Origin: Streptococcus sp. 2342
GTDB lineage: Bacteria > Bacillota > Bacilli > Lactobacillales > Streptococcaceae
Length of the DNA: 64,000 bases
Reading direction: 5' to 3'
Assembly: GCF_013276795.1 (NCBI RefSeq)
Contig: NZ_VMLR01000003.1
Location: 1 to 64,000, forward strand
In this document: in pieces, positions 1-64,000 of the stretch
How the letters are laid out: every line of letters starts with the position of its first letter
Position numbering within the stretch: the stretch's first letter is position 1
The notes under the pieces: model-generated
Databases searched by the model: none
Told to the model about the DNA's origin: nothing
Seen by the model: the letters and a program-made list of their open reading frames with translations, nothing else
Program-made: the position numbers and the translations under genes

Positions 1-316
1 GCAGAAGACGTCTGTCAGTCGTCTACATTACTCCAACATAAGTTCTAAAAACTAACCTAAAACCCTATTCAAACGTCTCACACTAACTTCCACCATAGCG
101 GAACTTAATCTGAAACGCTTTCAGATGACGGGATTTTGTGCGCTCTTTTTTTCGATTCCTTTCGGCTACAAAAACGATGAAATAAAGCATGATTAAAACC
201 AGTGGAACTTACCCTGACACGGATTTCCACTGGTTTTTAGGATTTTTATCAGACTAACTTCCACTTGGATTAGCGGTGGAAGTTAGTTTGGGAATTTACC
301 TTTTTTGCATGACTTC
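1..316. other. gene-free region downstream of comX, with inverted repeats
   Basis: I see no convincing gene here. The stretch holds two strong inverted repeats, 195-207/225-237 (13-bp arms) and 253-264/276-287 (12-bp arms). The 12-mer ACTAACTTCCAC occurs at 82-93 and 253-264, and inverted at 276-287. The two hairpins lie just past the comX stop and could end comX transcription, although neither has a long T tract on the minus strand. In pneumococci a tRNA and rRNA operon follows comX; no rRNA sequence is recognisable in this window. Confidence 0.5.
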
Positions 317-796
317 CTAGTGGGTACGGATGTCAAACTCTTTAAACACAATACGTAAGTCCTTTAGCACTCTTTGACGCCCTCGGAAGCGTTCATCCCT
401 TAAGACGCGTTCTAACTCTTCTTGTTGCTCTTTAGTTTGTTTGTTTCTATAATCTCTTAGGGTTTCATGAAAGAGATAATAGTCATCTAGCCACAGACCG
501 CCCTCACTTATACGATGACTTATCTCACCCACTTCTTCATAAGGTTCTTTATTATATCTTCGTTTGTGGCTTTCCTGCTTACGGAGATAATCTAAAATTC
601 GATTCCGGAATTTTGTTTTGAAATATTTCCTTAAACGAGGGATATCTTCTACCAGCCCTTCTTCTCTACTAATCAATTCATGTAGACATATCATGCCCTC
701 TTGGTCCCAATCCGATAGCTCCCACAAATGAAGGTAATATTCATTTCTACACTTGTATACAATTCCTTGGACTTCTTCATACATTTTTTTAAGCAT
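317..796 (-). CDS. comX: competence-specific sigma factor ComX (SigX)
   Basis: Alternative sigma factor that directs RNA polymerase to late competence promoters carrying the TACGAATA box. The 159-residue product has the length and sequence of streptococcal ComX as I remember it, including RNRILDYLRKQESQ-like region 2 residues (here RNRILDYLRKQESHKRR) and a C-terminal segment RGRQRVLKDLRIVFKEF that looks like a region 4 helix-turn-helix. It lies next to ftsH, as in pneumococcus. The window contains two of its likely targets, comFA and cbpD. Many streptococci carry a second comX copy elsewhere; only one is seen here. A ComE site is expected upstream, but I could not define one confidently. Confidence 0.95.
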   Translation of the reverse strand: MLKKMYEEVQGIVYKCRNEYYLHLWELSDWDQEGMICLHELISREEGLVEDIPRLRKYFKTKFRNRILDYLRKQESHKRRYNKEPYEEVGEISHRISEGGLWLDDYYLFHETLRDYRNKQTKEQQEELERVLRDERFRGRQRVLKDLRIVFKEFDIRTH

Positions 797-884
797 AATC
801 TTCCCCTTTCTAGATACAGTCTAACAGATTCAGAAACACTTTTGGCACATTTCCTCCATTCTGCACCCTTTAGATCCTCAACTG

Positions 885-916
885 CACAAAAAAGAGAGGA
901 CAAGCCTCTCTTTGGG
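885..916 (-). terminator. intrinsic terminator after ftsH
   Basis: Arms 891-899 and 905-913 form a 9-bp stem with a 5-nt loop. Read on the minus strand it is followed by a T-rich run. It separates ftsH from comX, so comX should use its own promoter between 797 and 884. Confidence 0.75.
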
Positions 917-2875
917 TTATTTTTCGTCATTCATTTTTGACTTTACTTCATCATAAGATAATGCATGAGACTCCTCTTCTACGGTTTCAGGCATCTTTCC
1001 TGTTTCATAAAGAGCTTTAATTTGTGTACTATCCAATGTTTCATATTTCAATAATGCTTCTGCAATCAACTTATGAGTTTCACGATTTGATTGGATGATT
1101 TCAGCAGCTTTATTTCGTGCTTCATTTAATAATGAACGAACCTCTTCGTCAATTTCATAAGCTGTTTGTTCTGAAATTGATTTTTGAGGACTCTGTGCAC
1201 CAAACATAGCATGATTTCCTTCATATTGTACTGGGCCAAGTTTTTCACTCATACCGTACTCTGTAACCATTGCACGCGCCATTTGTGTCGCTTGTTCAAA
1301 GTCGTTTGAAGCTCCTGTAGTTTGGACATTAAAGATAATTTCTTCAGCTACACGTCCACCCATTAAGCCAGCCAATTGCTCTTTCATATCTTCTTTAGAT
1401 AGAAGCATTTGATCTTCCTTAGGAAGTGCAATCATGTAACCACCTGCACGACCTCTTGGTACAATTGTAACCTTATGAACAACACGGGCATTCGACAAGA
1501 CTAGACCAACAATGGTATGTCCTGCCTCATGGTAGGCAACCAATTCACGTTCTTTTTGTGAAACTGTCTTATCTTTCTTAGAAGGTCCAGCAATCACTCT
1601 ATCTTCTGCTTCATCAATATCTGAAGCATCAATTATCGATTTATTGCGACGAGCGGCAACCAAGGCTGCTTCATTCAAGACATTCTCTAAATCAGCACCA
1701 ACAAAGCCTGGAGTTTGTTGAGCAACTAATTTCAAATCAACATCTTCTGCTAAAGGCTTGTTCTTAGCATGAACTTTCAAGATTGCTTCACGACCTTTGA
1801 CATCAGGACGGCCAACCAATACTTTTCTATCAAAACGTCCTGGACGCAGAAGGGCAGGGTCAAGTACATCTGAACGGTTTGTAGCAGCGATGACGATAAT
1901 CCCTTCATTTCCCTCAAAACCATCCATCTCAATCAAGAGTTGGTTCAAGGTTTGTTCACGTTCGTCATTACCTCCGCCTAAACCAACTCCACGTTGACGT
2001 CCGACAGCATCAATTTCATCGATAAAGATAATAGCTGGCGCTGCTTTTTTGGCATCTTCAAAAAGAGAACGAACACGACTAGCTCCAACTCCGACAAACA
2101 TTTCTACAAAGTCAGAACCTGAGATACTAAAGAATGGAACGCCTGCTTCTCCGGCGACTGCCTTAGCAAGCAATGTCTTACCTGTTCCCGGAGGTCCCTC
2201 CAAAAGAACACCTGCTGGAATCCGGGCTCCAAGTTTTGTAAATCGTTTTGGATCTTTTAAGAATTCAACAACTTCAACTAGTTCTTGTTTTTCTTCCTCA
2301 GCTCCAGCAACATCTGAAAATCTTACTTTAATATCTTCTTTATTTGCAGCTTTAGCCTTACTACGTCCAAAACTCATTGGGTTACGACCATTGCCTCCCC
2401 CCATATTTCCCATCATAGAGAATAGGAAGAAGAATAGAATTCCAAATGGCACAATGGATACGAGTAGATTAATCCACATACCACTTGAACTTTCATGCTT
2501 AATAGTTACTTCTGCTTTATGGTCCGAAGCAAGTTTTTGCAATTCTGATACTGTAGTATCAGAGGGAAGAATAATACTTGAAAATTTCTCTACTGTTGTA
2601 ACAGATTGAGAAAAGAACTGAATGCCTGTTTCTTCTTTACTTGTTTTAGGATTTTTATAGACACCCGAAACTTCGATAACACTACCATTTGGTTGGTAGG
2701 TTAATTCTTTTACATTGTCATCGGTAATTTCTTTTACCAATTCTGTATAATTAATTTGCTCACTTTTCCCTGCAACACTACCTGTACTAAAATACTGGTA
2801 AGCTGTAACTAGGAAAAAAATAAGTAATAACCATAGAAATGGATTTTTAATTAAACCATTATTTTGTTTTTTCAT
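917..2875 (-). CDS. ftsH: ATP-dependent zinc metalloprotease FtsH
   Basis: Membrane-anchored AAA+ protease that degrades misfolded membrane proteins and selected regulators. The 652-residue product has an N-terminal membrane segment (about 12-30), an extracellular domain, a second membrane segment (about 135-155), Walker A GPPGTGKT (227-234), Walker B IFIDEID (283-289), the SRH region, and the zinc protease motif HEAGH (449-453). Length and architecture are those of complete FtsH. It follows hpt by a few bases, in the tilS-hpt-ftsH order typical of Gram-positives. Confidence 0.98.
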
Positions 2876-2890
2876 TAAAAATTGTTCTTT

Positions 2891-3433
2891 CTAATTTGAA
2901 TACACTTCTTCTTTCAATACTCCAACATAAGGAAGATTACGATAATTTTCTTTGTAGTCTAAACCATAACCTACTACAAACTCATTTGGGATAGTAAAGC
3001 AGGTATAGTCTGCCTCAATTTCTACAACACGTCCCTCTGGTTTATCCAATAAAGTTGCAATCTTAACAGAAGCTGCATCTCTTGCAATAAACATATCTCG
3101 CAAATTCTTCAAAGTTTGACCTGTATCAATGATATCCTCTACAAATAGAACATGTCTTCCTTTAATATCTTGAGTTACATCTTGCTTGATATTGATGACA
3201 CCACTACTTGCTGTTCCACCATGGTAGCTAGAAACCATCATGAAGTCCATTTCAATATGTGTATCAATATGTTTGACCAATTCAGCCATAAAAGGAATAG
3301 ATCCTTTTAAAATCCCAACCAAGATTGGATTTTTTCCTGCATAGTCCTTAGTTAATTGAGCACCTAATTTTTTAGCAGCTTCTGTAATTTCATCGTGTGA
3401 AACGAGGATTTTTTTAATATCGTTTTCTAACAT
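2891..3433 (-). CDS. hpt: hypoxanthine-guanine phosphoribosyltransferase
   Basis: Purine salvage enzyme that joins hypoxanthine or guanine to PRPP to give IMP or GMP. The 180-residue product has the PRPP-binding loop [13 protein letters not shown] (95-107) and the early ILVGILKGS segment (37-45). It sits four bases downstream of tilS and 15 bases upstream of ftsH, so the three are probably one transcript. The tilS-hpt adjacency is conserved in Firmicutes. No signs of damage. Confidence 0.96.
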
Positions 3434-3437
3434 TTTT

Positions 3438-4715
3438 TTACCTATCTATTTTTTCTATATAAAGTACAGTGTTCATTATATCATTTTTCGTGTTTTTACT
3501 CAAATCACTAGTCGCAATTCCCAAAATTGAGACAATTTCACCAAATTGCTCAATAATCAGAGCAGATTTTCGCTTTTCCATAGGGATTTTCAAATCAATA
3601 AATAGACGTCTGAGTTTTTTTCTATGCCCATTTTGAATCAAAAAATCTCCTCTTTTTCGATGACGAATGAGTATTGATGTTTCCCGTGAAACAGGTATTC
3701 GTTGAATTGATTCACCTTCTAATGGAAGTCCAAAGGAAAATAAATAACCTTGATAAGATACCTGATTTTGATAGTGTAACACAAGTTCATCTTCCTTTTC
3801 ATCAGCCTGCGGACTGATTTTACAAATCTGAAACTGTTGATACTCTTTTATCAATTCATAGCCATTTTTAAGCAGATGACGATACTGGCTTTTAGTTTTT
3901 AAAATTTGCCGAACTTCAGCAAACTGCGCTTTTGTAAGATTCAAATCTGGAAAACGATTCAGATAAGTTTGAAGTAAAACTCTTTGTGTAGACTCAGAGT
4001 AAGACAATAGCTGATCTAAATTTTCTACATCAATATTATTAGATAATTCAGCTATAGCTAAGTCATAATCTAAAATTTCATTTCCAATACTTAAGATTGC
4101 ATCTCTAAATCTAGGATTTTCTTTCTCTAATTCTGGTAAATAAGAGTTTCGAATACGATTTCGAAAATAATGATTTTCCTTATTTGATGTATCTTCAAAG
4201 TGAAAAATTGAAGGAAAGTCTTTTTTCTGAAAATGCAAGAAGGGACGAATGATTTCTATCTCTCCTACTACTTGCTTCTCCTTAATTCCTGATAGATAGC
4301 GCAAACGAGTACCTCGAATCAAACGCATCAAAATCGTTTCCACCTGGTCATCAGCATGGTGGGCAGTGACTAAAGCTGTCGCACCTGTCTTTTTCATGAC
4401 CTCTTGAAAAAAATCATAACGAAAATGTCGAGCCCGCGCTTCTGAAAATTCTCCTAAAAAATTGCTAATATAAATAGGAAGCTCTGCTTCAGCAGCTAAC
4501 TTCCTTAATTCCTGTTCTTCCCAATCTGATTCTACTCTCTGCTTATGATTCACATGTGCTAAAATCAGTTCAATTTCTAACTCTTTTTGATAAGTAGATA
4601 ATACCTTAAATAGAAACATAGAATCTAACCCACCAGAAAGAGCTAGCACCACCTTAGTATGCTTTTTGAAATATCCCTTCTTGAGAAAATGATTTAAAAA
4701 ATCTTGTTTTCTCAT
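3438..4715 (-). CDS. tilS: tRNA(Ile)-lysidine synthase TilS
   Basis: Converts the wobble cytidine of the CAU-anticodon tRNA-Ile to lysidine so that it reads AUA codons. The N-type ATP-pyrophosphatase loop SGGLDS is at residues 27-32, followed by the usual TilS N-terminal domain and a smaller C-terminal domain (425 residues). The start overlaps the stop of the upstream serine-hydrolase-like gene by four bases (ATGA), which indicates translational coupling. A parS-like palindrome (3678-3693) lies within the coding sequence. Confidence 0.96.
3678..3693. promoter_or_regulatory. parS-like ParB binding site, one mismatch
   Basis: The 16-mer TGTTTCCCGTGAAACA differs at one position from the ParB consensus TGTTTCACGTGAAACA. 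It lies inside tilS, about 11 kb from oriC, in a window that also encodes ParB. ParB should bind here and help segregate the origin, as at other streptococcal parS sites. See also 25596-25611 and 36817-36832. Confidence 0.8.
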
Positions 4716-5980
4716 TTTAGAACCTCATAAACATCCTTGGATATCTGAGAAATTGTATAATAATCAGAATTCTTAGTGAAAATAGAAAGAATAAATGGAG
4801 AATCTGCGTAGACAACACCCGTATCATGCTTAAATTCGTCCGCATCCCCAATTTTATGAGCTACCTTCACAGAAACACCTTTGGCAATTCGCTGATTATC
4901 AAAATCTGTTTTAGTCAAAGACTCTAGCACAAATCCATTTTGATTATAAATAGCTTCCATGACCTTCCCGGCCATCTTGGAAGAAATCAATTTTTCTTTT
5001 GGATCCCAATCATCTCCCATAATGGCAGACATCTTGGATTTGAATGTGGCATCAGATTGGTTTGAAATGTAATAACCCAATAGATTATGAGCTACATTAT
5101 CAGATTCTTTAGATACTTTTGTGATTAAGTCCTTGAGAGAATACTCTTTATTATCCTCTTTTTTAGGAAGACTACCACTTCCCTCTGGTTTATAAGAACC
5201 TGGAAAATCATTGACTGCAGATACGTATTTTACAGTCGTATCTAACTGATAAAGACCATCATTTATTTTTTCTTGCGCATAATAGAGATAAGGGAGTTTC
5301 AAAACGCTAGCTGCATACATCTTTTCATCTTGATTGATACCTGCTTCTTTTCCAGTAGTCAGTTGCTTAACATAAATAGAGAATGAATCCTTCTGATATT
5401 TTTCCGATAACATTTCTTGGACTTTACTCATCCGATTATCTTCTTCAGAAGTTGATTCTTTAGCTACCCATCCAGCCTGATCAATATGTAGAAATTCTCT
5501 TCCTTCTACAAACATGGTCTTATCAATTGATACTTGTGAATAAGCTGATAAGGATGATTTCACTTCTTTTAAATCATAAGGACTATTGTACAGTTTAAAG
5601 TCAGATTCTAACCATACTTTTTTTATTATTGGAGTTACCTCTGACTGATCATATAAAAATCGTTTGTCCGCAGCTATAAATTGATGATTTGATAGCTTAA
5701 ATACCGGAATTCCTTGTTTATTTAAGCGCCACTCGGTTATTTGAAAACTTGTTTTAGGAGTCAATTTTCCAGATTCCACTACTAAATCTTCATTCGCATA
5801 GACAGGAACTTCTCCATAAACCATAGGAGAACTTAGCTTTTCTCTAAAATAAATACCAAAGTCAGATTGTGAAAGGTAATAAATTTCTTTCGAAGTATAG
5901 ACGACTTCTTTTTCTGTGCTAACGACTTTTGAGATGGTCAAAAAACTCGGTAGCAACAAAATAATTAAGAATTTACGCAT
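4712..5980 (-). CDS. serine beta-lactamase/PBP-like protein
   Basis: Secreted or membrane-anchored protein with a class A beta-lactamase-like fold. Starting at the ATG at 5980 ([10 protein letters not shown], a signal or anchor segment) gives 422 residues. Penicillin-interacting motifs are present in order: SVLK (225-228), SDN (293-295) and KIG (376-378) in place of KTG. Residues 30-175 form an N-terminal extension of unknown role, possibly SH3-like. A longer reading from 6049 would put extra residues before the signal segment and overlap the upstream frameshifted gene. The homologue sits at this place in pneumococcus (SP_0010). Actual beta-lactamase activity is unproven; a cell-wall role is as likely. 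Confidence 0.85.
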
Positions 5981-6094
5981 TCTTCCTTTCCTTTTCTTCT
6001 TGTAAACACAATAATTGATTTTTATCAGCCAATTCTTCCAGCTTTTCATCTGATAAACTCAAAAATTGCTCAATTACATCTAATAAATTTTCCA
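5973..6094 (-). pseudogene. small conserved gene between divIC and the beta-lactamase-like gene, frameshifted
   Basis: A start codon at 6094 gives MENLLDVIEQF and then a stop (TGA). If one T is added in the T run near 6061-6064 the reading frame continues as LSLSDEKLEELADKNQLL and on to EKERKNA with a stop at 5973-5975, about 40 residues in all. As I remember it, pneumococcal SP_0009 encodes such a peptide at this position without interruption. This copy therefore appears to have lost one base in a short homopolymer. A sequencing error, or slippage during expression, cannot be excluded. Confidence 0.6.
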
Positions 6095-6099
6095 TTTTA

Positions 6100-6468
6100 T
6101 CACCTTTGAAGCAAGTCAGGAATCGTATAAACTATTTCCCTCGACTTAGAATAATAGTACTTCGCTCGTGTATATTTGGCAGCATAATCCTCATCTTTCA
6201 ACTTGGTAGCAAATGCTGTCTCCTTATCCTTTTCATCACTCAAAGTCCGATACTGAGTTTGCAAGTCTGCTAATTGCTGACGTCTTTGGAGTAATTGCTG
6301 ATAACTCTGCGCTAAATTAAAAGTTGGCAAGATAAATAACAGCATAATCAAAATCAGTACCCAACCCATGAAACGATTCCGTTTTTGTCGCTCTTTCATC
6401 AGGTAGCGCCGACGTTGGTATTCATTTTGAATAAAAGAATTATTCAATTGTACAATATTCTTAGACAT
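6100..6468 (-). CDS. divIC: septum formation protein DivIC
   Basis: Bitopic cell-division protein of the FtsL/DivIC family that works with DivIB and FtsL at the septum. The 122-residue product has a basic N-terminus, one membrane segment (about 34-50) and a following coiled coil rich in Q, L and R (about 54-90). The start overlaps the stop of the S4-domain gene by eight bases. The gene order S4 protein - divIC - tilS is conserved in streptococci. Confidence 0.88.
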
Positions 6469-6727
6469 TTTCTTCTACCCGTGTTTCACTGATAATTTCA
6501 TACATGCCTGCTGCATCTTCTTTTTTTGTACTATCTTTCATCTCCAGTACTTTTACAAGTAACAATTTATTTCCAAAACGAATTTCAACTTGGTCATTAA
6601 CTTTCAAGTCCGTTGAACTTTTGGCCAAGATTCCATTCACCTTGATTCTGCCTTTATCTGCTACTTCTTTTGCGACTGTACGACGCTTGATAATTCGCGA
6701 TACTTTTAAATATTTGTCTAATCTCAT
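6461..6727 (-). CDS. S4-domain RNA-binding protein (RqcP/YabO-Hsp15 family)
   Basis: Small RNA-binding protein of 88 residues. The N-terminal 60 residues are a canonical S4 fold ([30 protein letters not shown]). Its Bacillus homologue RqcP (YabO) works in ribosome-associated quality control of stalled 50S subunits. The position between mfd and divIC matches Bacillus and pneumococcus. The function is assigned from family and context. Confidence 0.9.
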
Positions 6728-6784
6728 CCTTATTACCTCAACTTATTATTGTACCATTTTTATCTATTTTATAGAAGAAAAATA

Positions 6785-9700
6785 TCAAATGGAATTTTCT
6801 TTCTTAGACTCTTTTATCTCTAATAAACTTTCTCCAAAAATCAGCAGACCTTCTAAAATTTCATAATCTTTCTTATTTTGGACATCAAATACAAGCTCCA
6901 TTAATCCCTTATTCTCAGCGATGCCTGCTTTTAAGTTCGTTGCGGATAAAGCTTTAAAATAATCTTGAGCTAAAAACAGTCGTTGAGTGACTTTTTCAAA
7001 TTGAACTGTAATTTTATTATCTTTTCTTTCCACACGTTGAACAAATACCTTGTCCAAATATGACTTGACTAAACCAATCTCTAAAAGATAGGCTACTACA
7101 TCTGGGTATTCTCCAAAACGGTCTATCAACTCCTCTTGTAACTCTTCATAATTGACACGGTTGTCAATTTGACGAATTTTCTTGTAAATTTCAATCTTAT
7201 GTCGTTGATCAGAAATATAAGTATCAGGAAGATAGGCATCAATTTGCAAAATCAACTCAGCATTCCCTCTGGTTCTTGTATTAGTGTTAGCATTACCGTT
7301 TCGTTTAGCAATAGCTTCCTCTAATAACTGCGAATACAATTCAAAACCAACAGAATCAATGAAACCAGACTGGGATTTTCCTAGGAGATTCCCTGCTCCA
7401 CGAATCGAAAGATCTCGCATAGCAATCTTAAATCCAGATCCCAATTCTGTAAATCCTTTAATCGCTTCTAATCTCTTTTCAGAGACTTCACTAATCGATT
7501 TTTCTGGACGATACATGAGATAGGCATAAGCAATACGATTACTACGACCGACTCTTCCTCTTAACTGATACAAGGTTGACAAGCCCATATGGTCCGCATT
7601 TTCAATAAATAAAGTATTAGCATTTGGAATGTCCACCCCTGTCTCAATAATGGTAGTCGTCACCAAGATATCGTATTGTCCCTCAATAAAGTCTAGTAGA
7701 GTATTTTCCAACTGGATTTCACTCATTCGACCATGAACATATCCAATCGAAGCCTCTGGAATCAACTCCTGTAATTCTGAAACCTTCTGGTCAATCGTGT
7801 CAACTTTGTTGTAAAGGTAGTAAACTTGACCTCCACGCTCCATTTCACGCAAAACAGCATCACGAATGACACTCTCATTCTTTTCCAAAACATAGGTTTG
7901 CACTGGATAACGATTAGTCGGCGGAGTTTCAATAACAGACAAATCTCTGATTCCCAGCATAGACATATGGAGGGTACGAGGGATTGGAGTAGCGGTCAAA
8001 GTTAGGACATCCACTTGTTTCTTCAGTTCTTTCAAGGTTTCCTTATGCTTGACACCAAATCGCTGTTCCTCATCAATAATCATCAAGCCTAAATCAGCAA
8101 ACACAACATCTTTTGACAAAACACGATGAGTTCCAATCAAGATATCAACTTGACCGTTTTTCAATTTTTCAAGTGTTTCAGTCTGCTCTTTTTTACTTCT
8201 AAAGCGACTCAACACATCAATATTAACTGCAAAATTTTGGAATCGTTCCTTAAAATTGGTATAGTGCTGTTGCGCTAAAACAGTCGTCGGAACTAGAACG
8301 ACAACCTGTTTGTGATCATTGACAGCCTTAAAGGCTGCACGCATTGCAACTTCAGTCTTTCCAAAACCAACATCCCCAACTAAAAGTCGATCCATTGGCT
8401 GAGAAGCCTGCATATCTCTCTTGATTTCCTCGATACTACGAAGTTGATCATCCGTTTCAACATAAGGGAAGGCATCATCAAAAGCATCTTGCCCTTCATC
8501 ATCGGCTGAGAAAGCAAAGCCCTTCAACTGACTACGTTCAGAATAGAGTTTAATTAAATCGTCAGCTATATCCTCTACCTGGTTCTTAACTTTTTGCTTG
8601 GCTTTTTTAAAATGACCGTCATTTAATTTATTGAGTTTTGGAGCTTTCCCATCACTTGAAACATATTTAGACAATAGATGAATCTGTTCTACTGGAATAG
8701 AGATTTGATCCCCGTTTTGGTATTGAACACTAACATAATCACGGTGAATCCCTTTGATTTCAATTGTTTCAATCCCTAGATATTGACCAATTCCATGGAT
8801 ATGGTGAACAACGTAATCTCCTTTTTCAAGTTCATTGTAATCTTTTAATCTCTCTGCGTTTGAAACATGTTGTCTTCGAAAACGACGTTTTAATTTCTTT
8901 TGAAAAATCTCATGTTCAGTTATCAATAAAATCTTTTCATCTACAAAATGAAAACCACGTCTGAGATTACCCTCTATTAAGTTTACAGATTCTTTACAGA
9001 TACTTGACTTATCTCTGGAATCCAATTTAATCTGATATTCCTCTAACATATCCTCCAATGCCTTACTTCCCATTGAATTGCTAAACTGCAGAATAATGGT
9101 GTAATTCATTTTTTTATATCGCTCAATTTCTTCTTTTAGAAAAGAAAATTGATTGAAAAACTCCTGCATAGGATATTGATTAAATTGATAAATTTGATCA
9201 AACTTGAGATTTCCTAAACCCTTTTGCAGATTAGAGAAAAAGGTCACCGGACTCTGTTTTTTATAGATTTGCTCTGTATCAGCAAAATACTGCATCTCAG
9301 AAAATGCTTTACTGTTCTGTAATTCTTCTGTAAAGTATTGTGCTAATTCTCTTTCAAAGACTTCATACTGATTCATTAATTTTTGATAATCATCAAAGAA
9401 TATTGGAGTATCTTTTTCAATATAGTCAAATACAGTCCATGTCTTATCATAGCATAAAGATAAAAATTTCCGTGAATCAGAATGAATTTGTTTTTGGTGA
9501 AAACTTGAAAGAATTTCTTCTAAGTATGATTTTAAAATAGGTGATAAAGTCTTTGAAATTTGTTTTTCTAAAACTGACTGACCTCGTTGATAATCCTTTT
9601 CTCTCAAAAGCATATCACTAGCTGGAAAAATGGTGAGTTCTGTCTGATTTTCTTTTGATAGTTGTGTTTCTACTTCAAATGACCTAATACCATCAATTTC

Positions 9701-10294
9701 ATCACCAAAAAACTCAATTCGGCAAGGTTCTAACTGGGATATTTCAAAAATATCTAAAATATCTCCTCGCAGACTAAATTCACCCTGAGTTTGTACTTGA
9801 GTAACTTTTCGATAGCCTATTTCCTTTAACTGATGGATAAGCACGTGTTGGTCATATTCTTCACCAACTGTTATTTTTACAATACTATCTTTGAATACAT
9901 TTGGAGACGGTAAAATCAATCGACTTGCTGCGATATTACAAACTAAAATCCCTTTCTTAGATGAATCAGTCAAAAAACGCAAGGCTTCAACCCGTGAAAT
10001 GATTTTTTCTTGTGAAGACATCAAAAACTCGACCATAGGGGAGTCATCTACCAAAAACGGATAAACAAGTTCCTCACCCAAGATAGTGATAAGATCACTA
10101 ACCAGTCCTTCTGCCTCTCCATAAGTGGACGTCAGTAACACAATCTTATCTTCTTTTTCTAGACTACTTGCAATTGCAAGAGCCTTAGTAGACGTTGATA
10201 AACCAAGTATTAGTTGTCTTTTCTTATCTGTCAGATTTTGATACCATTTTTTAATCTGATCATTTTCTGAGAATAAGTCTAATAAGGTCACCAT
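6785..10294 (-). CDS. mfd: transcription-repair coupling factor Mfd
   Basis: Large DNA translocase that removes stalled RNA polymerase from lesions and recruits UvrA. The 1169-residue product has an N-terminal UvrB-like region (about 1-380), the RNA-polymerase-interacting CarD-like domain (about 487-545), Walker A GDVGFGKT (640-647), the DEEQ box (741-744), helicase motifs with an RGRVGRS-type motif VI, and the C-terminal TRCF domain. The ORF begins one base after the pth stop, so the two are coupled. Confidence 0.98.
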   Translation of the reverse strand: MVTLLDLFSENDQIKKWYQNLTDKKRQLILGLSTSTKALAIASSLEKEDKIVLLTSTYGEAEGLVSDLITILGEELVYPFLVDDSPMVEFLMSSQEKIISRVEALRFLTDSSKKGILVCNIAASRLILPSPNVFKDSIVKITVGEEYDQHVLIHQLKEIGYRKVTQVQTQGEFSLRGDILDIFEISQLEPCRIEFFGDEIDGIRSFEVETQLSKENQTELTIFPASDMLLREKDYQRGQSVLEKQISKTLSPILKSYLEEILSSFHQKQIHSDSRKFLSLCYDKTWTVFDYIEKDTPIFFDDYQKLMNQYEVFERELAQYFTEELQNSKAFSEMQYFADTEQIYKKQSPVTFFSNLQKGLGNLKFDQIYQFNQYPMQEFFNQFSFLKEEIERYKKMNYTIILQFSNSMGSKALEDMLEEYQIKLDSRDKSSICKESVNLIEGNLRRGFHFVDEKILLITEHEIFQKKLKRRFRRQHVSNAERLKDYNELEKGDYVVHHIHGIGQYLGIETIEIKGIHRDYVSVQYQNGDQISIPVEQIHLLSKYVSSDGKAPKLNKLNDGHFKKAKQKVKNQVEDIADDLIKLYSERSQLKGFAFSADDEGQDAFDDAFPYVETDDQLRSIEEIKRDMQASQPMDRLLVGDVGFGKTEVAMRAAFKAVNDHKQVVVLVPTTVLAQQHYTNFKERFQNFAVNIDVLSRFRSKKEQTETLEKLKNGQVDILIGTHRVLSKDVVFADLGLMIIDEEQRFGVKHKETLKELKKQVDVLTLTATPIPRTLHMSMLGIRDLSVIETPPTNRYPVQTYVLEKNESVIRDAVLREMERGGQVYYLYNKVDTIDQKVSELQELIPEASIGYVHGRMSEIQLENTLLDFIEGQYDILVTTTIIETGVDIPNANTLFIENADHMGLSTLYQLRGRVGRSNRIAYAYLMYRPEKSISEVSEKRLEAIKGFTELGSGFKIAMRDLSIRGAGNLLGKSQSGFIDSVGFELYSQLLEEAIAKRNGNANTNTRTRGNAELILQIDAYLPDTYISDQRHKIEIYKKIRQIDNRVNYEELQEELIDRFGEYPDVVAYLLEIGLVKSYLDKVFVQRVERKDNKITVQFEKVTQRLFLAQDYFKALSATNLKAGIAENKGLMELVFDVQNKKDYEILEGLLIFGESLLEIKESKKENSI

Positions 10295-10864
10295 TTATCC
10301 ATTATACCTCTGCATTGTTTTCTCAAAATTTTTCTCTTGTAAATAGTAGTTTACAGAATCGTCAACCTTGTCAATAGACTGTAAAATATCAATATAATCA
10401 TCCTTGTCAAACTTACTCAAAACATGGTGAACAACTGACATACCATTTTTAGGTCTTCCGATTCCAATCTTAACACGGTTAAAGACCTGAGTTCCAATAT
10501 GTTGAATAATAGACTTAATACCATTGTGACCACCTGCTGAGCCCTTTGCTCTTAAACGAATTTTCCCAACTTCCATGTCAAGGTCGTCGTAAATGACGAG
10601 TAAATCTTCAATATCCAAACTATAGTAAGTCAATAAAGCATGAACTACTTTTCCACTTTCATTCATAAAGGTCGTTGGTTTGACAAGATAAATTTTTTCT
10701 CCATTTAGGAAAAAGGATGCTAGGTCAGCTTGAAATATCTTATCGTGTGTAAAAGTGACATTCTGTTTTTTCGCTAGTTGATCAATCAACATAAAACCAA
10801 CATTGTGTTTTGTTTCAAAATATTTATCCCCTGGATTTCCCAAGCCTACAAGTAATTTGGTCAT
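10295..10864 (-). CDS. pth: peptidyl-tRNA hydrolase
   Basis: Releases tRNA from peptidyl-tRNAs that drop off the ribosome. The 189-residue product has the family signature [18 protein letters not shown] with catalytic His20, the later FMNESG motif and the YDDLDM segment. It directly precedes mfd, an arrangement conserved in Firmicutes. Confidence 0.97.
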
Positions 10865-10889
10865 TTATTTTTCCTTTCAAAAGCCAAAA

Positions 10890-10911
10890 GGGTTGGAATT
10901 TTTTTCCAACC
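10890..10911 (-). terminator. terminator after ychF
   Basis: Perfect inverted repeat GGTTGGAA/TTCCAACC around a 5-6 nt loop, followed on the minus strand by CTTTT. It lies between the ychF stop and the pth start. Confidence 0.7.
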
Positions 10912-10935
10912 TAATTGACACAATTTATTAATTTT

Positions 10936-12051
10936 TTAGACATTAAAGCGGAATTCCATGATATCGCCATCTTGAACGATATATTCTTTTCCCTCTTCAC
11001 GCAAACGTCCAGCTTCTTTTACGGCCTTTTCAGATCCATATTTCACCAAATCATCGTATGACATGGTTACTGCACGAATAAAGCCTTTTTCAAAGTCTGA
11101 GTGGATAATACCAGCTGCTTGAGGAGCCTTCATACCACGTTTGAAGGTCCAAGCGCGAACTTCTTTTTCACCAGCTGTGAAGTAAGTTCCCAATCCAAGC
11201 AAGTGGTAAGCTGCACGCGTCAACTTGTCAACGCCTGATTCTGTCAATCCAAGTGCTTCAAGAAACTCTTGCTTGTCTTCATCGTCTAACTCAGAAATTT
11301 CTTCCTCAGCACGCGCAGAAATAACGACTACTTCAGCATTTTCTGTCGCTGCAAATTCACGAATTTGTTTGACATAGTCGATAGAATCTGGATCTGAAAC
11401 TACATCCTCATCTACATTAGCAACATAGAGAACTGGTTTAGTCGTCAAAAGGAAGAGACCTTTGACAACCTTTTGTTCCTCATCTGTGAATTCAATGGTA
11501 CGTGCTGATTTCCCATCTTCAAGGACTGGTTTAATTTTTTGAAGAACATTAAACTCTGCTACTGATTCCTTATCTTTTTGCGTACGTGCCATCTTTTCTA
11601 CACGTGCATAACGCTTATTGACTGATTCTAAGTCAGCAAGAATCAATTCCAGATTAATTGTATCAATATCTGCAAGTGGATCTACAAAGGCGTCTTCACG
11701 TCCTTGCTCGCGCATGACATTTTCATCATCAAAAGCACGAACTACGTGAACAATCGCATCTACTTCACGAATATTGGCCAAGAATTTATTCCCTAGCCCT
11801 TCTCCTTTTGAAGCTCCTTTTACAATCCCTGCAATATCTGTAAATTCAAATGTTGTGGGAACTGTCTTTTTAGGAATAATCATTTCAGTTAGTTTTTGTA
11901 GGCGTTCATCTGGAACTTCAACCATTCCAACGTTTGGATCAATCGTCGCAAATGGGTAGTTTGCTGCCTCTGCTCCTGCTTTTGTAATTGCATTAAATAG
12001 TGTTGATTTACCAACGTTTGGCAAACCAACGATACCTGCTGTCAAAGCCAT
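10936..12051 (-). CDS. ychF: redox-regulated ATPase YchF (Obg family)
   Basis: P-loop protein of the Obg/TRAFAC class that hydrolyses ATP rather than GTP and is linked to ribosome function and stress. I chose the ATG at 12051 ([18 protein letters not shown]-loop at 9-17), giving the usual 371 residues. The ATG nine bases upstream has a Shine-Dalgarno motif almost on top of it. A coiled-coil insert and the C-terminal TGS-like domain ([19 protein letters not shown]) are present. Confidence 0.96.
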
Positions 12052-12134
12052 ATTTCTCATTCTCCGTTTTCATTTCAATCCCTAATATTATAACACAAAA
12101 AGGGATAAAGTGCTAACCCTCTAACTAAGGGTTC

Positions 12135-12329
12135 TCAGTCAATAATTTTATTCATTTTTCGATCAAAATCATAGCGTCCCATCATGACAACATGGTCACA
12201 ATTACTGCATTTTATTTTGATATCTGCTCCCACACGTGTAATTTCCCAACGATTAGCTTTTTTTCCTGTTGACTTGATAGTACAAGCATGTGGTTTTTTC
12301 ATTTCAACAAAATTTCCAACTTGATACAT
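12135..12329 (-). CDS. DUF951 domain protein
   Basis: Small conserved protein of 64 residues (start MYQVGNFVEMKKPHAC) with a CSNCDH metal-binding-like motif. It is regularly found between dnaN and ychF in streptococci. The start at 12329 has a good Shine-Dalgarno sequence (AAAGGAG) upstream; a longer reading to 12383 would run into the dnaN terminator. Its function is not known to me. Confidence 0.9.
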   Translation of the reverse strand: MYQVGNFVEMKKPHACTIKSTGKKANRWEITRVGADIKIKCSNCDHVVMMGRYDFDRKMNKIID

Positions 12330-12362
12330 ACTACTCTCCTTTTCTTTTTCGATTATATCATA

Positions 12363-12390
12363 AAAGAGGCGAGCTAAGCTCAACCTCTTT
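12363..12390 (-). terminator. terminator after dnaN
   Basis: On the minus strand AGAGG...GAGC TTA GCTC...CCTCTTTT folds into a stem ending in T residues, just after the dnaN stop. Confidence 0.65.
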
Positions 12391-12393
12391 CAC

Positions 12394-13530
12394 TTAATTA
12401 GTACGAACTGGTGTAATGAGCTGCATGAAGTCTTCGTCAGTATCTGCTGGCACAAGAGTAAATGGACGAACAGCTGAGATAAAGCTAATGGTCACCTTTT
12501 CGCTATTTAAAGCTTTAAGAGAATCAATCAAGTAAGTTGGGTTGAAACTAATGGTCAAATCATCCCCAGTAACCTGGTCAGTATCGATTTCTTCGTTTAC
12601 TTTACCAACTTCTGGAGAGTGAACATGGGCACTAACAACCCCATCTTTAATTTCAAGTTTCACAGTACCATTTTGAGTCGCACTTGATAAAAGACGAGCA
12701 CGTTCCATTGACTGGCGTAAGTTTACCACATCAAAAGTAATAGTGGTGTTAAAGTCTGTTGGAATCAAGCGATCTGTGTCAGGATAGTTTCCTTCTAACA
12801 AACGTGTGTAGAAACTAATATTTTCACTTCTAAAGAGGATTTGATTGTTAGCAAAGAAAATCTCTACAGTTTCAATATCATCTGTAAATACCGCTGAAAA
12901 TTCGCGTAGAGAACGGCTAGGGATTACGACAGCAAAATCATCACTATTTTTTTCAAGAGTCAATTTTTTCTGGCTTAGACGATGAGAGTCTGTTGCCACT
13001 GTTTTTAACTCTTTGTGTTGACTCAATACAAAATGAACACCTGTCAAAATTGGACGACTCTCTTGTGTACTTGCAGCAAAAGCTGTTTCATTGATAATTT
13101 TCTTGAGTAATTTTGTTTCAAGAACCAAAGGAGTGCTTGCTGAAATTTCTTGGATTCGTGGGTACTGTTCGCTATCTTTTCCTTTTAGGGTAATTTCTGA
13201 TTTTCCACTGGTTAAAACAATTTGATTTTGTTCAATTTCTTTAAAATCAAGAGTCACATCAGGTAGACTAGATACTACATTGATAAAGAAAGAAGCTTCA
13301 AGAAGAATCGAACCTAAAGAAGTAATTAACAAACCAGCATCTTCATTTTTTTGAGAAATAAAATTTTCAATTGAAATCTGACCATTTGAACCAATTAAAG
13401 TAACACCTTCGTTGGTCACGTCAATTTTTACTGTTGATAAAATAGGAATGGCATTTTTAGAACTAATAGCTCTCTTAGTAATATTTAAGGCTTGTAGAAA
13501 TAAATTTTTATTAATTGAAAAATGAATCAT
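12394..13530 (-). CDS. dnaN: DNA polymerase III beta subunit (sliding clamp)
   Basis: Ring-shaped processivity clamp for DNA polymerase III. The 378-residue product has three repeated clamp domains and the C-terminal LITPVRTN end, close to the usual MPxR-type terminus. It follows dnaA after a 158-bp spacer carrying DnaA boxes, the standard origin arrangement. Confidence 0.98.
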   Translation of the reverse strand: MIHFSINKNLFLQALNITKRAISSKNAIPILSTVKIDVTNEGVTLIGSNGQISIENFISQKNEDAGLLITSLGSILLEASFFINVVSSLPDVTLDFKEIEQNQIVLTSGKSEITLKGKDSEQYPRIQEISASTPLVLETKLLKKIINETAFAASTQESRPILTGVHFVLSQHKELKTVATDSHRLSQKKLTLEKNSDDFAVVIPSRSLREFSAVFTDDIETVEIFFANNQILFRSENISFYTRLLEGNYPDTDRLIPTDFNTTITFDVVNLRQSMERARLLSSATQNGTVKLEIKDGVVSAHVHSPEVGKVNEEIDTDQVTGDDLTISFNPTYLIDSLKALNSEKVTISFISAVRPFTLVPADTDEDFMQLITPVRTN

Positions 13531-13688
13531 GGATTCTCCTTTATTTATTTTTAATATTAGAAGGATAATAGTAATAATAGAGTCTGTGAAATCTGTGGAA
13601 AACAGACTAAAAGTAAGTCATATCAAGTTTTTTAGCTTGTTTAAAAAATGTGGATAAAAAAGATAAAAAAGCGAAAGTTATCCACAAG
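13531..13688. other. dnaA-dnaN spacer with DnaA boxes (part of oriC)
   Basis: AT-rich spacer with DnaA-box matches at 13594-13602 (TGTGGAAAA), 13649-13657 (TGTGGATAA, perfect) and 13678-13686 (TTATCCACA, perfect). Such boxes on the dnaN side of dnaA form the second half of a bipartite origin in Firmicutes and may also regulate dnaN. Confidence 0.85.
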
Positions 13689-15050
13689 TTATTTGATTTT
13701 CTTTTTGATTGATTCAATTTCTAAACGTAAATTATCGTCTTCATCAATCAAAGATTTAATTTTTGCATGGGCATGAATGACTGTTGTATGATCTTTTCCT
13801 CCAAATTCCTTCCCAATTTTTGGAAGACTATTATCTGTCAGTTCTCTAGATAAATACATGGCTACTTGACGGGCTAAAACAATATTTTGAAGGCGTCTGC
13901 TTCCTTTCATTTCTTTGATACTAACACCATAAAAGTTACCAACTTCATTTTGGATTTTGTCAATTGGGATGACGAGCATTTGGCTAACATCTTGTTTGCG
14001 AGCTCTAATAGCTTCTGCAGCAATATCAATAGTGATATCCTTGATGTTTTTTACTCTGGCAATTAAAGTGATGTCATTGATAGCTCCCTCAAGATCTCGA
14101 ACATTTGAGTCAAATTGCCCAGCTAGGTATTCTAGAGTATCACTTTGAAAATTGTAGCCTAAATGTTCCGTTTTACTTTGTAAAATGGCAATACGTGTTT
14201 CAAAGTCAGGGGGGGTGATAGTTTGTGTCAATCCCCAACTAAAGCGCGTGACAAGCCTCTCCTCGAGCCCTTCTAGATGTTTTGGACTACGATCACTGGT
14301 TAGGACAATCTGTTTTTGCTTGTCATGAAGGGCGTTAAAGGTATTGAAAAATTCTTCCTGAGTTGCGACTTTTTTTCCGCTGAGTGACTGGATATCATCG
14401 ATTAACAAAAGATCAAGACTACGATAGGTCTTTTTAAACTTTTCCATTTCCCCAAGTCTTAGGTGATCAAGAAAGTCATTGATAAAGCTTTCGGCAGGAA
14501 TATATTTAACACGCGCATTTGGAATATTTTTTAGAATTTCATTTCCAATAGCGTTTAACAGGTGAGTCTTACCAAGCCCAGGTCCTCCATAGATAAAAAG
14601 AGGATTATAGGTCAAGGCCAAATCTTCAGAGACAGCCAAAGCGGCTGATACTGCCCAAACATTTCCATCCCCTTGAATAAAATTATCAAAGGTATACTTT
14701 TCTTTTAATCCCGTATCCGAATAAGGAATAGATGCTAACTTTGGACTATAGTCATAAAGAGTTGAATTTGTAGCTTCTTCAACTTGTGAGATAGCCGTAT
14801 CTTGAGGTTTAGTGAAAATATAGTGAGGAGTAATCTCAGCATCATAAATTTCAAATCCAGCAACTACAATAATATCTTTTAGTTGTTTTTCCCAGACCAT
14901 TTCCATTTCAGATCGTGGTAAAAATATAGTGGCAACATTTTCCTCTACCTTGATGAGTTCAGCTTGAATAGCATAGAAATCATACATGGATCGAGTCAGT
15001 CTTTCTTGAGCAAATTCTAATATACGATTCCAAAATTGTTTTTCTTTCAA
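13689..15050 (-). CDS. dnaA: chromosomal replication initiator DnaA
   Basis: AAA+ initiator that binds DnaA boxes and melts oriC. The 453-residue product has N-terminal domain I, a linker, Walker A GGPGLGKT (155-162), a DDIQ Walker B segment, and the C-terminal DNA-binding domain with the DnaA signature around [11 protein letters not shown]. It is flanked by box clusters on both sides. The orientation shows that this window is the reverse complement of the usual genome numbering. Confidence 0.99.
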
Positions 15051-15262
15051 TCCTTTCTCCTCCTTTACTATTTAAAAGTTTAATACTAGACCTATTTTAC
15101 CATAGATAGTAAGAATTTTCCACAAGCTGTGAAAAATAATCCACAATGTTATCAAGTTTTATCCACAGGTTGGGGATAAAGTCAGAAACTATTGATTTAT
15201 TAAGCTTTTTATCGAAAAAAATAGTGGATAACCTTGTGAGATAAAAAAATAAAAGAACAGCC
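15051..15262. other. origin of replication oriC (dnaA upstream region)
   Basis: A 212-bp AT-rich gap between dnaA and parB with several DnaA-box-like 9-mers: TTTTCCACA (15117-15125), an inverted TTTTCACAG-type box (15127-15135), TAATCCACA (15137-15145), the perfect TTATCCACA (15159-15167) and inverted TTATCCACT (15223-15231). The clustering, position and neighbours are those of the streptococcal chromosomal origin. Confidence 0.92.
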
Positions 15263-16021
15263 TTATTTCAGGCTGTTGATAATTCTACTATATTCTTCTT
15301 GATTTGAAAAAGAAATAATGATTTTTCCACTATCTTTTTTAGATAGTTTAATTTCTACATCTAATCCGAGTAGTTTTTTTAACTGTTCTTCTTCATTTTG
15401 TATGAAATGATCATTTTTTTGCTGTTTCTTTTGTTTTTTCTCTGTCAGAAGAGCTTCTAATTTCCTTACAGAAATATCTTCTTCTATAACCCGTTGAAAG
15501 AAATAGTCTTGTTGTTCCTTATTCAATCCAACTAGCGAACGAGCATGTGCTTGTGATAGTTTGCCATTTTCTACTTCTGAGAGGATAGCATCTGGTAAGG
15601 AAAGCAAACGAATGGAGTTGCTAATATATGGACGAGACTTGCCCATTTTATCTGCAATTTCAGCATGGGTGAATCCTTTCTCTACGAGAGATTCATAAGC
15701 GCGTGCTTCTTCTATTGGATTTAAATTTTCTCTCTGTAAATTTTCAATGATGGATTGGACCATCATCTCTTGATCTGAAAGCTGTTTAACAACAGCTGGG
15801 ATAGACCTTAGACCAGCTAAAAGTGAAGCCCGATAGCGTCTTTCTCCTGCAAGGATTTCATAACCAATAACAGGAGATTGACGAACAATAATCGGTTGAA
15901 TGAGTCCATTTTCTTTGATAGACTGTGCTAGTTCATCTAGTTTTTCTCTATCAAATTCTTTTCGGGGTTGATAGGGATTTTTTTGTATATCCGTGATAGA
16001 AATCATTTCAAATTTTTCCAT
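15263..16021 (-). CDS. parB: chromosome-partitioning protein ParB (Spo0J)
   Basis: CTP-dependent clamp that loads at parS and recruits SMC to the origin. The 252-residue product has the ParB/Srx-like N-terminal domain (PYQPRKEFD, AGERRYRA), a helix-turn-helix (about 110-165, GFTHAEIADKMGKSRPYISN) and a C-terminal dimerisation region. Streptococci lack ParA, and none is seen here. It lies 57 bp downstream of htrA on the same strand and is probably co-transcribed with it. Three parS-like sites occur in this window. Confidence 0.97.
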   Translation of the reverse strand: MEKFEMISITDIQKNPYQPRKEFDREKLDELAQSIKENGLIQPIIVRQSPVIGYEILAGERRYRASLLAGLRSIPAVVKQLSDQEMMVQSIIENLQRENLNPIEEARAYESLVEKGFTHAEIADKMGKSRPYISNSIRLLSLPDAILSEVENGKLSQAHARSLVGLNKEQQDYFFQRVIEEDISVRKLEALLTEKKQKKQQKNDHFIQNEEEQLKKLLGLDVEIKLSKKDSGKIIISFSNQEEYSRIINSLK

Positions 16022-16078
16022 GATTCTACACTAACACATCTTTTCTCTTATGTAAAGTTTTCTTTACATAGATGTCAA

Positions 16079-17281
<1,203 letters not shown>

Positions 17282-17289
17282 TTACTGAA

Positions 17290-17322
17290 AGTATAAACTG
17301 ACTAGCTTAATTATAACTTAAA
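17290..17322 (-). promoter_or_regulatory. CiaR-type direct repeat and -10 box of htrA
   Basis: Read on the minus strand, TTTAAG-N5-ATTAAG (17322-17306) closely matches the CiaR consensus TTTAAG-N5-TTTAAG. It is followed about ten bases later by TATACT (17295-17290). The repeat overlaps the -35 position, as expected for activation of htrA by the CiaRH two-component system. Confidence 0.8.
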
Positions 17323-17342
17323 CACAAAAGTTTTACACAAAC

Positions 17343-17351
17343 TGTGGATAA
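17343..17351. promoter_or_regulatory. isolated perfect DnaA box in the htrA-rlmH gap
   Basis: TGTGGATAA lies between the divergent htrA and rlmH genes, about 2.3 kb from the dnaA start. It could titrate DnaA or tie expression to replication; a chance match is possible for a 9-mer. Confidence 0.5.
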
Positions 17352-17442
17352 CTCTTTTAAAACTGTGATTTTCTCAATTGAAATCTATTTTTTATTTTGT
17401 GAATAAGATGTGAAAAAATAGAGAATATGTTAGAATAGAGTC

Positions 17443-17922
17443 ATGAAAATTAAAATTGTAACAGTTGGGAAACTGAAAGAAAAGTATTTAAAAGATGGTA
17501 TCGCGGAGTATTCAAAACGAATTTCTCGATTTGCTAAGCTTGAAATGATTGAGCTAGCAGATGAAAAAACACCAGATAAAGCCAGTGAGTCAGAAAATCA
17601 AAAGATTTTAGAAATAGAAGGGCAGAGAATTTTATCAAAAGTTGGTGACCGTGATTTCGTTATTGTGTTGGCTATCGAAGGGAAAATGTTCTCATCAGAA
17701 GAATTTAGTAAACAATTAGAAGAAGCTTCTATAAAAGGATTTTCTACTCTTACATTTATTATTGGAGGGAGTCTGGGGTTAGCACAGGATGTAAAAAAGA
17801 GAGCTAATCTTTCTGTTAGTTTTGGCCGTTTAACCTTGCCCCATCAGTTAATGAGACTAGTTCTTGTTGAACAAATCTATCGCGCTTTTACGATTCAGCA
17901 GGGTTCGCCCTATCATAAATAG
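17443..17922 (+). CDS. rlmH: 23S rRNA (pseudouridine1915-N3)-methyltransferase RlmH
   Basis: SPOUT-family methyltransferase that modifies pseudouridine 1915 in helix 69 of 23S rRNA. The 159-residue product has the start [14 protein letters not shown], the SAM-binding knot FIIGGSLGL and the C-terminal [19 protein letters not shown] typical of the family. It sits between htrA and the tRNA-Arg/comCDE locus, as in pneumococcus. Confidence 0.97.
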
Positions 17923-17965
17923 AAAATTGACTTTTAATTGAATTTTTGGTAGAATAATGGTGTTA

Positions 17966-18039
17966 GGTCTCATAGCTCAGCTGGATAGAGCATTCGCCTT
18001 CTAAGCGAACGGTCGCAGGTTCGAATCCTGCTGGGATCA
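17966..18039 (+). tRNA. tRNA-Arg (anticodon UCU)
   Basis: Cloverleaf of 74 nt: acceptor GGTCTCA pairs with TGGGATC, D arm GCTC/GAGC, anticodon loop CTTCTAA (anticodon TCT, reads AGA), T arm GCAGG/CCTGC with TTCGAAT. CCA is not encoded. It lies directly upstream of comCDE. Confidence 0.95.
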
Positions 18040-18049
18040 ATATAGTAGC

Positions 18050-18079
18050 AAAGCTGGGAATTTTCCCGGCTTTTTTCTT
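18050..18079 (+). terminator. terminator after tRNA-Arg
   Basis: AAGCTGGGA/TCCCGGCTT stem followed by TTTTTT, between the tRNA and the ComE site of comC. It isolates comCDE from upstream transcription. Confidence 0.8.
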
Positions 18080-18087
18080 AAAAAAGT

Positions 18088-18154
18088 ACACTTGGGGAGA
18101 AAAAAATGACAGTTGAGAGAATTTTATCTAAAATGAAATTCCATTTTGTATAAT
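18088..18154 (+). promoter_or_regulatory. ComE-box promoter of comCDE
   Basis: Imperfect 9-bp direct repeats ACACTTGGG (18088-18096) and ACAGTTGAG (18109-18117) are separated by 12 bp and followed by a TATAAT -10 box (18149-18154). This is the layout of the pneumococcal comCDE promoter, where phosphorylated ComE binds and drives the positive feedback loop. Confidence 0.88.
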
Positions 18155-18204
18155 GGTTTTTGTAAGTTAGCTTACAAAAAAAAAACATTTTAGGAGATTT
18201 TATT

Positions 18205-18330
18205 ATGAAAAACACAGTTAAATTGGAACAGTTTGTAGCCTTGAAGGAAAAAGACTTGCAGGAGATTCAAGGTGGGGAAAGTAGAGTTTCAGACCTCATC
18301 CTTGATTTTCTTTTCCAACGAAAAAAGTAA
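18205..18330 (+). CDS. comC: competence-stimulating peptide precursor ComC
   Basis: Precursor of 41 residues with a double-glycine leader ([19 protein letters not shown], then EIQGG). Cleavage by ComAB after GG would release the 17-residue pheromone [22 protein letters not shown] lies nine bases upstream of the ATG. The mature peptide keeps the basic C-terminus and hydrophobic centre but is not pneumococcal CSP-1 (EMRLSKFFRDFILQRKK) or CSP-2 (EMRISRIILDFLFLRKK). It should act on the ComD encoded next to it. The gene was located by reading the 20-bp gap before comD backwards. Confidence 0.96.
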
Positions 18331-18350
18331 TGAAATAAGGAGAAAGAGTA

Positions 18351-19676
18351 ATGAATTTACTTGGATTTGGGACAGTTATTGGTCATTTTTTAATTATTAG
18401 TTACAGTTACCATTTAATTTGTAAAGGTCAAATAAATAGAAAAGAGCTATACGTTTTTGGTGCTTATACATTACTAGTAGAAGTAGTACTTGAACTTTCC
18501 TTTTATCTTCTAAATTTGGATGGGTTAGGGACTGCAACATTTTTACTTCCTTTGGGCTTATATTCCTATTTTCGATGGATTAAACAGTATGAGAGGGATA
18601 GAGGACTATTTCTAAGTTTACTACTATCTCTTTTATATGAGAGCACTCATAACTTTCTGTCCGTAACTTTCTCCTCTATAACAGGAGACAATTTTGTTTT
18701 ACAACATTATTACCCATTCTTTTTCGTTGTAACGGTGTTAACCTATTTTGTTGTCTTAAAAATAATTCATTATTTCCATTTGGAACTAATCTATTTTGAC
18801 AAGGACTACCTTTATCCTTTCTTGAAAAAAGTATTTTTTGCTTTACTATTGCTACATATTGTATCTTTCGTTTCTGATATGGTAAGTACGATTAAACATT
18901 TGAATAGTTTTGGAAGTATTTTGTCATCTATTGTCTTTATCTCTCTATTTTTGACCTTCTTTGCAATGAATTCTCATAAAGAACAAATGGAGAAAGAGAT
19001 TGCGTTGAAGCAGAAGAAATTTGAACAGAAACATTTACAGAATTATACAGATGAAATTGTCGGTCTGTATAATGAAATTCGTGGTTTTCGACATGACTAT
19101 GCTGGTATGCTTGTCAGCATGCAGATGGCAATTGACAGTGGTGATTTACAGGAAATTGACAGAATTTACAATGAAGTTTTGGTCAAAGCCAATCATAAAC
19201 TGCGTTCAGATAAGTACACTTACTTTGATTTGAACAACATAGAAGACTCAGCTTTACGAAGTTTGGTTGCTCAGTCAATTGTCTATGCTCGAAATAACGG
19301 TGTGGAGTTTACACTGGAAGTAAAAGATACGATTACCAAGCTCCCAATTGAACTATTGGATTTGGTTCGTATCATGAGCGTTTTATTGAACAATGCTGTC
19401 GAAGGATCGGCTGATAGCTATAAAAAGCAGATGGAAGTAGCAGTTATTAAGATGGAAACTGAAACAGTTATTGTGATTCAGAATTCATGTAAAATGACGA
19501 TGACTCCTTCAGAAGATCTATTTGCCTTAGGATTCTCCACTAAGGGAAGAAATCGAGGAGTCGGATTAAATAATGTGAAAGAACTACTAGATAAGTACAA
19601 CAACATCATTTTAGAAACAGAGATGGAAGGCAGTACATTTAGACAAATTATTAGATTTAAGAGGGAATTTGAATGA
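18351..19676 (+). CDS. comD: competence histidine kinase ComD
   Basis: Membrane receptor for the competence pheromone, HPK10 class. The 441-residue product has about six or seven N-terminal membrane segments (residues 1-205), a coiled linker, the phosphoacceptor His248 in RGFRHDYAGM, and an ATPase domain with GVGLNNV. The stop overlaps the comE start by four bases. The sensor half should be matched to the unusual pheromone; it is the region that varies most between pherotypes. Confidence 0.97.
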   Translation: MNLLGFGTVIGHFLIISYSYHLICKGQINRKELYVFGAYTLLVEVVLELSFYLLNLDGLGTATFLLPLGLYSYFRWIKQYERDRGLFLSLLLSLLYESTHNFLSVTFSSITGDNFVLQHYYPFFFVVTVLTYFVVLKIIHYFHLELIYFDKDYLYPFLKKVFFALLLLHIVSFVSDMVSTIKHLNSFGSILSSIVFISLFLTFFAMNSHKEQMEKEIALKQKKFEQKHLQNYTDEIVGLYNEIRGFRHDYAGMLVSMQMAIDSGDLQEIDRIYNEVLVKANHKLRSDKYTYFDLNNIEDSALRSLVAQSIVYARNNGVEFTLEVKDTITKLPIELLDLVRIMSVLLNNAVEGSADSYKKQMEVAVIKMETETVIVIQNSCKMTMTPSEDLFALGFSTKGRNRGVGLNNVKELLDKYNNIILETEMEGSTFRQIIRFKREFE

Positions 19677-20425
19677 AAGTTTTAATTTTAGAGGATGTTA
19701 TTGAACATCAAGTGAGACTAGAGAGAATATTGGATGAAATTTCGAAAGAATCGAATATTCCAATATCATACAAGACAACGGGAAAAGTCCGTGAATTTGA
19801 AGAATACATTGAAAACGATGAAGTAAATCAGCTTTATTTTCTAGATATTGATATTCATGGAATTGAGAAAAAGGGATTTGAAGTGGCTCAGCTCATTCGT
19901 CATTACAATCCTTACGCTATTATCGTCTTTATCACTAGTCGATCAGAGTTTGCGACTTTGACCTATAAATACCAAGTATCAGCCCTAGATTTTGTTGATA
20001 AGGATATCAATGATGAGATGTTCAAGAAGAGAATTGAGCAAAATATCTTCTATACGAAGAGTATGTTACTTGAAAATGAAGATGTGGTAGATTATTTTGA
20101 TTACAATTACAAGGGAAATGATTTAAAAATTCCTTACCATGACATTCTGTATATTGAAACGACAGGGGTCTCTCATAAATTGCGCATTATTGGTAAGAAT
20201 TTTGCAAAAGAGTTCTATGGAACAATGACAGATATTCAGGAAAAGGACAAACATACTCAGAGATTTTATTCTCCTCATAAGTCATTTTTGGTAAATATAG
20301 GCAATATTAGAGAAATTGATCGAAAAAACTTAGAAATTGTTTTCTATGAAGATCATCGCTGTCCTATTTCAAGGTTAAAAATTAGAAAATTAAAAGATAT
20401 TTTAGAGAAAAAATCTCAAAAGTAA
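19673..20425 (+). CDS. comE: competence response regulator ComE
   Basis: AlgR/LytTR-family regulator that, when phosphorylated by ComD, activates comCDE, comAB and comX. The 250-residue product has a receiver domain with Asp58 (YFLDID) and a C-terminal LytTR DNA-binding domain (about 140-245). It is translationally coupled to comD. The site it most likely binds here is the direct repeat at 18088-18117. Confidence 0.97.
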   Translation: MKVLILEDVIEHQVRLERILDEISKESNIPISYKTTGKVREFEEYIENDEVNQLYFLDIDIHGIEKKGFEVAQLIRHYNPYAIIVFITSRSEFATLTYKYQVSALDFVDKDINDEMFKKRIEQNIFYTKSMLLENEDVVDYFDYNYKGNDLKIPYHDILYIETTGVSHKLRIIGKNFAKEFYGTMTDIQEKDKHTQRFYSPHKSFLVNIGNIREIDRKNLEIVFYEDHRCPISRLKIRKLKDILEKKSQK

Positions 20426-20476
20426 TTGACAATTAGCAAGAAATTGATATAATGGTTATATCTGCTACAGATAGAA

Positions 20477-20548
20477 GGTCCGTTGGTCAAGGGGTTAAGA
20501 CACCGCCTTTTCACGGCGGTAACACGGGTTCGAATCCCGTACGGACTA
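20477..20548 (+). tRNA. tRNA-Glu (anticodon UUC)
   Basis: 72-nt cloverleaf: acceptor GGTCCGT with ACGGACT, anticodon stem CCGCC/GGCGG around CTTTTCA (anticodon TTC), T loop TTCGAAT. CCA is not encoded. Located 51 bases after comE. Confidence 0.96.
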
Positions 20549-20553
20549 TTTTA

Positions 20554-20627
20554 TCCGCCATAGCTCAGTTGGTAGTAGCGCATGACTGTTAATCATGATG
20601 TCGTAGGTTCGAGTCCTACTGGCGGAG
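20554..20627 (+). tRNA. tRNA-Asn (anticodon GUU)
   Basis: 74-nt cloverleaf: acceptor TCCGCCA with TGGCGGA, anticodon loop CTGTTAA (anticodon GTT), T arm GTAGG/CCTAC. Five bases after tRNA-Glu, so the two are co-transcribed. Confidence 0.96.
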
Positions 20628-20637
20628 TATAGATAAA

Positions 20638-20666
20638 AGGGAACACAGCTGTGTTCCTCTTTTTGT
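20638..20666 (+). terminator. terminator after tRNA-Asn
   Basis: GGGAACACAG/CTGTGTTCCT palindromic stem followed by CTTTTT, immediately after the tRNA pair. It runs up to the tetR stop on the other strand and may serve both. Confidence 0.8.
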
Positions 20667-20667
20667 A

Positions 20668-21210
20668 TCAATTTGTATCACCAAGCATCTTCATAAGGAA
20701 GTCTGTTATTTCTTGAGGACTTTCTTTTTTTCCGTGTGCAATCCAAGTTTGGCAGACACCAAAAAGTGCATGAGTTAGATAAATACTACTATATTCTAAT
20801 TCAGTGGTATTGAGATTCAGTTGCATAAATCGCTTTTGTAAATCTGTACTGAGCATGATATGAAGTTTATTTCGTAAGAAATTTTGGATTTCTTTGGTCC
20901 CATTTTCAGAAAGAAGGGCAGCCAGAAGTGGTTCTGATTCCAGATATTCAAAGACTTCTAAAATAGCGTCTCTTTTGTGATGAGCATGTTTTTGAAAAAT
21001 ATATTCAAATGTATGAAATAGCTTACTTTGATAGTGCTCAATCATATCATACTTATCCTTATAGTGAGTATAGAAGCTGGAACGACTAATTCCGGCTTTT
21101 TCTGCTAACTTGACAGTAGAAATTTGATCAAATGGTTGTTCCATTAGTAATTGTACCATAGCATTTTCAATAGTTCGCTTTGTTTTTAAGCGTTTGTTAC
21201 TTTCTTGCAT
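20668..21210 (-). CDS. TetR-family repressor
   Basis: Probable local repressor, 180 residues, with an N-terminal TetR helix-turn-helix (about residues 11-55, ending SRSSFYTHYKDKYDMIEHYQ) and a C-terminal ligand domain. It is divergent from the YhgE-like gene. Two matching palindromes (TTAGAC-N5-GTCTAA at 21231-21247 and a near copy at 21308-21324) lie between the two genes and are the likely operators. The ligand is unknown. Confidence 0.92.
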   Translation of the reverse strand: MQESNKRLKTKRTIENAMVQLLMEQPFDQISTVKLAEKAGISRSSFYTHYKDKYDMIEHYQSKLFHTFEYIFQKHAHHKRDAILEVFEYLESEPLLAALLSENGTKEIQNFLRNKLHIMLSTDLQKRFMQLNLNTTELEYSSIYLTHALFGVCQTWIAHGKKESPQEITDFLMKMLGDTN

Positions 21211-21230
21211 ATTTCCTCCTTGTAAACAAA

Positions 21231-21247
21231 TTAGACTATATGTCTAA
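21231..21247. promoter_or_regulatory. probable TetR operator 1
   Basis: Perfect inverted repeat TTAGAC-TATAT-GTCTAA just upstream of the tetR start. Confidence 0.75.
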
Positions 21248-21285
21248 AAATGGATTTTTTATCTTGTAATTTAGATTTTTTAATG

Positions 21286-21324
21286 TATAATCTATTATAT
21301 CAAAATTTTAGACAATATGTTTAA
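21286..21324 (+). promoter_or_regulatory. yhgE -10 box and probable TetR operator 2
   Basis: TATAAT (21286-21291) is followed by TTAGAC-AATAT-GTTTAA (21308-21324), which differs from operator 1 by one base in its right arm. Bound repressor would cover the start of the yhgE transcript. Confidence 0.7.
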
Positions 21325-21337
21325 AAAAGGAGAAACT

Positions 21338-23980
21338 ATGTTTAAAGAATGGAAAGCAATTTTTAAAAAACCAACCTTTATTATTGTCATGATAGGGATT
21401 TCTCTTATTCCAGCTCTGTACAATATCATATTTTTGTCATCAATGTGGGATCCATATGGTCAAGTGTCTGACTTACCTGTGGCAGTTGTCAATAATGATA
21501 AAGAGGCTTCCTATAATGATAATACTATGGCAATAGGAAAAGACATGGTGTCCAATTTAAAAGAAAATAAAACCTTGGATTTTCATTTCGTGGATGAAGA
21601 TGAAGGAAAGAAGGGATTGGAAGATGGCGATTACTATATGGTAGTGACTTTACCAAGTGATTTATCTGAAAAAGCAGCTTCTATTTTAACGGATCATCCA
21701 GAGCAAATGCAAATTGATTATCAGACTTCAAGTGGTCATAGCTTTATTGCCAGCAAGATGAGTGATTCTGCTATGACACAATTAAAGCAGAATGTTTCTA
21801 CCAATGTAACCAAGACCTATACTAAAGCTTTATTTAACAAAATGGTCGATTTAAAGGATGGCATGAGTCAAGCAGATTCTGGTAGTGAAAAATTAACTGA
21901 TGGAGCGAATCAGTTAGTGACAGGAAGTCAAACATTAACTACTAACCTACACTCTTTAGCAGATTCAAGTTTAACATTTTCAAATGGAACGGAACAGTTT
22001 ACTAGAGGATTATCCTCTTATGTTTCTGGTGTCGAACAACTTCATCTTGCCTTAGGGAATTTTAATAGTGGTTTAGTTACATATACTGGTGCAGTGAGTC
22101 AATTAGATAGCGGATTAGGTCAATTATCTTCTAAAAGTCCTGAATTATTAAGAGGAATCAATCAGTTATATACTGGTGTAGAATCCTATACTGGCGGTGT
22201 TTCTCAGCTTAATGCTGGTCTTACTCAATTTTCATCTGGTGTTAGTGCTTATACAAACGGAGTGGGAAATCTTGCAACAGGTGCTCATCAGTTATCTAAT
22301 CAATCAGCTACACTTCGAATGGGGGTGGAGCAATTAAGTGAAGGGATTCAACAACTTTCTAGCAAGTTAGATGCTTCGTCTGGGAAAAAAGATCAAATTA
22401 ATCAATTATCTTCTGGTCTGAATCAGTTAAATCAAGTTATTCAAAATATTGATGTTGAAGATACAAAACAATTAGATTCTGTTTTATCAAGTATAGTATC
22501 TCTTTCTAATCAAATGTTAGCAAGTGCCCAGTCTGATAAAGCGACTACATTAGCCAATATTCAATTGACAGCAGCTTATCAATCATTGACAAGTGAGCAA
22601 CAAGCTGAGATAAGCGCTTCTGTATCTCAACATTCGACTGATAGTGTTCAATCGGCTCAGTTAATTATAGCTTTAGTACAAGGTTTACAGGGAGGTTTAG
22701 AAAACTTACAAAATCAATCTTCTAATCTTTCGACATTAAAAAATCAAGCTAATCAAGTATTACCGCTTGCTGCTACTTCTTTGACAGGGTTGTCAAGTGG
22801 ATTAACAGAGATACAAGGAGCTGTTACTAGTAAATTAGTTCCTGCTAGTCAGTCGATTGCATCAGGTATAAATACATATACTACAGGTGTTGATAAAGTT
22901 TCTCAGGGCGCAAGTCAACTAAGTGAAAAAAATGCCACCTTGACAGGTAGTTTGGATCAACTAGTTTCAGGCTCAAACACCTTGACACAAAAATCTTCTA
23001 ACTTGACAGCAGGAGTTGGTCAATTAGTTGAAAAAACTCCAGAATTAGTGTCTGGTATTGAAAAATTATCAACTGGCTCTAACCAATTGAATCAAAAGAG
23101 TCAAGAATTGATAGCAGGAGTTGATAAATTGCAGTCAGGCTCTAGCCGACTAGCTGACAAATCTAGTCAGTTACTTTCAGGTGCTTCTCAATTAGAAAGT
23201 GGAGCTAATAAATTGGCAGATGGAGCTGGGAAACTAGCAGAAGGTGGAACAAAGTTAACTTCTGGATTGGAAGGTTTACAGACAGGAGTTGCTTCTTTGG
23301 GACAAGGATTAGGTAATGCTAGTGATCAACTCAAGTCAGCATCAACAGAATCTAAAAATGCAGAGATTTTGTCAAATCCTCTCAGTCTCTCCAAAACTGA
23401 CAATGACCAAGTTCCTGTAAATGGAATTGCAATGGCTCCTTATATGATATCAGTTGCTCTCTTTGTTGCAGCAATATCAACGAATATGATCTTTGCGAAG
23501 TTGCCTTCAGGACGTCATCCGGAGAGCCGTTGGGCTTGGTTGAAATCTCGAGCTGAAATAAATGGTATTATAGCTGTTTTAGCAGGAATTTTGGTATATG
23601 GAGGAGTTCATCTTATTGGTTTAACTGCTAATCATGAGATGAGAACATTTATTCTCATTATCCTAACAAGTTTAGTATTCATGTCTATGGTGACCTCTTT
23701 AACAACATGGAATAGTCGTATAGGAGCTTTCTTTTCTCTTATTTTGCTTTTATTACAGTTAGCATCAAGTGCAGGTACTTACCCACTTACTTTGACAAAT
23801 GATTTCTTTAGAGCTATTAATCCCTGGTTACCAATGAGTTATTCAGTTTCGGGATTACGACAAACAATCTCTATGACAGGAAATATTCATCATCAAGTCA
23901 TTTTCCTTGCAGTGATATTAGCCCTATTTACTGGTTTAGGCATGCTAGCCTATCAACCTAAGAAAATGGAAGAAGATTAA
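21338..23980 (+). CDS. YhgE/Pip-family membrane protein
   Basis: Large envelope protein of 880 residues. It has an N-terminal membrane segment (about 12-33), a long extracellular region full of L-x2-G-x3-L repeats such as ADGAGKLAEGGTKLTSGL, and a C-terminal block of about five or six membrane segments (about 700-875). This is the architecture of the phage infection protein/YhgE family, with relatives in type VII secretion and lipid export. The ATG at 21338 has AAAAGGAGA before it; the upstream ATG at 21317 lies inside the operator. Control by the divergent TetR is likely. The substrate is unknown. Confidence 0.88.
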   Translation: MFKEWKAIFKKPTFIIVMIGISLIPALYNIIFLSSMWDPYGQVSDLPVAVVNNDKEASYNDNTMAIGKDMVSNLKENKTLDFHFVDEDEGKKGLEDGDYYMVVTLPSDLSEKAASILTDHPEQMQIDYQTSSGHSFIASKMSDSAMTQLKQNVSTNVTKTYTKALFNKMVDLKDGMSQADSGSEKLTDGANQLVTGSQTLTTNLHSLADSSLTFSNGTEQFTRGLSSYVSGVEQLHLALGNFNSGLVTYTGAVSQLDSGLGQLSSKSPELLRGINQLYTGVESYTGGVSQLNAGLTQFSSGVSAYTNGVGNLATGAHQLSNQSATLRMGVEQLSEGIQQLSSKLDASSGKKDQINQLSSGLNQLNQVIQNIDVEDTKQLDSVLSSIVSLSNQMLASAQSDKATTLANIQLTAAYQSLTSEQQAEISASVSQHSTDSVQSAQLIIALVQGLQGGLENLQNQSSNLSTLKNQANQVLPLAATSLTGLSSGLTEIQGAVTSKLVPASQSIASGINTYTTGVDKVSQGASQLSEKNATLTGSLDQLVSGSNTLTQKSSNLTAGVGQLVEKTPELVSGIEKLSTGSNQLNQKSQELIAGVDKLQSGSSRLADKSSQLLSGASQLESGANKLADGAGKLAEGGTKLTSGLEGLQTGVASLGQGLGNASDQLKSASTESKNAEILSNPLSLSKTDNDQVPVNGIAMAPYMISVALFVAAISTNMIFAKLPSGRHPESRWAWLKSRAEINGIIAVLAGILVYGGVHLIGLTANHEMRTFILIILTSLVFMSMVTSLTTWNSRIGAFFSLILLLLQLASSAGTYPLTLTNDFFRAINPWLPMSYSVSGLRQTISMTGNIHHQVIFLAVILALFTGLGMLAYQPKKMEED

Positions 23981-24006
23981 AAAATCGATCAACTGGTCGA
24001 TTTTTT
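23979..24006. terminator. bidirectional terminator between yhgE and yfhO
   Basis: AAAAAATCGA/TCGATTTTTT around an 8-nt loop. It overlaps both stop codons and works on both strands. Confidence 0.85.
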
Positions 24007-26548
24007 AAGCCTTAGATAACTTTCGTCTGTGATTATAGATTCCAAATAGTAAGAGAGAAGTAAAGGAACAGATTGCTCCAGTAATAAAACCATTGGGAAT
24101 GAAGGAAAGTGTAATAGTTCCGTTCCCCTTAGGAATATCAACTTTCATAAAACCAGTTTGAGCTTGTTTAATTTCTATTTTCTTACCATATTGGTAGGCA
24201 GACCAACCTTTGTCATAAGGAATGGTGAAGAAAATAGATGTATCTTGTTTGACATCATATGTAGCAAAAACCTTGTTTTTAGAAGTTGATACTGTTACAG
24301 GTTGTTCTTTAATTTTTTGAATTGCCTCAGTTAAAGTTTGGGTATCTAAACGATAGAAGGTAGGAGATTCAAATGATACTTGTGAATTTCCAGGAAAACT
24401 AATATTGATATTGAAAGTCTTTTTCTCTTTTGTATAGCCTAGATTAAAGAAGGAGAAGACATTATCAGTTGTAAAAGTCTTTTTTTCACCATTTACAAGG
24501 ATGTCAACCTTCTTTTGTTTATCATTAGAAAAGTGAAGATTTGTGAAAGAAAGATAAACTTGGCTGTTTTCTGGTACTTCAATTTGATACTGAATTTCTG
24601 CATCCTCATTTGAAGAACTTGTAACACTAATCAAATCATCAGTATTTTCGGTTTTTTCATAAGGTATTGGAGAAAAATAATCAAAATTGACGTTAGCAAG
24701 TTGATTTAAAAATGAGGCCTGATTATCTAAGGTATGTTCATTGAACTTGACATCATTGTAAACAGATTGACTAGCAAATGCAATCGGAAGAGAGTATTGA
24801 TTTTCATATAGGGTAAGATTATCTTTTTGATAGATATCTTGGAAACCATACTTATCAATAGGGGTTTCTGAGATATTGTACTGGATTCCAAATAAACTAT
24901 CAGCCAAAATACTATTATTTGCATAGCGGAGATTAAGATTAGTCCCAGAGGATTTAAACCCAAGTTTATCCAAAGTAGAGCTTGCTGAACGATTTCGAAC
25001 AGATGAAAATTGAGAGATTCCATTATAGTTGAATTTCATACTGTCATTTCCTGTCTGAGTCTCTAGTTTCTCAGTACGAGTAAATTGATTTCCAATATAT
25101 GTTGAGAAAGATTCCATAGCTGGGATATCTCGATTATATGCACTTCGAGAAGCAAAGCCCCATTCTTTAGCAATTCCGTCCATTTGAGATGAAGCATTTA
25201 AACTTATTTCAACTATTATAAATAACGAGATTAGAATGGTAAACAGATTCACAGAGATAAACTTTTTGATAACTGCAAGGAGTAAAAGCGAATAGACAAC
25301 CAAAAATTCAAGAGTAAGCAGAATATTCAAATCTGTTAAAAAAGAATAATGTGATTTTAGATAGATGGTAGCTAAAAATCCTGTTACTATAAGAAAAAGC
25401 GAAACTAAAAAATTCCAGATTTTAATTTCTTTTAGACGATTTAAGACTTCCGCTGCTGTGTAAATTAACAAGGTAGAGAAAATCCAAGCATAGCGATGTA
25501 AAAACATGTTTGGAGTATGCATGCCTTGCCAAAATAAATCAAGAGCTTCAATATAAAAGCTTGCAATTAGAAATGTAAAGAAGATTGCATAGATAAGTTT
25601 CACGTGAAACTTAATAGTTTTCAGTGTAAAAAATAAAATAGTCAAAATAAAGGGAAGTAGTCCTACAAAAATCATTGGAATAGCCCCATACTTGGTTGTA
25701 TCAAAGGAATCAATGAATTGCTTAGCAAAAAGATCAAGATACCAGCTACTTTCAGTTTGAAACTTTGTAACTTCAGTCAATTTTTCCCCATGTGTCTGTA
25801 AATCAAACAGAGTAGGAAGAGTCAGAATCAAACTAGCCATACCAGCTAAAACGGAGGTGATTATGAAATCAAGAAAAGATGATTTTCGGGTTTTAAAGTC
25901 CCAAGAAATTTGACAGAGATACCAGAAAATAAGAAACAATGCTGTCATATAGCCAAAATAATAGTTTTGGATAAATAAGATTGACAGACTTGTAAAGTAC
26001 AATAGGAATTTCTTTTCAGTGATGAGTAGCTGTAAACCAGTTATAATTAAAGGAATCAAGATAAAAACATCCAGCCAGGTTTTTATCTCTAATTGACTGA
26101 CAGAGAAACTCATCAGAGCATATGAAGTAGATAAAGCTAGTTTTAAAGGCTTAGGAATCAATTGAAATAAATTATTTAAACTAAAGTAAGTTGACAGTCC
26201 AATCAATCCAAATTTTAAGAGAGTTGTCAGATAGACAGCATCTGGCATATTCGTTAGATCAAAAAAGTAAACTAGAGGTGAAAGGAAACTACCCAAGTAA
26301 TAACTAGATAGGGCATAGAAATTTAATCCAAGGCCACTTGTAAAGGTGTAAAACAGACTACCATTTCCATGTAGGATATTTCGTAAAGCTACATCAAAAA
26401 TAACGTATTGATGAAACCCATCTCCTAATAGTGGAGATGTATCGCTATTCCAGTAGATACCTTGAGATAGATATACTCCTATCATAATGATTACGGGAAT
26501 GATGAAAGAAACAAAATAGGTCCAATATGTTTTAAAAAATAATTTCAT
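24005..26548 (-). CDS. YfhO-family polytopic membrane protein
   Basis: Membrane protein of 847 residues with about a dozen hydrophobic segments over residues 8-470, a long extracellular region (about 480-815) and a final membrane helix (about 822-840, ITGAICSFTSLLLFGIY). It matches the YfhO family, whose Bacillus member is linked to glycosylation of lipoteichoic acid, with a GT-C-like topology. It stands alone between two terminators. A parS-like palindrome lies inside it at 25596-25611. The role in this organism is inferred. Confidence 0.85.
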   Translation of the reverse strand: MKLFFKTYWTYFVSFIIPVIIMIGVYLSQGIYWNSDTSPLLGDGFHQYVIFDVALRNILHGNGSLFYTFTSGLGLNFYALSSYYLGSFLSPLVYFFDLTNMPDAVYLTTLLKFGLIGLSTYFSLNNLFQLIPKPLKLALSTSYALMSFSVSQLEIKTWLDVFILIPLIITGLQLLITEKKFLLYFTSLSILFIQNYYFGYMTALFLIFWYLCQISWDFKTRKSSFLDFIITSVLAGMASLILTLPTLFDLQTHGEKLTEVTKFQTESSWYLDLFAKQFIDSFDTTKYGAIPMIFVGLLPFILTILFFTLKTIKFHVKLIYAIFFTFLIASFYIEALDLFWQGMHTPNMFLHRYAWIFSTLLIYTAAEVLNRLKEIKIWNFLVSLFLIVTGFLATIYLKSHYSFLTDLNILLTLEFLVVYSLLLLAVIKKFISVNLFTILISLFIIVEISLNASSQMDGIAKEWGFASRSAYNRDIPAMESFSTYIGNQFTRTEKLETQTGNDSMKFNYNGISQFSSVRNRSASSTLDKLGFKSSGTNLNLRYANNSILADSLFGIQYNISETPIDKYGFQDIYQKDNLTLYENQYSLPIAFASQSVYNDVKFNEHTLDNQASFLNQLANVNFDYFSPIPYEKTENTDDLISVTSSSNEDAEIQYQIEVPENSQVYLSFTNLHFSNDKQKKVDILVNGEKKTFTTDNVFSFFNLGYTKEKKTFNINISFPGNSQVSFESPTFYRLDTQTLTEAIQKIKEQPVTVSTSKNKVFATYDVKQDTSIFFTIPYDKGWSAYQYGKKIEIKQAQTGFMKVDIPKGNGTITLSFIPNGFITGAICSFTSLLLFGIYNHRRKLSKA
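25596..25611. promoter_or_regulatory. parS-like ParB binding site
   Basis: Perfect 16-bp palindrome AGTTTCACGTGAAACT, matching the core GTTTCACGTGAAAC of parS. It lies inside the yfhO-like gene about 10.5 kb from the dnaA start. Confidence 0.88.
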
Positions 26549-26565
26549 GTTACCTCATAAAATGT

Positions 26566-26598
26566 TAGAAAACCCAGCTGGTTAACCCAACTGAGTTT
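26566..26598 (-). terminator. terminator after the ABC-F gene
   Basis: On the minus strand AAAACTCAGTTGG and CCAGCTGGGTTTT form a long stem ending in TTTT, between the ABC-F stop and the yfhO start. Confidence 0.75.
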
Positions 26599-26609
26599 TG
26601 AAGTTTTAT

Positions 26610-28232
26610 TTAGTCTTTCCAAAGTTCTTTAACTTTTGCTTGTACTTCTACATTTTCTAGGAATTCATCATAGGTTTCATCGATACGGTCAATGACACCA
26701 TTTTTAGATAAGACAATGATATGGTTAGCCAAAGTTTGAATAAACTCGTGGTCATGACTGGCAAAGATGATTGATTCTTTAAAGTTTTTCAATCCATCAT
26801 TCAAGCTTGAGATAGATTCCAAGTCCAAGTGATTGGTTGGATCATCAAGTACAAGGACATTTGATTTTAAGAGCATGAGTTTTGATAGCATGACACGAAC
26901 TTTTTCTCCCCCTGACAAGACGTTGACAGGTTTGTTAACTTCATCTCCAGAGAAGAGCATACGGCCGAGGAAGCCACGTAGGAAAGTATTGTCATCTTCT
27001 TCTTTACTTGCGAATTGACGCAACCAGTCAAGGATTGACTCTCCTCCTGCAAAATCTGCCGAGTTATCTTTTGGCAAGTAAGAACGGCTAGTAGTTACTC
27101 CCCACTTGACAGTTCCTTCATAGTCAATGTCCCCCATGATTGCACGAATTAATGCAGTCGTTTGGATGTCATTTTGACCAATAAGAGCTGTCTTATCACC
27201 TGGACGCAAGATAAAGCTGATATTATCTAAAATAGTTTCACCATCAATCTTTACAGTTAGATTTTCTACTGTCAAGAGATCATTACCAATTTCACGCTCC
27301 GCTTTAAAGTTGATAAATGGATATTTGCGACTAGATGGCACAATCTCTTCTAGCTCAATCTTATCAAGCATTTTCTTACGTGATGTTGCTTGTCTTGATT
27401 TAGAAGCATTAGCAGAGAAACGAGCTACGAATTCTTGCAATTGCTTAATTTTTTCTTCTGCTTTGGCATTACGGTCTGCTAGCAATTTAGCAGCAAGCTC
27501 AGAAGATTCCTTCCAGAAGTCGTAGTTTCCGACATAGAGTTTGATTTTTCCAAAGTCAAGGTCGGCCATGTGAGTACATACTTTGTTTAAGAAGTGACGG
27601 TCGTGGGATACTACGATAACTGTGTTATCAAAGTCAATCAAGAAGTCTTCTAACCAAGTAATCGATTGGATATCCAAACCGTTGGTAGGCTCGTCCAAAA
27701 GAAGAACATCAGGTTTACCAAAAAGTGCTTTGGCAAGGAGAACCTTTACTTTCTCACCGTTGGCCAATTCGCTCATGTTTTGGTAGTGTAATTCTTCTGG
27801 AATGTTTAGGTTTTGAAGGAGTTGAGAGGCTTCGCTTTCTGCTTCCCAGCCTCCAAGCTCAGCAAACTCTCCTTCGAGTTCGGCAGCACGAACCCCGTCC
27901 TCGTCTGAGAAATCTTCCTTCATGTAGATGGCATCTTTCTCTTTCATGATGCTATAAAGTTTTTCATTTCCCATGATAACAACATCAATGGCACGTTCAT
28001 CTTCATAGTCAAAGTGATTTTGACGGAGAACAGAGAGACGTTCATCTGGGCCAAGAGAGATGTGACCAGTAGTAGGTTCGATATCTCCAGCTAAAATTTT
28101 TAAAAAGGTTGATTTTCCGGCACCATTAGCACCGATTAATCCGTAAGTATTTCCTTCTGTAAATTTGATATTGACATCATCAAAAAGTTTGCGATCACTA
28201 AAACGTAGTGAAACATCAGATACTGTAAGCAA
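26610..28232 (-). CDS. ABC-F family ATPase (YkpA/YbiT type)
   Basis: Cytosolic ABC-F translation factor of 540 residues with two ABC domains and no membrane segments. The N-terminal Walker A is GANGAGKST, the second P-loop is degenerate (GQNDIQTT), and the signature motifs are SELANGEKVKV and LSGGEKVRV. The inter-domain linker, rich in K, A and S, is present. Length and sequence resemble Bacillus YkpA. Members act at the ribosomal E site; some give antibiotic resistance, but nothing here shows that. Confidence 0.92.
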   Translation of the reverse strand: MLTVSDVSLRFSDRKLFDDVNIKFTEGNTYGLIGANGAGKSTFLKILAGDIEPTTGHISLGPDERLSVLRQNHFDYEDERAIDVVIMGNEKLYSIMKEKDAIYMKEDFSDEDGVRAAELEGEFAELGGWEAESEASQLLQNLNIPEELHYQNMSELANGEKVKVLLAKALFGKPDVLLLDEPTNGLDIQSITWLEDFLIDFDNTVIVVSHDRHFLNKVCTHMADLDFGKIKLYVGNYDFWKESSELAAKLLADRNAKAEEKIKQLQEFVARFSANASKSRQATSRKKMLDKIELEEIVPSSRKYPFINFKAEREIGNDLLTVENLTVKIDGETILDNISFILRPGDKTALIGQNDIQTTALIRAIMGDIDYEGTVKWGVTTSRSYLPKDNSADFAGGESILDWLRQFASKEEDDNTFLRGFLGRMLFSGDEVNKPVNVLSGGEKVRVMLSKLMLLKSNVLVLDDPTNHLDLESISSLNDGLKNFKESIIFASHDHEFIQTLANHIIVLSKNGVIDRIDETYDEFLENVEVQAKVKELWKD

Positions 28233-28403
28233 TGTTTTTCTCCTATATGTGTAATATATTTATTTTACTAGAAAATACAGAAATATTCAAATTTTTATCT
28301 GTCAATTTTGTGTAAATTAAATTTACAGCATACGTTACACAAATCCGTAAATAGCAAGGCTGATTTATTTTGATAAATTACGGTTATTTCATTAAAAAAA
28401 TGC

Positions 28404-28409
28404 TATAAT
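28404..28409 (+). promoter_or_regulatory. extended -10 promoter of trpS
   Basis: TGCTATAAT (28401-28409) is an extended -10 element 29 bases before the trpS start. No clear -35 box. The 28233-28400 stretch shows no T-box leader. Confidence 0.65.
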
Positions 28410-28437
28410 TGAAGGGACTATATCGAAGGAGAACAAA

Positions 28438-29463
28438 ATGACTAAACCCATTATTTTAACAGGAGACCGTCCGACAGGAAAATTGCATATTGGACATTAT
28501 GTTGGAAGTCTCAAAAATCGAGTATTATTACAGGAAGAGGATAAGTATGATATGTTTGTGTTCTTGGCTGACCAACAAGCCTTGACAGATCATGCCAAAG
28601 ATCCTCAAACCATTGTAGAGTCTATCGGAAACGTGGCTTTGGATTACCTTGCAGTTGGATTGGATCCAAGTAAGTCAACTATCTTTATTCAAAGCCAGAT
28701 TCCAGAGTTGGCTGAGTTGTCTATGTATTATATGAATCTGGTTTCATTAGCACGTCTGGAGCGTAATCCAACTGTCAAGACAGAAATTGCTCAGAAAGGC
28801 TTTGGAGAAAGTATTCCGACAGGCTTCTTAGTCTATCCAATCGCTCAAGCAGCTGACATCACAGCCTTTAAGGCCAATTATGTTCCTGTTGGGACAGATC
28901 AGAAACCAATGATTGAGCAAACTCGTGAGATTGTTCGTTCTTTTAACAATGCATATAACTGTGATGTCTTGGTAGAACCAGAAGGTATTTATCCAGAAAA
29001 TGAGAGAGCAGGGCGTTTGCCTGGTTTGGATGGGAATGCTAAAATGTCTAAATCACTCAATAACGGTATTTATTTAGCTGATGATGCGGATACTTTGCGT
29101 AAAAAAGTGATGAGTATGTATACAGATCCAAATCATATTCGAGTGGAAGATCCAGGTAAGATTGAGGGAAATATGGTTTTCCATTATCTAGATGTTTTTG
29201 GTCGCCCAGAAGATGCTCAAGAAATTGCTGACATGAAAGAACATTATCAACGAGGTGGTCTTGGTGATGTGAAGACCAAGCGTTATCTACTTGAAATATT
29301 AGAACGTGAACTTGGTCCTATTCGTGAGCGCCGTATTGAATTTGCTAAGGATATGGGAGAAGTTTATAATATGCTTCAAAAAGGTAGTGAAAGAGCTCGT
29401 GAAGTTGCAGGTCAAACCCTATCTGAGGTTAAAGGGGCAATGGGACTTCATTACTTTAACTAA
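28438..29463 (+). CDS. trpS: tryptophanyl-tRNA synthetase
   Basis: Class I aminoacyl-tRNA synthetase that charges tRNA-Trp. The 341-residue product has HIGH (17-20) and KMSKS (202-206) signatures and the DQQALTDHA region. Shine-Dalgarno AAGGAG precedes the ATG. It lies between the divergent ABC-F gene and guaB. Complete and unremarkable. Confidence 0.98.
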
Positions 29464-29532
29464 GTTTATTTTACAAGAAACTATCATTTCTATCTCGAAG
29501 AAAAGATAGTTTTTTATTTACCCCTGTAACAT

Positions 29533-31093
<1,561 letters not shown>

Positions 31094-31102
31094 AAAACAA
31101 TG

Positions 31103-31134
31103 AAAAGAACTCCCGTGAAAACAGGAGTTCTTTT
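31103..31134. terminator. bidirectional terminator between guaB and recF
   Basis: AAAAGAACTCC/GGAGTTCTTTT flank a 10-nt loop; each strand ends in T residues. Confidence 0.88.
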
Positions 31135-31149
31135 ACGATGTTATCAATT

Positions 31150-32241
31150 TTAATTTACAGCAACTTTACCATCCTGAATAGTAAAGATGCTTAGATTTTT
31201 TGGCAGATTTTGAAGATGATCTAAGCTTGTTGTTGTGATAAAGGTTTGGATTGACTGAGAAATCGTTTCTAATAATTTTAGTTGTCTAGTGTTGTCAAGT
31301 TCGCTCATAACATCGTCAAGCAATAATATCGGAGATTCTGTAGTAATACTTTCCATTAATTCGATCTCTGCTAATTTTATCGATAGGACGAGACTACGAT
31401 GTTGACCTTGACTTCCAAAACTAGCATCCATCCCATTTATATAAAAAGAAATATCATCTCGATGAGGCCCAACACCAGTATTCTTTTTAAATAAATCTCT
31501 GGACCTACTTTTTTCTAAAGCAATTTTGAAAGATTCTGATAAATCTTCTTTGTCAGTTATCTTTACAGAAGATTGATAGGATATTGACAATTCTTCAATC
31601 TGATTAGAGAGTTCAAAATGTTTCTTACGCCCAAATGATTCTAGTTTTTTTATGAAATCTAAGCGGTGATTCATTACACGACATCCATAATCAACTAGCT
31701 GATCATCTAAGACTGAAAGGAAGGTTCCATCTATTTTTTGAGCTGATTTTAGATAAGTGTTTCTTTGCTTTAGGATGTGGTTATAATTGGTTAAGTCAGA
31801 TAAATAGATTGGCTTGATTTGTCCAAGTTCCATATCAATGAATTTTCGTCGAATCGAAGGTGCTCCTTTAATTAGTTGTAAATCTTCAGGAGCAAATAAG
31901 ACAACATTCATATGTCCGACATAATCTGAAAGGCGTGCCTGTTTTAGGTGATTAACTTTTGTCACACGTCCTTTTTGTGTTAGTTCGATTTCGAGAGGAA
32001 TAGATCCCGTTTTTTTCTGAACAAGACCTGAAAGATGAAGTTGTTCCTCATCAAAATGAATGAGATTTTTATCTGTTCGAGTTCGATGGCTACGTGTTAA
32101 GGCTAAAAAATAGATAGCCTCTAACATATTTGTTTTACCTTGTGCATTACGTCCTAAAAAGACATTTAATTTAGGATTAAAGTCTATTTTCGTCTCTTTG
32201 TAGTTACGAAAAGTTTTGAGAGATAGTTGTTGTAGCCACAT
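31150..32241 (-). CDS. recF: DNA replication and repair protein RecF
   Basis: SMC-like ATPase that loads RecA at single-strand gaps with RecO and RecR. The 363-residue product has Walker A GRNAQGKT (30-37), an ABC-type signature (GSQGQHRS) and a Walker [12 protein letters not shown]. It is coupled to the upstream S4-domain gene (two bases apart). In Bacillus this pair lies next to dnaN; here it lies on the other side of the origin, as in pneumococcus. Confidence 0.97.
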
Positions 32242-32243
32242 GA

Positions 32244-32612
32244 TTATCTACCAGGGAATCGCGGAGCTTGTTTGCTTTTGGGTGATGAAGTAGGTTTTGA
32301 TTTATCTTTTTTTACTCCTTTATTCATCTCCTTAACAAGTTTAGCGATTCGTTCTTTTTCAACTTTATCAGCTTGATATTCCTCGTTCTCCTCAGAAGTA
32401 GGTTGTGTCAACAAGATGTCAATATTCATGTCAGGGATGTCAACTTTATCACCAATACGAAGTTTTTTACCGCGACGACTCTCTAATTCCCCATTAAAGT
32501 AAACAGAATGTTCAGAGAGAAATGATTTGATAGCTCCTCCGCTATGTGTAATTCCAAGTTCTTTGAGTAGTGCTTGGAGGGTAATAAATTCTTCAAATAA
32601 TTTGTATTCCAT
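32244..32612 (-). CDS. yaaA: S4-domain protein YaaA (RecF-associated)
   Basis: 122-residue protein with an S4-like RNA-binding fold in residues 1-70 ([36 protein letters not shown]) and a charged tail ending in KQAPRFPGR. The yaaA-recF pair is conserved in Firmicutes. Its exact function is not established; an RNA- or ribosome-related role is likely. Confidence 0.88.
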
Positions 32613-32770
32613 AATTCACCTCAATCTTTGGTATTATACCATATTTTCCTAAAAATAGTGAGAGAAACAGGGAGAAATGTAAGCGATTTTTATTTCAAAA
32701 GTGTTACAGAGAACAAGAAAATTTCAGGTTTTCGTGATATAATAGAAGTCTGTATATAAGGAGGTAAATC

Positions 32771-34021
32771 ATGGAGTTAGTGCATGGAATTTCAACACAT
32801 TTTATCCAATCAAAGAAGTTTAAAACGAACAAAATTACCGTGCGTTTTACAGCTCCATTATCTCTTGATACGATTGCAGGTCGCATGTTGAGTGCGAGTA
32901 TGCTAGAAACTGCCAACCAGATGTACCCCACTTTTCAAAATTTTAGGAGACACTTGGCCAGTCTATATGGTACAGATATGTCAACCAATTGTTTTAGAAG
33001 AGGGCAAAGTCATGTTGTAGAATTGACATTTAATTATGTTCGTGATGAGTTTTTAAGTAAGAAAAATGTGCTAACTTCTCAGGTTTTGGAACTTGTAAAA
33101 GAAACTCTTTTTTCACCCGTAGTATTTGATAATAGGTTTGATTCGGCCTTATTTGAAATTGAGAAAAAACAATTGCTAGCAAGTTTAGCAGCTGATATGG
33201 ATGATTCTTTTTATTTTTCACATAAAGAATTAGACAAGTTATTTTTTCATGATGAACGTCTCAAATTGGAATACAGTGATTTACGAAATCGTATTTTAGC
33301 TGAAACTCCACAAAGTTCTTATTCTTGTTTCCAAGAATTTTTGGCCAATGATCGAATAGATTTCTTTTTCCTGGGTGATTTTAATGAGGTTGAAATTCAA
33401 AATGTATTAGAATCATTTGCCTTTAAAGGTCGAAAAGGAGATGTGAAGGTTCAGTATTGTCAACCTTATTCCAATATACTACAAGAAGGTATGATTCGGA
33501 AAAATGTGGAACAGTCTATTTTAGAGTTGGGATATCATTGCTCTGCTGAATATGGTGATGAGCAACATTTACCCATGATTGTAATGAATGGTTTACTGGG
33601 TGGATTTGCTCATTCTAAGCTCTTTACAAATGTTCGTGAAAATGCTGGATTGGCTTATACTATTTCAAGTCAGCTTGATTTATTTAGTGGATTTTTGAGG
33701 ATGTATGCTGGTATTGATCGAGAAAATCGGAATCAGGCTCGTAAAATGATGAACAATCAACTGCTTGATTTAAAAAAAGGTTATTTTACAGAGCTTGAGT
33801 TAGAGCAGACCAAGGAAATGATTCGTCGGTCTTTGTTACTTTCTCAAGATAATCAAGGTTCATTGATTGAACGTGCTTATCAAAATGCCTTACTTGGAAA
33901 ATCTTCAGCAGACTTTAAAAGTTGGATTACAAAACTCGAGCAAGTTGACAAAGATGCTATTTGTAGAGCAGCTAATAATGTGAAACTACAAGCGATTTAC
34001 TTTATGGAAGGAATAGAATGA
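32771..34021 (+). CDS. M16-family peptidase-like protein, inactive partner (YfmF-like)
   Basis: 416-residue member of the insulinase/pitrilysin family. It lacks the HxxEH zinc motif in its N-terminal half, while the protein encoded just downstream has it. Such pairs form heterodimers with one catalytic and one non-catalytic subunit. The stop overlaps the next start (ATGA at 34018), and TAAGGAGG precedes the ATG. Substrate unknown; peptide or pheromone processing is possible. Confidence 0.88.
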   Translation: MELVHGISTHFIQSKKFKTNKITVRFTAPLSLDTIAGRMLSASMLETANQMYPTFQNFRRHLASLYGTDMSTNCFRRGQSHVVELTFNYVRDEFLSKKNVLTSQVLELVKETLFSPVVFDNRFDSALFEIEKKQLLASLAADMDDSFYFSHKELDKLFFHDERLKLEYSDLRNRILAETPQSSYSCFQEFLANDRIDFFFLGDFNEVEIQNVLESFAFKGRKGDVKVQYCQPYSNILQEGMIRKNVEQSILELGYHCSAEYGDEQHLPMIVMNGLLGGFAHSKLFTNVRENAGLAYTISSQLDLFSGFLRMYAGIDRENRNQARKMMNNQLLDLKKGYFTELELEQTKEMIRRSLLLSQDNQGSLIERAYQNALLGKSSADFKSWITKLEQVDKDAICRAANNVKLQAIYFMEGIE

Positions 34022-35301
34022 CAAAGGTTGTTTTTGAAGAAAAATACTATCCAGCTGTAAAAGAAATGATTTATCGAACTCGTTTGTCAAATGGATTGAC
34101 AGTTGCTCTTTTGCCTAAAAAGGAATTTAAAGAGGTTTACGGGAGTGTAACTGTCCAGTTTGGTTCGATAGATACGCTTGTCACAGAAATTGACGGAGAT
34201 GTAAAAAAATATCCTGCAGGAATTGCTCATTTTCTTGAACATAAATTATTTGAAAGAGAAGATTCTAGTGATTTGATGTCTGCTTTTACGAGTCTAGGTG
34301 CAGATAGTAATGCCTTTACAAGCTTTACAAAAACAAGCTATCTTTTTTCAGCAACGGATCATTTTTTAGAAAATTTAGACTTACTTGATGAATTAGTAAC
34401 ATCAGCACATTTTACTGAAGCTTCCATTTTGAGAGAGCAGGATATTATTCAGCAGGAACGAGAAATGTACCAAGATGATCCAGATTCGTGTTTATTCTTT
34501 TCAACCTTAGCGAATTTGTATCCTGGTACTCCTTTAGCAACTGATATAGTTGGAAGTGAGGAGTCCATTTCCCAAATCAATCTAACTAATTTGCAAGAAA
34601 ATTTTACAAGGTTTTACAAACCTGTAAACATGTCTCTGTTTTTAGTTGGTAATTTTGATGTGGAGCTAGTACAGGGATACTTTGAAAGAAAAGAACGGAA
34701 AGATTTAGATGTTCAGGAAGTAGCAAGAGAAAAAATTGTTTTACAGGCTGTAAAGCAAACAGACAGTATGAGAATGGAAGTATCTTCTCCCAAACTAGCG
34801 ATTGGAGTTAGAGGTAAGCGAGAAGTTTCTGAAGCGGATTGCTATCGACATCATATTTTATTAAAATTATTGTTTGCAATGATGTTTGGTTGGACTTCGG
34901 ATCGTTTTCAAAAGTTATATGAATCAGGTAAAATAGATGCTTCCTTATCTCTTGAAATTGAAGTAACAAGTCGTTTTCATTTTGTTATGTTGACAATGGA
35001 TACGAAAGAGCCAGTTGCTTTATCTCATCAATTTAGGAAGGCCATTCGTAATTTTACAAAGGATTTAGATATTACAGAGGATCATTTAGATATTATCAAA
35101 AGAGAGATGTTTGGAGAATTTTTCAGTAGCATGAACTCTCTTGAATTTATTGCAACGCAATATGATGCTTTTGAACATGGTGAGACAATTTTTGATTTAC
35201 CAAAGATTTTACAGGAAATTACTTTAGAGGATGTCCTTGATGCTGGACATCATTTAATAGATGATGGTGACATAGTTGATTTTACAATATTCCCATCGTA
35301 G
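34018..35301 (+). CDS. M16-family zinc peptidase, catalytic partner (YfmH-like)
   Basis: 427-residue metallopeptidase with the inverted zinc motif HFLEH (71-75) and a downstream conserved acidic segment around QQEREMYQDDPD. It is translationally coupled to the non-catalytic partner upstream and followed by the rodZ-like gene 41 bases later. Intracellular, as no signal peptide is seen. Confidence 0.9.
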   Translation: MTKVVFEEKYYPAVKEMIYRTRLSNGLTVALLPKKEFKEVYGSVTVQFGSIDTLVTEIDGDVKKYPAGIAHFLEHKLFEREDSSDLMSAFTSLGADSNAFTSFTKTSYLFSATDHFLENLDLLDELVTSAHFTEASILREQDIIQQEREMYQDDPDSCLFFSTLANLYPGTPLATDIVGSEESISQINLTNLQENFTRFYKPVNMSLFLVGNFDVELVQGYFERKERKDLDVQEVAREKIVLQAVKQTDSMRMEVSSPKLAIGVRGKREVSEADCYRHHILLKLLFAMMFGWTSDRFQKLYESGKIDASLSLEIEVTSRFHFVMLTMDTKEPVALSHQFRKAIRNFTKDLDITEDHLDIIKREMFGEFFSSMNSLEFIATQYDAFEHGETIFDLPKILQEITLEDVLDAGHHLIDDGDIVDFTIFPS

Positions 35302-35342
35302 TAACCTATCATAATAGACACTAGAAAGAAGGGATGACAAGT

Positions 35343-36185
35343 ATGAGAAAAAAAACAATTGGAGAGGTTTTACGATTAGCTAGAATCAATCAGGGATTGA
35401 GTTTAGATGAATTGCAGAAAAAGACAGAAATCCAGTTAGATATGTTGGAAGCAATGGAAGCAGACGATTTCGATCAACTTCCAAGTCCTTTTTACACGCG
35501 TTCTTTCTTGAGAAAATATGCATGGGCTGTTGAGTTAGATGACCAAATTGTCTTGGATGCTTATGATTCTGGGAGTATGATTACTTATGAGGAAGTAGAT
35601 GTTGATGAAGATGAGTTGACAGGTCGTAGACGTTCCAGTAAGAAAAAGAAGAAAAAAACATCATTTTTACCTTTATTTTATTTTATCCTTTTTGCTTTAT
35701 CGATTTTAATTTTTGTGACCTATTATGTTTGGAACTATATTCAAACTCAACCAGAGGGGCTTTCTCTTTCTAATTACAGTGTGGTTCAATCAACAAGTTC
35801 AATAAGTTCAACTAGCTCTGTTCCCCACTCCTCAAGTAGTAGTTCATCTAGCAGTTCTTCTAGTGTAGAATCAGCTATAAGTGTATCAGGCGAAGGAAAT
35901 CATGTAGAAATCGCTTATAAGACAAGTAAGGAAACAGTTAAATTGCAATTGGCAGTTTCAGATGTTACAAGTTGGGTCAGCGTTTCAGAAAGCGAACTTG
36001 AGGGCGGTGTAACCTTATCACCGGATAATAAAAGTGCAGAAGCAACAGTTGCAACTAAAAGTCCTGTAACCATTACGTTAGGTGTTGTAAAAGGTGTTGC
36101 TTTGACAGTAGATAATCAGACTGTTGATTTATCGAAATTAACAGCCCAGACTGGACAAATCACTGTAACCTTTACTAAAAATTAA
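35343..36185 (+). CDS. RodZ-like helix-turn-helix membrane protein
   Basis: 280-residue bitopic protein with an N-terminal cytoplasmic HTH_25 domain (IGEVLRLARINQGLSLDELQ), a lysine-rich stretch, one membrane segment (about 112-132), a serine-rich spacer and a C-terminal DUF4115 domain. RodZ links cytoskeletal and cell-wall machinery in rods; streptococci lack MreB but keep MreCD (nearby) and this protein. ATG 35343 is preferred over 35334 because the Shine-Dalgarno abuts the earlier one. Confidence 0.88.
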   Translation: MRKKTIGEVLRLARINQGLSLDELQKKTEIQLDMLEAMEADDFDQLPSPFYTRSFLRKYAWAVELDDQIVLDAYDSGSMITYEEVDVDEDELTGRRRSSKKKKKKTSFLPLFYFILFALSILIFVTYYVWNYIQTQPEGLSLSNYSVVQSTSSISSTSSVPHSSSSSSSSSSSSVESAISVSGEGNHVEIAYKTSKETVKLQLAVSDVTSWVSVSESELEGGVTLSPDNKSAEATVATKSPVTITLGVVKGVALTVDNQTVDLSKLTAQTGQITVTFTKN

Positions 36186-36195
36186 GGAAAAACGA

Positions 36196-36741
36196 ATGAA
36201 AAAAGAACAAATTCCCAATCTCTTAACAATAGGTCGAATTCTCTTTATACCTATTTTTATCTTTATTTTAACGATAGGAAATTCGATAGAGAGTCATATA
36301 GTGGCAGCTATTATCTTTGCTGTTGCCAGTATTACCGACTATTTAGATGGATATTTAGCTCGTAAATGGAATGTAGTCAGTAATTTCGGTAAATTTGCAG
36401 ATCCTATGGCGGATAAGCTACTAGTTATGTCGGCTTTTATTATGTTGATTGAGCTAGGTATGGCTCCAGCTTGGATTGTTGCAGTGATCATCTGTCGTGA
36501 GTTGGCTGTGACAGGTTTAAGGCTTTTATTGGTTGAAACTGGTGGAACAGTTTTAGCAGCAGCAATGCCTGGAAAAATTAAAACTTTCAGTCAGATGTTT
36601 GCCATTATTTTCTTGCTATTACACTGGACTTTGCTTGGTCAAGTTCTACTTTATGTAGCCTTGTTTTTCACTATCTACTCTGGCTATGATTATTTCAAGG
36701 GTAGTGCCTATGTATTTAAAGGGACATTTGGTTCGAAATGA
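36196..36741 (+). CDS. pgsA: phosphatidylglycerophosphate synthase
   Basis: Membrane enzyme that makes phosphatidylglycerophosphate from CDP-diacylglycerol and glycerol-3-phosphate. The full CDP-alcohol phosphotransferase motif is visible: D51-G52-x2-A55-R56-x8-G65-x3-D69-x3-D73. The 181-residue product has about five membrane segments. Its stop overlaps the ecfA1 start by four bases. Confidence 0.95.
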   Translation: MKKEQIPNLLTIGRILFIPIFIFILTIGNSIESHIVAAIIFAVASITDYLDGYLARKWNVVSNFGKFADPMADKLLVMSAFIMLIELGMAPAWIVAVIICRELAVTGLRLLLVETGGTVLAAAMPGKIKTFSQMFAIIFLLLHWTLLGQVLLYVALFFTIYSGYDYFKGSAYVFKGTFGSK

Positions 36742-37565
36742 AATCAGTAATTGATGTAAAAAATCTTTCTTTTCGTTATAAGGAAAGTCAGGAATACTAT
36801 GATGTGAAGGATATTACGTTTCACGTGAAACGTGGAGAATGGCTTTCGATTGTAGGGCATAATGGTAGTGGTAAATCAACGACGGTTCGCTTAATTGATG
36901 GCTTACTAGAAGCAGAATCTGGAGAGATTGTAATTGATGGCCAACGGCTAACTGAGGAAAATGTTTGGAATATACGTCGTCAAATCGGTATGGTTTTTCA
37001 AAATCCAGACAATCAGTTTGTTGGAGCGACTGTTGAAGACGATGTTGCCTTTGGTTTGGAAAATCAGGGCCTTTCTCGTCAAGAAATGAAAAAGAGAGTG
37101 GAAGAAGCTCTGGATTTGGTTGGCATGTTGGACTTTAAAAAGAGAGAGCCAGCACGTTTATCGGGTGGCCAAAAGCAACGTGTGGCCATTGCAGGTGTTG
37201 TAGCCCTAAGACCAGCTATTCTAATCTTAGATGAAGCAACGAGTATGTTGGATCCTGAGGGGCGTAGAGAACTGATTGAGACAGTAAAAGGAATTCGGAA
37301 AGACTATGATATGACGGTCATTTCCATTACACATGATTTGGAAGAAGTTGCCATGAGTGATCGTGTATTGGTCATGAAAAAAGGGTCAATTGAATCAACT
37401 AGTAGTCCAAGAGATCTTTTCTCTCGAAATGATTTAGATCAAATTGGATTAGACAATCCTTTTGCCAATCAATTAAAACATTCTTTGAACCAGAATGGCT
37501 ATGATTTACCTGAAAATTATTTGACAGAAAGTGAGCTAGAGGATAAGCTATGGGAATTGCTCTAG
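36738..37565 (+). CDS. ecfA1: energy-coupling factor transporter ATPase EcfA1
   Basis: First ATPase of the shared ECF vitamin-transport module. The 275-residue product has Walker [10 protein letters not shown] (40-48), a QNPDNQFV Q-loop typical of Ecf ATPases and signature LSGGQKQRV. It overlaps pgsA and ecfA2. The module serves several substrate-binding S proteins encoded elsewhere. A parS-like site lies inside (36817-36832). Confidence 0.96.
36817..36832. promoter_or_regulatory. parS-like ParB binding site
   Basis: CGTTTCACGTGAAACG, with the palindrome extending one base further on each side (36816-36833). It lies inside ecfA1, about 22 kb from the dnaA start. Confidence 0.88.
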
Positions 37566-38389
37566 AAAATGTGAGTTTTACATATCAAGAAGGGACTCCC
37601 TTAGCTTCAGCAGCTTTGTCGGATGTTTCTTTGACGATTGAAGATGGTTCTTATACGGCTTTAATTGGCCATACAGGTAGTGGCAAATCAACTATTTTAC
37701 AACTCTTAAATGGTTTATTGGTTCCAAGTCAAGGGAGCGTGCGGGTTTTTGATACCTTAATCACCTCGACTTCTAAAAATAAAGATATTCGTCAAATTAG
37801 AAAACAGGTTGGCTTGGTATTTCAGTTTGCTGAAAATCAGATTTTTGAAGAAACGGTTTTGAAAGATGTTGCTTTTGGCCCGCAAAATTTTGGAGTTTCT
37901 GAAGAAGATGCGGAGCAGATTGCGCGTGAGAAACTGGCTCTGGTTGGAATCGATGAATCACTTTTTAATCGTAGCCCGTTTGAGCTATCAGGTGGACAAA
38001 TGAGACGTGTTGCCATTGCAGGCATACTTGCTATGGAACCAGCCATATTAGTCTTAGATGAGCCCACAGCAGGCCTAGATCCTCTGGGAAGAAAAGAGCT
38101 GATGAATTTGTTCAAAAAACTCCACCAGTCAGGGATGACCATTGTCTTGGTAACGCATTTGATGGATGATGTTGCTGAATATGCGAATCAAGTCTATGTG
38201 ATGGAAAAGGGACGTCTAGTTAAGGGTGGTAAGCCAAGTGATGTCTTTCAAGATGTTGTCTTTATGGAAGAAGTGCAGTTGGGAGTACCTAAAATTACGG
38301 CCTTTTGTAAACGATTGGCTGATAGAGGTGTGTCATTTAAACGATTACCGATTAAGATAGAGGAGTTCAAGGAGTCGCGAAATGGATAG
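37550..38389 (+). CDS. ecfA2: energy-coupling factor transporter ATPase EcfA2
   Basis: Second ATPase of the ECF module, 279 residues, with Walker [10 protein letters not shown] (40-48), Q-loop QFAENQIF and signature LSGGQMRRV. It overlaps ecfA1 by 16 bases and ecfT by eight, so the three should be made in fixed ratio. Confidence 0.96.
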
Positions 38390-39176
38390 TATGATTTTGG
38401 GGCGTTATATCCCAGGGGATTCGATTGTTCACCGATTGGATCCACGTAGCAAATTGCTGGCTATGATGCTACTAATTTTGATCGTTTTTTGGGCTAATAA
38501 CCCCTTGACGAATCTAATTCTTTTTATAGCGACAGGGATATTTATTGCCTTGTCAGGAGTATCTCTTTCATTTTTTATTCAGGGCTTGAAGTCTATGTTT
38601 TTCTTGATTGCCTTCACAACTATTTTTCAACTGTTTTTCATTTCTAATGGGAATGTTTTATTTGAGTTTTCGTTTGTGAGAATCACGGATTATGCTTTGC
38701 AACAAGCTGGGATTATTTTTTGTCGCTTTGTATTGATTATTTTCTTTTCAACTTTGTTAACCTTAACGACCATGCCCTTAAGTTTGGCATCAGCTGTCGA
38801 AGCTTTGTTAGCGCCTTTAAAGCGTGTGAAAGTTCCAGTTCATGAAATTGGATTGATGCTGTCCATGAGTCTACGTTTTGTTCCAACCTTGATGGATGAT
38901 ACGACGCGGATTATGAATGCACAGAAAGCGCGTGGAGTGGATTTTGGTGAAGGAAGCATTGCTCAAAAAGTAAAGGCTATGATTCCTATTTTGATTCCTC
39001 TTTTTGCGACAAGTTTAAAACGTTCGGATTCCTTGGCTATCGCCATGGAAGCGCGTGGTTATCAGGGTGGAAAAGGCAGAAGTCAATACCGACAATTGAA
39101 ATGGACTCGAAAGGATACGCTGACCATTCTTGTTGTTATCGTACTTGGTTGTTGCTTATTTTTCTTAAAATCTTAG
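38382..39176 (+). CDS. ecfT: energy-coupling factor transporter membrane subunit EcfT
   Basis: Transmembrane scaffold of the ECF transporter, 264 residues with about five hydrophobic segments. The coupling-helix motifs are seen as QKARGVDF and MEARGYQGG, the paired A-R-G motifs that contact EcfA1 and EcfA2. Last gene of the pgsA-ecfA1-ecfA2-ecfT cluster. Confidence 0.95.
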
Positions 39177-39235
39177 TAGCTTTCAGGAATTGATAAAAAA
39201 GTTACTGTAACAGTTCTTGATATAAAGGTAGGGAT

Positions 39236-40054
39236 ATGAACCGTTTTAAAAAATCAAAATATGTCATTATTGTTTTTGTCACTGTTCTGCTTGTATCAGC
39301 TCTCTTAGCGACGACTTATTCAAGTACAATTGTAACAAAATTAGGAGATGGAATTTCATTGGTTGATAGGGTTGTACAAAAACCTTTTCAGTGGTTTGAT
39401 TCTGTCAAATCAGATTTGGCTCATTTGACACGAACATATAATGAAAATGAAAGTTTGAAGAAACAGATTTACCAATTAGAAGTTAAATCAAATGAGGCGG
39501 AAAGTTTAAAGACAGAAAATGAACAATTGCGTCAATTGCTTGATATGAAGTCTAAATTGCAAGCCACAAAGACTTTAGCAGCAGATGTTATTATGCGTTC
39601 TCCGGTATCTTGGAAACAGGAATTGACCTTAGATGTAGGCAAATCAAAAGGAGCTTCAGATAACATGTTAGCTATTGCAAATGGTGGTTTGATTGGGAGC
39701 GTTTCAAAAGTGGAGGACAACTCTACCATGGTCAACCTTCTGACAAATACGGAAAATGCTGATAAGATTTCTGTTAAAATTCAACACGGCACTACCACAA
39801 TTTATGGAATTATTGTTGGCTACGACAAGGAAAATGAAGTTCTTAAAATTAGCCAATTAAATAGTAATAGCGATATTAGTGCGGGAGATAAGGTGACTAC
39901 TGGTGGATTAGGAAACTTTAACGTTGCTGATATTCCTGTTGGTGAAGTGGTTGCCACAACGCATAGTACAGACTATTTGACACGAGAAGTAACTGTTAAA
40001 TTGAGTGCAGATACTCATAATGTGGATGTGATAGAATTAGTGGGGAATTCATAA
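39236..40054 (+). CDS. mreC: cell-shape protein MreC
   Basis: Bitopic protein that organises peripheral peptidoglycan synthesis. The 272-residue product has an N-terminal membrane segment (about 9-28), a coiled coil (about 64-105) and a C-terminal beta-rich domain with IANGGLIGSV and KVTTGGLGNFNVADIPVG segments. It overlaps mreD by one base. Streptococci have MreCD without MreB, and they work with pcsB just downstream in wall growth. Confidence 0.95.
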   Translation: MNRFKKSKYVIIVFVTVLLVSALLATTYSSTIVTKLGDGISLVDRVVQKPFQWFDSVKSDLAHLTRTYNENESLKKQIYQLEVKSNEAESLKTENEQLRQLLDMKSKLQATKTLAADVIMRSPVSWKQELTLDVGKSKGASDNMLAIANGGLIGSVSKVEDNSTMVNLLTNTENADKISVKIQHGTTTIYGIIVGYDKENEVLKISQLNSNSDISAGDKVTTGGLGNFNVADIPVGEVVATTHSTDYLTREVTVKLSADTHNVDVIELVGNS

Positions 40055-40548
40055 TGAGACAGTTGAAGCGGGTTGGAGTGTTTTTATTGCTTCCTTTCTT
40101 TGTTCTAATTGACGCCCATATTAGCCAGCTTCTGGGCTCATTTTTCCCCCATGTACATTTGGCTAGTCATTTTCTTTTTCTATTTCTCTTATTTGAGACA
40201 ATAGAAGTATCAGAATATCTCTATCTAGTCTATTGTTTTATGGTGGGCCTGGTTTATGATGTTTACTTTTTCCATCTAATAGGGATTGCAACTCTCTTAT
40301 TTATCTTATTGGGAGCCCTTCTTCATAAATTGAATAGTGTTATTTTGTTGAATCGTTGGACAAGAATGCTAGCCATGATTGTCCTGACATTCCTGTTTGA
40401 AATGGGTAGTTATCTTTTGGCTTTTATGGTAGGGCTGACAGTGGATAACATGTCGATTTTTATAGTCTATAGCTTGGTACCGACGATGATTTTAAATTTT
40501 TTATGGGTTACTGTTTTTCAATTTATTTTTGAAAAATATTATCTATAA
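40054..40548 (+). CDS. mreD: cell-shape protein MreD
   Basis: 164-residue integral membrane partner of MreC with about five hydrophobic segments and little else. Assigned from hydropathy, length and coupling to mreC. Confidence 0.92.
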   Translation: MRQLKRVGVFLLLPFFVLIDAHISQLLGSFFPHVHLASHFLFLFLLFETIEVSEYLYLVYCFMVGLVYDVYFFHLIGIATLLFILLGALLHKLNSVILLNRWTRMLAMIVLTFLFEMGSYLLAFMVGLTVDNMSIFIVYSLVPTMILNFLWVTVFQFIFEKYYL

Positions 40549-40562
40549 GAACGACATATAAA

Positions 40563-40606
40563 TGTAACAAAGGCGTAATATTTATTGGAGTTTTTTTTGG
40601 TATACT
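40563..40606 (+). promoter_or_regulatory. WalR-type site and -10 box of pcsB
   Basis: TGTAAC-AAAGG-CGTAAT (40563-40579) matches the WalR/VicR direct repeat TGTWAH-N5-TGTWAH with one mismatch. A -10 TATACT with TTGG before it is at 40601-40606. Control of pcsB by the essential WalRK system is established in pneumococcus. Confidence 0.78.
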
Positions 40607-40641
40607 AGTATTGTCTTAAACAGAAGGAGTATTTATTAACC

Positions 40642-41820
40642 ATGAAGAAAAAAATCTTAGCCTCGCTTTTATTAAGTACAGTAATGGTTTCCCAGGCAGC
40701 AGTATTGACGACTGCCCATGCAGAAACGACTGATGACAAAATTGCTGCTCAAGATAATAAAATTAGTAACTTAACAGCACAACAACAAGAAGCACAAAAA
40801 CAAGTTGATCAAATTCAGGAGCAAGTATCTGCTATTCAAGCAGAGCAATCTAACTTGCAATCTGAAAATGATAGATTACAAGCAGAATCTAAGAAACTCG
40901 AGGGTGAGATTACAGAACTTTCTAAAAACATTGTTTCTCGTAACCAATCTTTAGAAAAACAAGCTCGTAGTGCTCAAACAAATGGAGCTGCAACTAGCTA
41001 CATCAATACGATTGTAAACTCAAAATCAATTACAGAAGCTATTTCACGTGTTGCTGCAATGAGTGAAATCGTATCTGCGAATAACAAAATGTTGGAACAA
41101 CAAAAGGCAGATAAGAAAGCTATTTCTGAAAAGCAAGTAGCAAACAATGATGCTATCAATACTGTAATTGCTAATCAACAAAAATTGGCAGATGATGCTC
41201 AAGCATTGACTACTAAACAGGCAGAACTAAAAGCTGCTGAATTGAGTCTTGCTGCTGAGAAAGCGACAGCTGAAGGGGAAAAAGCAAGTCTATTGGAACA
41301 AAAAGCAGCAGCTGAGGCTGAGGCTCGTGCAGCTGCGGCAGCAGAAGCGGCTTATAAAGAAAAACAAGCTAGCCAACAACAATCAGTACTTGCTTCAGGT
41401 AATACCAACCTAACAGCACAGGTACAGGCAGTATCTGAATCTGCAGTAGCACCTGTTCAGGCTAAAGTACGTCCAACATATAACACAGATGCCTCAACTT
41501 ATCCAATTGGTGAATGTACCTGGGGAGTTAAAACATTAGCACCTTGGGCTGGAGACTATTGGGGTAATGGAGCACAGTGGGCCACAAGTGCAGCAGCAGC
41601 AGGTTTCCGTACAGGTTCAACCCCTCAAGTTGGAGCAATTGCATGTTGGAACGATGGTGGATATGGACACGTAGCGGTTGTTACAGCTGTTGAATCAACA
41701 ACACGTATCCAAGTATCAGAATCAAACTATGCAGGTAATCGCACACTTGGAAACCACCGTGGATGGTTTAATCCAACAACGACTTCTGAAGGTTTTGTGA
41801 CATATATTTATGCAGACTAA
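40642..41820 (+). CDS. pcsB: cell-separation peptidoglycan hydrolase PcsB
   Basis: Secreted septum-splitting hydrolase activated by FtsEX. The 392-residue product has a signal peptide (cleavage near AHA-ET, about 27), a long coiled coil (about 35-240), an alanine-rich hinge and a CHAP domain with catalytic Cys292 (GECTWG) and His343 (YGHVAV). These residue numbers match those I recall for the pneumococcal enzyme. Regulated by WalR and followed by a strong terminator. Confidence 0.97.
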
Positions 41821-41824
41821 TTAG

Positions 41825-41852
41825 AGAGGGACTCGAATAGAGCCCTCTTTTT
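41825..41852 (+). terminator. terminator after pcsB
   Basis: AGAGGG/CCCTCT stem with a 12-nt loop and a following T tract. Confidence 0.82.
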
Positions 41853-42043
41853 CAGGTTTTACCGTGACAATAACGATTAAAAATCCCATCAAAATAGCTT
41901 GAAAATATCGAAAAAGTATGGTAGAATAAAAATTGTCGTGTGAACGATAATACTCATTCTTGATGAATTGTGAAGCAGTTGCCCTTGGGTCGTTTTGCGA
42001 GTTGAAGTCAAGAAGAGGAAAAAAACAAAAAGGAGAAATACTC

Positions 42044-42823
42044 ATGGCAGTAATTTCAATGAAACAACTTCTTGAGGCTGGTGTACACTTTGGTCACCAA
42101 ACTCGTCGCTGGAACCCTAAGATGGCTAAATACATCTTTACAGAGCGTAACGGAATCCACGTTATCGACTTGCAACAAACTGTAAAATACGCTGACCAAG
42201 CATACGACTTCATGCGTGATGCAGCAGCTAACGATGCAGTTGTATTGTTCGTTGGTACTAAGAAACAAGCAGCTGATGCAGTTGCTGAAGAAGCAGTACG
42301 TTCAGGTCAATACTTCATCAACCACCGTTGGTTGGGTGGAACTCTTACAAACTGGGGAACAATCCAAAAACGTATCGCTCGTTTGAAAGAAATTAAACGT
42401 ATGGAAGAAGATGGAACTTTCGAAGTTCTTCCTAAGAAAGAAGTTGCACTTCTTAACAAACAACGTGCGCGTCTTGAAAAATTCTTGGGTGGTATCGAAG
42501 ATATGCCTCGTATCCCAGATGTGATGTACGTAGTTGACCCACATAAAGAGCAAATCGCTGTTAAAGAAGCTAAAAAATTGGGAATTCCAGTTGTAGCGAT
42601 GGTCGACACAAATACTGATCCAGATGATATCGATGTAATCATCCCAGCTAACGATGACGCTATCCGCGCTGTTAAATTGATTACAGCTAAATTGGCTGAT
42701 GCTATCATCGAAGGACGTCAAGGTGAGGATGCAGTAGCAGTTGAAGCAGAATTTGCAGCTTCAGAAACTCAAGCAGATTCAATTGAAGAAATCGTTGAAG
42801 TTGTAGAAGGCGACAACGCTTAA
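42044..42823 (+). CDS. rpsB: 30S ribosomal protein S2
   Basis: Small-subunit ribosomal protein of 259 residues from the ATG at 42044 ([25 protein letters not shown]), preceded by AAAGGAG. An in-frame upstream start at 41960 would add an unlikely basic tail lying in the untranslated leader. The signature RWLGGTLTN is present. Codon use is strongly biased, as expected for a highly expressed gene. A structured hairpin separates it from tsf. Confidence 0.98.
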
Positions 42824-42846
42824 TTCATAATAAATAGTAATTACCT

Positions 42847-42881
42847 AGGAGGGCGGGGCTTAGCCCGGCTCTCCTATTTTT
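42847..42881 (+). terminator. rpsB-tsf attenuator-like hairpin
   Basis: GC-rich stem with outer arms AGGAG/CTCCT and inner GGGC/GCCC (42847-42875), then ATTTTT. It could partly end transcription so that rpsB exceeds tsf, or mark an RNase site. Confidence 0.7.
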
Positions 42882-42902
42882 AAAAAATATAGGAGAATCA
42901 AA

Positions 42903-43943
42903 ATGGCAGAAATTACAGCTAAACTTGTTAAAGAGTTGCGTGAAAAATCTGGTGCTGGTGTTATGGACGCTAAAAAAGCATTGGTTGAAGTGGAAGGCGA
43001 TATCGAAAAAGCGATTGAATTGCTTCGCGAAAAAGGTATGGCAAAAGCAGCTAAGAAAGCTGACCGTGTTGCTGCAGAAGGTTTGACTGGTGTTTATGTT
43101 GACGGTAACATTGCAGCAGTTGTTGAAGTAAATGCTGAAACTGACTTCGTTGCGAAAAACGCTCAATTTGTTGAGTTGGTAAACGCAACAGCTAAAGCAA
43201 TCGTTGAAGGAAAACCAGCTAACAACGAAGAAGCTCTTGCTTTGACAATGCCTTCAGGTGAAACTCTTGAAGCTGCATACGTATCTGCAACAGCGACTAT
43301 CGGAGAAAAAATCTCATTCCGTCGCTTTGCTTTGATTGAAAAAACAGATGCACAACACTTCGGAGCCTACCAACACAACGGTGGACGTATCGGTGTTATC
43401 TCTGTAATCGAAGGTGGAGACGAAGCACTTGCTAAACAAATTTCAATGCACATCGCTGCTATGAAACCAACAGTTCTTTCATACAAAGAATTGGATGAGC
43501 AATTTGTTAAAGATGAGTTGGCACAATTGAACCACGTTATCGACCAAGATAACGAAAGCCGTGCAATGGTTAACAAACCAGCTCTTCCACACTTGAAATA
43601 TGGATCAAAAGCACAATTGACTGATGAAGTGATCGCTCAAGCTGAAGCTGACATCAAAGCTGAATTGGCTGCAGAAGGCAAACCAGAAAAAATCTGGGAC
43701 AAAATCATCCCAGGTAAAATGGATCGCTTCATGCTTGACAATACTAAAGTTGACCAAGCTTACACACTTCTTGCACAAGTTTATATCATGGATGACAGCA
43801 AGACAGTTGAAGCATACCTTGAGTCAGTTAACGCTTCAGTAGTTGAGTTCGCTCGCTTTGAAGTTGGTGAAGGTATCGAAAAAGCTGCAAACGACTTTGA
43901 AGCTGAAGTTGCGGCTACAATGGCAGCAGCCTTGAATAACTAA
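42903..43943 (+). CDS. tsf: translation elongation factor Ts
   Basis: Guanine nucleotide exchange factor for EF-Tu. The 346-residue product has the N-terminal UBA-like segment [21 protein letters not shown] and the TDFVAKN motif of the core domain. At 346 residues it has the longer streptococcal form. Highly biased codons, own Shine-Dalgarno sequence, strong terminator after. Confidence 0.98.
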
Positions 43944-43950
43944 TTATAGA

Positions 43951-43977
43951 AAGGAAGTAAATTTGCTTCCTTTTTTC
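43951..43977 (+). terminator. terminator after tsf
   Basis: AAGGAAG/CTTCCTT stem followed by TTTTTT. Confidence 0.85.
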
Positions 43978-44030
43978 TATGCAGTCGATCCTTATAGGGA
44001 GAACTTCCTATTTTCAAGGTAAAAATAAAA

Positions 44031-44048
44031 AGCCCTATAATAAGGGCT
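44031..44048 (-). terminator. terminator after cysK
   Basis: AGCCCT/AGGGCT stem; on the minus strand it is followed by TTTTTATTTTT. Confidence 0.8.
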
Positions 44049-44064
44049 AAGTGCATTTAGGAGA

Positions 44065-44991
44065 CTAAACTTCAAATTCATAGAGTGTTGTAGAGAGATA
44101 ACGTTCACCGTTATCTGGTGCTAGAGCAAGAACTTTTTTACCTGTACCTAATTTTTTGGCAATCTCGATGGCTCCGTAGATAGCTGCAGCTGAAGAAATC
44201 CCTACAAGGAAACCTTCTTTTCCACCAATTTCACGGCCGAGTGCTAGAGCATCGTCTGACGTTACACGAACGATACCATCATAAGCCTTTGTATCCAGTG
44301 TATCAGGAATAAATCCAGCTGATATACCTTGAATTTTGTGAGGACCAGGTTTTTCACCAGATAGAATAGCAGATTCATCAGCTTCCACTGCATAAACTTG
44401 AATGTTTGAATTTGCTGATTTGAGTGCATGAGAAACACCAGAAATTGTTCCACCGGTACCAACTCCAGCAACAAAGGCATCTAATCCATTTTTACCGAAA
44501 GCAGCTAGTATCTCAGCTCCTGTTGTTCTTTCGTGTACTTCTGGATTTGCTGGGTTGTCAAATTGAAGAGGAAGGAAACCATCACGTTCAGCAGCGATTT
44601 CTTGAGCCTTAGCAATAGCACCTTTCATTCCTTCGCTACCAGGAGTAAGGACGAGTTCAGCACCATAGGCTTGGATAATCTTACGTCGTTCCACACTCAT
44701 AGTTTCAGGCATAACGATAACAACTTTATACCCTTTAGCAGCCCCTACCCATGAAAGTCCAATACCAGTGTTTCCACTTGTTGCTTCAACAATAGTAGAA
44801 CCAGGTTTCAGAATACCGTCTTGTTCAGCTTTTTCAATCATGCTAAGAGCAATACGGTCTTTTACAGAAGAACCAGGGTTAAATGCTTCAAGTTTTACAT
44901 AGACATCTGCAGCACCTTCTGGCACAATGTTGTTGAGTTTAACAATCGGAGTTTGACCGATTAGTTCAGTAATGTTGTTATAAATAGACAT
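44065..44991 (-). CDS. cysK: cysteine synthase A (O-acetylserine sulfhydrylase)
   Basis: PLP enzyme that makes cysteine from O-acetylserine and sulfide. The 308-residue product has the PLP lysine K44 (NPGSSVKDR), the substrate loop TSGNTG (71-76) and the GTGGTISG phosphate-binding loop. Monocistronic, with its own terminator. Confidence 0.96.
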
Positions 44992-45054
44992 ATGAATACC
45001 TCTTTGTATAAGATATCTCTAGTATAACGCTATCTATACCATTTGTAAAATATA

Positions 45055-45276
45055 GAAATCCTATCGAAGTGATAGGATTTTTTTATATCACAGGTCTAAG
45101 CCATTAATTTTCAAGCGATTGTGATAAGCTAATTCTAGTAAATAGGTGTAAAGGAGAACGCTATCCGTTTTCTTTTTGAATTGCTTCATTTTCTAGTAGG
45201 TCTTGGCAAGCATCTTTTTATGTTGCTAATTAAAGTAGCGGAGAAAATATCAGTGAAACACTGTATTATCTATTAT
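45055..45276. other. cysK-yigZ gap: hairpin and possible gene remnant
   Basis: AAATCCTATC/GATAGGATTT with a T7 tract (45055-45083) is a good terminator on the plus strand, although no plus-strand gene is seen before it. After it, a plus-strand frame preceded by AAAGGAG reads IRFLFELLHFLVGLGKHLF and continues into yigZ DNA with no ATG at the expected place. This looks like a decayed small gene, or chance. Confidence 0.4.
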
Positions 45277-45912
45277 TTACACAAGGTTTACAGGAACCTC
45301 AACTTCGCGTAAACCTTGATCAGTTAAAGTGACTTTTCCATTAAAAAACTCTATAAGTGAAGCTTTAATATTTTCTTTTTCTTCTTTATCAACATAAATC
45401 ATCGTATCGACTTGATCTGTAAAGTTTGTATCCAGCTCCATGAGATTATGTTCTTTAAGGAAGTTACTGTACTCTTGGTACTGAGCATAAGACATTTGAA
45501 TAGCAATGCCAGCCTGTTCTTTTATTTCAATAATACCAATTTCTTTGACACCTAAGGCGACACTGCCGGCGTAAGCACGAATCAGTCCTCCAGCGCCTAG
45601 TTTAATACCACCAAAGTAGCGTGTCACTACCACACAGACATTGGTAAGATTGTGATTTTCTAGCACCCCAAGCATGGGAACGCCAGCAGTACCACTAGGC
45701 TCACCATCATCACTTGTTCGTTTGATTTCACTACGTTCTCCAATAATGAAGGCAGAGCAGTTATGCGTAGCTTTGTAGTGTTCTTTTTTGATGGTGGTAA
45801 TGAAGTCACGAGCCTCTTCTTCGCTATAAACACGCTTGGCATGACAGATAAAGCGTGATTTTTTGATTTCTTCTTGGACTTGACCGTCCTCTTTAATTGT
45901 TCTAAATTCCAT
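45277..45912 (-). CDS. YigZ/IMPACT-family protein
   Basis: 211-residue protein of the UPF0029/IMPACT family (EIKKSRFICHA, DDGEPSGTAGVPML, VTRYFGGIKLGAGGLIRAY). Relatives include a eukaryotic translation regulator; the bacterial role is unclear. It is divergent from comFA, as in pneumococcus, so both promoters share about 56 bases. Confidence 0.92.
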   Translation of the reverse strand: MEFRTIKEDGQVQEEIKKSRFICHAKRVYSEEEARDFITTIKKEHYKATHNCSAFIIGERSEIKRTSDDGEPSGTAGVPMLGVLENHNLTNVCVVVTRYFGGIKLGAGGLIRAYAGSVALGVKEIGIIEIKEQAGIAIQMSYAQYQEYSNFLKEHNLMELDTNFTDQVDTMIYVDKEEKENIKASLIEFFNGKVTLTDQGLREVEVPVNLV

Positions 45913-45953
45913 GATTTAATTGTACTAAAAAATCATCTAAAGCGCTAGGTTTT

Positions 45954-45961
45954 TACGAATA
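45954..45961 (+). promoter_or_regulatory. ComX box (cin-box) of comFA
   Basis: Perfect TACGAATA preceded by a T run. It ends only seven bases before the comFA start codon, so transcription should begin almost at the ATG. Confidence 0.92.
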
Positions 45962-45968
45962 AAGAAGT

Positions 45969-47267
45969 ATGAAAGTAAATCCAAATTATCTTGGTCGCTT
46001 GTTTACTGAGAATGAATTAACAGAAGAAGAACGTCAGTTGGCGGAGAAACTTCCAGCAATGAGAAAGGAGAAGGGGAAACTTGTCTGTCAACGTTGTGAT
46101 AGTGCTATTTTAGATGAATGGTATTTGCCCATCGGTGCTTACTATTGTCGAGAGTGCTTGCTGATGAAGCGAGTCAGGAGTGACCAAGCTTTATACTATT
46201 TTCCGCAGGAGGATTTTCCTAAACAGGATGTTCTTAAATGGCGTGGTCAATTAACTCCTTTTCAAGAAAAGGTGTCAGAGGGATTGATTCAAGCAGTAGA
46301 GAAGCAAGAGCTAACTTTAGTTCATGCGGTGACAGGGGCTGGAAAGACAGAAATGATTTATCAAGTTGTGGCTAAAGTGATTAATGGAGGTGGTGCAGTA
46401 TGTTTGGCTAGTCCTCGCATAGATGTTTGTTTGGAGCTGTATAAGCGCCTGCAAAAGGATTTTGCTTGTAAGATAGCCCTCCTACATGGAGAATCGGAAC
46501 CTTATTTTAGAACACCACTAGTTGTTGCGACAACCCATCAGTTATTAAAATTTTATCAAGCTTTTGATTTACTGATAGTGGATGAAGTAGATGCCTTTCC
46601 TTATGTTGACAACCCCACGCTTTACCATGCTGTCAAGAATAGTGTAAAGGAGAATGGGCTGAGAATCTTTTTAACAGCGACTTCGACTGATGAGTTAGAT
46701 AAAAAGGTCCATTTAGGAGAACTAAAAAGACTGAGTTTGCCTAGACGATTTCATGGAAATCCGTTGATTATTCCTAAGCCAGTTTGGTTATCGGATTTTA
46801 ATCGCTATTTGGATAAGAATTGTTTGTCACCAAAGTTAAAGTCCTATATTGAGAAGCAGAGAAAGACAGCTTATCCCTTACTCATTTTTGCTTCAGAAAT
46901 TAAGAAAGGGGAGCAGTTAAAAGAAATCTTACAGGAGCAATTTCCAAATGAGAAAATTGGCTTTGTATCTTCTGTAACAGAGGATCGATTAGAGCAAGTA
47001 CAAGCTTTTCGAGATGGAGAGCTGACAATACTTATCAGTACGACGATATTGGAGCGTGGGGTTACCTTTCCTTGCGTGGATGTTTTCGTAGTAGAAGCCA
47101 ACCATCGTTTGTTTACCAAGTCAAGCTTGATTCAGATTGGTGGACGAGTTGGACGAAGCATGGATAGACCGACAGGAGATTTGCTTTTCTTCCATGATGG
47201 GTTAAATGCTTCAATCAAGAAGGCGATTAAGGAAATTCAGATGATGAATAAGGAGGCTGGTCTATGA
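45969..47267 (+). CDS. comFA: competence DNA-uptake helicase ComFA
   Basis: Superfamily 2 ATPase that helps drive single-stranded DNA into the cell. The 432-residue product has a four-cysteine zinc site (C40, C43, C60, C63), Walker A AVTGAGKT (120-127), DEVD box and C-terminal helicase motifs ending in QIGGRVGRS. It overlaps comFC by four bases. The start codon lies right after a perfect ComX box. Confidence 0.97.
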   Translation: MKVNPNYLGRLFTENELTEEERQLAEKLPAMRKEKGKLVCQRCDSAILDEWYLPIGAYYCRECLLMKRVRSDQALYYFPQEDFPKQDVLKWRGQLTPFQEKVSEGLIQAVEKQELTLVHAVTGAGKTEMIYQVVAKVINGGGAVCLASPRIDVCLELYKRLQKDFACKIALLHGESEPYFRTPLVVATTHQLLKFYQAFDLLIVDEVDAFPYVDNPTLYHAVKNSVKENGLRIFLTATSTDELDKKVHLGELKRLSLPRRFHGNPLIIPKPVWLSDFNRYLDKNCLSPKLKSYIEKQRKTAYPLLIFASEIKKGEQLKEILQEQFPNEKIGFVSSVTEDRLEQVQAFRDGELTILISTTILERGVTFPCVDVFVVEANHRLFTKSSLIQIGGRVGRSMDRPTGDLLFFHDGLNASIKKAIKEIQMMNKEAGL

Positions 47268-47926
47268 AGTGTTTGTTATGTGGGCAGACTATGAAGGCTG
47301 TTTTAACTTTCAGTAGTCTCTTACTTCTGAAGAATGATGCCTCCTGTCTTTGTTTAGACTGTGATTCTACTTTTGAAAGAATTGGGGAAGAGAACTGTCC
47401 AAATTGTATGAAAACAGAGTTGTCAACAAAGTGTCAAGATTGTCAATTTTGGTGTAAAGAAGGAGTTGAGGTCAGTCATAGAGCAATTTTTACTTACAAT
47501 CAAGCTATGAAGGATTTTTTCAGTCGGTATAAGTTTGATGGAGACTTCCTTTTAAGAAAAGTTTTTGCTTCAGTTTTAAGTGAGGAGTTAAAAAAGTACA
47601 AAGAGTATCAATTTGTTGTAATTCCATTAAGTAAGGAGAGATATGCTAACAGAGGATTTAATCAGGTTGAGAGCTTTGTAGAGGCAGCAGGCTTTGAGTA
47701 TCTGGATTTACTAGAGAAAAGAGAAGAGAGAGCCAGTTCTTCTAAGAGTCGTTCAGAACGTTTAGCTACAGAACTTCCTTTTTTTATTAAAAGTGGAATC
47801 ATTATTCCTAAGAAAATCCTACTTATAGATGATATTTATACTACAGGAACAACTATAAATCGTGTGAAGAAACTGCTGGAAGAAGCTGGTGCTGAGGATG
47901 TAAAAACATTTTCCCTTGTAAGATGA
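47264..47926 (+). CDS. comFC: competence protein ComFC
   Basis: 220-residue phosphoribosyltransferase-like protein needed for transformation together with ComFA. It has N-terminal cysteine pairs (CLLC, CLCLDC, CPNC, CQDC) that probably bind zinc, and a PRPP-type loop ILLIDDIYTTGTT near residue 190. Translationally coupled to comFA and so under ComX control. Confidence 0.95.
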   Translation: MKCLLCGQTMKAVLTFSSLLLLKNDASCLCLDCDSTFERIGEENCPNCMKTELSTKCQDCQFWCKEGVEVSHRAIFTYNQAMKDFFSRYKFDGDFLLRKVFASVLSEELKKYKEYQFVVIPLSKERYANRGFNQVESFVEAAGFEYLDLLEKREERASSSKSRSERLATELPFFIKSGIIIPKKILLIDDIYTTGTTINRVKKLLEEAGAEDVKTFSLVR

Positions 47927-47949
47927 GGAAAAAATTTGCAAAAATAGAA

Positions 47950-47964
47950 TGAAAGCGTTATAAT
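47950..47964 (+). promoter_or_regulatory. cre-like site over the hpf -10 box
   Basis: TGAAAGCGTTATAA (47950-47963) fits the CcpA cre consensus with one mismatch and overlaps TATAAT (47959-47964). Catabolite control of hpf is an inference. Confidence 0.45.
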
Positions 47965-48005
47965 AAAATCATAAAAACAAAAATGTTTAGAAAGAAGGTA
48001 CTCAT

Positions 48006-48554
48006 ATGATTAAATATAGTATCCGTGGTGAAAACCTAGAAGTAACAGAAGCAATTCGTGATTATGTAGTTTCTAAACTCGAAAAGATCGAAAAGTATTT
48101 TCAAGCTGAACAAGAGTTGGATGCCCGAATTAACTTAAAAGTTTATCGTGAAAAAACGGCTAAAGTGGAAGTAACGATTCCGCTTGGATCTATTACTCTC
48201 CGCGCAGAAGATGTGTCTCAAGATATGTATGGTTCAATTGACCTTGTAACTGATAAAATTGAACGTCAGATTCGTAAAAATAAAACAAAAATCGAGCGTA
48301 AAAATAAAAATAAGGTAGCAACTAGTCAATTATTTACAGATGCTTTGGTGGAAGATCCAAATGTTGTCCAGTCTAGAGTTGTTCGTTCAAAACAAATTGA
48401 TTTAAAACCAATGGATTTGGAAGAAGCTATTCTACAAATGGATTTGTTAGGACATGATTTCTTTATCTATGTGGATGTTGAAGATCAGACAACCAATGTG
48501 ATTTATCGTCGTGAGGATGGCGAAATTGGTTTGTTAGAAGTTAAAGAATCTTAA
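48006..48554 (+). CDS. hpf: ribosome hibernation promoting factor (long form)
   Basis: Stationary-phase factor that dimerises 70S ribosomes into 100S particles. The 182-residue product has the N-terminal HPF/YfiA domain (MIKYSIRGENLEVTEAIRDYV) and the C-terminal dimerisation domain (about 125-180), which defines the long form of Firmicutes. Often listed next to comF genes. Confidence 0.96.
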   Translation: MIKYSIRGENLEVTEAIRDYVVSKLEKIEKYFQAEQELDARINLKVYREKTAKVEVTIPLGSITLRAEDVSQDMYGSIDLVTDKIERQIRKNKTKIERKNKNKVATSQLFTDALVEDPNVVQSRVVRSKQIDLKPMDLEEAILQMDLLGHDFFIYVDVEDQTTNVIYRREDGEIGLLEVKES

Positions 48555-48660
48555 TTTCAATATGTGTAAAGGTAGGTTTACTGAATTGTAAACCTCCTTT
48601 TTCTTATAATTGATAGAATTACTGATTACACTTTTAAAAGTCGCTTTTTGAGGGTTATTA

Positions 48661-48669
48661 TGGTATAAT
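48661..48669 (+). promoter_or_regulatory. extended -10 of gdpP
   Basis: TGGTATAAT, an extended -10. Transcription should start near 48676, so the ATG at 48668 cannot be the gene start and 48689 is used. Confidence 0.75.
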
Positions 48670-48688
48670 GGGTGCCAAGAGGTTTGGA

Positions 48689-50662
48689 ATGAAAAAATTT
48701 TATGTAAGTCCAATTTTTCCTATTCTAGTAGGATTGATTGCGTTTGGAGTCTTATCCACTTTCATTATTTTTGTTAATAATAATCTGTTGACGCTTTTAA
48801 TTTTGTTTCTTTTTGTAGGAGGCTATGTTTTTTTATTTAAGAAACTGAGAGTGCATTATACAAGGAGTGATGTAGAACAGATACAGTATGTAAACCACCA
48901 AGCGGAAGAAAGTTTGACATCTCTATTGGAACAGATGCCTGTAGGTGTTATGAAATTGAATTTATCTTCTGGAGAGGTTGAGTGGTTTAATCCCTATGCT
49001 GAATTGATTTTGACCAAGGAAGATGGCGATTTTGATTTGGAAGCTGTTCAAACGATTATCAAGGCTTCAGTAGGAAATCCGTCTACTTATGCCAAACTGG
49101 GTGAGAAGCGTTATGCTGTTCATATGGATGCTTCTTCCGGTGTTTTGTATTTTGTAGATGTATCCAGGGAGCAAGCCATAACAGATGAGTTAGTAACGAG
49201 TCGACCAGTGATTGGAATTGTATCTGTGGATAATTATGATGATTTGGAGGATGCAACTTCTGAGTCAGATATTAGTCAAATCAATAGTTTTGTAGCTAAT
49301 TTTATATCAGAGTTTTCAGAAAAATACATGATGTTTTCTCGTCGGGTAAGTATGGATCGATTTTATCTCTTTACTGACTACACGGTGCTTGAGGGCTTGA
49401 TGAATGATAAATTTTCTGTTATTGATGCTTTCAGAGAAGAGTCGAAACAGAGACAGTTGCCCTTGACCTTAAGTATGGGATTTTCTTATGGCGATGGAAA
49501 TCATGATGAAATAGGGAAAGTTGCTTTGCTCAACTTGAACTTGGCTGAAGTACGTGGTGGCGACCAGGTGGTTGTCAAGGAGAATGATGAAACGAAAAAT
49601 CCAGTCTACTTTGGAGGTGGGTCGGCTGCGTCTATCAAGCGCACTCGTACCCGTACTCGATCAATGATGACAGCCATATCTGATAAGATTCGTAGTGTGG
49701 ATCAAGTGTTTGTAGTTGGGCATAGAAATTTAGATATGGATGCCCTGGGCTCTGCTGTAGGTATGCAGTTGTTCGCCAGCAATGTGATTGAAAATAGCTA
49801 TGCTCTTTATGATGAAGAACAAATGTCTCCAGATATTGAACGAGCTGTTTCATTCTTAGAAAAAGAAGGAGTTACGAAGTTGTTGTCTGTTAAGGATGCA
49901 ATGGGGATGGTGACTAATCGTTCTTTGTTGATTCTTGTAGACCATTCAAAGACAGCCTTAACATTATCAAAAGAATTTTATGATTTATTTACCCAAACTA
50001 TTGTTATTGACCACCATAGAAGGGATCAGGATTTTCCAGATAATGCAGTTATCACTTATATCGAAAGTGGTGCAAGCAGTGCCAGTGAGTTGGTAACGGA
50101 ATTGATTCAGTTCCAGAATTCTAAGAAAAATCGTCTGAGTCGTATGCAGGCCAGTGTTTTGATGGCTGGTATGATGCTGGATACTAAAAATTTTACCTCA
50201 CGAGTGACTAGTCGGACATTTGATGTTGCTAGCTATCTCAGAACGAGAGGAAGTGATAGTATTGCTATCCAAGAAATCGCTGCGACAGATTTTGAAGAAT
50301 ATCGTGAGGTCAATGAACTGATTTTACAGGGGCGTAAATTAGGTTCAGATGTACTGATAGCAGAGGCTAAGGACACGAAATGCTATGATACAGTTGTTAT
50401 TAGTAAGGCAGCAGATGCCATGTTAGCTATGTCGGGTATTGAAGCGAGTTTTGTTCTTGCGAAGAATACACAAGGATTTATCTCTATCTCAGCTCGCAGT
50501 CGTAGTAAATTGAATGTACAACGGATTATGGAAGAACTGGGAGGTGGAGGCCACTTTAATTTGGCTGCAGCTCAAATTAAAGATTTAACCTTGTCAGAAG
50601 CAGGTGAAAAACTGACAGAAATTGTATTAAATGAAATAAAGGAAAAGGAGAAAGAAGAATGA
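48689..50662 (+). CDS. gdpP: cyclic-di-AMP phosphodiesterase GdpP
   Basis: Membrane enzyme that hydrolyses c-di-AMP, which controls potassium and wall homeostasis and affects beta-lactam tolerance. From [10 protein letters not shown] it has 657 residues: two membrane helices (about 8-50), a PAS-like domain, a degenerate GGDEF domain and a DHH/DHHA1 domain ([26 protein letters not shown]). It overlaps rplI by four bases. Confidence 0.96.
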
Positions 50663-51111
50663 AAGTAATCTTTTTAGCAGATGTCAAAGGAAAAGGTAAA
50701 AAAGGCGAAATTAAGGAAGTACCAACAGGGTATGCGCAAAACTTTCTTATCAAAAAGAACCTAGCAAAAGAAGCGACTGCTCAAGCGGTAGGTGAGCTTC
50801 GTGGTAAACAAAAATCTGAAGAAAAAGCTCACGCTGAAATGATTGCAGAAGCAAAAGCAATTAAAGCCCAACTTGAATCAGAGGAAACTATTGTAGAATT
50901 TGTTGAAAAGGTTGGTCCAGATGGCCGTACCTTTGGTTCTATTACCAATAAGAAGATTGCAGAAGAATTGCAAAAGCAATTTGGAATTAAGATTGATAAA
51001 CGTCATATTCAAGTACAAGCTCCGATTCGAGCAGTTGGTTTGATTGATGTACCAGTGAAAATCTATCAAGATATCACAAGTGTAATCAACCTTCGTGTGA
51101 AAGAAGGATAA
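50659..51111 (+). CDS. rplI: 50S ribosomal protein L9
   Basis: 150-residue large-subunit protein with the L9 signature ([20 protein letters not shown]), a long central helix and a C-terminal domain. Between gdpP and the replicative helicase, a conserved order. Confidence 0.98.
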
Positions 51112-51154
51112 GTTTACACCTTCTTGACAAGATTGTAAAAGGAAGGGAAGTCTG

Positions 51155-52507
51155 ATGGCAGAAGTAGAAGAGTTACGAGTACAACCTCAAGATATCTTAG
51201 CTGAGCAATCCGTTTTAGGGGCTATCTTTATTGATGAGAGTAAGCTTGTTTTTGTGCGAGAATACATTGAGTCTCGGGACTTTTTTAAGTATGCCCATCG
51301 TTTGATTTTCCAAGCTATGGTTGATTTATCCGATCGTGGTGATGCTATAGATGCAACAACGGTTCGTACCATTCTTGATAATCAAGGTGATTTGCAGAAT
51401 ATTGGTGGCCTGTCTTACCTAGTTGAGATTGTCAATTCTGTGCCCACTTCTGCTAATGCGGAGTATTATGCTAAAATCGTTGCAGAAAAAGCAATGCTAC
51501 GTCGTTTAATTGCCAAGTTGACAGAGTCTGTCAACCAAGCTTACGAGGCTTCACAACCAGCTGATGAAATCATTGCTCAGGCAGAAAAAGGCCTGATTGA
51601 TGTCAGCGAAAATGCTAATCGAAGTGGATTTAAGAACATTCGAGATGTGTTGAATGTCAACTTTGGAAATCTGGAAGCTCGCTCGCAACAAACGACCGAT
51701 ATTACAGGTATTGCGACAGGCTATCGTGATTTAGATCATATGACGACTGGTCTGCATGAAGAGGAGTTGATTATCTTAGCAGCTCGTCCGGCGGTTGGTA
51801 AGACAGCCTTTGCCTTGAATATCGCTCAGAACATTGGGACTAAGTTGGACAAAACGGTTGCTATTTTTTCACTGGAAATGGGTGCGGAAAGTCTAGTGGA
51901 TCGTATGTTAGCGGCAGAAGGTTTGGTGGAATCCCATTCTATCCGTACGGGTCAATTGACTGATGAGGAGTGGCAAAAATATACCATTGCTCAAGGGAAT
52001 TTAGCTAACGCCAGTATCTATATCGATGATACGCCAGGGATTCGGATTACAGAGATTCGTTCTCGTTCTCGTAAATTGGCTCAAGAAACGGGCAATCTTG
52101 GTTTGATTTTGATAGATTACTTGCAATTGATTACAGGTACAGGCCGAGAAAATCGTCAACAAGAAGTTTCTGAAATTTCTCGTCAGTTGAAGATCTTAGC
52201 CAAGGAACTGAAAGTTCCTGTAATTGCTCTAAGTCAGCTTTCTCGTGGTGTAGAACAACGTCAGGACAAGAGACCGGTCTTGTCTGATATTCGTGAATCT
52301 GGGTCTATTGAGCAGGACGCTGATATCGTAGCTTTTCTCTATCGCGATGACTACTATGAACGTGGTGGTGAAGAAGAGGACGGTATCCCAAATAATAAGG
52401 TGGAAGTTATTATCGAGAAAAACCGTAGTGGAGCTCGTGGAACAGTGGAATTGATTTTCCAAAAAGAATACAATAAATTTTCAAGTATCTCAAAAAGGGA
52501 GGCATAA
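51155..52507 (+). CDS. dnaB: replicative DNA helicase (DnaB family)
   Basis: Hexameric 5'-3' helicase of the replisome; called DnaC in Bacillus nomenclature. The 450-residue product has the N-terminal DnaB domain, linker, Walker A ARPAVGKT (about 210-217), Walker B LILIDYLQL and a DnaB signature around SQLSRGVEQRQDKRP. No intein. Confidence 0.97.
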   Translation: MAEVEELRVQPQDILAEQSVLGAIFIDESKLVFVREYIESRDFFKYAHRLIFQAMVDLSDRGDAIDATTVRTILDNQGDLQNIGGLSYLVEIVNSVPTSANAEYYAKIVAEKAMLRRLIAKLTESVNQAYEASQPADEIIAQAEKGLIDVSENANRSGFKNIRDVLNVNFGNLEARSQQTTDITGIATGYRDLDHMTTGLHEEELIILAARPAVGKTAFALNIAQNIGTKLDKTVAIFSLEMGAESLVDRMLAAEGLVESHSIRTGQLTDEEWQKYTIAQGNLANASIYIDDTPGIRITEIRSRSRKLAQETGNLGLILIDYLQLITGTGRENRQQEVSEISRQLKILAKELKVPVIALSQLSRGVEQRQDKRPVLSDIRESGSIEQDADIVAFLYRDDYYERGGEEEDGIPNNKVEVIIEKNRSGARGTVELIFQKEYNKFSSISKREA

Positions 52508-52508
52508 A

Positions 52509-52775
52509 ATGACAGATGCATTTACAGATGTAGCTAAGATGAAAAAAATCAAAGAGGAAATCAAGGCACATGAGGGTCATGTAATTGAAATGACTTTGGA
52601 AAATGGACGTAAGCGCCAAAAAAATAGATTGGGTAAGCTAATTGAAGTTTATCCATCCCTATTTATTGTGGAATTTGGGAATGTGGAAGGAGATAAACAA
52701 GCTAATGTTTACGTTGAATCCTTTACTTACTCAGATATTCTTACAGAAAAGAATTTGATTCATTATCTGGACTAA
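52509..52775 (+). CDS. veg: Veg family protein
   Basis: 88-residue member of the Veg family, implicated in biofilm formation in Bacillus. Start MTDAFTDVAKMKKIKEEIKA and RKKNRLGKL-like core (here GRKRQKNRLGKLIEVYPSLF). One base after dnaB and probably co-transcribed. Confidence 0.88.
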   Translation: MTDAFTDVAKMKKIKEEIKAHEGHVIEMTLENGRKRQKNRLGKLIEVYPSLFIVEFGNVEGDKQANVYVESFTYSDILTEKNLIHYLD

Positions 52776-52806
52776 AGTGAGAAATTTTCTCACTTTTTCT
52801 TTTTTC

Positions 52807-52814
52807 TCCGAATA
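52807..52814 (+). promoter_or_regulatory. ComX-box-like promoter of cbpD
   Basis: TCCGAATA differs by one base from TACGAATA and follows a T-rich run, 48 bases before the cbpD start. cbpD is a known late competence gene in pneumococcus. Confidence 0.78.
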
Positions 52815-52862
52815 GTTTAAGTGAAGGCAATCTTCGATTTATATTAGTTTCAAGGAGGAAGA

Positions 52863-53981
52863 ATGAAAATTTTACCGTTTATAGTAAGAGGGACAAGTTA
52901 TTGTTTGAAGATGTCAGTTAAAAAGGTTGTTCCTTTTTTAGTAGTAGGATTGATGCTAGCAGCGGGTGATAGTGTCTATGCCTATTCTGGAGGGAATGGG
53001 TCGATTGCGCGTGGAGATGATTATCCTGTTTATTATAAAAATGGGAGCCAGGAGATTGATCAGTGGCGCATGTACTCTCGTCAGTGTACTTCTTTTGCAG
53101 CCTTTCGTTTGAGTAGTGTCAATGGTTTTGAGATTGCAAAGGCTTATGGAAATGCGAATGAATGGGGACATCGTGCTCGTCGTGAAGGCTATCGTGTAGA
53201 TAATACACCGACGATTGGCTCTATTGCTTGGTCTACTGCAGGAACTTATGGGCATGTTGCCTGGGTGTCAAATGTAATGGGAGATCAGATTGAGATCGAG
53301 GAATATAACTATGGTTATACAGAAGCCTATAATAAACGAAGTATAAAAGCAAATATGATGACAGGATTTATTCATTTTAAAGATTTGGCTGGTGGCAGTG
53401 TTGGGAATAGTCAAACCTCAGTTTCAACAGGAGGAACACATTATTTCAAGTCTAAGTCTGCTATCAAAAATCAGCCATTAGTTAGCGCAACTGCGATTGA
53501 TTACTATTATCCTGGGGAGAAGGTTCATTATGATCAAATTCTCGAAAAAGATGGATACAAGTGGTTGAGTTATACAGCTTATAACGGAAGTCGTCGTTAT
53601 ATTCAGCTAGAAGGAGTGGCTTCTTCACAGAATTATCAGAACCAATCAGGAAACATCTCTAGCTATGGATCCAATAGTAGTTCAACTGTCGGTTGGAAGA
53701 AAATAAATGGTAGTTGGTATCATTTCAAATCAAATGGGTCTAAATCAACAGGCTGGTTGAAGGATGGTTACAGCTGGTATTATTTGAAATCATCTGGTGA
53801 AATGCAGACAGGCTGGTTAAAGGAAAATGGCTCGTGGTATTATCTGGATAGTTCAGGGGCAATGAAAACAGGCTGGTATCAAGTTTCTGGTAAGTGGTAT
53901 TATTCTTACTCTTCAGGTGCCTTAGCTGTTAATACGACGGTGGATGGCTACAGAGTAAACAGTGATGGAGAACGAGTATAG
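52863..53981 (+). CDS. cbpD: choline-binding murein hydrolase CbpD (fratricide effector)
   Basis: Secreted competence-induced lysin that attacks non-competent sister cells. The 372-residue product has a signal peptide (cleavage near VYA-YS, about 40), a CHAP domain with Cys75 (SRQCTSFA) and His131 (YGHVAW), one SH3-like region (about 190-252) and four choline-binding repeats (about 277-372, GW...WYYL...G). Pneumococcal CbpD is about 448 residues with two SH3 domains as I recall, so this form seems to lack one. Confidence 0.95.
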   Translation: MKILPFIVRGTSYCLKMSVKKVVPFLVVGLMLAAGDSVYAYSGGNGSIARGDDYPVYYKNGSQEIDQWRMYSRQCTSFAAFRLSSVNGFEIAKAYGNANEWGHRARREGYRVDNTPTIGSIAWSTAGTYGHVAWVSNVMGDQIEIEEYNYGYTEAYNKRSIKANMMTGFIHFKDLAGGSVGNSQTSVSTGGTHYFKSKSAIKNQPLVSATAIDYYYPGEKVHYDQILEKDGYKWLSYTAYNGSRRYIQLEGVASSQNYQNQSGNISSYGSNSSSTVGWKKINGSWYHFKSNGSKSTGWLKDGYSWYYLKSSGEMQTGWLKENGSWYYLDSSGAMKTGWYQVSGKWYYSYSSGALAVNTTVDGYRVNSDGERV

Positions 53982-54073
53982 AAAATTGGAGTAGGAAATT
54001 TTTCCTGCTCTTTTCTGTAAGCAGTTTCCTTGACATTTTTCTTATTTTGCGCTATCATATATCTATATAATAT

Positions 54074-54158
<85 letters not shown>

Positions 54159-54170
54159 AGTCTATTCTTG

Positions 54171-54205
54171 ACCTTTTCCATATATGGTAAAGGTTTTTCT
54201 TTTTG
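54171..54205 (+). terminator. riboswitch-controlled terminator
   Basis: ACCTTT...CCATATATGG...AAAGGT forms one long stem followed by TTTTTCTTTTT, between the TPP aptamer and the first gene. Confidence 0.85.
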
Positions 54206-54234
54206 TCAAAGGAAAACGAGAAGAGGAGGTTTTT

Positions 54235-54525
54235 ATGAAAGCAAGCATTGCCTTGCAAGTTTTACCCTTGGCACAGGGGATTGATCGGATTGCTGTTATC
54301 GATCAGGTCATTGCTTATCTACAAGCTCAAGAAGTGACCATGGTGGTGACACCATTTGAAACGGTCTTGGAAGGGGAGTTTGATGAGCTCATGCGCATTC
54401 TCAAAGAAGCGCTGGAAGTGGCAGGGCAGGAGGCAGATAATGTCTTTGCCAATGTCAAAATAAATGTAGGAGAGATTTTAAGTATTGATGAGAAACTTGA
54501 AAAGTATACTGAGACGACACATTAG
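54235..54525 (+). CDS. thiamine-binding protein, YkoF/MTH1187 family
   Basis: 96-residue protein (start MKASIALQVLPLA at 54235, after AGAGGAGG) with the ferredoxin-like fold of the MTH1187/YkoF family, whose members bind thiamine or its pyrimidine part. First gene of the riboswitch-controlled operon. The downstream permease start overlaps its end by 41 bases. Confidence 0.85.
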   Translation: MKASIALQVLPLAQGIDRIAVIDQVIAYLQAQEVTMVVTPFETVLEGEFDELMRILKEALEVAGQEADNVFANVKINVGEILSIDEKLEKYTETTH

Positions 54526-55246
54526 TCTATTGGGCTTTCTGGGAGTCTTGTCAATCTGGCAGTTAGCAGGTTTTTTTAAACTTCTCCCCAAGTTTATCCT
54601 GCCGACACCTTTTGAAATTCTTCAGGCCTTTGTTCGTGATAGAGAATTTCTCTGGTACCATAGCTGGGCGACCTTGAGAGTGGCTTTGCTAGGTCTAATT
54701 TTGGGAGTCTTGATTGCCTGTCTCATGGCTGTGCTCATGGACAGTTTGACTTGGCTCAATGACTTGATTTACCCTATGATGGTGGTTGTTCAGACCATTC
54801 CGACCATTGCCATAGCTCCTATCTTGGTCTTGTGGCTAGGTTATGGGATTCTGCCCAAGATTGTCTTGATTATTTTGACGACAACTTTTCCTATCATCGT
54901 CAGTATTTTGGACGGTTTTAGGCATTGTGACAAGGATATGCTGACCTTGTTTAGTTTGATGCGGGCCAAGCCTTGGCAAATCCTGTGGCATTTTAAAATC
55001 CCAGTCAGCCTGCCTTACTTTTATGCAGGTCTGAGGGTCAGTGTCTCCTACGCCTTTATCACAACAGTGGTATCTGAGTGGTTGGGAGGCTTTGAAGGAC
55101 TAGGTGTCTACATGATTCAGTCCAAGAAACTGTTTCAGTATGATACCATGTTTGCTATTATTATTCTGGTATCGATTATCAGCCTTATGGGTATGAAGCT
55201 GGTTGATGTCAGTGAAAAATATGTTATTAAATGGAAACGTTCGTAG
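54485..55246 (+). CDS. ABC transporter permease, thiamine-precursor (ThiX-like)
   Basis: 253-residue permease with about six membrane segments and the binding-protein-dependent permease loop (EYxxGLG-like, here SEWLGGFEGLGVYMI). Belongs to the SsuC/ThiX group. The TPP riboswitch upstream and the THI5-like binding protein downstream indicate import of a pyrimidine precursor such as HMP or formylaminopyrimidine. Start uncertain within a few codons (54485 or 54488). Confidence 0.88.
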   Translation: MMRNLKSILRRHISLLGFLGVLSIWQLAGFFKLLPKFILPTPFEILQAFVRDREFLWYHSWATLRVALLGLILGVLIACLMAVLMDSLTWLNDLIYPMMVVVQTIPTIAIAPILVLWLGYGILPKIVLIILTTTFPIIVSILDGFRHCDKDMLTLFSLMRAKPWQILWHFKIPVSLPYFYAGLRVSVSYAFITTVVSEWLGGFEGLGVYMIQSKKLFQYDTMFAIIILVSIISLMGMKLVDVSEKYVIKWKRS

Positions 55247-55283
55247 AATAAGAATGTTTCAAAAAAGAAAAGAGGAAATCAAA

Positions 55284-56291
55284 ATGAAGAAAACATGGAA
55301 AGTGTTTTTAACTGTTTTAACAGCTCTTGTAGCTGTCGTGCTTGTAGCTTGTGGTCAAGGAACTGCTTCTAAGGACAACAAAGAAGCAGAACTCAAGAAG
55401 ATCGACTTTATCCTAGACTGGACACCAAATACTAACCACACAGGGCTATATGTTGCCAAGGAAAAAGGTTATTTCAAAGAAGCTGGAGTGGATGTTGATT
55501 TGAAATTGCCACCAGAAGAAAGCTCATCTGACTTGGTTATCAATGGTAAGGCACCATTTGCAGTGTATTTCCAAGACTACATGGCTAAAAAATTGGAAAA
55601 AGGAGCAGGAATCACTGCCGTTGCAGCTATTGTTGAACACAATACATCAGGAATCATCTCACGTAAATCTGACAATGTAAGCAGTCCAAAAGACTTAGTT
55701 GGTAAGAAATACGGGACTTGGAATGACCCAACTGAACTTGCTATGTTGAAAACCTTGGTAGAATCACAAGGTGGAGACTTTGAGAAGGTTGAAAAAGTAC
55801 CAAATAACGACTCAAACTCAATCACACCGATTGCCAATGGCGTCTTTGATGCTGCTTGGATCTACTATGGATGGGACGGAATTCTTGCTAAATCTCAAGG
55901 TGTAGATGCTAATTTCATGTACTTGAAAGACTACGTTAAAGAATTTGACTACTATTCACCAGTTATCATCGCAAACAACGACTATCTGAAAGATAACAAA
56001 GAAGAAGCTCGTAAAGTCATCCAAGCCATCAAAAAAGGTTACCAATATGCTATGGAGCATCCAGAAGAAGCGGCTGATATCCTCATCAAGAATGCACCTG
56101 AACTTCAGGAAAAACGTGACTTTGTCATCGAATCTCAAAAATACTTGTCAAAAGAATACGCAAGCGACAAGGAAAAATGGGGTCAATTTGATGCAACTCG
56201 CTGGAATGCCTTCTACAAATGGGATAAAGAAAATGGTATCCTTAAAGAAGATTTGACAGATAAAGGCTTCACCAACGAATTTGTGAAATAA
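55284..56291 (+). CDS. substrate-binding lipoprotein, NMT1/THI5-like (ThiY-like)
   Basis: 335-residue lipoprotein. I use the ATG at 55284 (MKKTWKVFL) because it starts the signal peptide and follows AGAGG; the longer frame to 55203 overlaps the permease. Lipobox LVAC with Cys23. The mature part has the THI5/NMT1 start DFILDWTPNTNHTGLYVAKE, typical of binders of thiamine pyrimidine precursors. One base overlap with the ATPase gene. Confidence 0.93.
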   Translation: MKKTWKVFLTVLTALVAVVLVACGQGTASKDNKEAELKKIDFILDWTPNTNHTGLYVAKEKGYFKEAGVDVDLKLPPEESSSDLVINGKAPFAVYFQDYMAKKLEKGAGITAVAAIVEHNTSGIISRKSDNVSSPKDLVGKKYGTWNDPTELAMLKTLVESQGGDFEKVEKVPNNDSNSITPIANGVFDAAWIYYGWDGILAKSQGVDANFMYLKDYVKEFDYYSPVIIANNDYLKDNKEEARKVIQAIKKGYQYAMEHPEEAADILIKNAPELQEKRDFVIESQKYLSKEYASDKEKWGQFDATRWNAFYKWDKENGILKEDLTDKGFTNEFVK

Positions 56292-57016
56292 TGACAGAAA
56301 TAAGACTAGAACACGTCAGTTATGCTTATGGTCAGGAGAGGATTTTAGAGGACATTAACCTGCAGGTGACTTCAGGTGAAGTGGTTTCCATCCTAGGCCC
56401 AAGTGGTGTTGGAAAGACCACCCTCTTTAATCTAATCGCTGGGATTTTAGAAGTTCAGTCAGGGAGAATTGTCCTTGATGGTGAAGAAAATCCCAAGGGG
56501 CGCGTGAGTTATATGTTGCAAAAGGATCTGCTCTTGGAACACAAGACGGTGCTTGGTAATATCATTCTGCCCCTCTTGATTCAAAAGGTGGATAAGGCAG
56601 AAGCTATTTCCCGAGCGGATGAAATTCTTGCGACCTTCCAGTTGACAGCTGTAAGAGATAAATACCCTCATGAACTAAGTGGTGGGATGCGCCAGCGTGT
56701 AGCCTTGCTCCGGACCTACCTTTTCGGGCACAAGCTCTTTCTCTTAGATGAAGCCTTTAGCGCCTTGGATGAGATGACCAAGATGGAACTCCACGCTTGG
56801 TATCTTGAGATTCACAAGCAGTTGCAGCTAACGACCCTGATCATCACGCATAGTATCGAGGAGGCTCTTAGTCTCAGCGACCGCATCTATATCTTGAAAA
56901 ATCGCCCTGGGCAGATTGTTTCAGAAATTAAACTAGATTGGTCTGAAGATGAGGACAAGGAAGTCCAAAAGATTGCCTACAAACGTCAAATCTTGGCAGA
57001 ATTAGGCTTAGATTAA
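56291..57016 (+). CDS. ABC transporter ATP-binding protein (ThiZ-like)
   Basis: 241-residue ATPase with Walker A GPSGVGKTT (36-44), signature LSGGMRQRV and Walker B LFLLDEAF. It completes the riboswitch-controlled transporter. In pneumococcus this gene is followed at a short distance by ctsR; here a mobile element intervenes. Confidence 0.93.
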   Translation: MTEIRLEHVSYAYGQERILEDINLQVTSGEVVSILGPSGVGKTTLFNLIAGILEVQSGRIVLDGEENPKGRVSYMLQKDLLLEHKTVLGNIILPLLIQKVDKAEAISRADEILATFQLTAVRDKYPHELSGGMRQRVALLRTYLFGHKLFLLDEAFSALDEMTKMELHAWYLEIHKQLQLTTLIITHSIEEALSLSDRIYILKNRPGQIVSEIKLDWSEDEDKEVQKIAYKRQILAELGLD

Positions 57017-57028
57017 GTAGAAAAATAG

Positions 57029-57074
57029 GGAGTTGGTGAAGATTATCCTTTACCAGCGCCCTTTTTCTTTTAAA
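57029..57074 (+). terminator. terminator of the thiamine-precursor operon
   Basis: GGGAGTTGGTGAA/TTTACCAGCGCCC form a stem with one mismatch, followed by TTTTTCTTTT. Confidence 0.75.
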
Positions 57075-57083
57075 AATGAGAAA

Positions 57084-57114
57084 ATTTCGGTATAATAGTC
57101 AATTATACCGAAAT
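57084..57114. repeat. perfect 13-bp inverted repeat, candidate att core
   Basis: ATTTCGGTATAAT and ATTATACCGAAAT flank a 5-bp centre. Trimmed by one base per arm it becomes 12-bp arms around a 7-bp centre, the form of a tyrosine-recombinase core site. It lies 63 bp from the integrase 3' end at the chromosome-element boundary. It could instead be an operator, since it contains TATAAT. Confidence 0.5.
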
Positions 57115-57129
57115 CATTCTATAATCGTT

Positions 57130-57162
57130 GATACATAAGGGTTTTATGTGTCGCTTTTTTTT
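57130..57162 (+). terminator. terminator-like hairpin at the element boundary
   Basis: GATACATAA/TTATGTGTC stem (one G-U pair on the plus strand) followed by GC and eight T residues. Confidence 0.65.
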
Positions 57163-57177
57163 ATTTTGTGGACTTTT

Positions 57178-58344
57178 TTAAGAACTTTTTATTTTTTCGA
57201 GGGCAGTTTCAAAGAATGAGACTGCTCTTTTTTGATTTTCTTTTGATAAATGGCTGTAAGTGTCCATAGTTACAGATATTTTTGCATGGCCAAGCCGTGT
57301 CTGTATTTCCTTGTATGGCAGGCCAGCATTAAGCAAGATACTAGCGTGAGTGTGTCGGAAAGCATGAAAGCCTAAATCAGTACAGTTAGCGTTTTTTAAG
57401 TGCTTATGTAGGCGGTAATCAACTTTTCGAGTATTGACATAGTTGTCAAAGCTATCAGAGAATACTTTCTCATAGGTTAAGCCAATGTTTCTACCGTTTT
57501 CTGCTTGTCTTGCTCGGTAGAGACGAAGCATGAGCACTGTTTTATGATCAATATCTAAAACTCTATAGCTTGATTTTGTCTTAGGAGTGTTTACCTGGTT
57601 TAAAATGTTGAGTGTTTTGTTAATATCGATCGTTCCGTTCTGCAGGTCAATATCAGACCATTCCAGGGCCAGACATTCACGGATGCGCAGTCCAGTAGCT
57701 AGGAGTGTCTTATAAAGCACGGTATCATAAAAATTGATAAAGGTATTTTCTAGGCTATCGAGATAGGAGAGGAAGTTTTTAAGTTCCTGATCTTGAAAGT
57801 ATTTAATTTCTTGTTTATCTCTGGTTATCTTTCTGGGAATGACAACATCACGAGCAGGGTTATTGTCTAATGCCTGGATAGAAACTCCATACTGTAGAAT
57901 ACGTTTATTTAAGGCATGAAGATGATTGTATTCTTTATACCCCGTTCCGTCCTGATTGTACTCATCCGCCCATTTATTTACCTGAGTTTGGATAATGACA
58001 GGTGTAAGTTTATCTAGTTTGTAAGTACCAAATGAGGGCAAGAGGTAGTTATTTAAGCAACCTTTTATCTTAATCTGCGTATTAGTCTTTACGGTATACT
58101 GGTAGGTTTGCCAAAATAAGTCCACAAGTTCGCTATAGGTTGTTATATGTGAGCGTTGTTTCCGTGTCGAGCCGTTTTTCTCAAATTCTACCTTAGCCTG
58201 GGTGGTCTTGTTTTTGAGTTCTTTCTTTGTTCGTGCTGATATGGTAGTCTTGACCTTCTTACCAGTTACAGAATCAATGCCAAGATAGATACTGGAGCGG
58301 TAGACTGCTGATCCGTCTTTTTTCGTGTGTTGTGTAATTTTCAT
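57178..58344 (-). CDS. int: phage-type tyrosine integrase
   Basis: Site-specific recombinase of 388 residues: N-terminal arm-binding domain (about 1-60), SAM-like core-binding domain (about 65-160) and catalytic domain with Arg220 (GLRIRE), His327 and Arg330 (HAFRH), His353 (LGHAKISVT) and nucleophile Tyr363 (MDTYSHL). All catalytic residues are present. Its 3' end faces the chromosomal junction, as is usual for an integrated element, so attL lies in 57017-57177. The repressor and Cro-like genes further in suggest a temperate phage or phage-like island. Confidence 0.95.
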   Translation of the reverse strand: MKITQHTKKDGSAVYRSSIYLGIDSVTGKKVKTTISARTKKELKNKTTQAKVEFEKNGSTRKQRSHITTYSELVDLFWQTYQYTVKTNTQIKIKGCLNNYLLPSFGTYKLDKLTPVIIQTQVNKWADEYNQDGTGYKEYNHLHALNKRILQYGVSIQALDNNPARDVVIPRKITRDKQEIKYFQDQELKNFLSYLDSLENTFINFYDTVLYKTLLATGLRIRECLALEWSDIDLQNGTIDINKTLNILNQVNTPKTKSSYRVLDIDHKTVLMLRLYRARQAENGRNIGLTYEKVFSDSFDNYVNTRKVDYRLHKHLKNANCTDLGFHAFRHTHASILLNAGLPYKEIQTRLGHAKISVTMDTYSHLSKENQKRAVSFFETALEKIKSS

Positions 58345-58363
58345 GGTTTACTCCTTTTCCATC

Positions 58364-58392
58364 AGCAGGCAAGCAATTAGAAAAGGTTTTGA
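58364..58392 (+). repeat. 29-bp exact direct repeat, copy 1
   Basis: Located 20 bp upstream of the integrase start. An identical 29-mer is at 63432-63460 in the same orientation; flanks differ. Role unknown. Confidence 0.85.
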
Positions 58393-58532
58393 GTTTAGAC
58401 CATGCGAGGGGCTACGAGAACCCCTTATTTTCGATTTTAAGCAGTCAGACGGTAAATTGTACCAGAATAGGAAACAAGGCGGATATGGGGCTGATATGAG
58501 GGTTTTAAAAAGCCCATATATTGCAAGTAGTT

Positions 58533-59507
58533 CTATCTTAATGTGTCAGTGATATTATACCAATTATTCGGAAATCCAAGTGTGTCCAATACAATGCCGG
58601 CTTCAATGGAGTGCGCTTTTTTATTTAGAGCTTTGGTTCTTTTAATAATAGTGTTATGTAATTGAGCGTATTGTGTGGAAGCAAGTAGGCATTGCAAGGC
58701 AAGAAAAACATAATATACAGATTGTCTTGATGTATTGGCATTGTTATTGTAATAATGGAAATAAGCTAGTTGTGGAAGATTCTCACGACATTTATAATTG
58801 AAAAGCTTATTATTATGAGCAGTGATATTTCTAATTTCTAGTATATTTTTAATAATACTTTCTAAAGCCTTTCCACTTAAAAGGTCTTTACTAGGTCTAT
58901 TTTGGATGTATTCAATATTTTCTTGTAAGAATGGTGATAAATCTCTAGCTATTTGATTTTTTATATCAGTGTTTAGATTTCTATAAAAGTTAAATGCTTG
59001 TCCTAATGTAAGTTCATTGATGATAACCCAGAAAGGAACAACGCCATGTTGTTTATAGTGGTGTTTTATAGAATTGTTTTGCTTATCCCTATTATAATCA
59101 TTGAGTATTCTAGCTAATATACTGATTAAGTTTGTAATTTGTGCGAGCCTTTTTGCATCTTTTTGTGTTTCAAAATTATTAATATCTAGATAAGAGTATG
59201 GCTTTGGATATGATTCTGAAAAACGATATGCCAGTACGGATTTAAAGTGTTTTTCTGCATCTATAATTGCTTTTAAAAAAGCTGATTTAATTTCTTTATC
59301 GTAAAAGTGTGTTGCAGCTATTTCTCTAAAGTCTGCACCAGTTATAAATTTATCTTTTGATGTTTGAAAAAATTTACTATATCCGTTGACGACGTTGTAA
59401 TAGTTGTTAGTTAGAAGGTATCTTTTACATTCTACTATGTTATCTATTTCTAAACCTCTAGACTGGAGAAGTTTTATTTGTTCATCTAATGTTTGAAATG
59501 GTTTCAT
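58533..59507 (-). CDS. Abi_2 (AbiD/AbiF) family HEPN abortive-infection protein
   Basis: 324-residue protein of the Abi_2 family of phage-resistance proteins. It has the N-terminal TLDEQIKLLQSRGLEI segment and TNNYYNVVNGYSKFF motif common in this family, and a C-terminal HEPN ribonuclease motif R226-x4-H231 (EIRNITAH). Start at 59507 after AAGGAAC. A compact RNA gene with its own promoter and terminator ends just upstream (59523-59597). Family members block phage growth, probably by RNA cleavage, and some are kept inactive by a partner RNA. That pairing is inferred here from layout. Confidence 0.88.
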   Translation of the reverse strand: MKPFQTLDEQIKLLQSRGLEIDNIVECKRYLLTNNYYNVVNGYSKFFQTSKDKFITGADFREIAATHFYDKEIKSAFLKAIIDAEKHFKSVLAYRFSESYPKPYSYLDINNFETQKDAKRLAQITNLISILARILNDYNRDKQNNSIKHHYKQHGVVPFWVIINELTLGQAFNFYRNLNTDIKNQIARDLSPFLQENIEYIQNRPSKDLLSGKALESIIKNILEIRNITAHNNKLFNYKCRENLPQLAYFHYYNNNANTSRQSVYYVFLALQCLLASTQYAQLHNTIIKRTKALNKKAHSIEAGIVLDTLGFPNNWYNITDTLR

Positions 59508-59522
59508 ATATGTTCCTTATAT

Positions 59523-59597
59523 ACAAAAACACCACCTAGTAGAACTAGGCGGTGTTTCGCGTACTCTGCTCCCTTGGGAGCAGAAACTCTTCTCATT
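59523..59597 (-). ncRNA. putative structured RNA paired with the Abi_2 gene
   Basis: About 75 nt on the minus strand. After the promoter at 59603-59631 it forms hairpin 1, CTGCTCCC/GGGAGCAG (59583-59566), and hairpin 2, a 14-bp stem with a 3-nt loop (59557-59527) ending in TTTTT, which is also the terminator. The single non-Watson-Crick position in hairpin 2 is a G-U pair on the minus strand and an A-C mismatch on the plus strand, supporting a minus-strand RNA. A GTTTC near the 5' side could pair with GAAAC between the hairpins, competing with the base of hairpin 2. It lies 16 bases before the Abi_2 start. Confidence 0.7.
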
Positions 59598-59602
59598 GCC
59601 TA

Positions 59603-59631
59603 ATAATACTGTAATTTTTAGTTTTTGTCAA
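59603..59631 (-). promoter_or_regulatory. strong promoter of the Abi_2-linked RNA
   Basis: On the minus strand: TTGACA (59631-59626), 17-bp spacer, TATTAT (59608-59603). Near-consensus sigma-A promoter. Confidence 0.85.
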
Positions 59632-59706
59632 TCTTTTTGGTTTGTTTTTTAAAAATTTTTGAGTATCGAAAAATCTCAACGCTGGGAAAGTTCGCCTTTT
59701 TTCGTC

Positions 59707-60375
59707 CTAAAACTGTCCTTTCCGTGTTGTTTCGTAGTCCAGTGATTCTTTGAAGAGGTCAGCTAGTCCAGTTACGTCTTGATTCGCGAGGAGTTCCATA
59801 TAATGCGCCCTTGAGTCTTTTGAGATGATGATAGGAGCGTTTAGATACTTCATAGCTAGGTACATGAGTAAAAGGCGCCCTGTACGGCCGTTGCCGTCGC
59901 TAAATGGGTGAATCCGTTCAATCTGGATATGGGTATCTGCTAAAATCTCTAAGATTTCTTTTTCATTCTGAGCATGATCTAAGCGATAAGCGGTATTATC
60001 AGCCCATTGCGTCATCAGGTAGGGTGTTTCTGCTGGGCTAGCCGTTTGAAATTCAGCCCCGATAATAGCATTTTGAACTTGCTTAAATTGTCCGCGATCA
60101 TGTTGCAGTCTATCCACTAATAAGGCGTGAAAATCTTGAACCAGCCCCACAGTAAGGGCTTGATGATTTGCCAATGAGTCCAAGAGATAAGAAAAGGCCT
60201 GTTTATGGTTTTCAATCTCATAAAACTCACGAATACTTTTGCCGTTGCGTGGCAAGGTGCTTTCTAAGATAATGCTGACGGTTTCGGGTAGGGAAATAGT
60301 GTTTCCTTCAATACCGCTAGAATGGTAGGCCATTCGTACCAGTATATCGTCCAGGTAGTCTTGAGCGTAGTTCAT
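59707..60375 (-). CDS. Fic-domain protein with N-terminal inhibitory motif
   Basis: 222-residue Fic protein, which typically transfers AMP from ATP to target proteins. The catalytic motif HPFSDGNGRTGR (156-167) is intact. An N-terminal SxxxEG motif (S19-E23-G24, HSSGIEGN) matches the inhibitory helix of self-restrained class II Fic enzymes, so no separate antitoxin is needed. GGAGAAAC precedes the ATG. In this cassette it may be a defence or regulatory toxin; the target is unknown. Confidence 0.92.
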   Translation of the reverse strand: MNYAQDYLDDILVRMAYHSSGIEGNTISLPETVSIILESTLPRNGKSIREFYEIENHKQAFSYLLDSLANHQALTVGLVQDFHALLVDRLQHDRGQFKQVQNAIIGAEFQTASPAETPYLMTQWADNTAYRLDHAQNEKEILEILADTHIQIERIHPFSDGNGRTGRLLLMYLAMKYLNAPIIISKDSRAHYMELLANQDVTGLADLFKESLDYETTRKGQF

Positions 60376-60466
60376 GTTTCTCCTTTCTATTTGTCAATTT
60401 TGCCGTTTTTTTTGCACTTTAGTCTGTAAAATCAGTTTTCTATTCTTCAATTTCCCCTGTTTTTGC

Positions 60467-60505
60467 ACAATAGACCTTAGAAATAGGGGCGCTATTGGCG
60501 AATAT
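60467..60505 (-). promoter_or_regulatory. two-block element upstream of fic
   Basis: On the minus strand ATATTCGCCAATA, 15 bases, AGGTCTATTGT. The same two blocks with the same spacing occur upstream of the lipoprotein gene (61121-61159). Probably a shared regulatory site. Confidence 0.55.
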
Positions 60506-60516
60506 GGGGGAGTTTT

Positions 60517-61056
60517 TTAATTTACGATGATTTCTCCAACAGGGATAAAATCTTTTTGTTTTGAAGATTTTGCGATTAAGTCGTATTGATCAGCGGATTT
60601 TTCATATCCAAGGGAAAGAGTAGTATTGTCGTCTGGTAATTTTTTAGCAAACTCAGATATAGACATCCGAAATACGGTAATTGCATTTTGCTGATTAGTT
60701 GTAGCAGAATTTGAATTGATTGCGTCCATAGTCTCTTTTGCGCTATCTTTAGCCGTTCCAGTTAGCAAAATCATGATTGTATCATGCGGTTCGGATGAGT
60801 CTGAATCGATTACGTTATTTTGAATTTTTACGCTTATTGCGCCAGTTGATTCAGGATCTAATTTTGACTTGATTTCAGAAATTAGATTGTCGTATTTACT
60901 GTTATCTACTTTGGCTTTTGTGTTTGTTGAAGTAGTGTTTTTTTGCTCCGTTTTTGCTTGTTCTGAGCTATCTTTAGTAGTTGATTGATCGTTAGAGCAA
61001 GCTACTAGAACGGTAGCAGAAAGTAAAATAGCTGATGTGCTTAGTAATTTTTTCAT
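60517..61056 (-). CDS. element-encoded lipoprotein
   Basis: 179-residue lipoprotein with signal peptide and lipobox LVAC (Cys20), a Q/T/K/S-rich linker and a globular part of about 120 residues that I do not recognise. A lipoprotein between integrase and repressor is common in streptococcal prophages; in S. thermophilus phage TP-J34 such a protein (Ltp) excludes superinfecting phages. A superinfection-exclusion role is an inference from position and type. Confidence 0.85.
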   Translation of the reverse strand: MKKLLSTSAILLSATVLVACSNDQSTTKDSSEQAKTEQKNTTSTNTKAKVDNSKYDNLISEIKSKLDPESTGAISVKIQNNVIDSDSSEPHDTIMILLTGTAKDSAKETMDAINSNSATTNQQNAITVFRMSISEFAKKLPDDNTTLSLGYEKSADQYDLIAKSSKQKDFIPVGEIIVN

Positions 61057-61120
61057 AAGTAGTCTCCTATATGCTGGTGTTTTTCTGATAAAAGATTTAG
61101 TGGGCTATCCCATCTTTTTT

Positions 61121-61159
61121 ACAATAGACCTATGGGATAGAGTATTTATTGGCGGATAT
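61121..61159 (-). promoter_or_regulatory. two-block element upstream of the lipoprotein gene
   Basis: On the minus strand ATATCCGCCAATA, 15 bases, AGGTCTATTGT. Partner of 60467-60505; the intervening bases differ while the blocks are conserved. Confidence 0.55.
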
Positions 61160-61189
61160 GGAGCTTATATAGTGATTAGCGATTTTATA

Positions 61190-61828
61190 TTAGTCATCAT
61201 AATCTTTATGAAGAACAGGATTATCGGCTAATGAGGAAATTATTGTACTAATAGCTTCCCTTTCTTTCTTGTCTAGTGTTAAAAAATCAATAATAGTAAT
61301 TTTAGTCTTATCAGGAAAGGTCATTAGACCTGCAAGAAATCTTCCGATATTTGAATCAGCATAGTCTTGCATTCCTTTTAACATAAGATCTTTTTTTTCT
61401 TGACTCCAATTTTTAAATTCTTCTTTAGCACATCTTCTATGTCCATAATAGTCTGTGATTTCTCTAAGGTTTTCTATTACGGTATCCCTTACTTTTTCAC
61501 CACGAGTTAGCGCCAACAAACCATATCCTGCGAAATCTACTGGGGATTCCATGTTATCACTATATTTCTCTAGAGTAGAGGTTAGGTAGGTTGTTCTTCT
61601 TTCGTCTTCCCCTAAAAGATATCCAACATTTACCCCGAAATATTCTGCAAGTAGTAGAGCAGGTTTTGATTTGATTTCATTATTTGGATTTTCCCAATTT
61701 TGATAAGTTCGTAAAGTAATATTCAAACCTAGTTCTTTTTTTATAATATCTTCGTAAAATTCTTTTTGGGAGAATCCTTTTTCTATTCTAAGTTTTTTTA
61801 GATTATTTTTAGGTGTTTGTTTTTCCAT
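61190..61828 (-). CDS. CI-like repressor (XRE family)
   Basis: 212-residue regulator with an N-terminal helix-turn-helix (about 8-60, LKKLRIEKGFSQKEFYEDII, TYQNWENP) and a C-terminal region without an evident LexA-type Ser-Lys protease site. It is divergent from a Cro-like gene, with three matching 16-bp operator-like sites between them, so it probably keeps the element silent. The lack of a self-cleavage domain suggests induction by another route, such as an antirepressor. Confidence 0.9.
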   Translation of the reverse strand: MEKQTPKNNLKKLRIEKGFSQKEFYEDIIKKELGLNITLRTYQNWENPNNEIKSKPALLLAEYFGVNVGYLLGEDERRTTYLTSTLEKYSDNMESPVDFAGYGLLALTRGEKVRDTVIENLREITDYYGHRRCAKEEFKNWSQEKKDLMLKGMQDYADSNIGRFLAGLMTFPDKTKITIIDFLTLDKKEREAISTIISSLADNPVLHKDYDD

Positions 61829-61855
61829 TAGTTATCCTCTTATACGTTTATCTAA

Positions 61856-61861
61856 AGTATA
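61856..61861 (-). promoter_or_regulatory. repressor promoter -10
   Basis: TGTTATACT on the minus strand, an extended -10, 28 bases before the repressor start. The -35 is weak. Confidence 0.65.
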
Positions 61862-61891
61862 ACATAGTAGAGAGAAAAAATAAAATCATAG

Positions 61892-61907
61892 ACGAAAAAA
61901 ATTTCAT
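61892..61907. promoter_or_regulatory. operator-like site O1
   Basis: ACGAAAAAAATTTCAT; first of three related imperfect 16-bp palindromes (AYGAAA...TTCRT) between the repressor and Cro-like genes. Confidence 0.7.
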
Positions 61908-61914
61908 TTATCGC

Positions 61915-61943
61915 TTGACAACGAAAATAAATTCGTTTATAAT
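61915..61943 (+). promoter_or_regulatory. early promoter and operator-like site O2
   Basis: Consensus promoter TTGACA (61915-61920), 17 bp, TATAAT (61938-61943). The spacer holds O2, ACGAAAATAAATTCGT (61921-61936), so bound repressor would block RNA polymerase. Confidence 0.85.
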
Positions 61944-61953
61944 TCAAAGTGTG

Positions 61954-61969
61954 ATGAAAAAACTTTCGT
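61954..61969. promoter_or_regulatory. operator-like site O3
   Basis: ATGAAAAAACTTTCGT, just past the early transcription start. Confidence 0.7.
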
Positions 61970-62005
61970 CCAAATCAAGATTTTTTAGAAAGGAGTGAGT
62001 TGATA

Positions 62006-62194
62006 ATGTTATTAACAATAGAACATGCAAAAAAAGTTCGTCGAAAACGAGGGGAGCTTCAGCTTGGAAAAGTTCAGTTAGCCAAGAAACTAAAAATTAC
62101 ACCTCCTACTCTAGCAAAAATTGAAGCTGGCAACTACGATGCACCTAAGCGCATTTACGAAAGTGTGATAGAGTGGCTTTTAGAAGATTATTAG
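62006..62194 (+). CDS. Cro-like XRE DNA-binding protein
   Basis: Small helix-turn-helix protein of 62 residues from the ATG at 62006 (MLLTIEHAKKVRRKRGEL), with a clear XRE fold (LGKVQLAKKLKITPPTLAKIEAG). A TTG at 62000 also has AGGAG at short spacing and would give 64 residues. It is the first gene from the early promoter and divergent from the repressor, so a Cro role is likely. Confidence 0.85.
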   Translation: MLLTIEHAKKVRRKRGELQLGKVQLAKKLKITPPTLAKIEAGNYDAPKRIYESVIEWLLEDY

Positions 62195-62208
62195 AAAGGA
62201 GCGAACCA

Positions 62209-62268
62209 ATCGCAATACTACTCTACGTTTACAGATTTCTCATGTGGTGCTTTACCACTGGGGATTGA
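62209..62268 (+). CDS. possible 19-codon peptide with an AUC start
   Basis: AAAGGAG (62195-62201) lies seven bases before ATC, which opens a frame of 19 codons reading (M)AILLYVYRFLMWCFTTGD, a hydrophobic aromatic peptide, then TGA. No ATG, GTG or TTG is at the proper distance; the internal ATG lacks a ribosome site. It may be a real small membrane peptide using a rare start, or a decayed one. Confidence 0.3.
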   Translation: MAILLYVYRFLMWCFTTGD

Positions 62269-62303
62269 TAAACGGATCTAGCTAAATTTTTACTAGACTA
62301 CTT

Positions 62304-62398
62304 TGCTTGCTACCTATGGCAGTATCAAGGGTTTGTAGGGGGTGACTCCTTTCTCCCTAGAAAGTTCTTCCCCTTGGTACTGTTTTAGGTGGTAAGCA
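62304..62398 (+). ncRNA. long structured RNA hairpin upstream of rha
   Basis: 62304-62331 pairs with 62371-62398 over 28 positions with one U-U mismatch. All other non-Watson-Crick positions are G-U pairs on the plus strand, which would be A-C mismatches on the minus strand. A further small stem, 62336-62342 with 62353-62359, lies in the apical part. No T tract follows, so it is not a standard terminator. It may be a leader element of the rha transcript or a processed RNA. Confidence 0.7.
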
Positions 62399-62426
62399 TT
62401 GACAAAAATAAGAAAGGAGTGGACCG

Positions 62427-63032
62427 ATGGAATTGGTTTACATGGACGGCAAGAAAGAGCCGTATACTACGAGCGAGATTATCGCTGAATGTGCTGAAGT
62501 ACAGCACCATACTATTACACGCTTAGTCAGAGACAATAAAGCTGATTTTGAAGCGTTGGGAATACTTGGATTTAAAATCCATAAATTAGATAAGAGAGGG
62601 CAACCGAAAAAAATCTATCTTCTGAATGAACAACAAGCAACATTGCTGATCACTTACTTACGAAATACAGACCCCGTAAAAGAGTTTAAGAAGAACCTAG
62701 TCAAAGCCTTTTTTGAAATGCGTAATGAACTTTCTAAACGCTATCTTCAAAGAGAACTGGAAAAGCCAAAGCGTAAAAGCTTAACTGAAGCTATTCAAAC
62801 ATGGGAGAAAGCCCCCAAGCATGCCTATAGTACTCTTACAAACTTACTACTAAAGGGAGTGACAGGGAAGAATAAAGCGCAACTCATGAAGGAGCGAGAA
62901 AGTAAGAACGGCATTGATGGCTTGACAAGTGCAGAACTGACAAACTACCAACGTTTGGAAGATATGGCAATAGCTATGATTAACTTGAATAGGGGGTATT
63001 CAGAAATTAAGGAATTAATTTTTAAAGTATAG
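62427..63032 (+). CDS. Rha-family phage regulatory protein
   Basis: 201-residue protein with an N-terminal pRha domain (about 8-100: YTTSEIIAECAEVQHHTITRLVRDN, later YLLNEQQATLLITYLRNTDPVKEFKKNLVKAFFEMR) and a C-terminal region of its own. Rha proteins are phage-encoded and interfere with growth of phages in some hosts. AAAGGAG precedes the ATG. Preceded by the long hairpin. Confidence 0.88.
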   Translation: MELVYMDGKKEPYTTSEIIAECAEVQHHTITRLVRDNKADFEALGILGFKIHKLDKRGQPKKIYLLNEQQATLLITYLRNTDPVKEFKKNLVKAFFEMRNELSKRYLQRELEKPKRKSLTEAIQTWEKAPKHAYSTLTNLLLKGVTGKNKAQLMKERESKNGIDGLTSAELTNYQRLEDMAIAMINLNRGYSEIKELIFKV

Positions 63033-63043
63033 GAGTATAGAAA

Positions 63044-63304
63044 ATGGAAAATGATTTTAAGACAGTTACAAATGCCAAGGGGTTAGAAATTCCTAAGTAT
63101 CCCAAGGATTTTAAAAAGCTAGTTGAGAAAGACAGACAACTAGCCGAATATCTTTGTATGAACTACGAGAACTTGGACAGTGAAGACCTGGGCGCATTTC
63201 TTGAAACAGTAGAACAGGGAATCAGTTGGATTCTAGATCTTATCGAAAGTAAAGACTTGCTTTATAAACCAAAGTCAGGTAGTAATCATGCAAAAAGAAA
63301 ATAA
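63044..63304 (+). CDS. small early protein of unknown function
   Basis: 86-residue acidic protein (MENDFKTVTNAKGLEIPKYP), 11 bases after rha with AGGAG at the proper distance. No motif recognised. Position suggests an early phage gene. Confidence 0.75.
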   Translation: MENDFKTVTNAKGLEIPKYPKDFKKLVEKDRQLAEYLCMNYENLDSEDLGAFLETVEQGISWILDLIESKDLLYKPKSGSNHAKRK

Positions 63305-63628
63305 AAAAATCACTTGCTCAAATTTTGGCCAAGGCGAGCAAGCGACACAATTCAGAGTATAGAAATTTTTTCTATGCTTTGATTATAGCAAAAAATATCT
63401 ATTTTATCAAATACCTAAAGAAAAACCGAAGAGCAGGCAAGCAATTAGAAAAGGTTTTGAAATCAAGCGCTGACAGGGTGATTCTAAGGCCTTGTTTAGC
63501 TGAAATGTGGGTGATTACCCACGAAACATCACTACAAGCGTTCGCCAACTTGGGGCAATCGCTCAGCGTTTGGAGTGGTGAAGTATACCATATAGAAAAC
63601 AGGTAGGAAAAAGGACAAGGAAAGACTA
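63305..63628. other. probable non-coding stretch with hairpins and a direct repeat
   Basis: A TTG-started frame covers most of this stretch but has no ribosome site and atypical composition. Visible structure: hairpin 63356-63378 (10-bp arms, one G-U), perfect hairpin GTGGGT-GATT-ACCCAC (63507-63522), and the 29-bp repeat shared with the integrase upstream region. Confidence 0.5.
63432..63460 (+). repeat. 29-bp exact direct repeat, copy 2
   Basis: Identical to 58364-58392, about 5.1 kb apart. Confidence 0.85.
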
Positions 63629-63841
63629 ATGGAGAAAAATATGACTCTAGACCTAGATAACATGACACGATCAGAATTTGATAAGCTAATGACTAAAATC
63701 AAGGATAGAAATCCGAACCTATTTCAGTTCATCATTGACTTTTTAGATGATAAAGTAACTCCAGAAGAGGTGTACGACTTTCTGAAGATGGAGCGAAGCT
63801 ATCAAGTAAATTATATCAAGAATTACAAAGCGAGGGCATAG
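63629..63841 (+). CDS. small early protein of unknown function
   Basis: 70-residue protein, mostly helical and charged (MTRSEFDKLMTKIKDRNPNLF). The start at 63629 or the ATG 12 bases later could be used. No family recognised. Confidence 0.65.
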   Translation: MEKNMTLDLDNMTRSEFDKLMTKIKDRNPNLFQFIIDFLDDKVTPEEVYDFLKMERSYQVNYIKNYKARA

Positions 63842-63842
63842 C

Positions 63843-64000
63843 ATGAATGAACTAGATTTAAGCAATACACAGGCGATTATTTTTACCGTGATTTTGATTG
63901 GCTTTCTCATTTACCTGAACCATCGAGACCGCAAAAAAAGCGCCCAAATCGAGCGAGAAAGTACACAGACGATAGAAACAACTAGCGAGGATTTAAGCCC
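63843..64000 (+). CDS. small membrane protein, cut by the window end
   Basis: At least 52 residues: MNELDLSNTQAIIF, one membrane segment (about 11-25), then a charged cytoplasmic part. The ORF is open at 64000. One base after the previous gene. Function unknown. Confidence 0.65.
   Translation, partial: MNELDLSNTQAIIFTVILIGFLIYLNHRDRKKSAQIERESTQTIETTSEDLS

Follow-up and report, generated by a model that had tools for sequence, protein, structure and literature searches.

In Clostridioides difficile, AbiFCd and RCd22 form an RNA-antitoxin pair, in which the RNA terminates in cis and binds the toxin in trans; the R-x4-H motif is required for the toxicity of AbiFCd (PMC12373285). RCd22 and AbiFr, the RNA partner of PbAbiF, are both described as acting on their protein (PMC12373285, PMC12737573). 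For abiD1 of Lactococcus lactis, the main transcript is reported to be 50 nt long and to end at a terminator 5' of the gene, the long mRNA being rare. The phage protein Orf1 boosts translation of abiD1, removal of the terminator from an abiD1 translational fusion had no positive effect, and the authors assign the terminator no major part (PMC2661086). Pairs of AbiD/F proteins and RNA are viewed as the stock that gave rise to Cas13 (PMC12165695, PMC12737573), and covariance models for AbiF have been built by Zilberzwige-Tal et al. (PMC12804078). Systems of Streptococcus thermophilus that include AbiD conferred low-to-moderate resistance in a study cited by PMC12322248, in which AbiD is listed as narrow. 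At least 16 S. thermophilus satellites are described as having a probable resistance system, e.g., restriction-modification or abortive infection (PMC13376191).

Here we compare these systems with a locus found in a stretch of 64,000 nucleotides of streptococcal DNA, referred to as the window, the features of which are collected in Table 1. In our view this locus is probably of the AbiD/AbiF kind, a type III-like toxin-antitoxin unit that uses attenuation and is carried by a phage satellite. The kind of system is already known from RCd22 and abiD1, and what is new is the RNA class, as judged by its absence from Rfam 15. Our searches of the open-licence literature turned up no description of an RNA that partners the satellite gene of streptococci.

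Table 1. Features of the unit and of the element that carries it, in window coordinates.
Feature	Position	Strand	Remarks
Sigma-70-type promoter, TTGACA-17-TATTAT	59603..59631	-	11/12 consensus matches
Candidate antitoxin RNA, about 72-76 nt, 5' end placed from the promoter	59525..59600	-	fold -38.3 kcal/mol
Class A core: GAG..AG, 8-bp hairpin 1, UACGC-like tail	59555..59594	-	covariation and held-out model
Hairpin 1	59584-59565, loop 59576-59573	-	inside class A core
Hairpin 2 and T5 (59529-59525), presumed intrinsic terminator	59525..59558	-	15-bp stem in fold
Shine-Dalgarno UAAGGA, 6 nt 5' of ATG, outside terminator	59514..59519	-	
Abi_2 / AbiD-AbiF HEPN gene, 324 aa, presumed RNase toxin, ATG at 59507	58533..59507	-	
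R226...H231 codons (HEPN R-x4-H)	58815..58832	-	11-row alignment
Satellite phage, left part	57178..64000, continuing to contig position ~69275	.	DNA match to Javan322
Integrase	57178-58344	-	satellite phage

The locus resembles AbiFCd/RCd22 in its order, since there too an Abi_2 toxin on a phage element follows a sigma-A promoter, a short structured RNA and a terminator (PMC12373285). RCd22, however, has two abiF motifs and a match to RF03085, whereas the RNA of the window has one copy and no match; AbiFCd belongs to a lysis module, whereas the window unit adjoins an integrase; and the two proteins share approximately 25% identity (phiC2). With L. lactis AbiD1, according to its published description, the unit shares a promoter, an Abi_2-type HEPN protein and, as predicted for the window, a short terminated transcript (50 nt in abiD1) and a rare read-through mRNA, but the short RNA of abiD1 was not assayed as an antitoxin in that description and Orf1 activates translation (PMC2661086). 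Lactococcus records were absent among 40 of 79 and 60 of 139 plasmid matches listed. The satellite phage Javan322 (MK448428) has the same gene (100% protein identity) and an identical 261-base RNA region; there, however, the protein is annotated as hypothetical and the RNA is unannotated.

The first-pass annotation had assigned the gene to the Abi_2 family and had pointed out a HEPN R-x4-H motif, an assignment that is borne out by a match of the 324-aa ORF to Pfam Abi_2 (PF07751) at E 1.9e-36 (126.5 bits vs. a curated cut-off of 25.6). PADLOC identifies the protein as AbiD (3.4e-50) and PHROG as "abortive infection resistance protein" (9.3e-69), and a search of NCBIfam yielded no match at 1e-3. 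Across 11 aligned sequences R226 does not vary and H231 hardly does, L011 having Y in its place. The AlphaFold2 model obtained with this 11-row alignment (pLDDT 86.9, pTM 0.85) has its best fold match in PDB entry 8vz6, the PbAbiF dimer with its non-coding RNA, at Z 22.0 over 275 residues; this comparison covers the protein alone, and the sequence identity in the fold alignment is 20%. The same entry is the top PDB match by sequence (E 3.8e-7). Judged from its family, the protein is presumed to be an RNase toxin of the AbiD/AbiF HEPN kind.

Upstream of the gene, the near-consensus promoter on the minus strand and the two strong hairpins recorded earlier are both present. The region 59600-59525 on the minus strand folds into two hairpins with a z-score of -6.9, and none of 200 shuffled sequences folds equally low; its plus strand folds less strongly (-31.0 kcal/mol, z -5.5). 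As had been claimed, the single irregular pair of hairpin 2 reads G-U on the minus strand, whereas the plus strand has a mismatch there. By sequence and fold, the RNA gene sits immediately 5' of the toxin gene with the terminator hairpin in between, and the gap from the T5 run to the ATG, previously given as 16 bases, amounts to 17. A simple terminator scan left hairpin 2 unflagged, we think because the U-run was partly counted as stem.

RF03085 (abiF RNA) has no match on window positions 59450-59710 at E <= 10 (Rfam 15), and at its gathering score it detects one of 20 homologue loci (phiC2) and misses the other 19; by eye, these loci show a promoter and a hairpin at the same place. Seven Rfam matches obtained on 59450-59710 at E <= 10 were set aside as chance resemblance, all of them lying far below gathering, including the best by E-value, RNAI, with 20.4 bits vs. 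a gathering score of 47.

The RNA can be compared with its own relatives. We designate as class A the RNA of the window together with those of L050, L026, L027, L101, L102 and L103, in which a core of 40 nt aligns free of gaps and consists of GAG..AG, an 8-bp stem, a YNNG-type tetraloop and a tail that reads UACGC or close to it in most members. Across nine distinct aligned cores, 97.2% of 72 cells of hairpin 1 are paired, and all eight pairs show changes on both sides, a number reached by two of 500 shuffles. The covariation score is 0.90, as compared with 0.38 in shuffled and at most 0.25 in slid alignments, RNAalifold recovers the stem unaided, and in this alignment additional pair types are no more numerous than in shuffles (189 of 500). 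These sequence comparisons identify hairpin 1 as an evolved RNA element.

A held-out model, R2, was built from six class A cores from outside the satellite group of the window. It ranks the window core first in the 64 kb on both strands, with an E-value of 4.3e-6 and 32.3 bits, the next match reaching 13.5 bits. This search also finds a single RNA core in the window, and the tandem repeats of classical type III systems were not encountered. Across 279 Streptococcus genomes the full class A model produced nine matches, all of them at a distance of 47-53 nt upstream of an Abi_2 start; since these are seeds or near-copies, their value lies in the absence of matches elsewhere at that threshold in the 279 genomes. 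The first-pass annotation had made its reading dependent on conservation or covariation of the RNA beside Abi_2 homologues, and both the covarying pairs of hairpin 1 and the nine matches adjoining Abi_2 genes answer to this.

When viral contigs were scanned for the RNA pattern without regard to proteins, 12 stretches were returned, of which three precede an Abi_2 start and nine do not. The former have 7 or 8 of 8 pairs, one of them being a deletion remnant, and one of the latter had 7/8 pairs; the scan of these contigs yielded no class A RNA beyond the contigs already found via protein homologues. One viral contig (L111, from position 2501 on, the same contig as L133) retains the class A RNA and has lost the toxin gene through a deletion of approximately 950 bp past the first codons of the toxin, relative to L101. 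Within the satellite group, stem pair 5 is C-A in four of seven haplotypes, U-A in two and C-G in one, that of the window. Most retrieved copies of the satellite RNA thus have a C-A mismatch at this pair, which counts against a strict need for it.

The covariation, the held-out model, the restriction of the matches to Abi_2 genes in the 279 genomes, the fold match to PbAbiF with its RNA and the published case of RCd22 lead us to regard the RNA as a partner that acts as antitoxin to the Abi_2/HEPN protein, a reading that is well supported by comparison. The first-pass annotation had proposed an antitoxin or a guide-like partner; the former proposal stands on this evidence, while the latter is unsupported, no spacer being visible by eye between promoter and core in class A members. 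Promoter sequence, structure and conservation of the RNA, neighbourhood, protein family and fold are directly supported, and transcript, termination, binding, neutralisation, RNase toxicity and trigger are modelled here on the relatives. Accordingly phrased in the conditional, one promoter would mostly give rise to an RNA of approximately 72-76 nt that ends at hairpin 2, and hairpin 1 with the GAG..AG and UACGC motifs would bind and block the HEPN ribonuclease. Rare read-through of hairpin 2 would yield the longer mRNA and hence the toxin, so that the RNA would stay in excess over the protein. An infecting phage, or the satellite being lost, might shift the ratio of RNA to protein and free toxin dimers, which would cut RNA and stop growth, and this arrest could protect the population, the satellite, or both. 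By analogy with abiD1, an Orf1-like trigger is a fair guess for the window unit.

The position of hairpin 2 and T5 between promoter and gene would also suit an RNA that works solely in cis, as a terminator or riboswitch-like mRNA leader, and never contacts the protein. This corresponds to the interpretation given to abiD1 leaders in 2009 (PMC2661086). We consider it unlikely here, as the covariation and the conserved flanks lie in hairpin 1, which is dispensable for termination, and as the related RNAs RCd22 and AbiFr target the protein (PMC12373285, PMC12737573). That base pairing of the RNA steers the HEPN protein to phage RNA, in the manner of Cas13, appears very improbable. AbiD/F proteins are kin to the HEPN domains of Cas13 (PMC12165695) and entries for Cas13 come next after PbAbiF among the fold matches, but they do so at Z 7.8 and lower, which is unconvincing by itself because helical folds reach such values by chance. 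In class A cores, moreover, no spacer-like variable part was seen, the stretch between promoter and core comprising by eye some 7-9 variable bases and no spacer, and no regular repeat array is present among 20 of 24 repeat families listed at 56.5-64 kb. A leader peptide, encoded by a 30-codon ORF that begins in the RNA and whose stop overlaps the abi start codon so as to couple translation, is scarcely credible and was rejected, for although the frame is open in 7/7 satellite haplotypes, a similar ORF occurs in 0/6 other class A members, 5/8 differences among the haplotypes alter the amino acid, and its ATG, which no Shine-Dalgarno sequence precedes, would be only a few bases away from where the transcript begins.

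The antitoxin reading can be placed in a wider survey of Abi_2 genes. Homologues were drawn from genome contigs (13/34 pattern matches confirmed), viral contigs (5/19 in the first query, plus further queries) and phages (56 records), and whole-genome searches found them in 85/284 Streptococcus genomes at E <= 1e-3 and, at E <= 1e-15, in 47/395 genomes of the order and 25/398 of the class. After removal of 15 of the 104 upstream regions as duplicates or as shorter than 200 nt, 89 were compared; L067, whose match begins at residue 54, was omitted. At a distance of 40-190 nt from the start, 75/89 Abi_2 upstreams have a promoter with at least 9/12 consensus matches, as compared with 56/242 other ORFs of the same loci; for at least 11/12 matches the figures are 45/89 vs. 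5/242. The mean folding energy per base after the promoter is -0.31 in the 75 Abi_2 regions and -0.15 in the 56 others. Fourteen of the 89 fail the promoter rule, and five of these (L056, L057, L070, L072 and L084) still have hairpins and a U-run.

By eye, 11 homologues (label H) lack such an upstream RNA, namely L066 and ten of one family of the class (L083, L087-L095), and two of the 11, L089 and L090, do satisfy the promoter rule. The ten group together as a clade in which no upstream RNA can be recognised, and their toxins may be controlled in some other way. A second Abi_2 gene of the genome to which the window belongs (L126, G000:C5:13800-16200, gene at 976) is distant, with 27% identity; by eye, it too is preceded by a promoter-like site, followed by a hairpin and U-run of a different type. 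In two loci the streptococcal Rfam sRNAs Srn266 and Spy779816 are found just beyond abi, on the other strand (L029:2457-2533 (-) and L032:2492-2575 (-)).

Class B, a second architecture among the homologues, consists of an outer helix, an internal loop, a 3-bp inner helix, a UACG-type loop and a tail resembling GCGGAAA or GCGCAAA. In 18 rows, 97.2% of 180 cells are paired as opposed to 36-41% in slid registers, and 30 cells are changed on both sides vs. 9.9 when shuffled; the pairs with changes on both sides (5) and the pair types (14) do not beat the shuffles (304 and 411 of 500) in these rows. The class B model, R3, has five matches in 279 Streptococcus genomes, all before Abi_2; three of these are seeds and the other two nearly copy one. 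On 66 homologue loci it gives 32 matches in 28 loci, all upstream of the gene on the same strand in locus coordinates. There it recovers 17/18 seeds, 15 matches are non-seed, and it misses its own seed L009 as well as L012 and L028, which had been assigned to class B by eye. Applied to the window region, R3 aligns in register with the class A core at 4.2 bits (E 0.71), a hint that classes A and B may share an ancestor.

Besides class A, other homologues in Bacilli appear to bear several further RNA classes, class B included, that track the protein tree, and in further homologues the hairpin itself seems, by eye, to act as the terminator. On a tree of 81 proteins the RNA class labels require 11 changes, the minimum being 8 and the shuffled mean 48.3, with labels set by eye, near-copies aiding the clustering, and L102, L009, L078, L013 and L096 left out as too short. 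Class A occupies one side of a branch with a support of 98. Linked inheritance alone would yield such clustering, and the tree therefore speaks for long-term pairing and not for specificity. With RNA classes that track the protein tree, changes in antitoxin specificity and the portion of the RNA responsible for inhibition become open to test.

Two tandem RNA copies precede a single Abi_2 gene in five loci (L104:2289-2443, L006:2811-2951, L008:2795-2946, L011:2572-2945 and L082). In four of these (L104, L006, L008 and L082) both copies have a terminator-like hairpin or U-run of their own behind them, and a separate promoter precedes the second copy.

In 16/89 upstreams (L028-L035, L051-L055, L062, L065 and L097), all of class B but L097, the likely start codon, assigned by homology only, is a UUG whose U's come from the terminator U-tract, with a Shine-Dalgarno-like stretch in the 3' arm of the hairpin; rows L101-L104 were not used, being placed off start codons. 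A strict scripted count finds a paired Shine-Dalgarno in 7 of these rows; read row by row, all 16 show a match of at least 4 bases, at least 4 of them paired. The toxin thus seems, from sequence and homology, to start at a UUG within the terminator U-tract in these 16 homologues. Our confidence is evenly divided on a broader picture, in which class A would be a separate architecture of AbiD/F antitoxin RNA (a single 8-bp hairpin, a YNNG-type loop and a UACGC-like tail), one of several classes that diverged with their toxins and are possibly mutually orthogonal, and in which the class B terminator would hide the Shine-Dalgarno sequence and its U-tract provide the UUG start, one hairpin serving as transcription stop, translation lock and antitoxin end.

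The element that carries the window unit had been called a prophage, a term that has to be replaced by satellite phage, as it is not a full prophage. It comprises an integrase, regulators and replication genes, and its DNA matches the named satellite Javan322 over 3.9 kb at 97.9% and over 7.1 kb at 95.8%, these two pieces being separated by approximately 1.07 kb that does not match. For its end repeats, the best candidate is 12 nt long (57169 and 69587), too short to be sure. The eight phage records that have the gene at >=95% identity are all Streptococcus satellites; carriers of near-identical genes include S. mitis, S. pseudopneumoniae and S. shenyangsis. Satellites of S. mitis and S. pneumoniae also bear the unit, and toxins held by RNA on such satellites could shape the conflict with helper phages.

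Within the satellite, an exact direct repeat of 29 nt occurs at 58364-58392, between the abi and integrase genes, and at 63432-63460. A Fic-domain gene (59707-60375, minus strand; PADLOC candidate PDC-S04, E 4e-113) lies directly upstream of the unit, and the two are possibly adjacent defence genes. Elsewhere in the window, a TPP riboswitch at 54064-54166 on the plus strand scores 55.2 bits, barely over its gathering score of 54.3.
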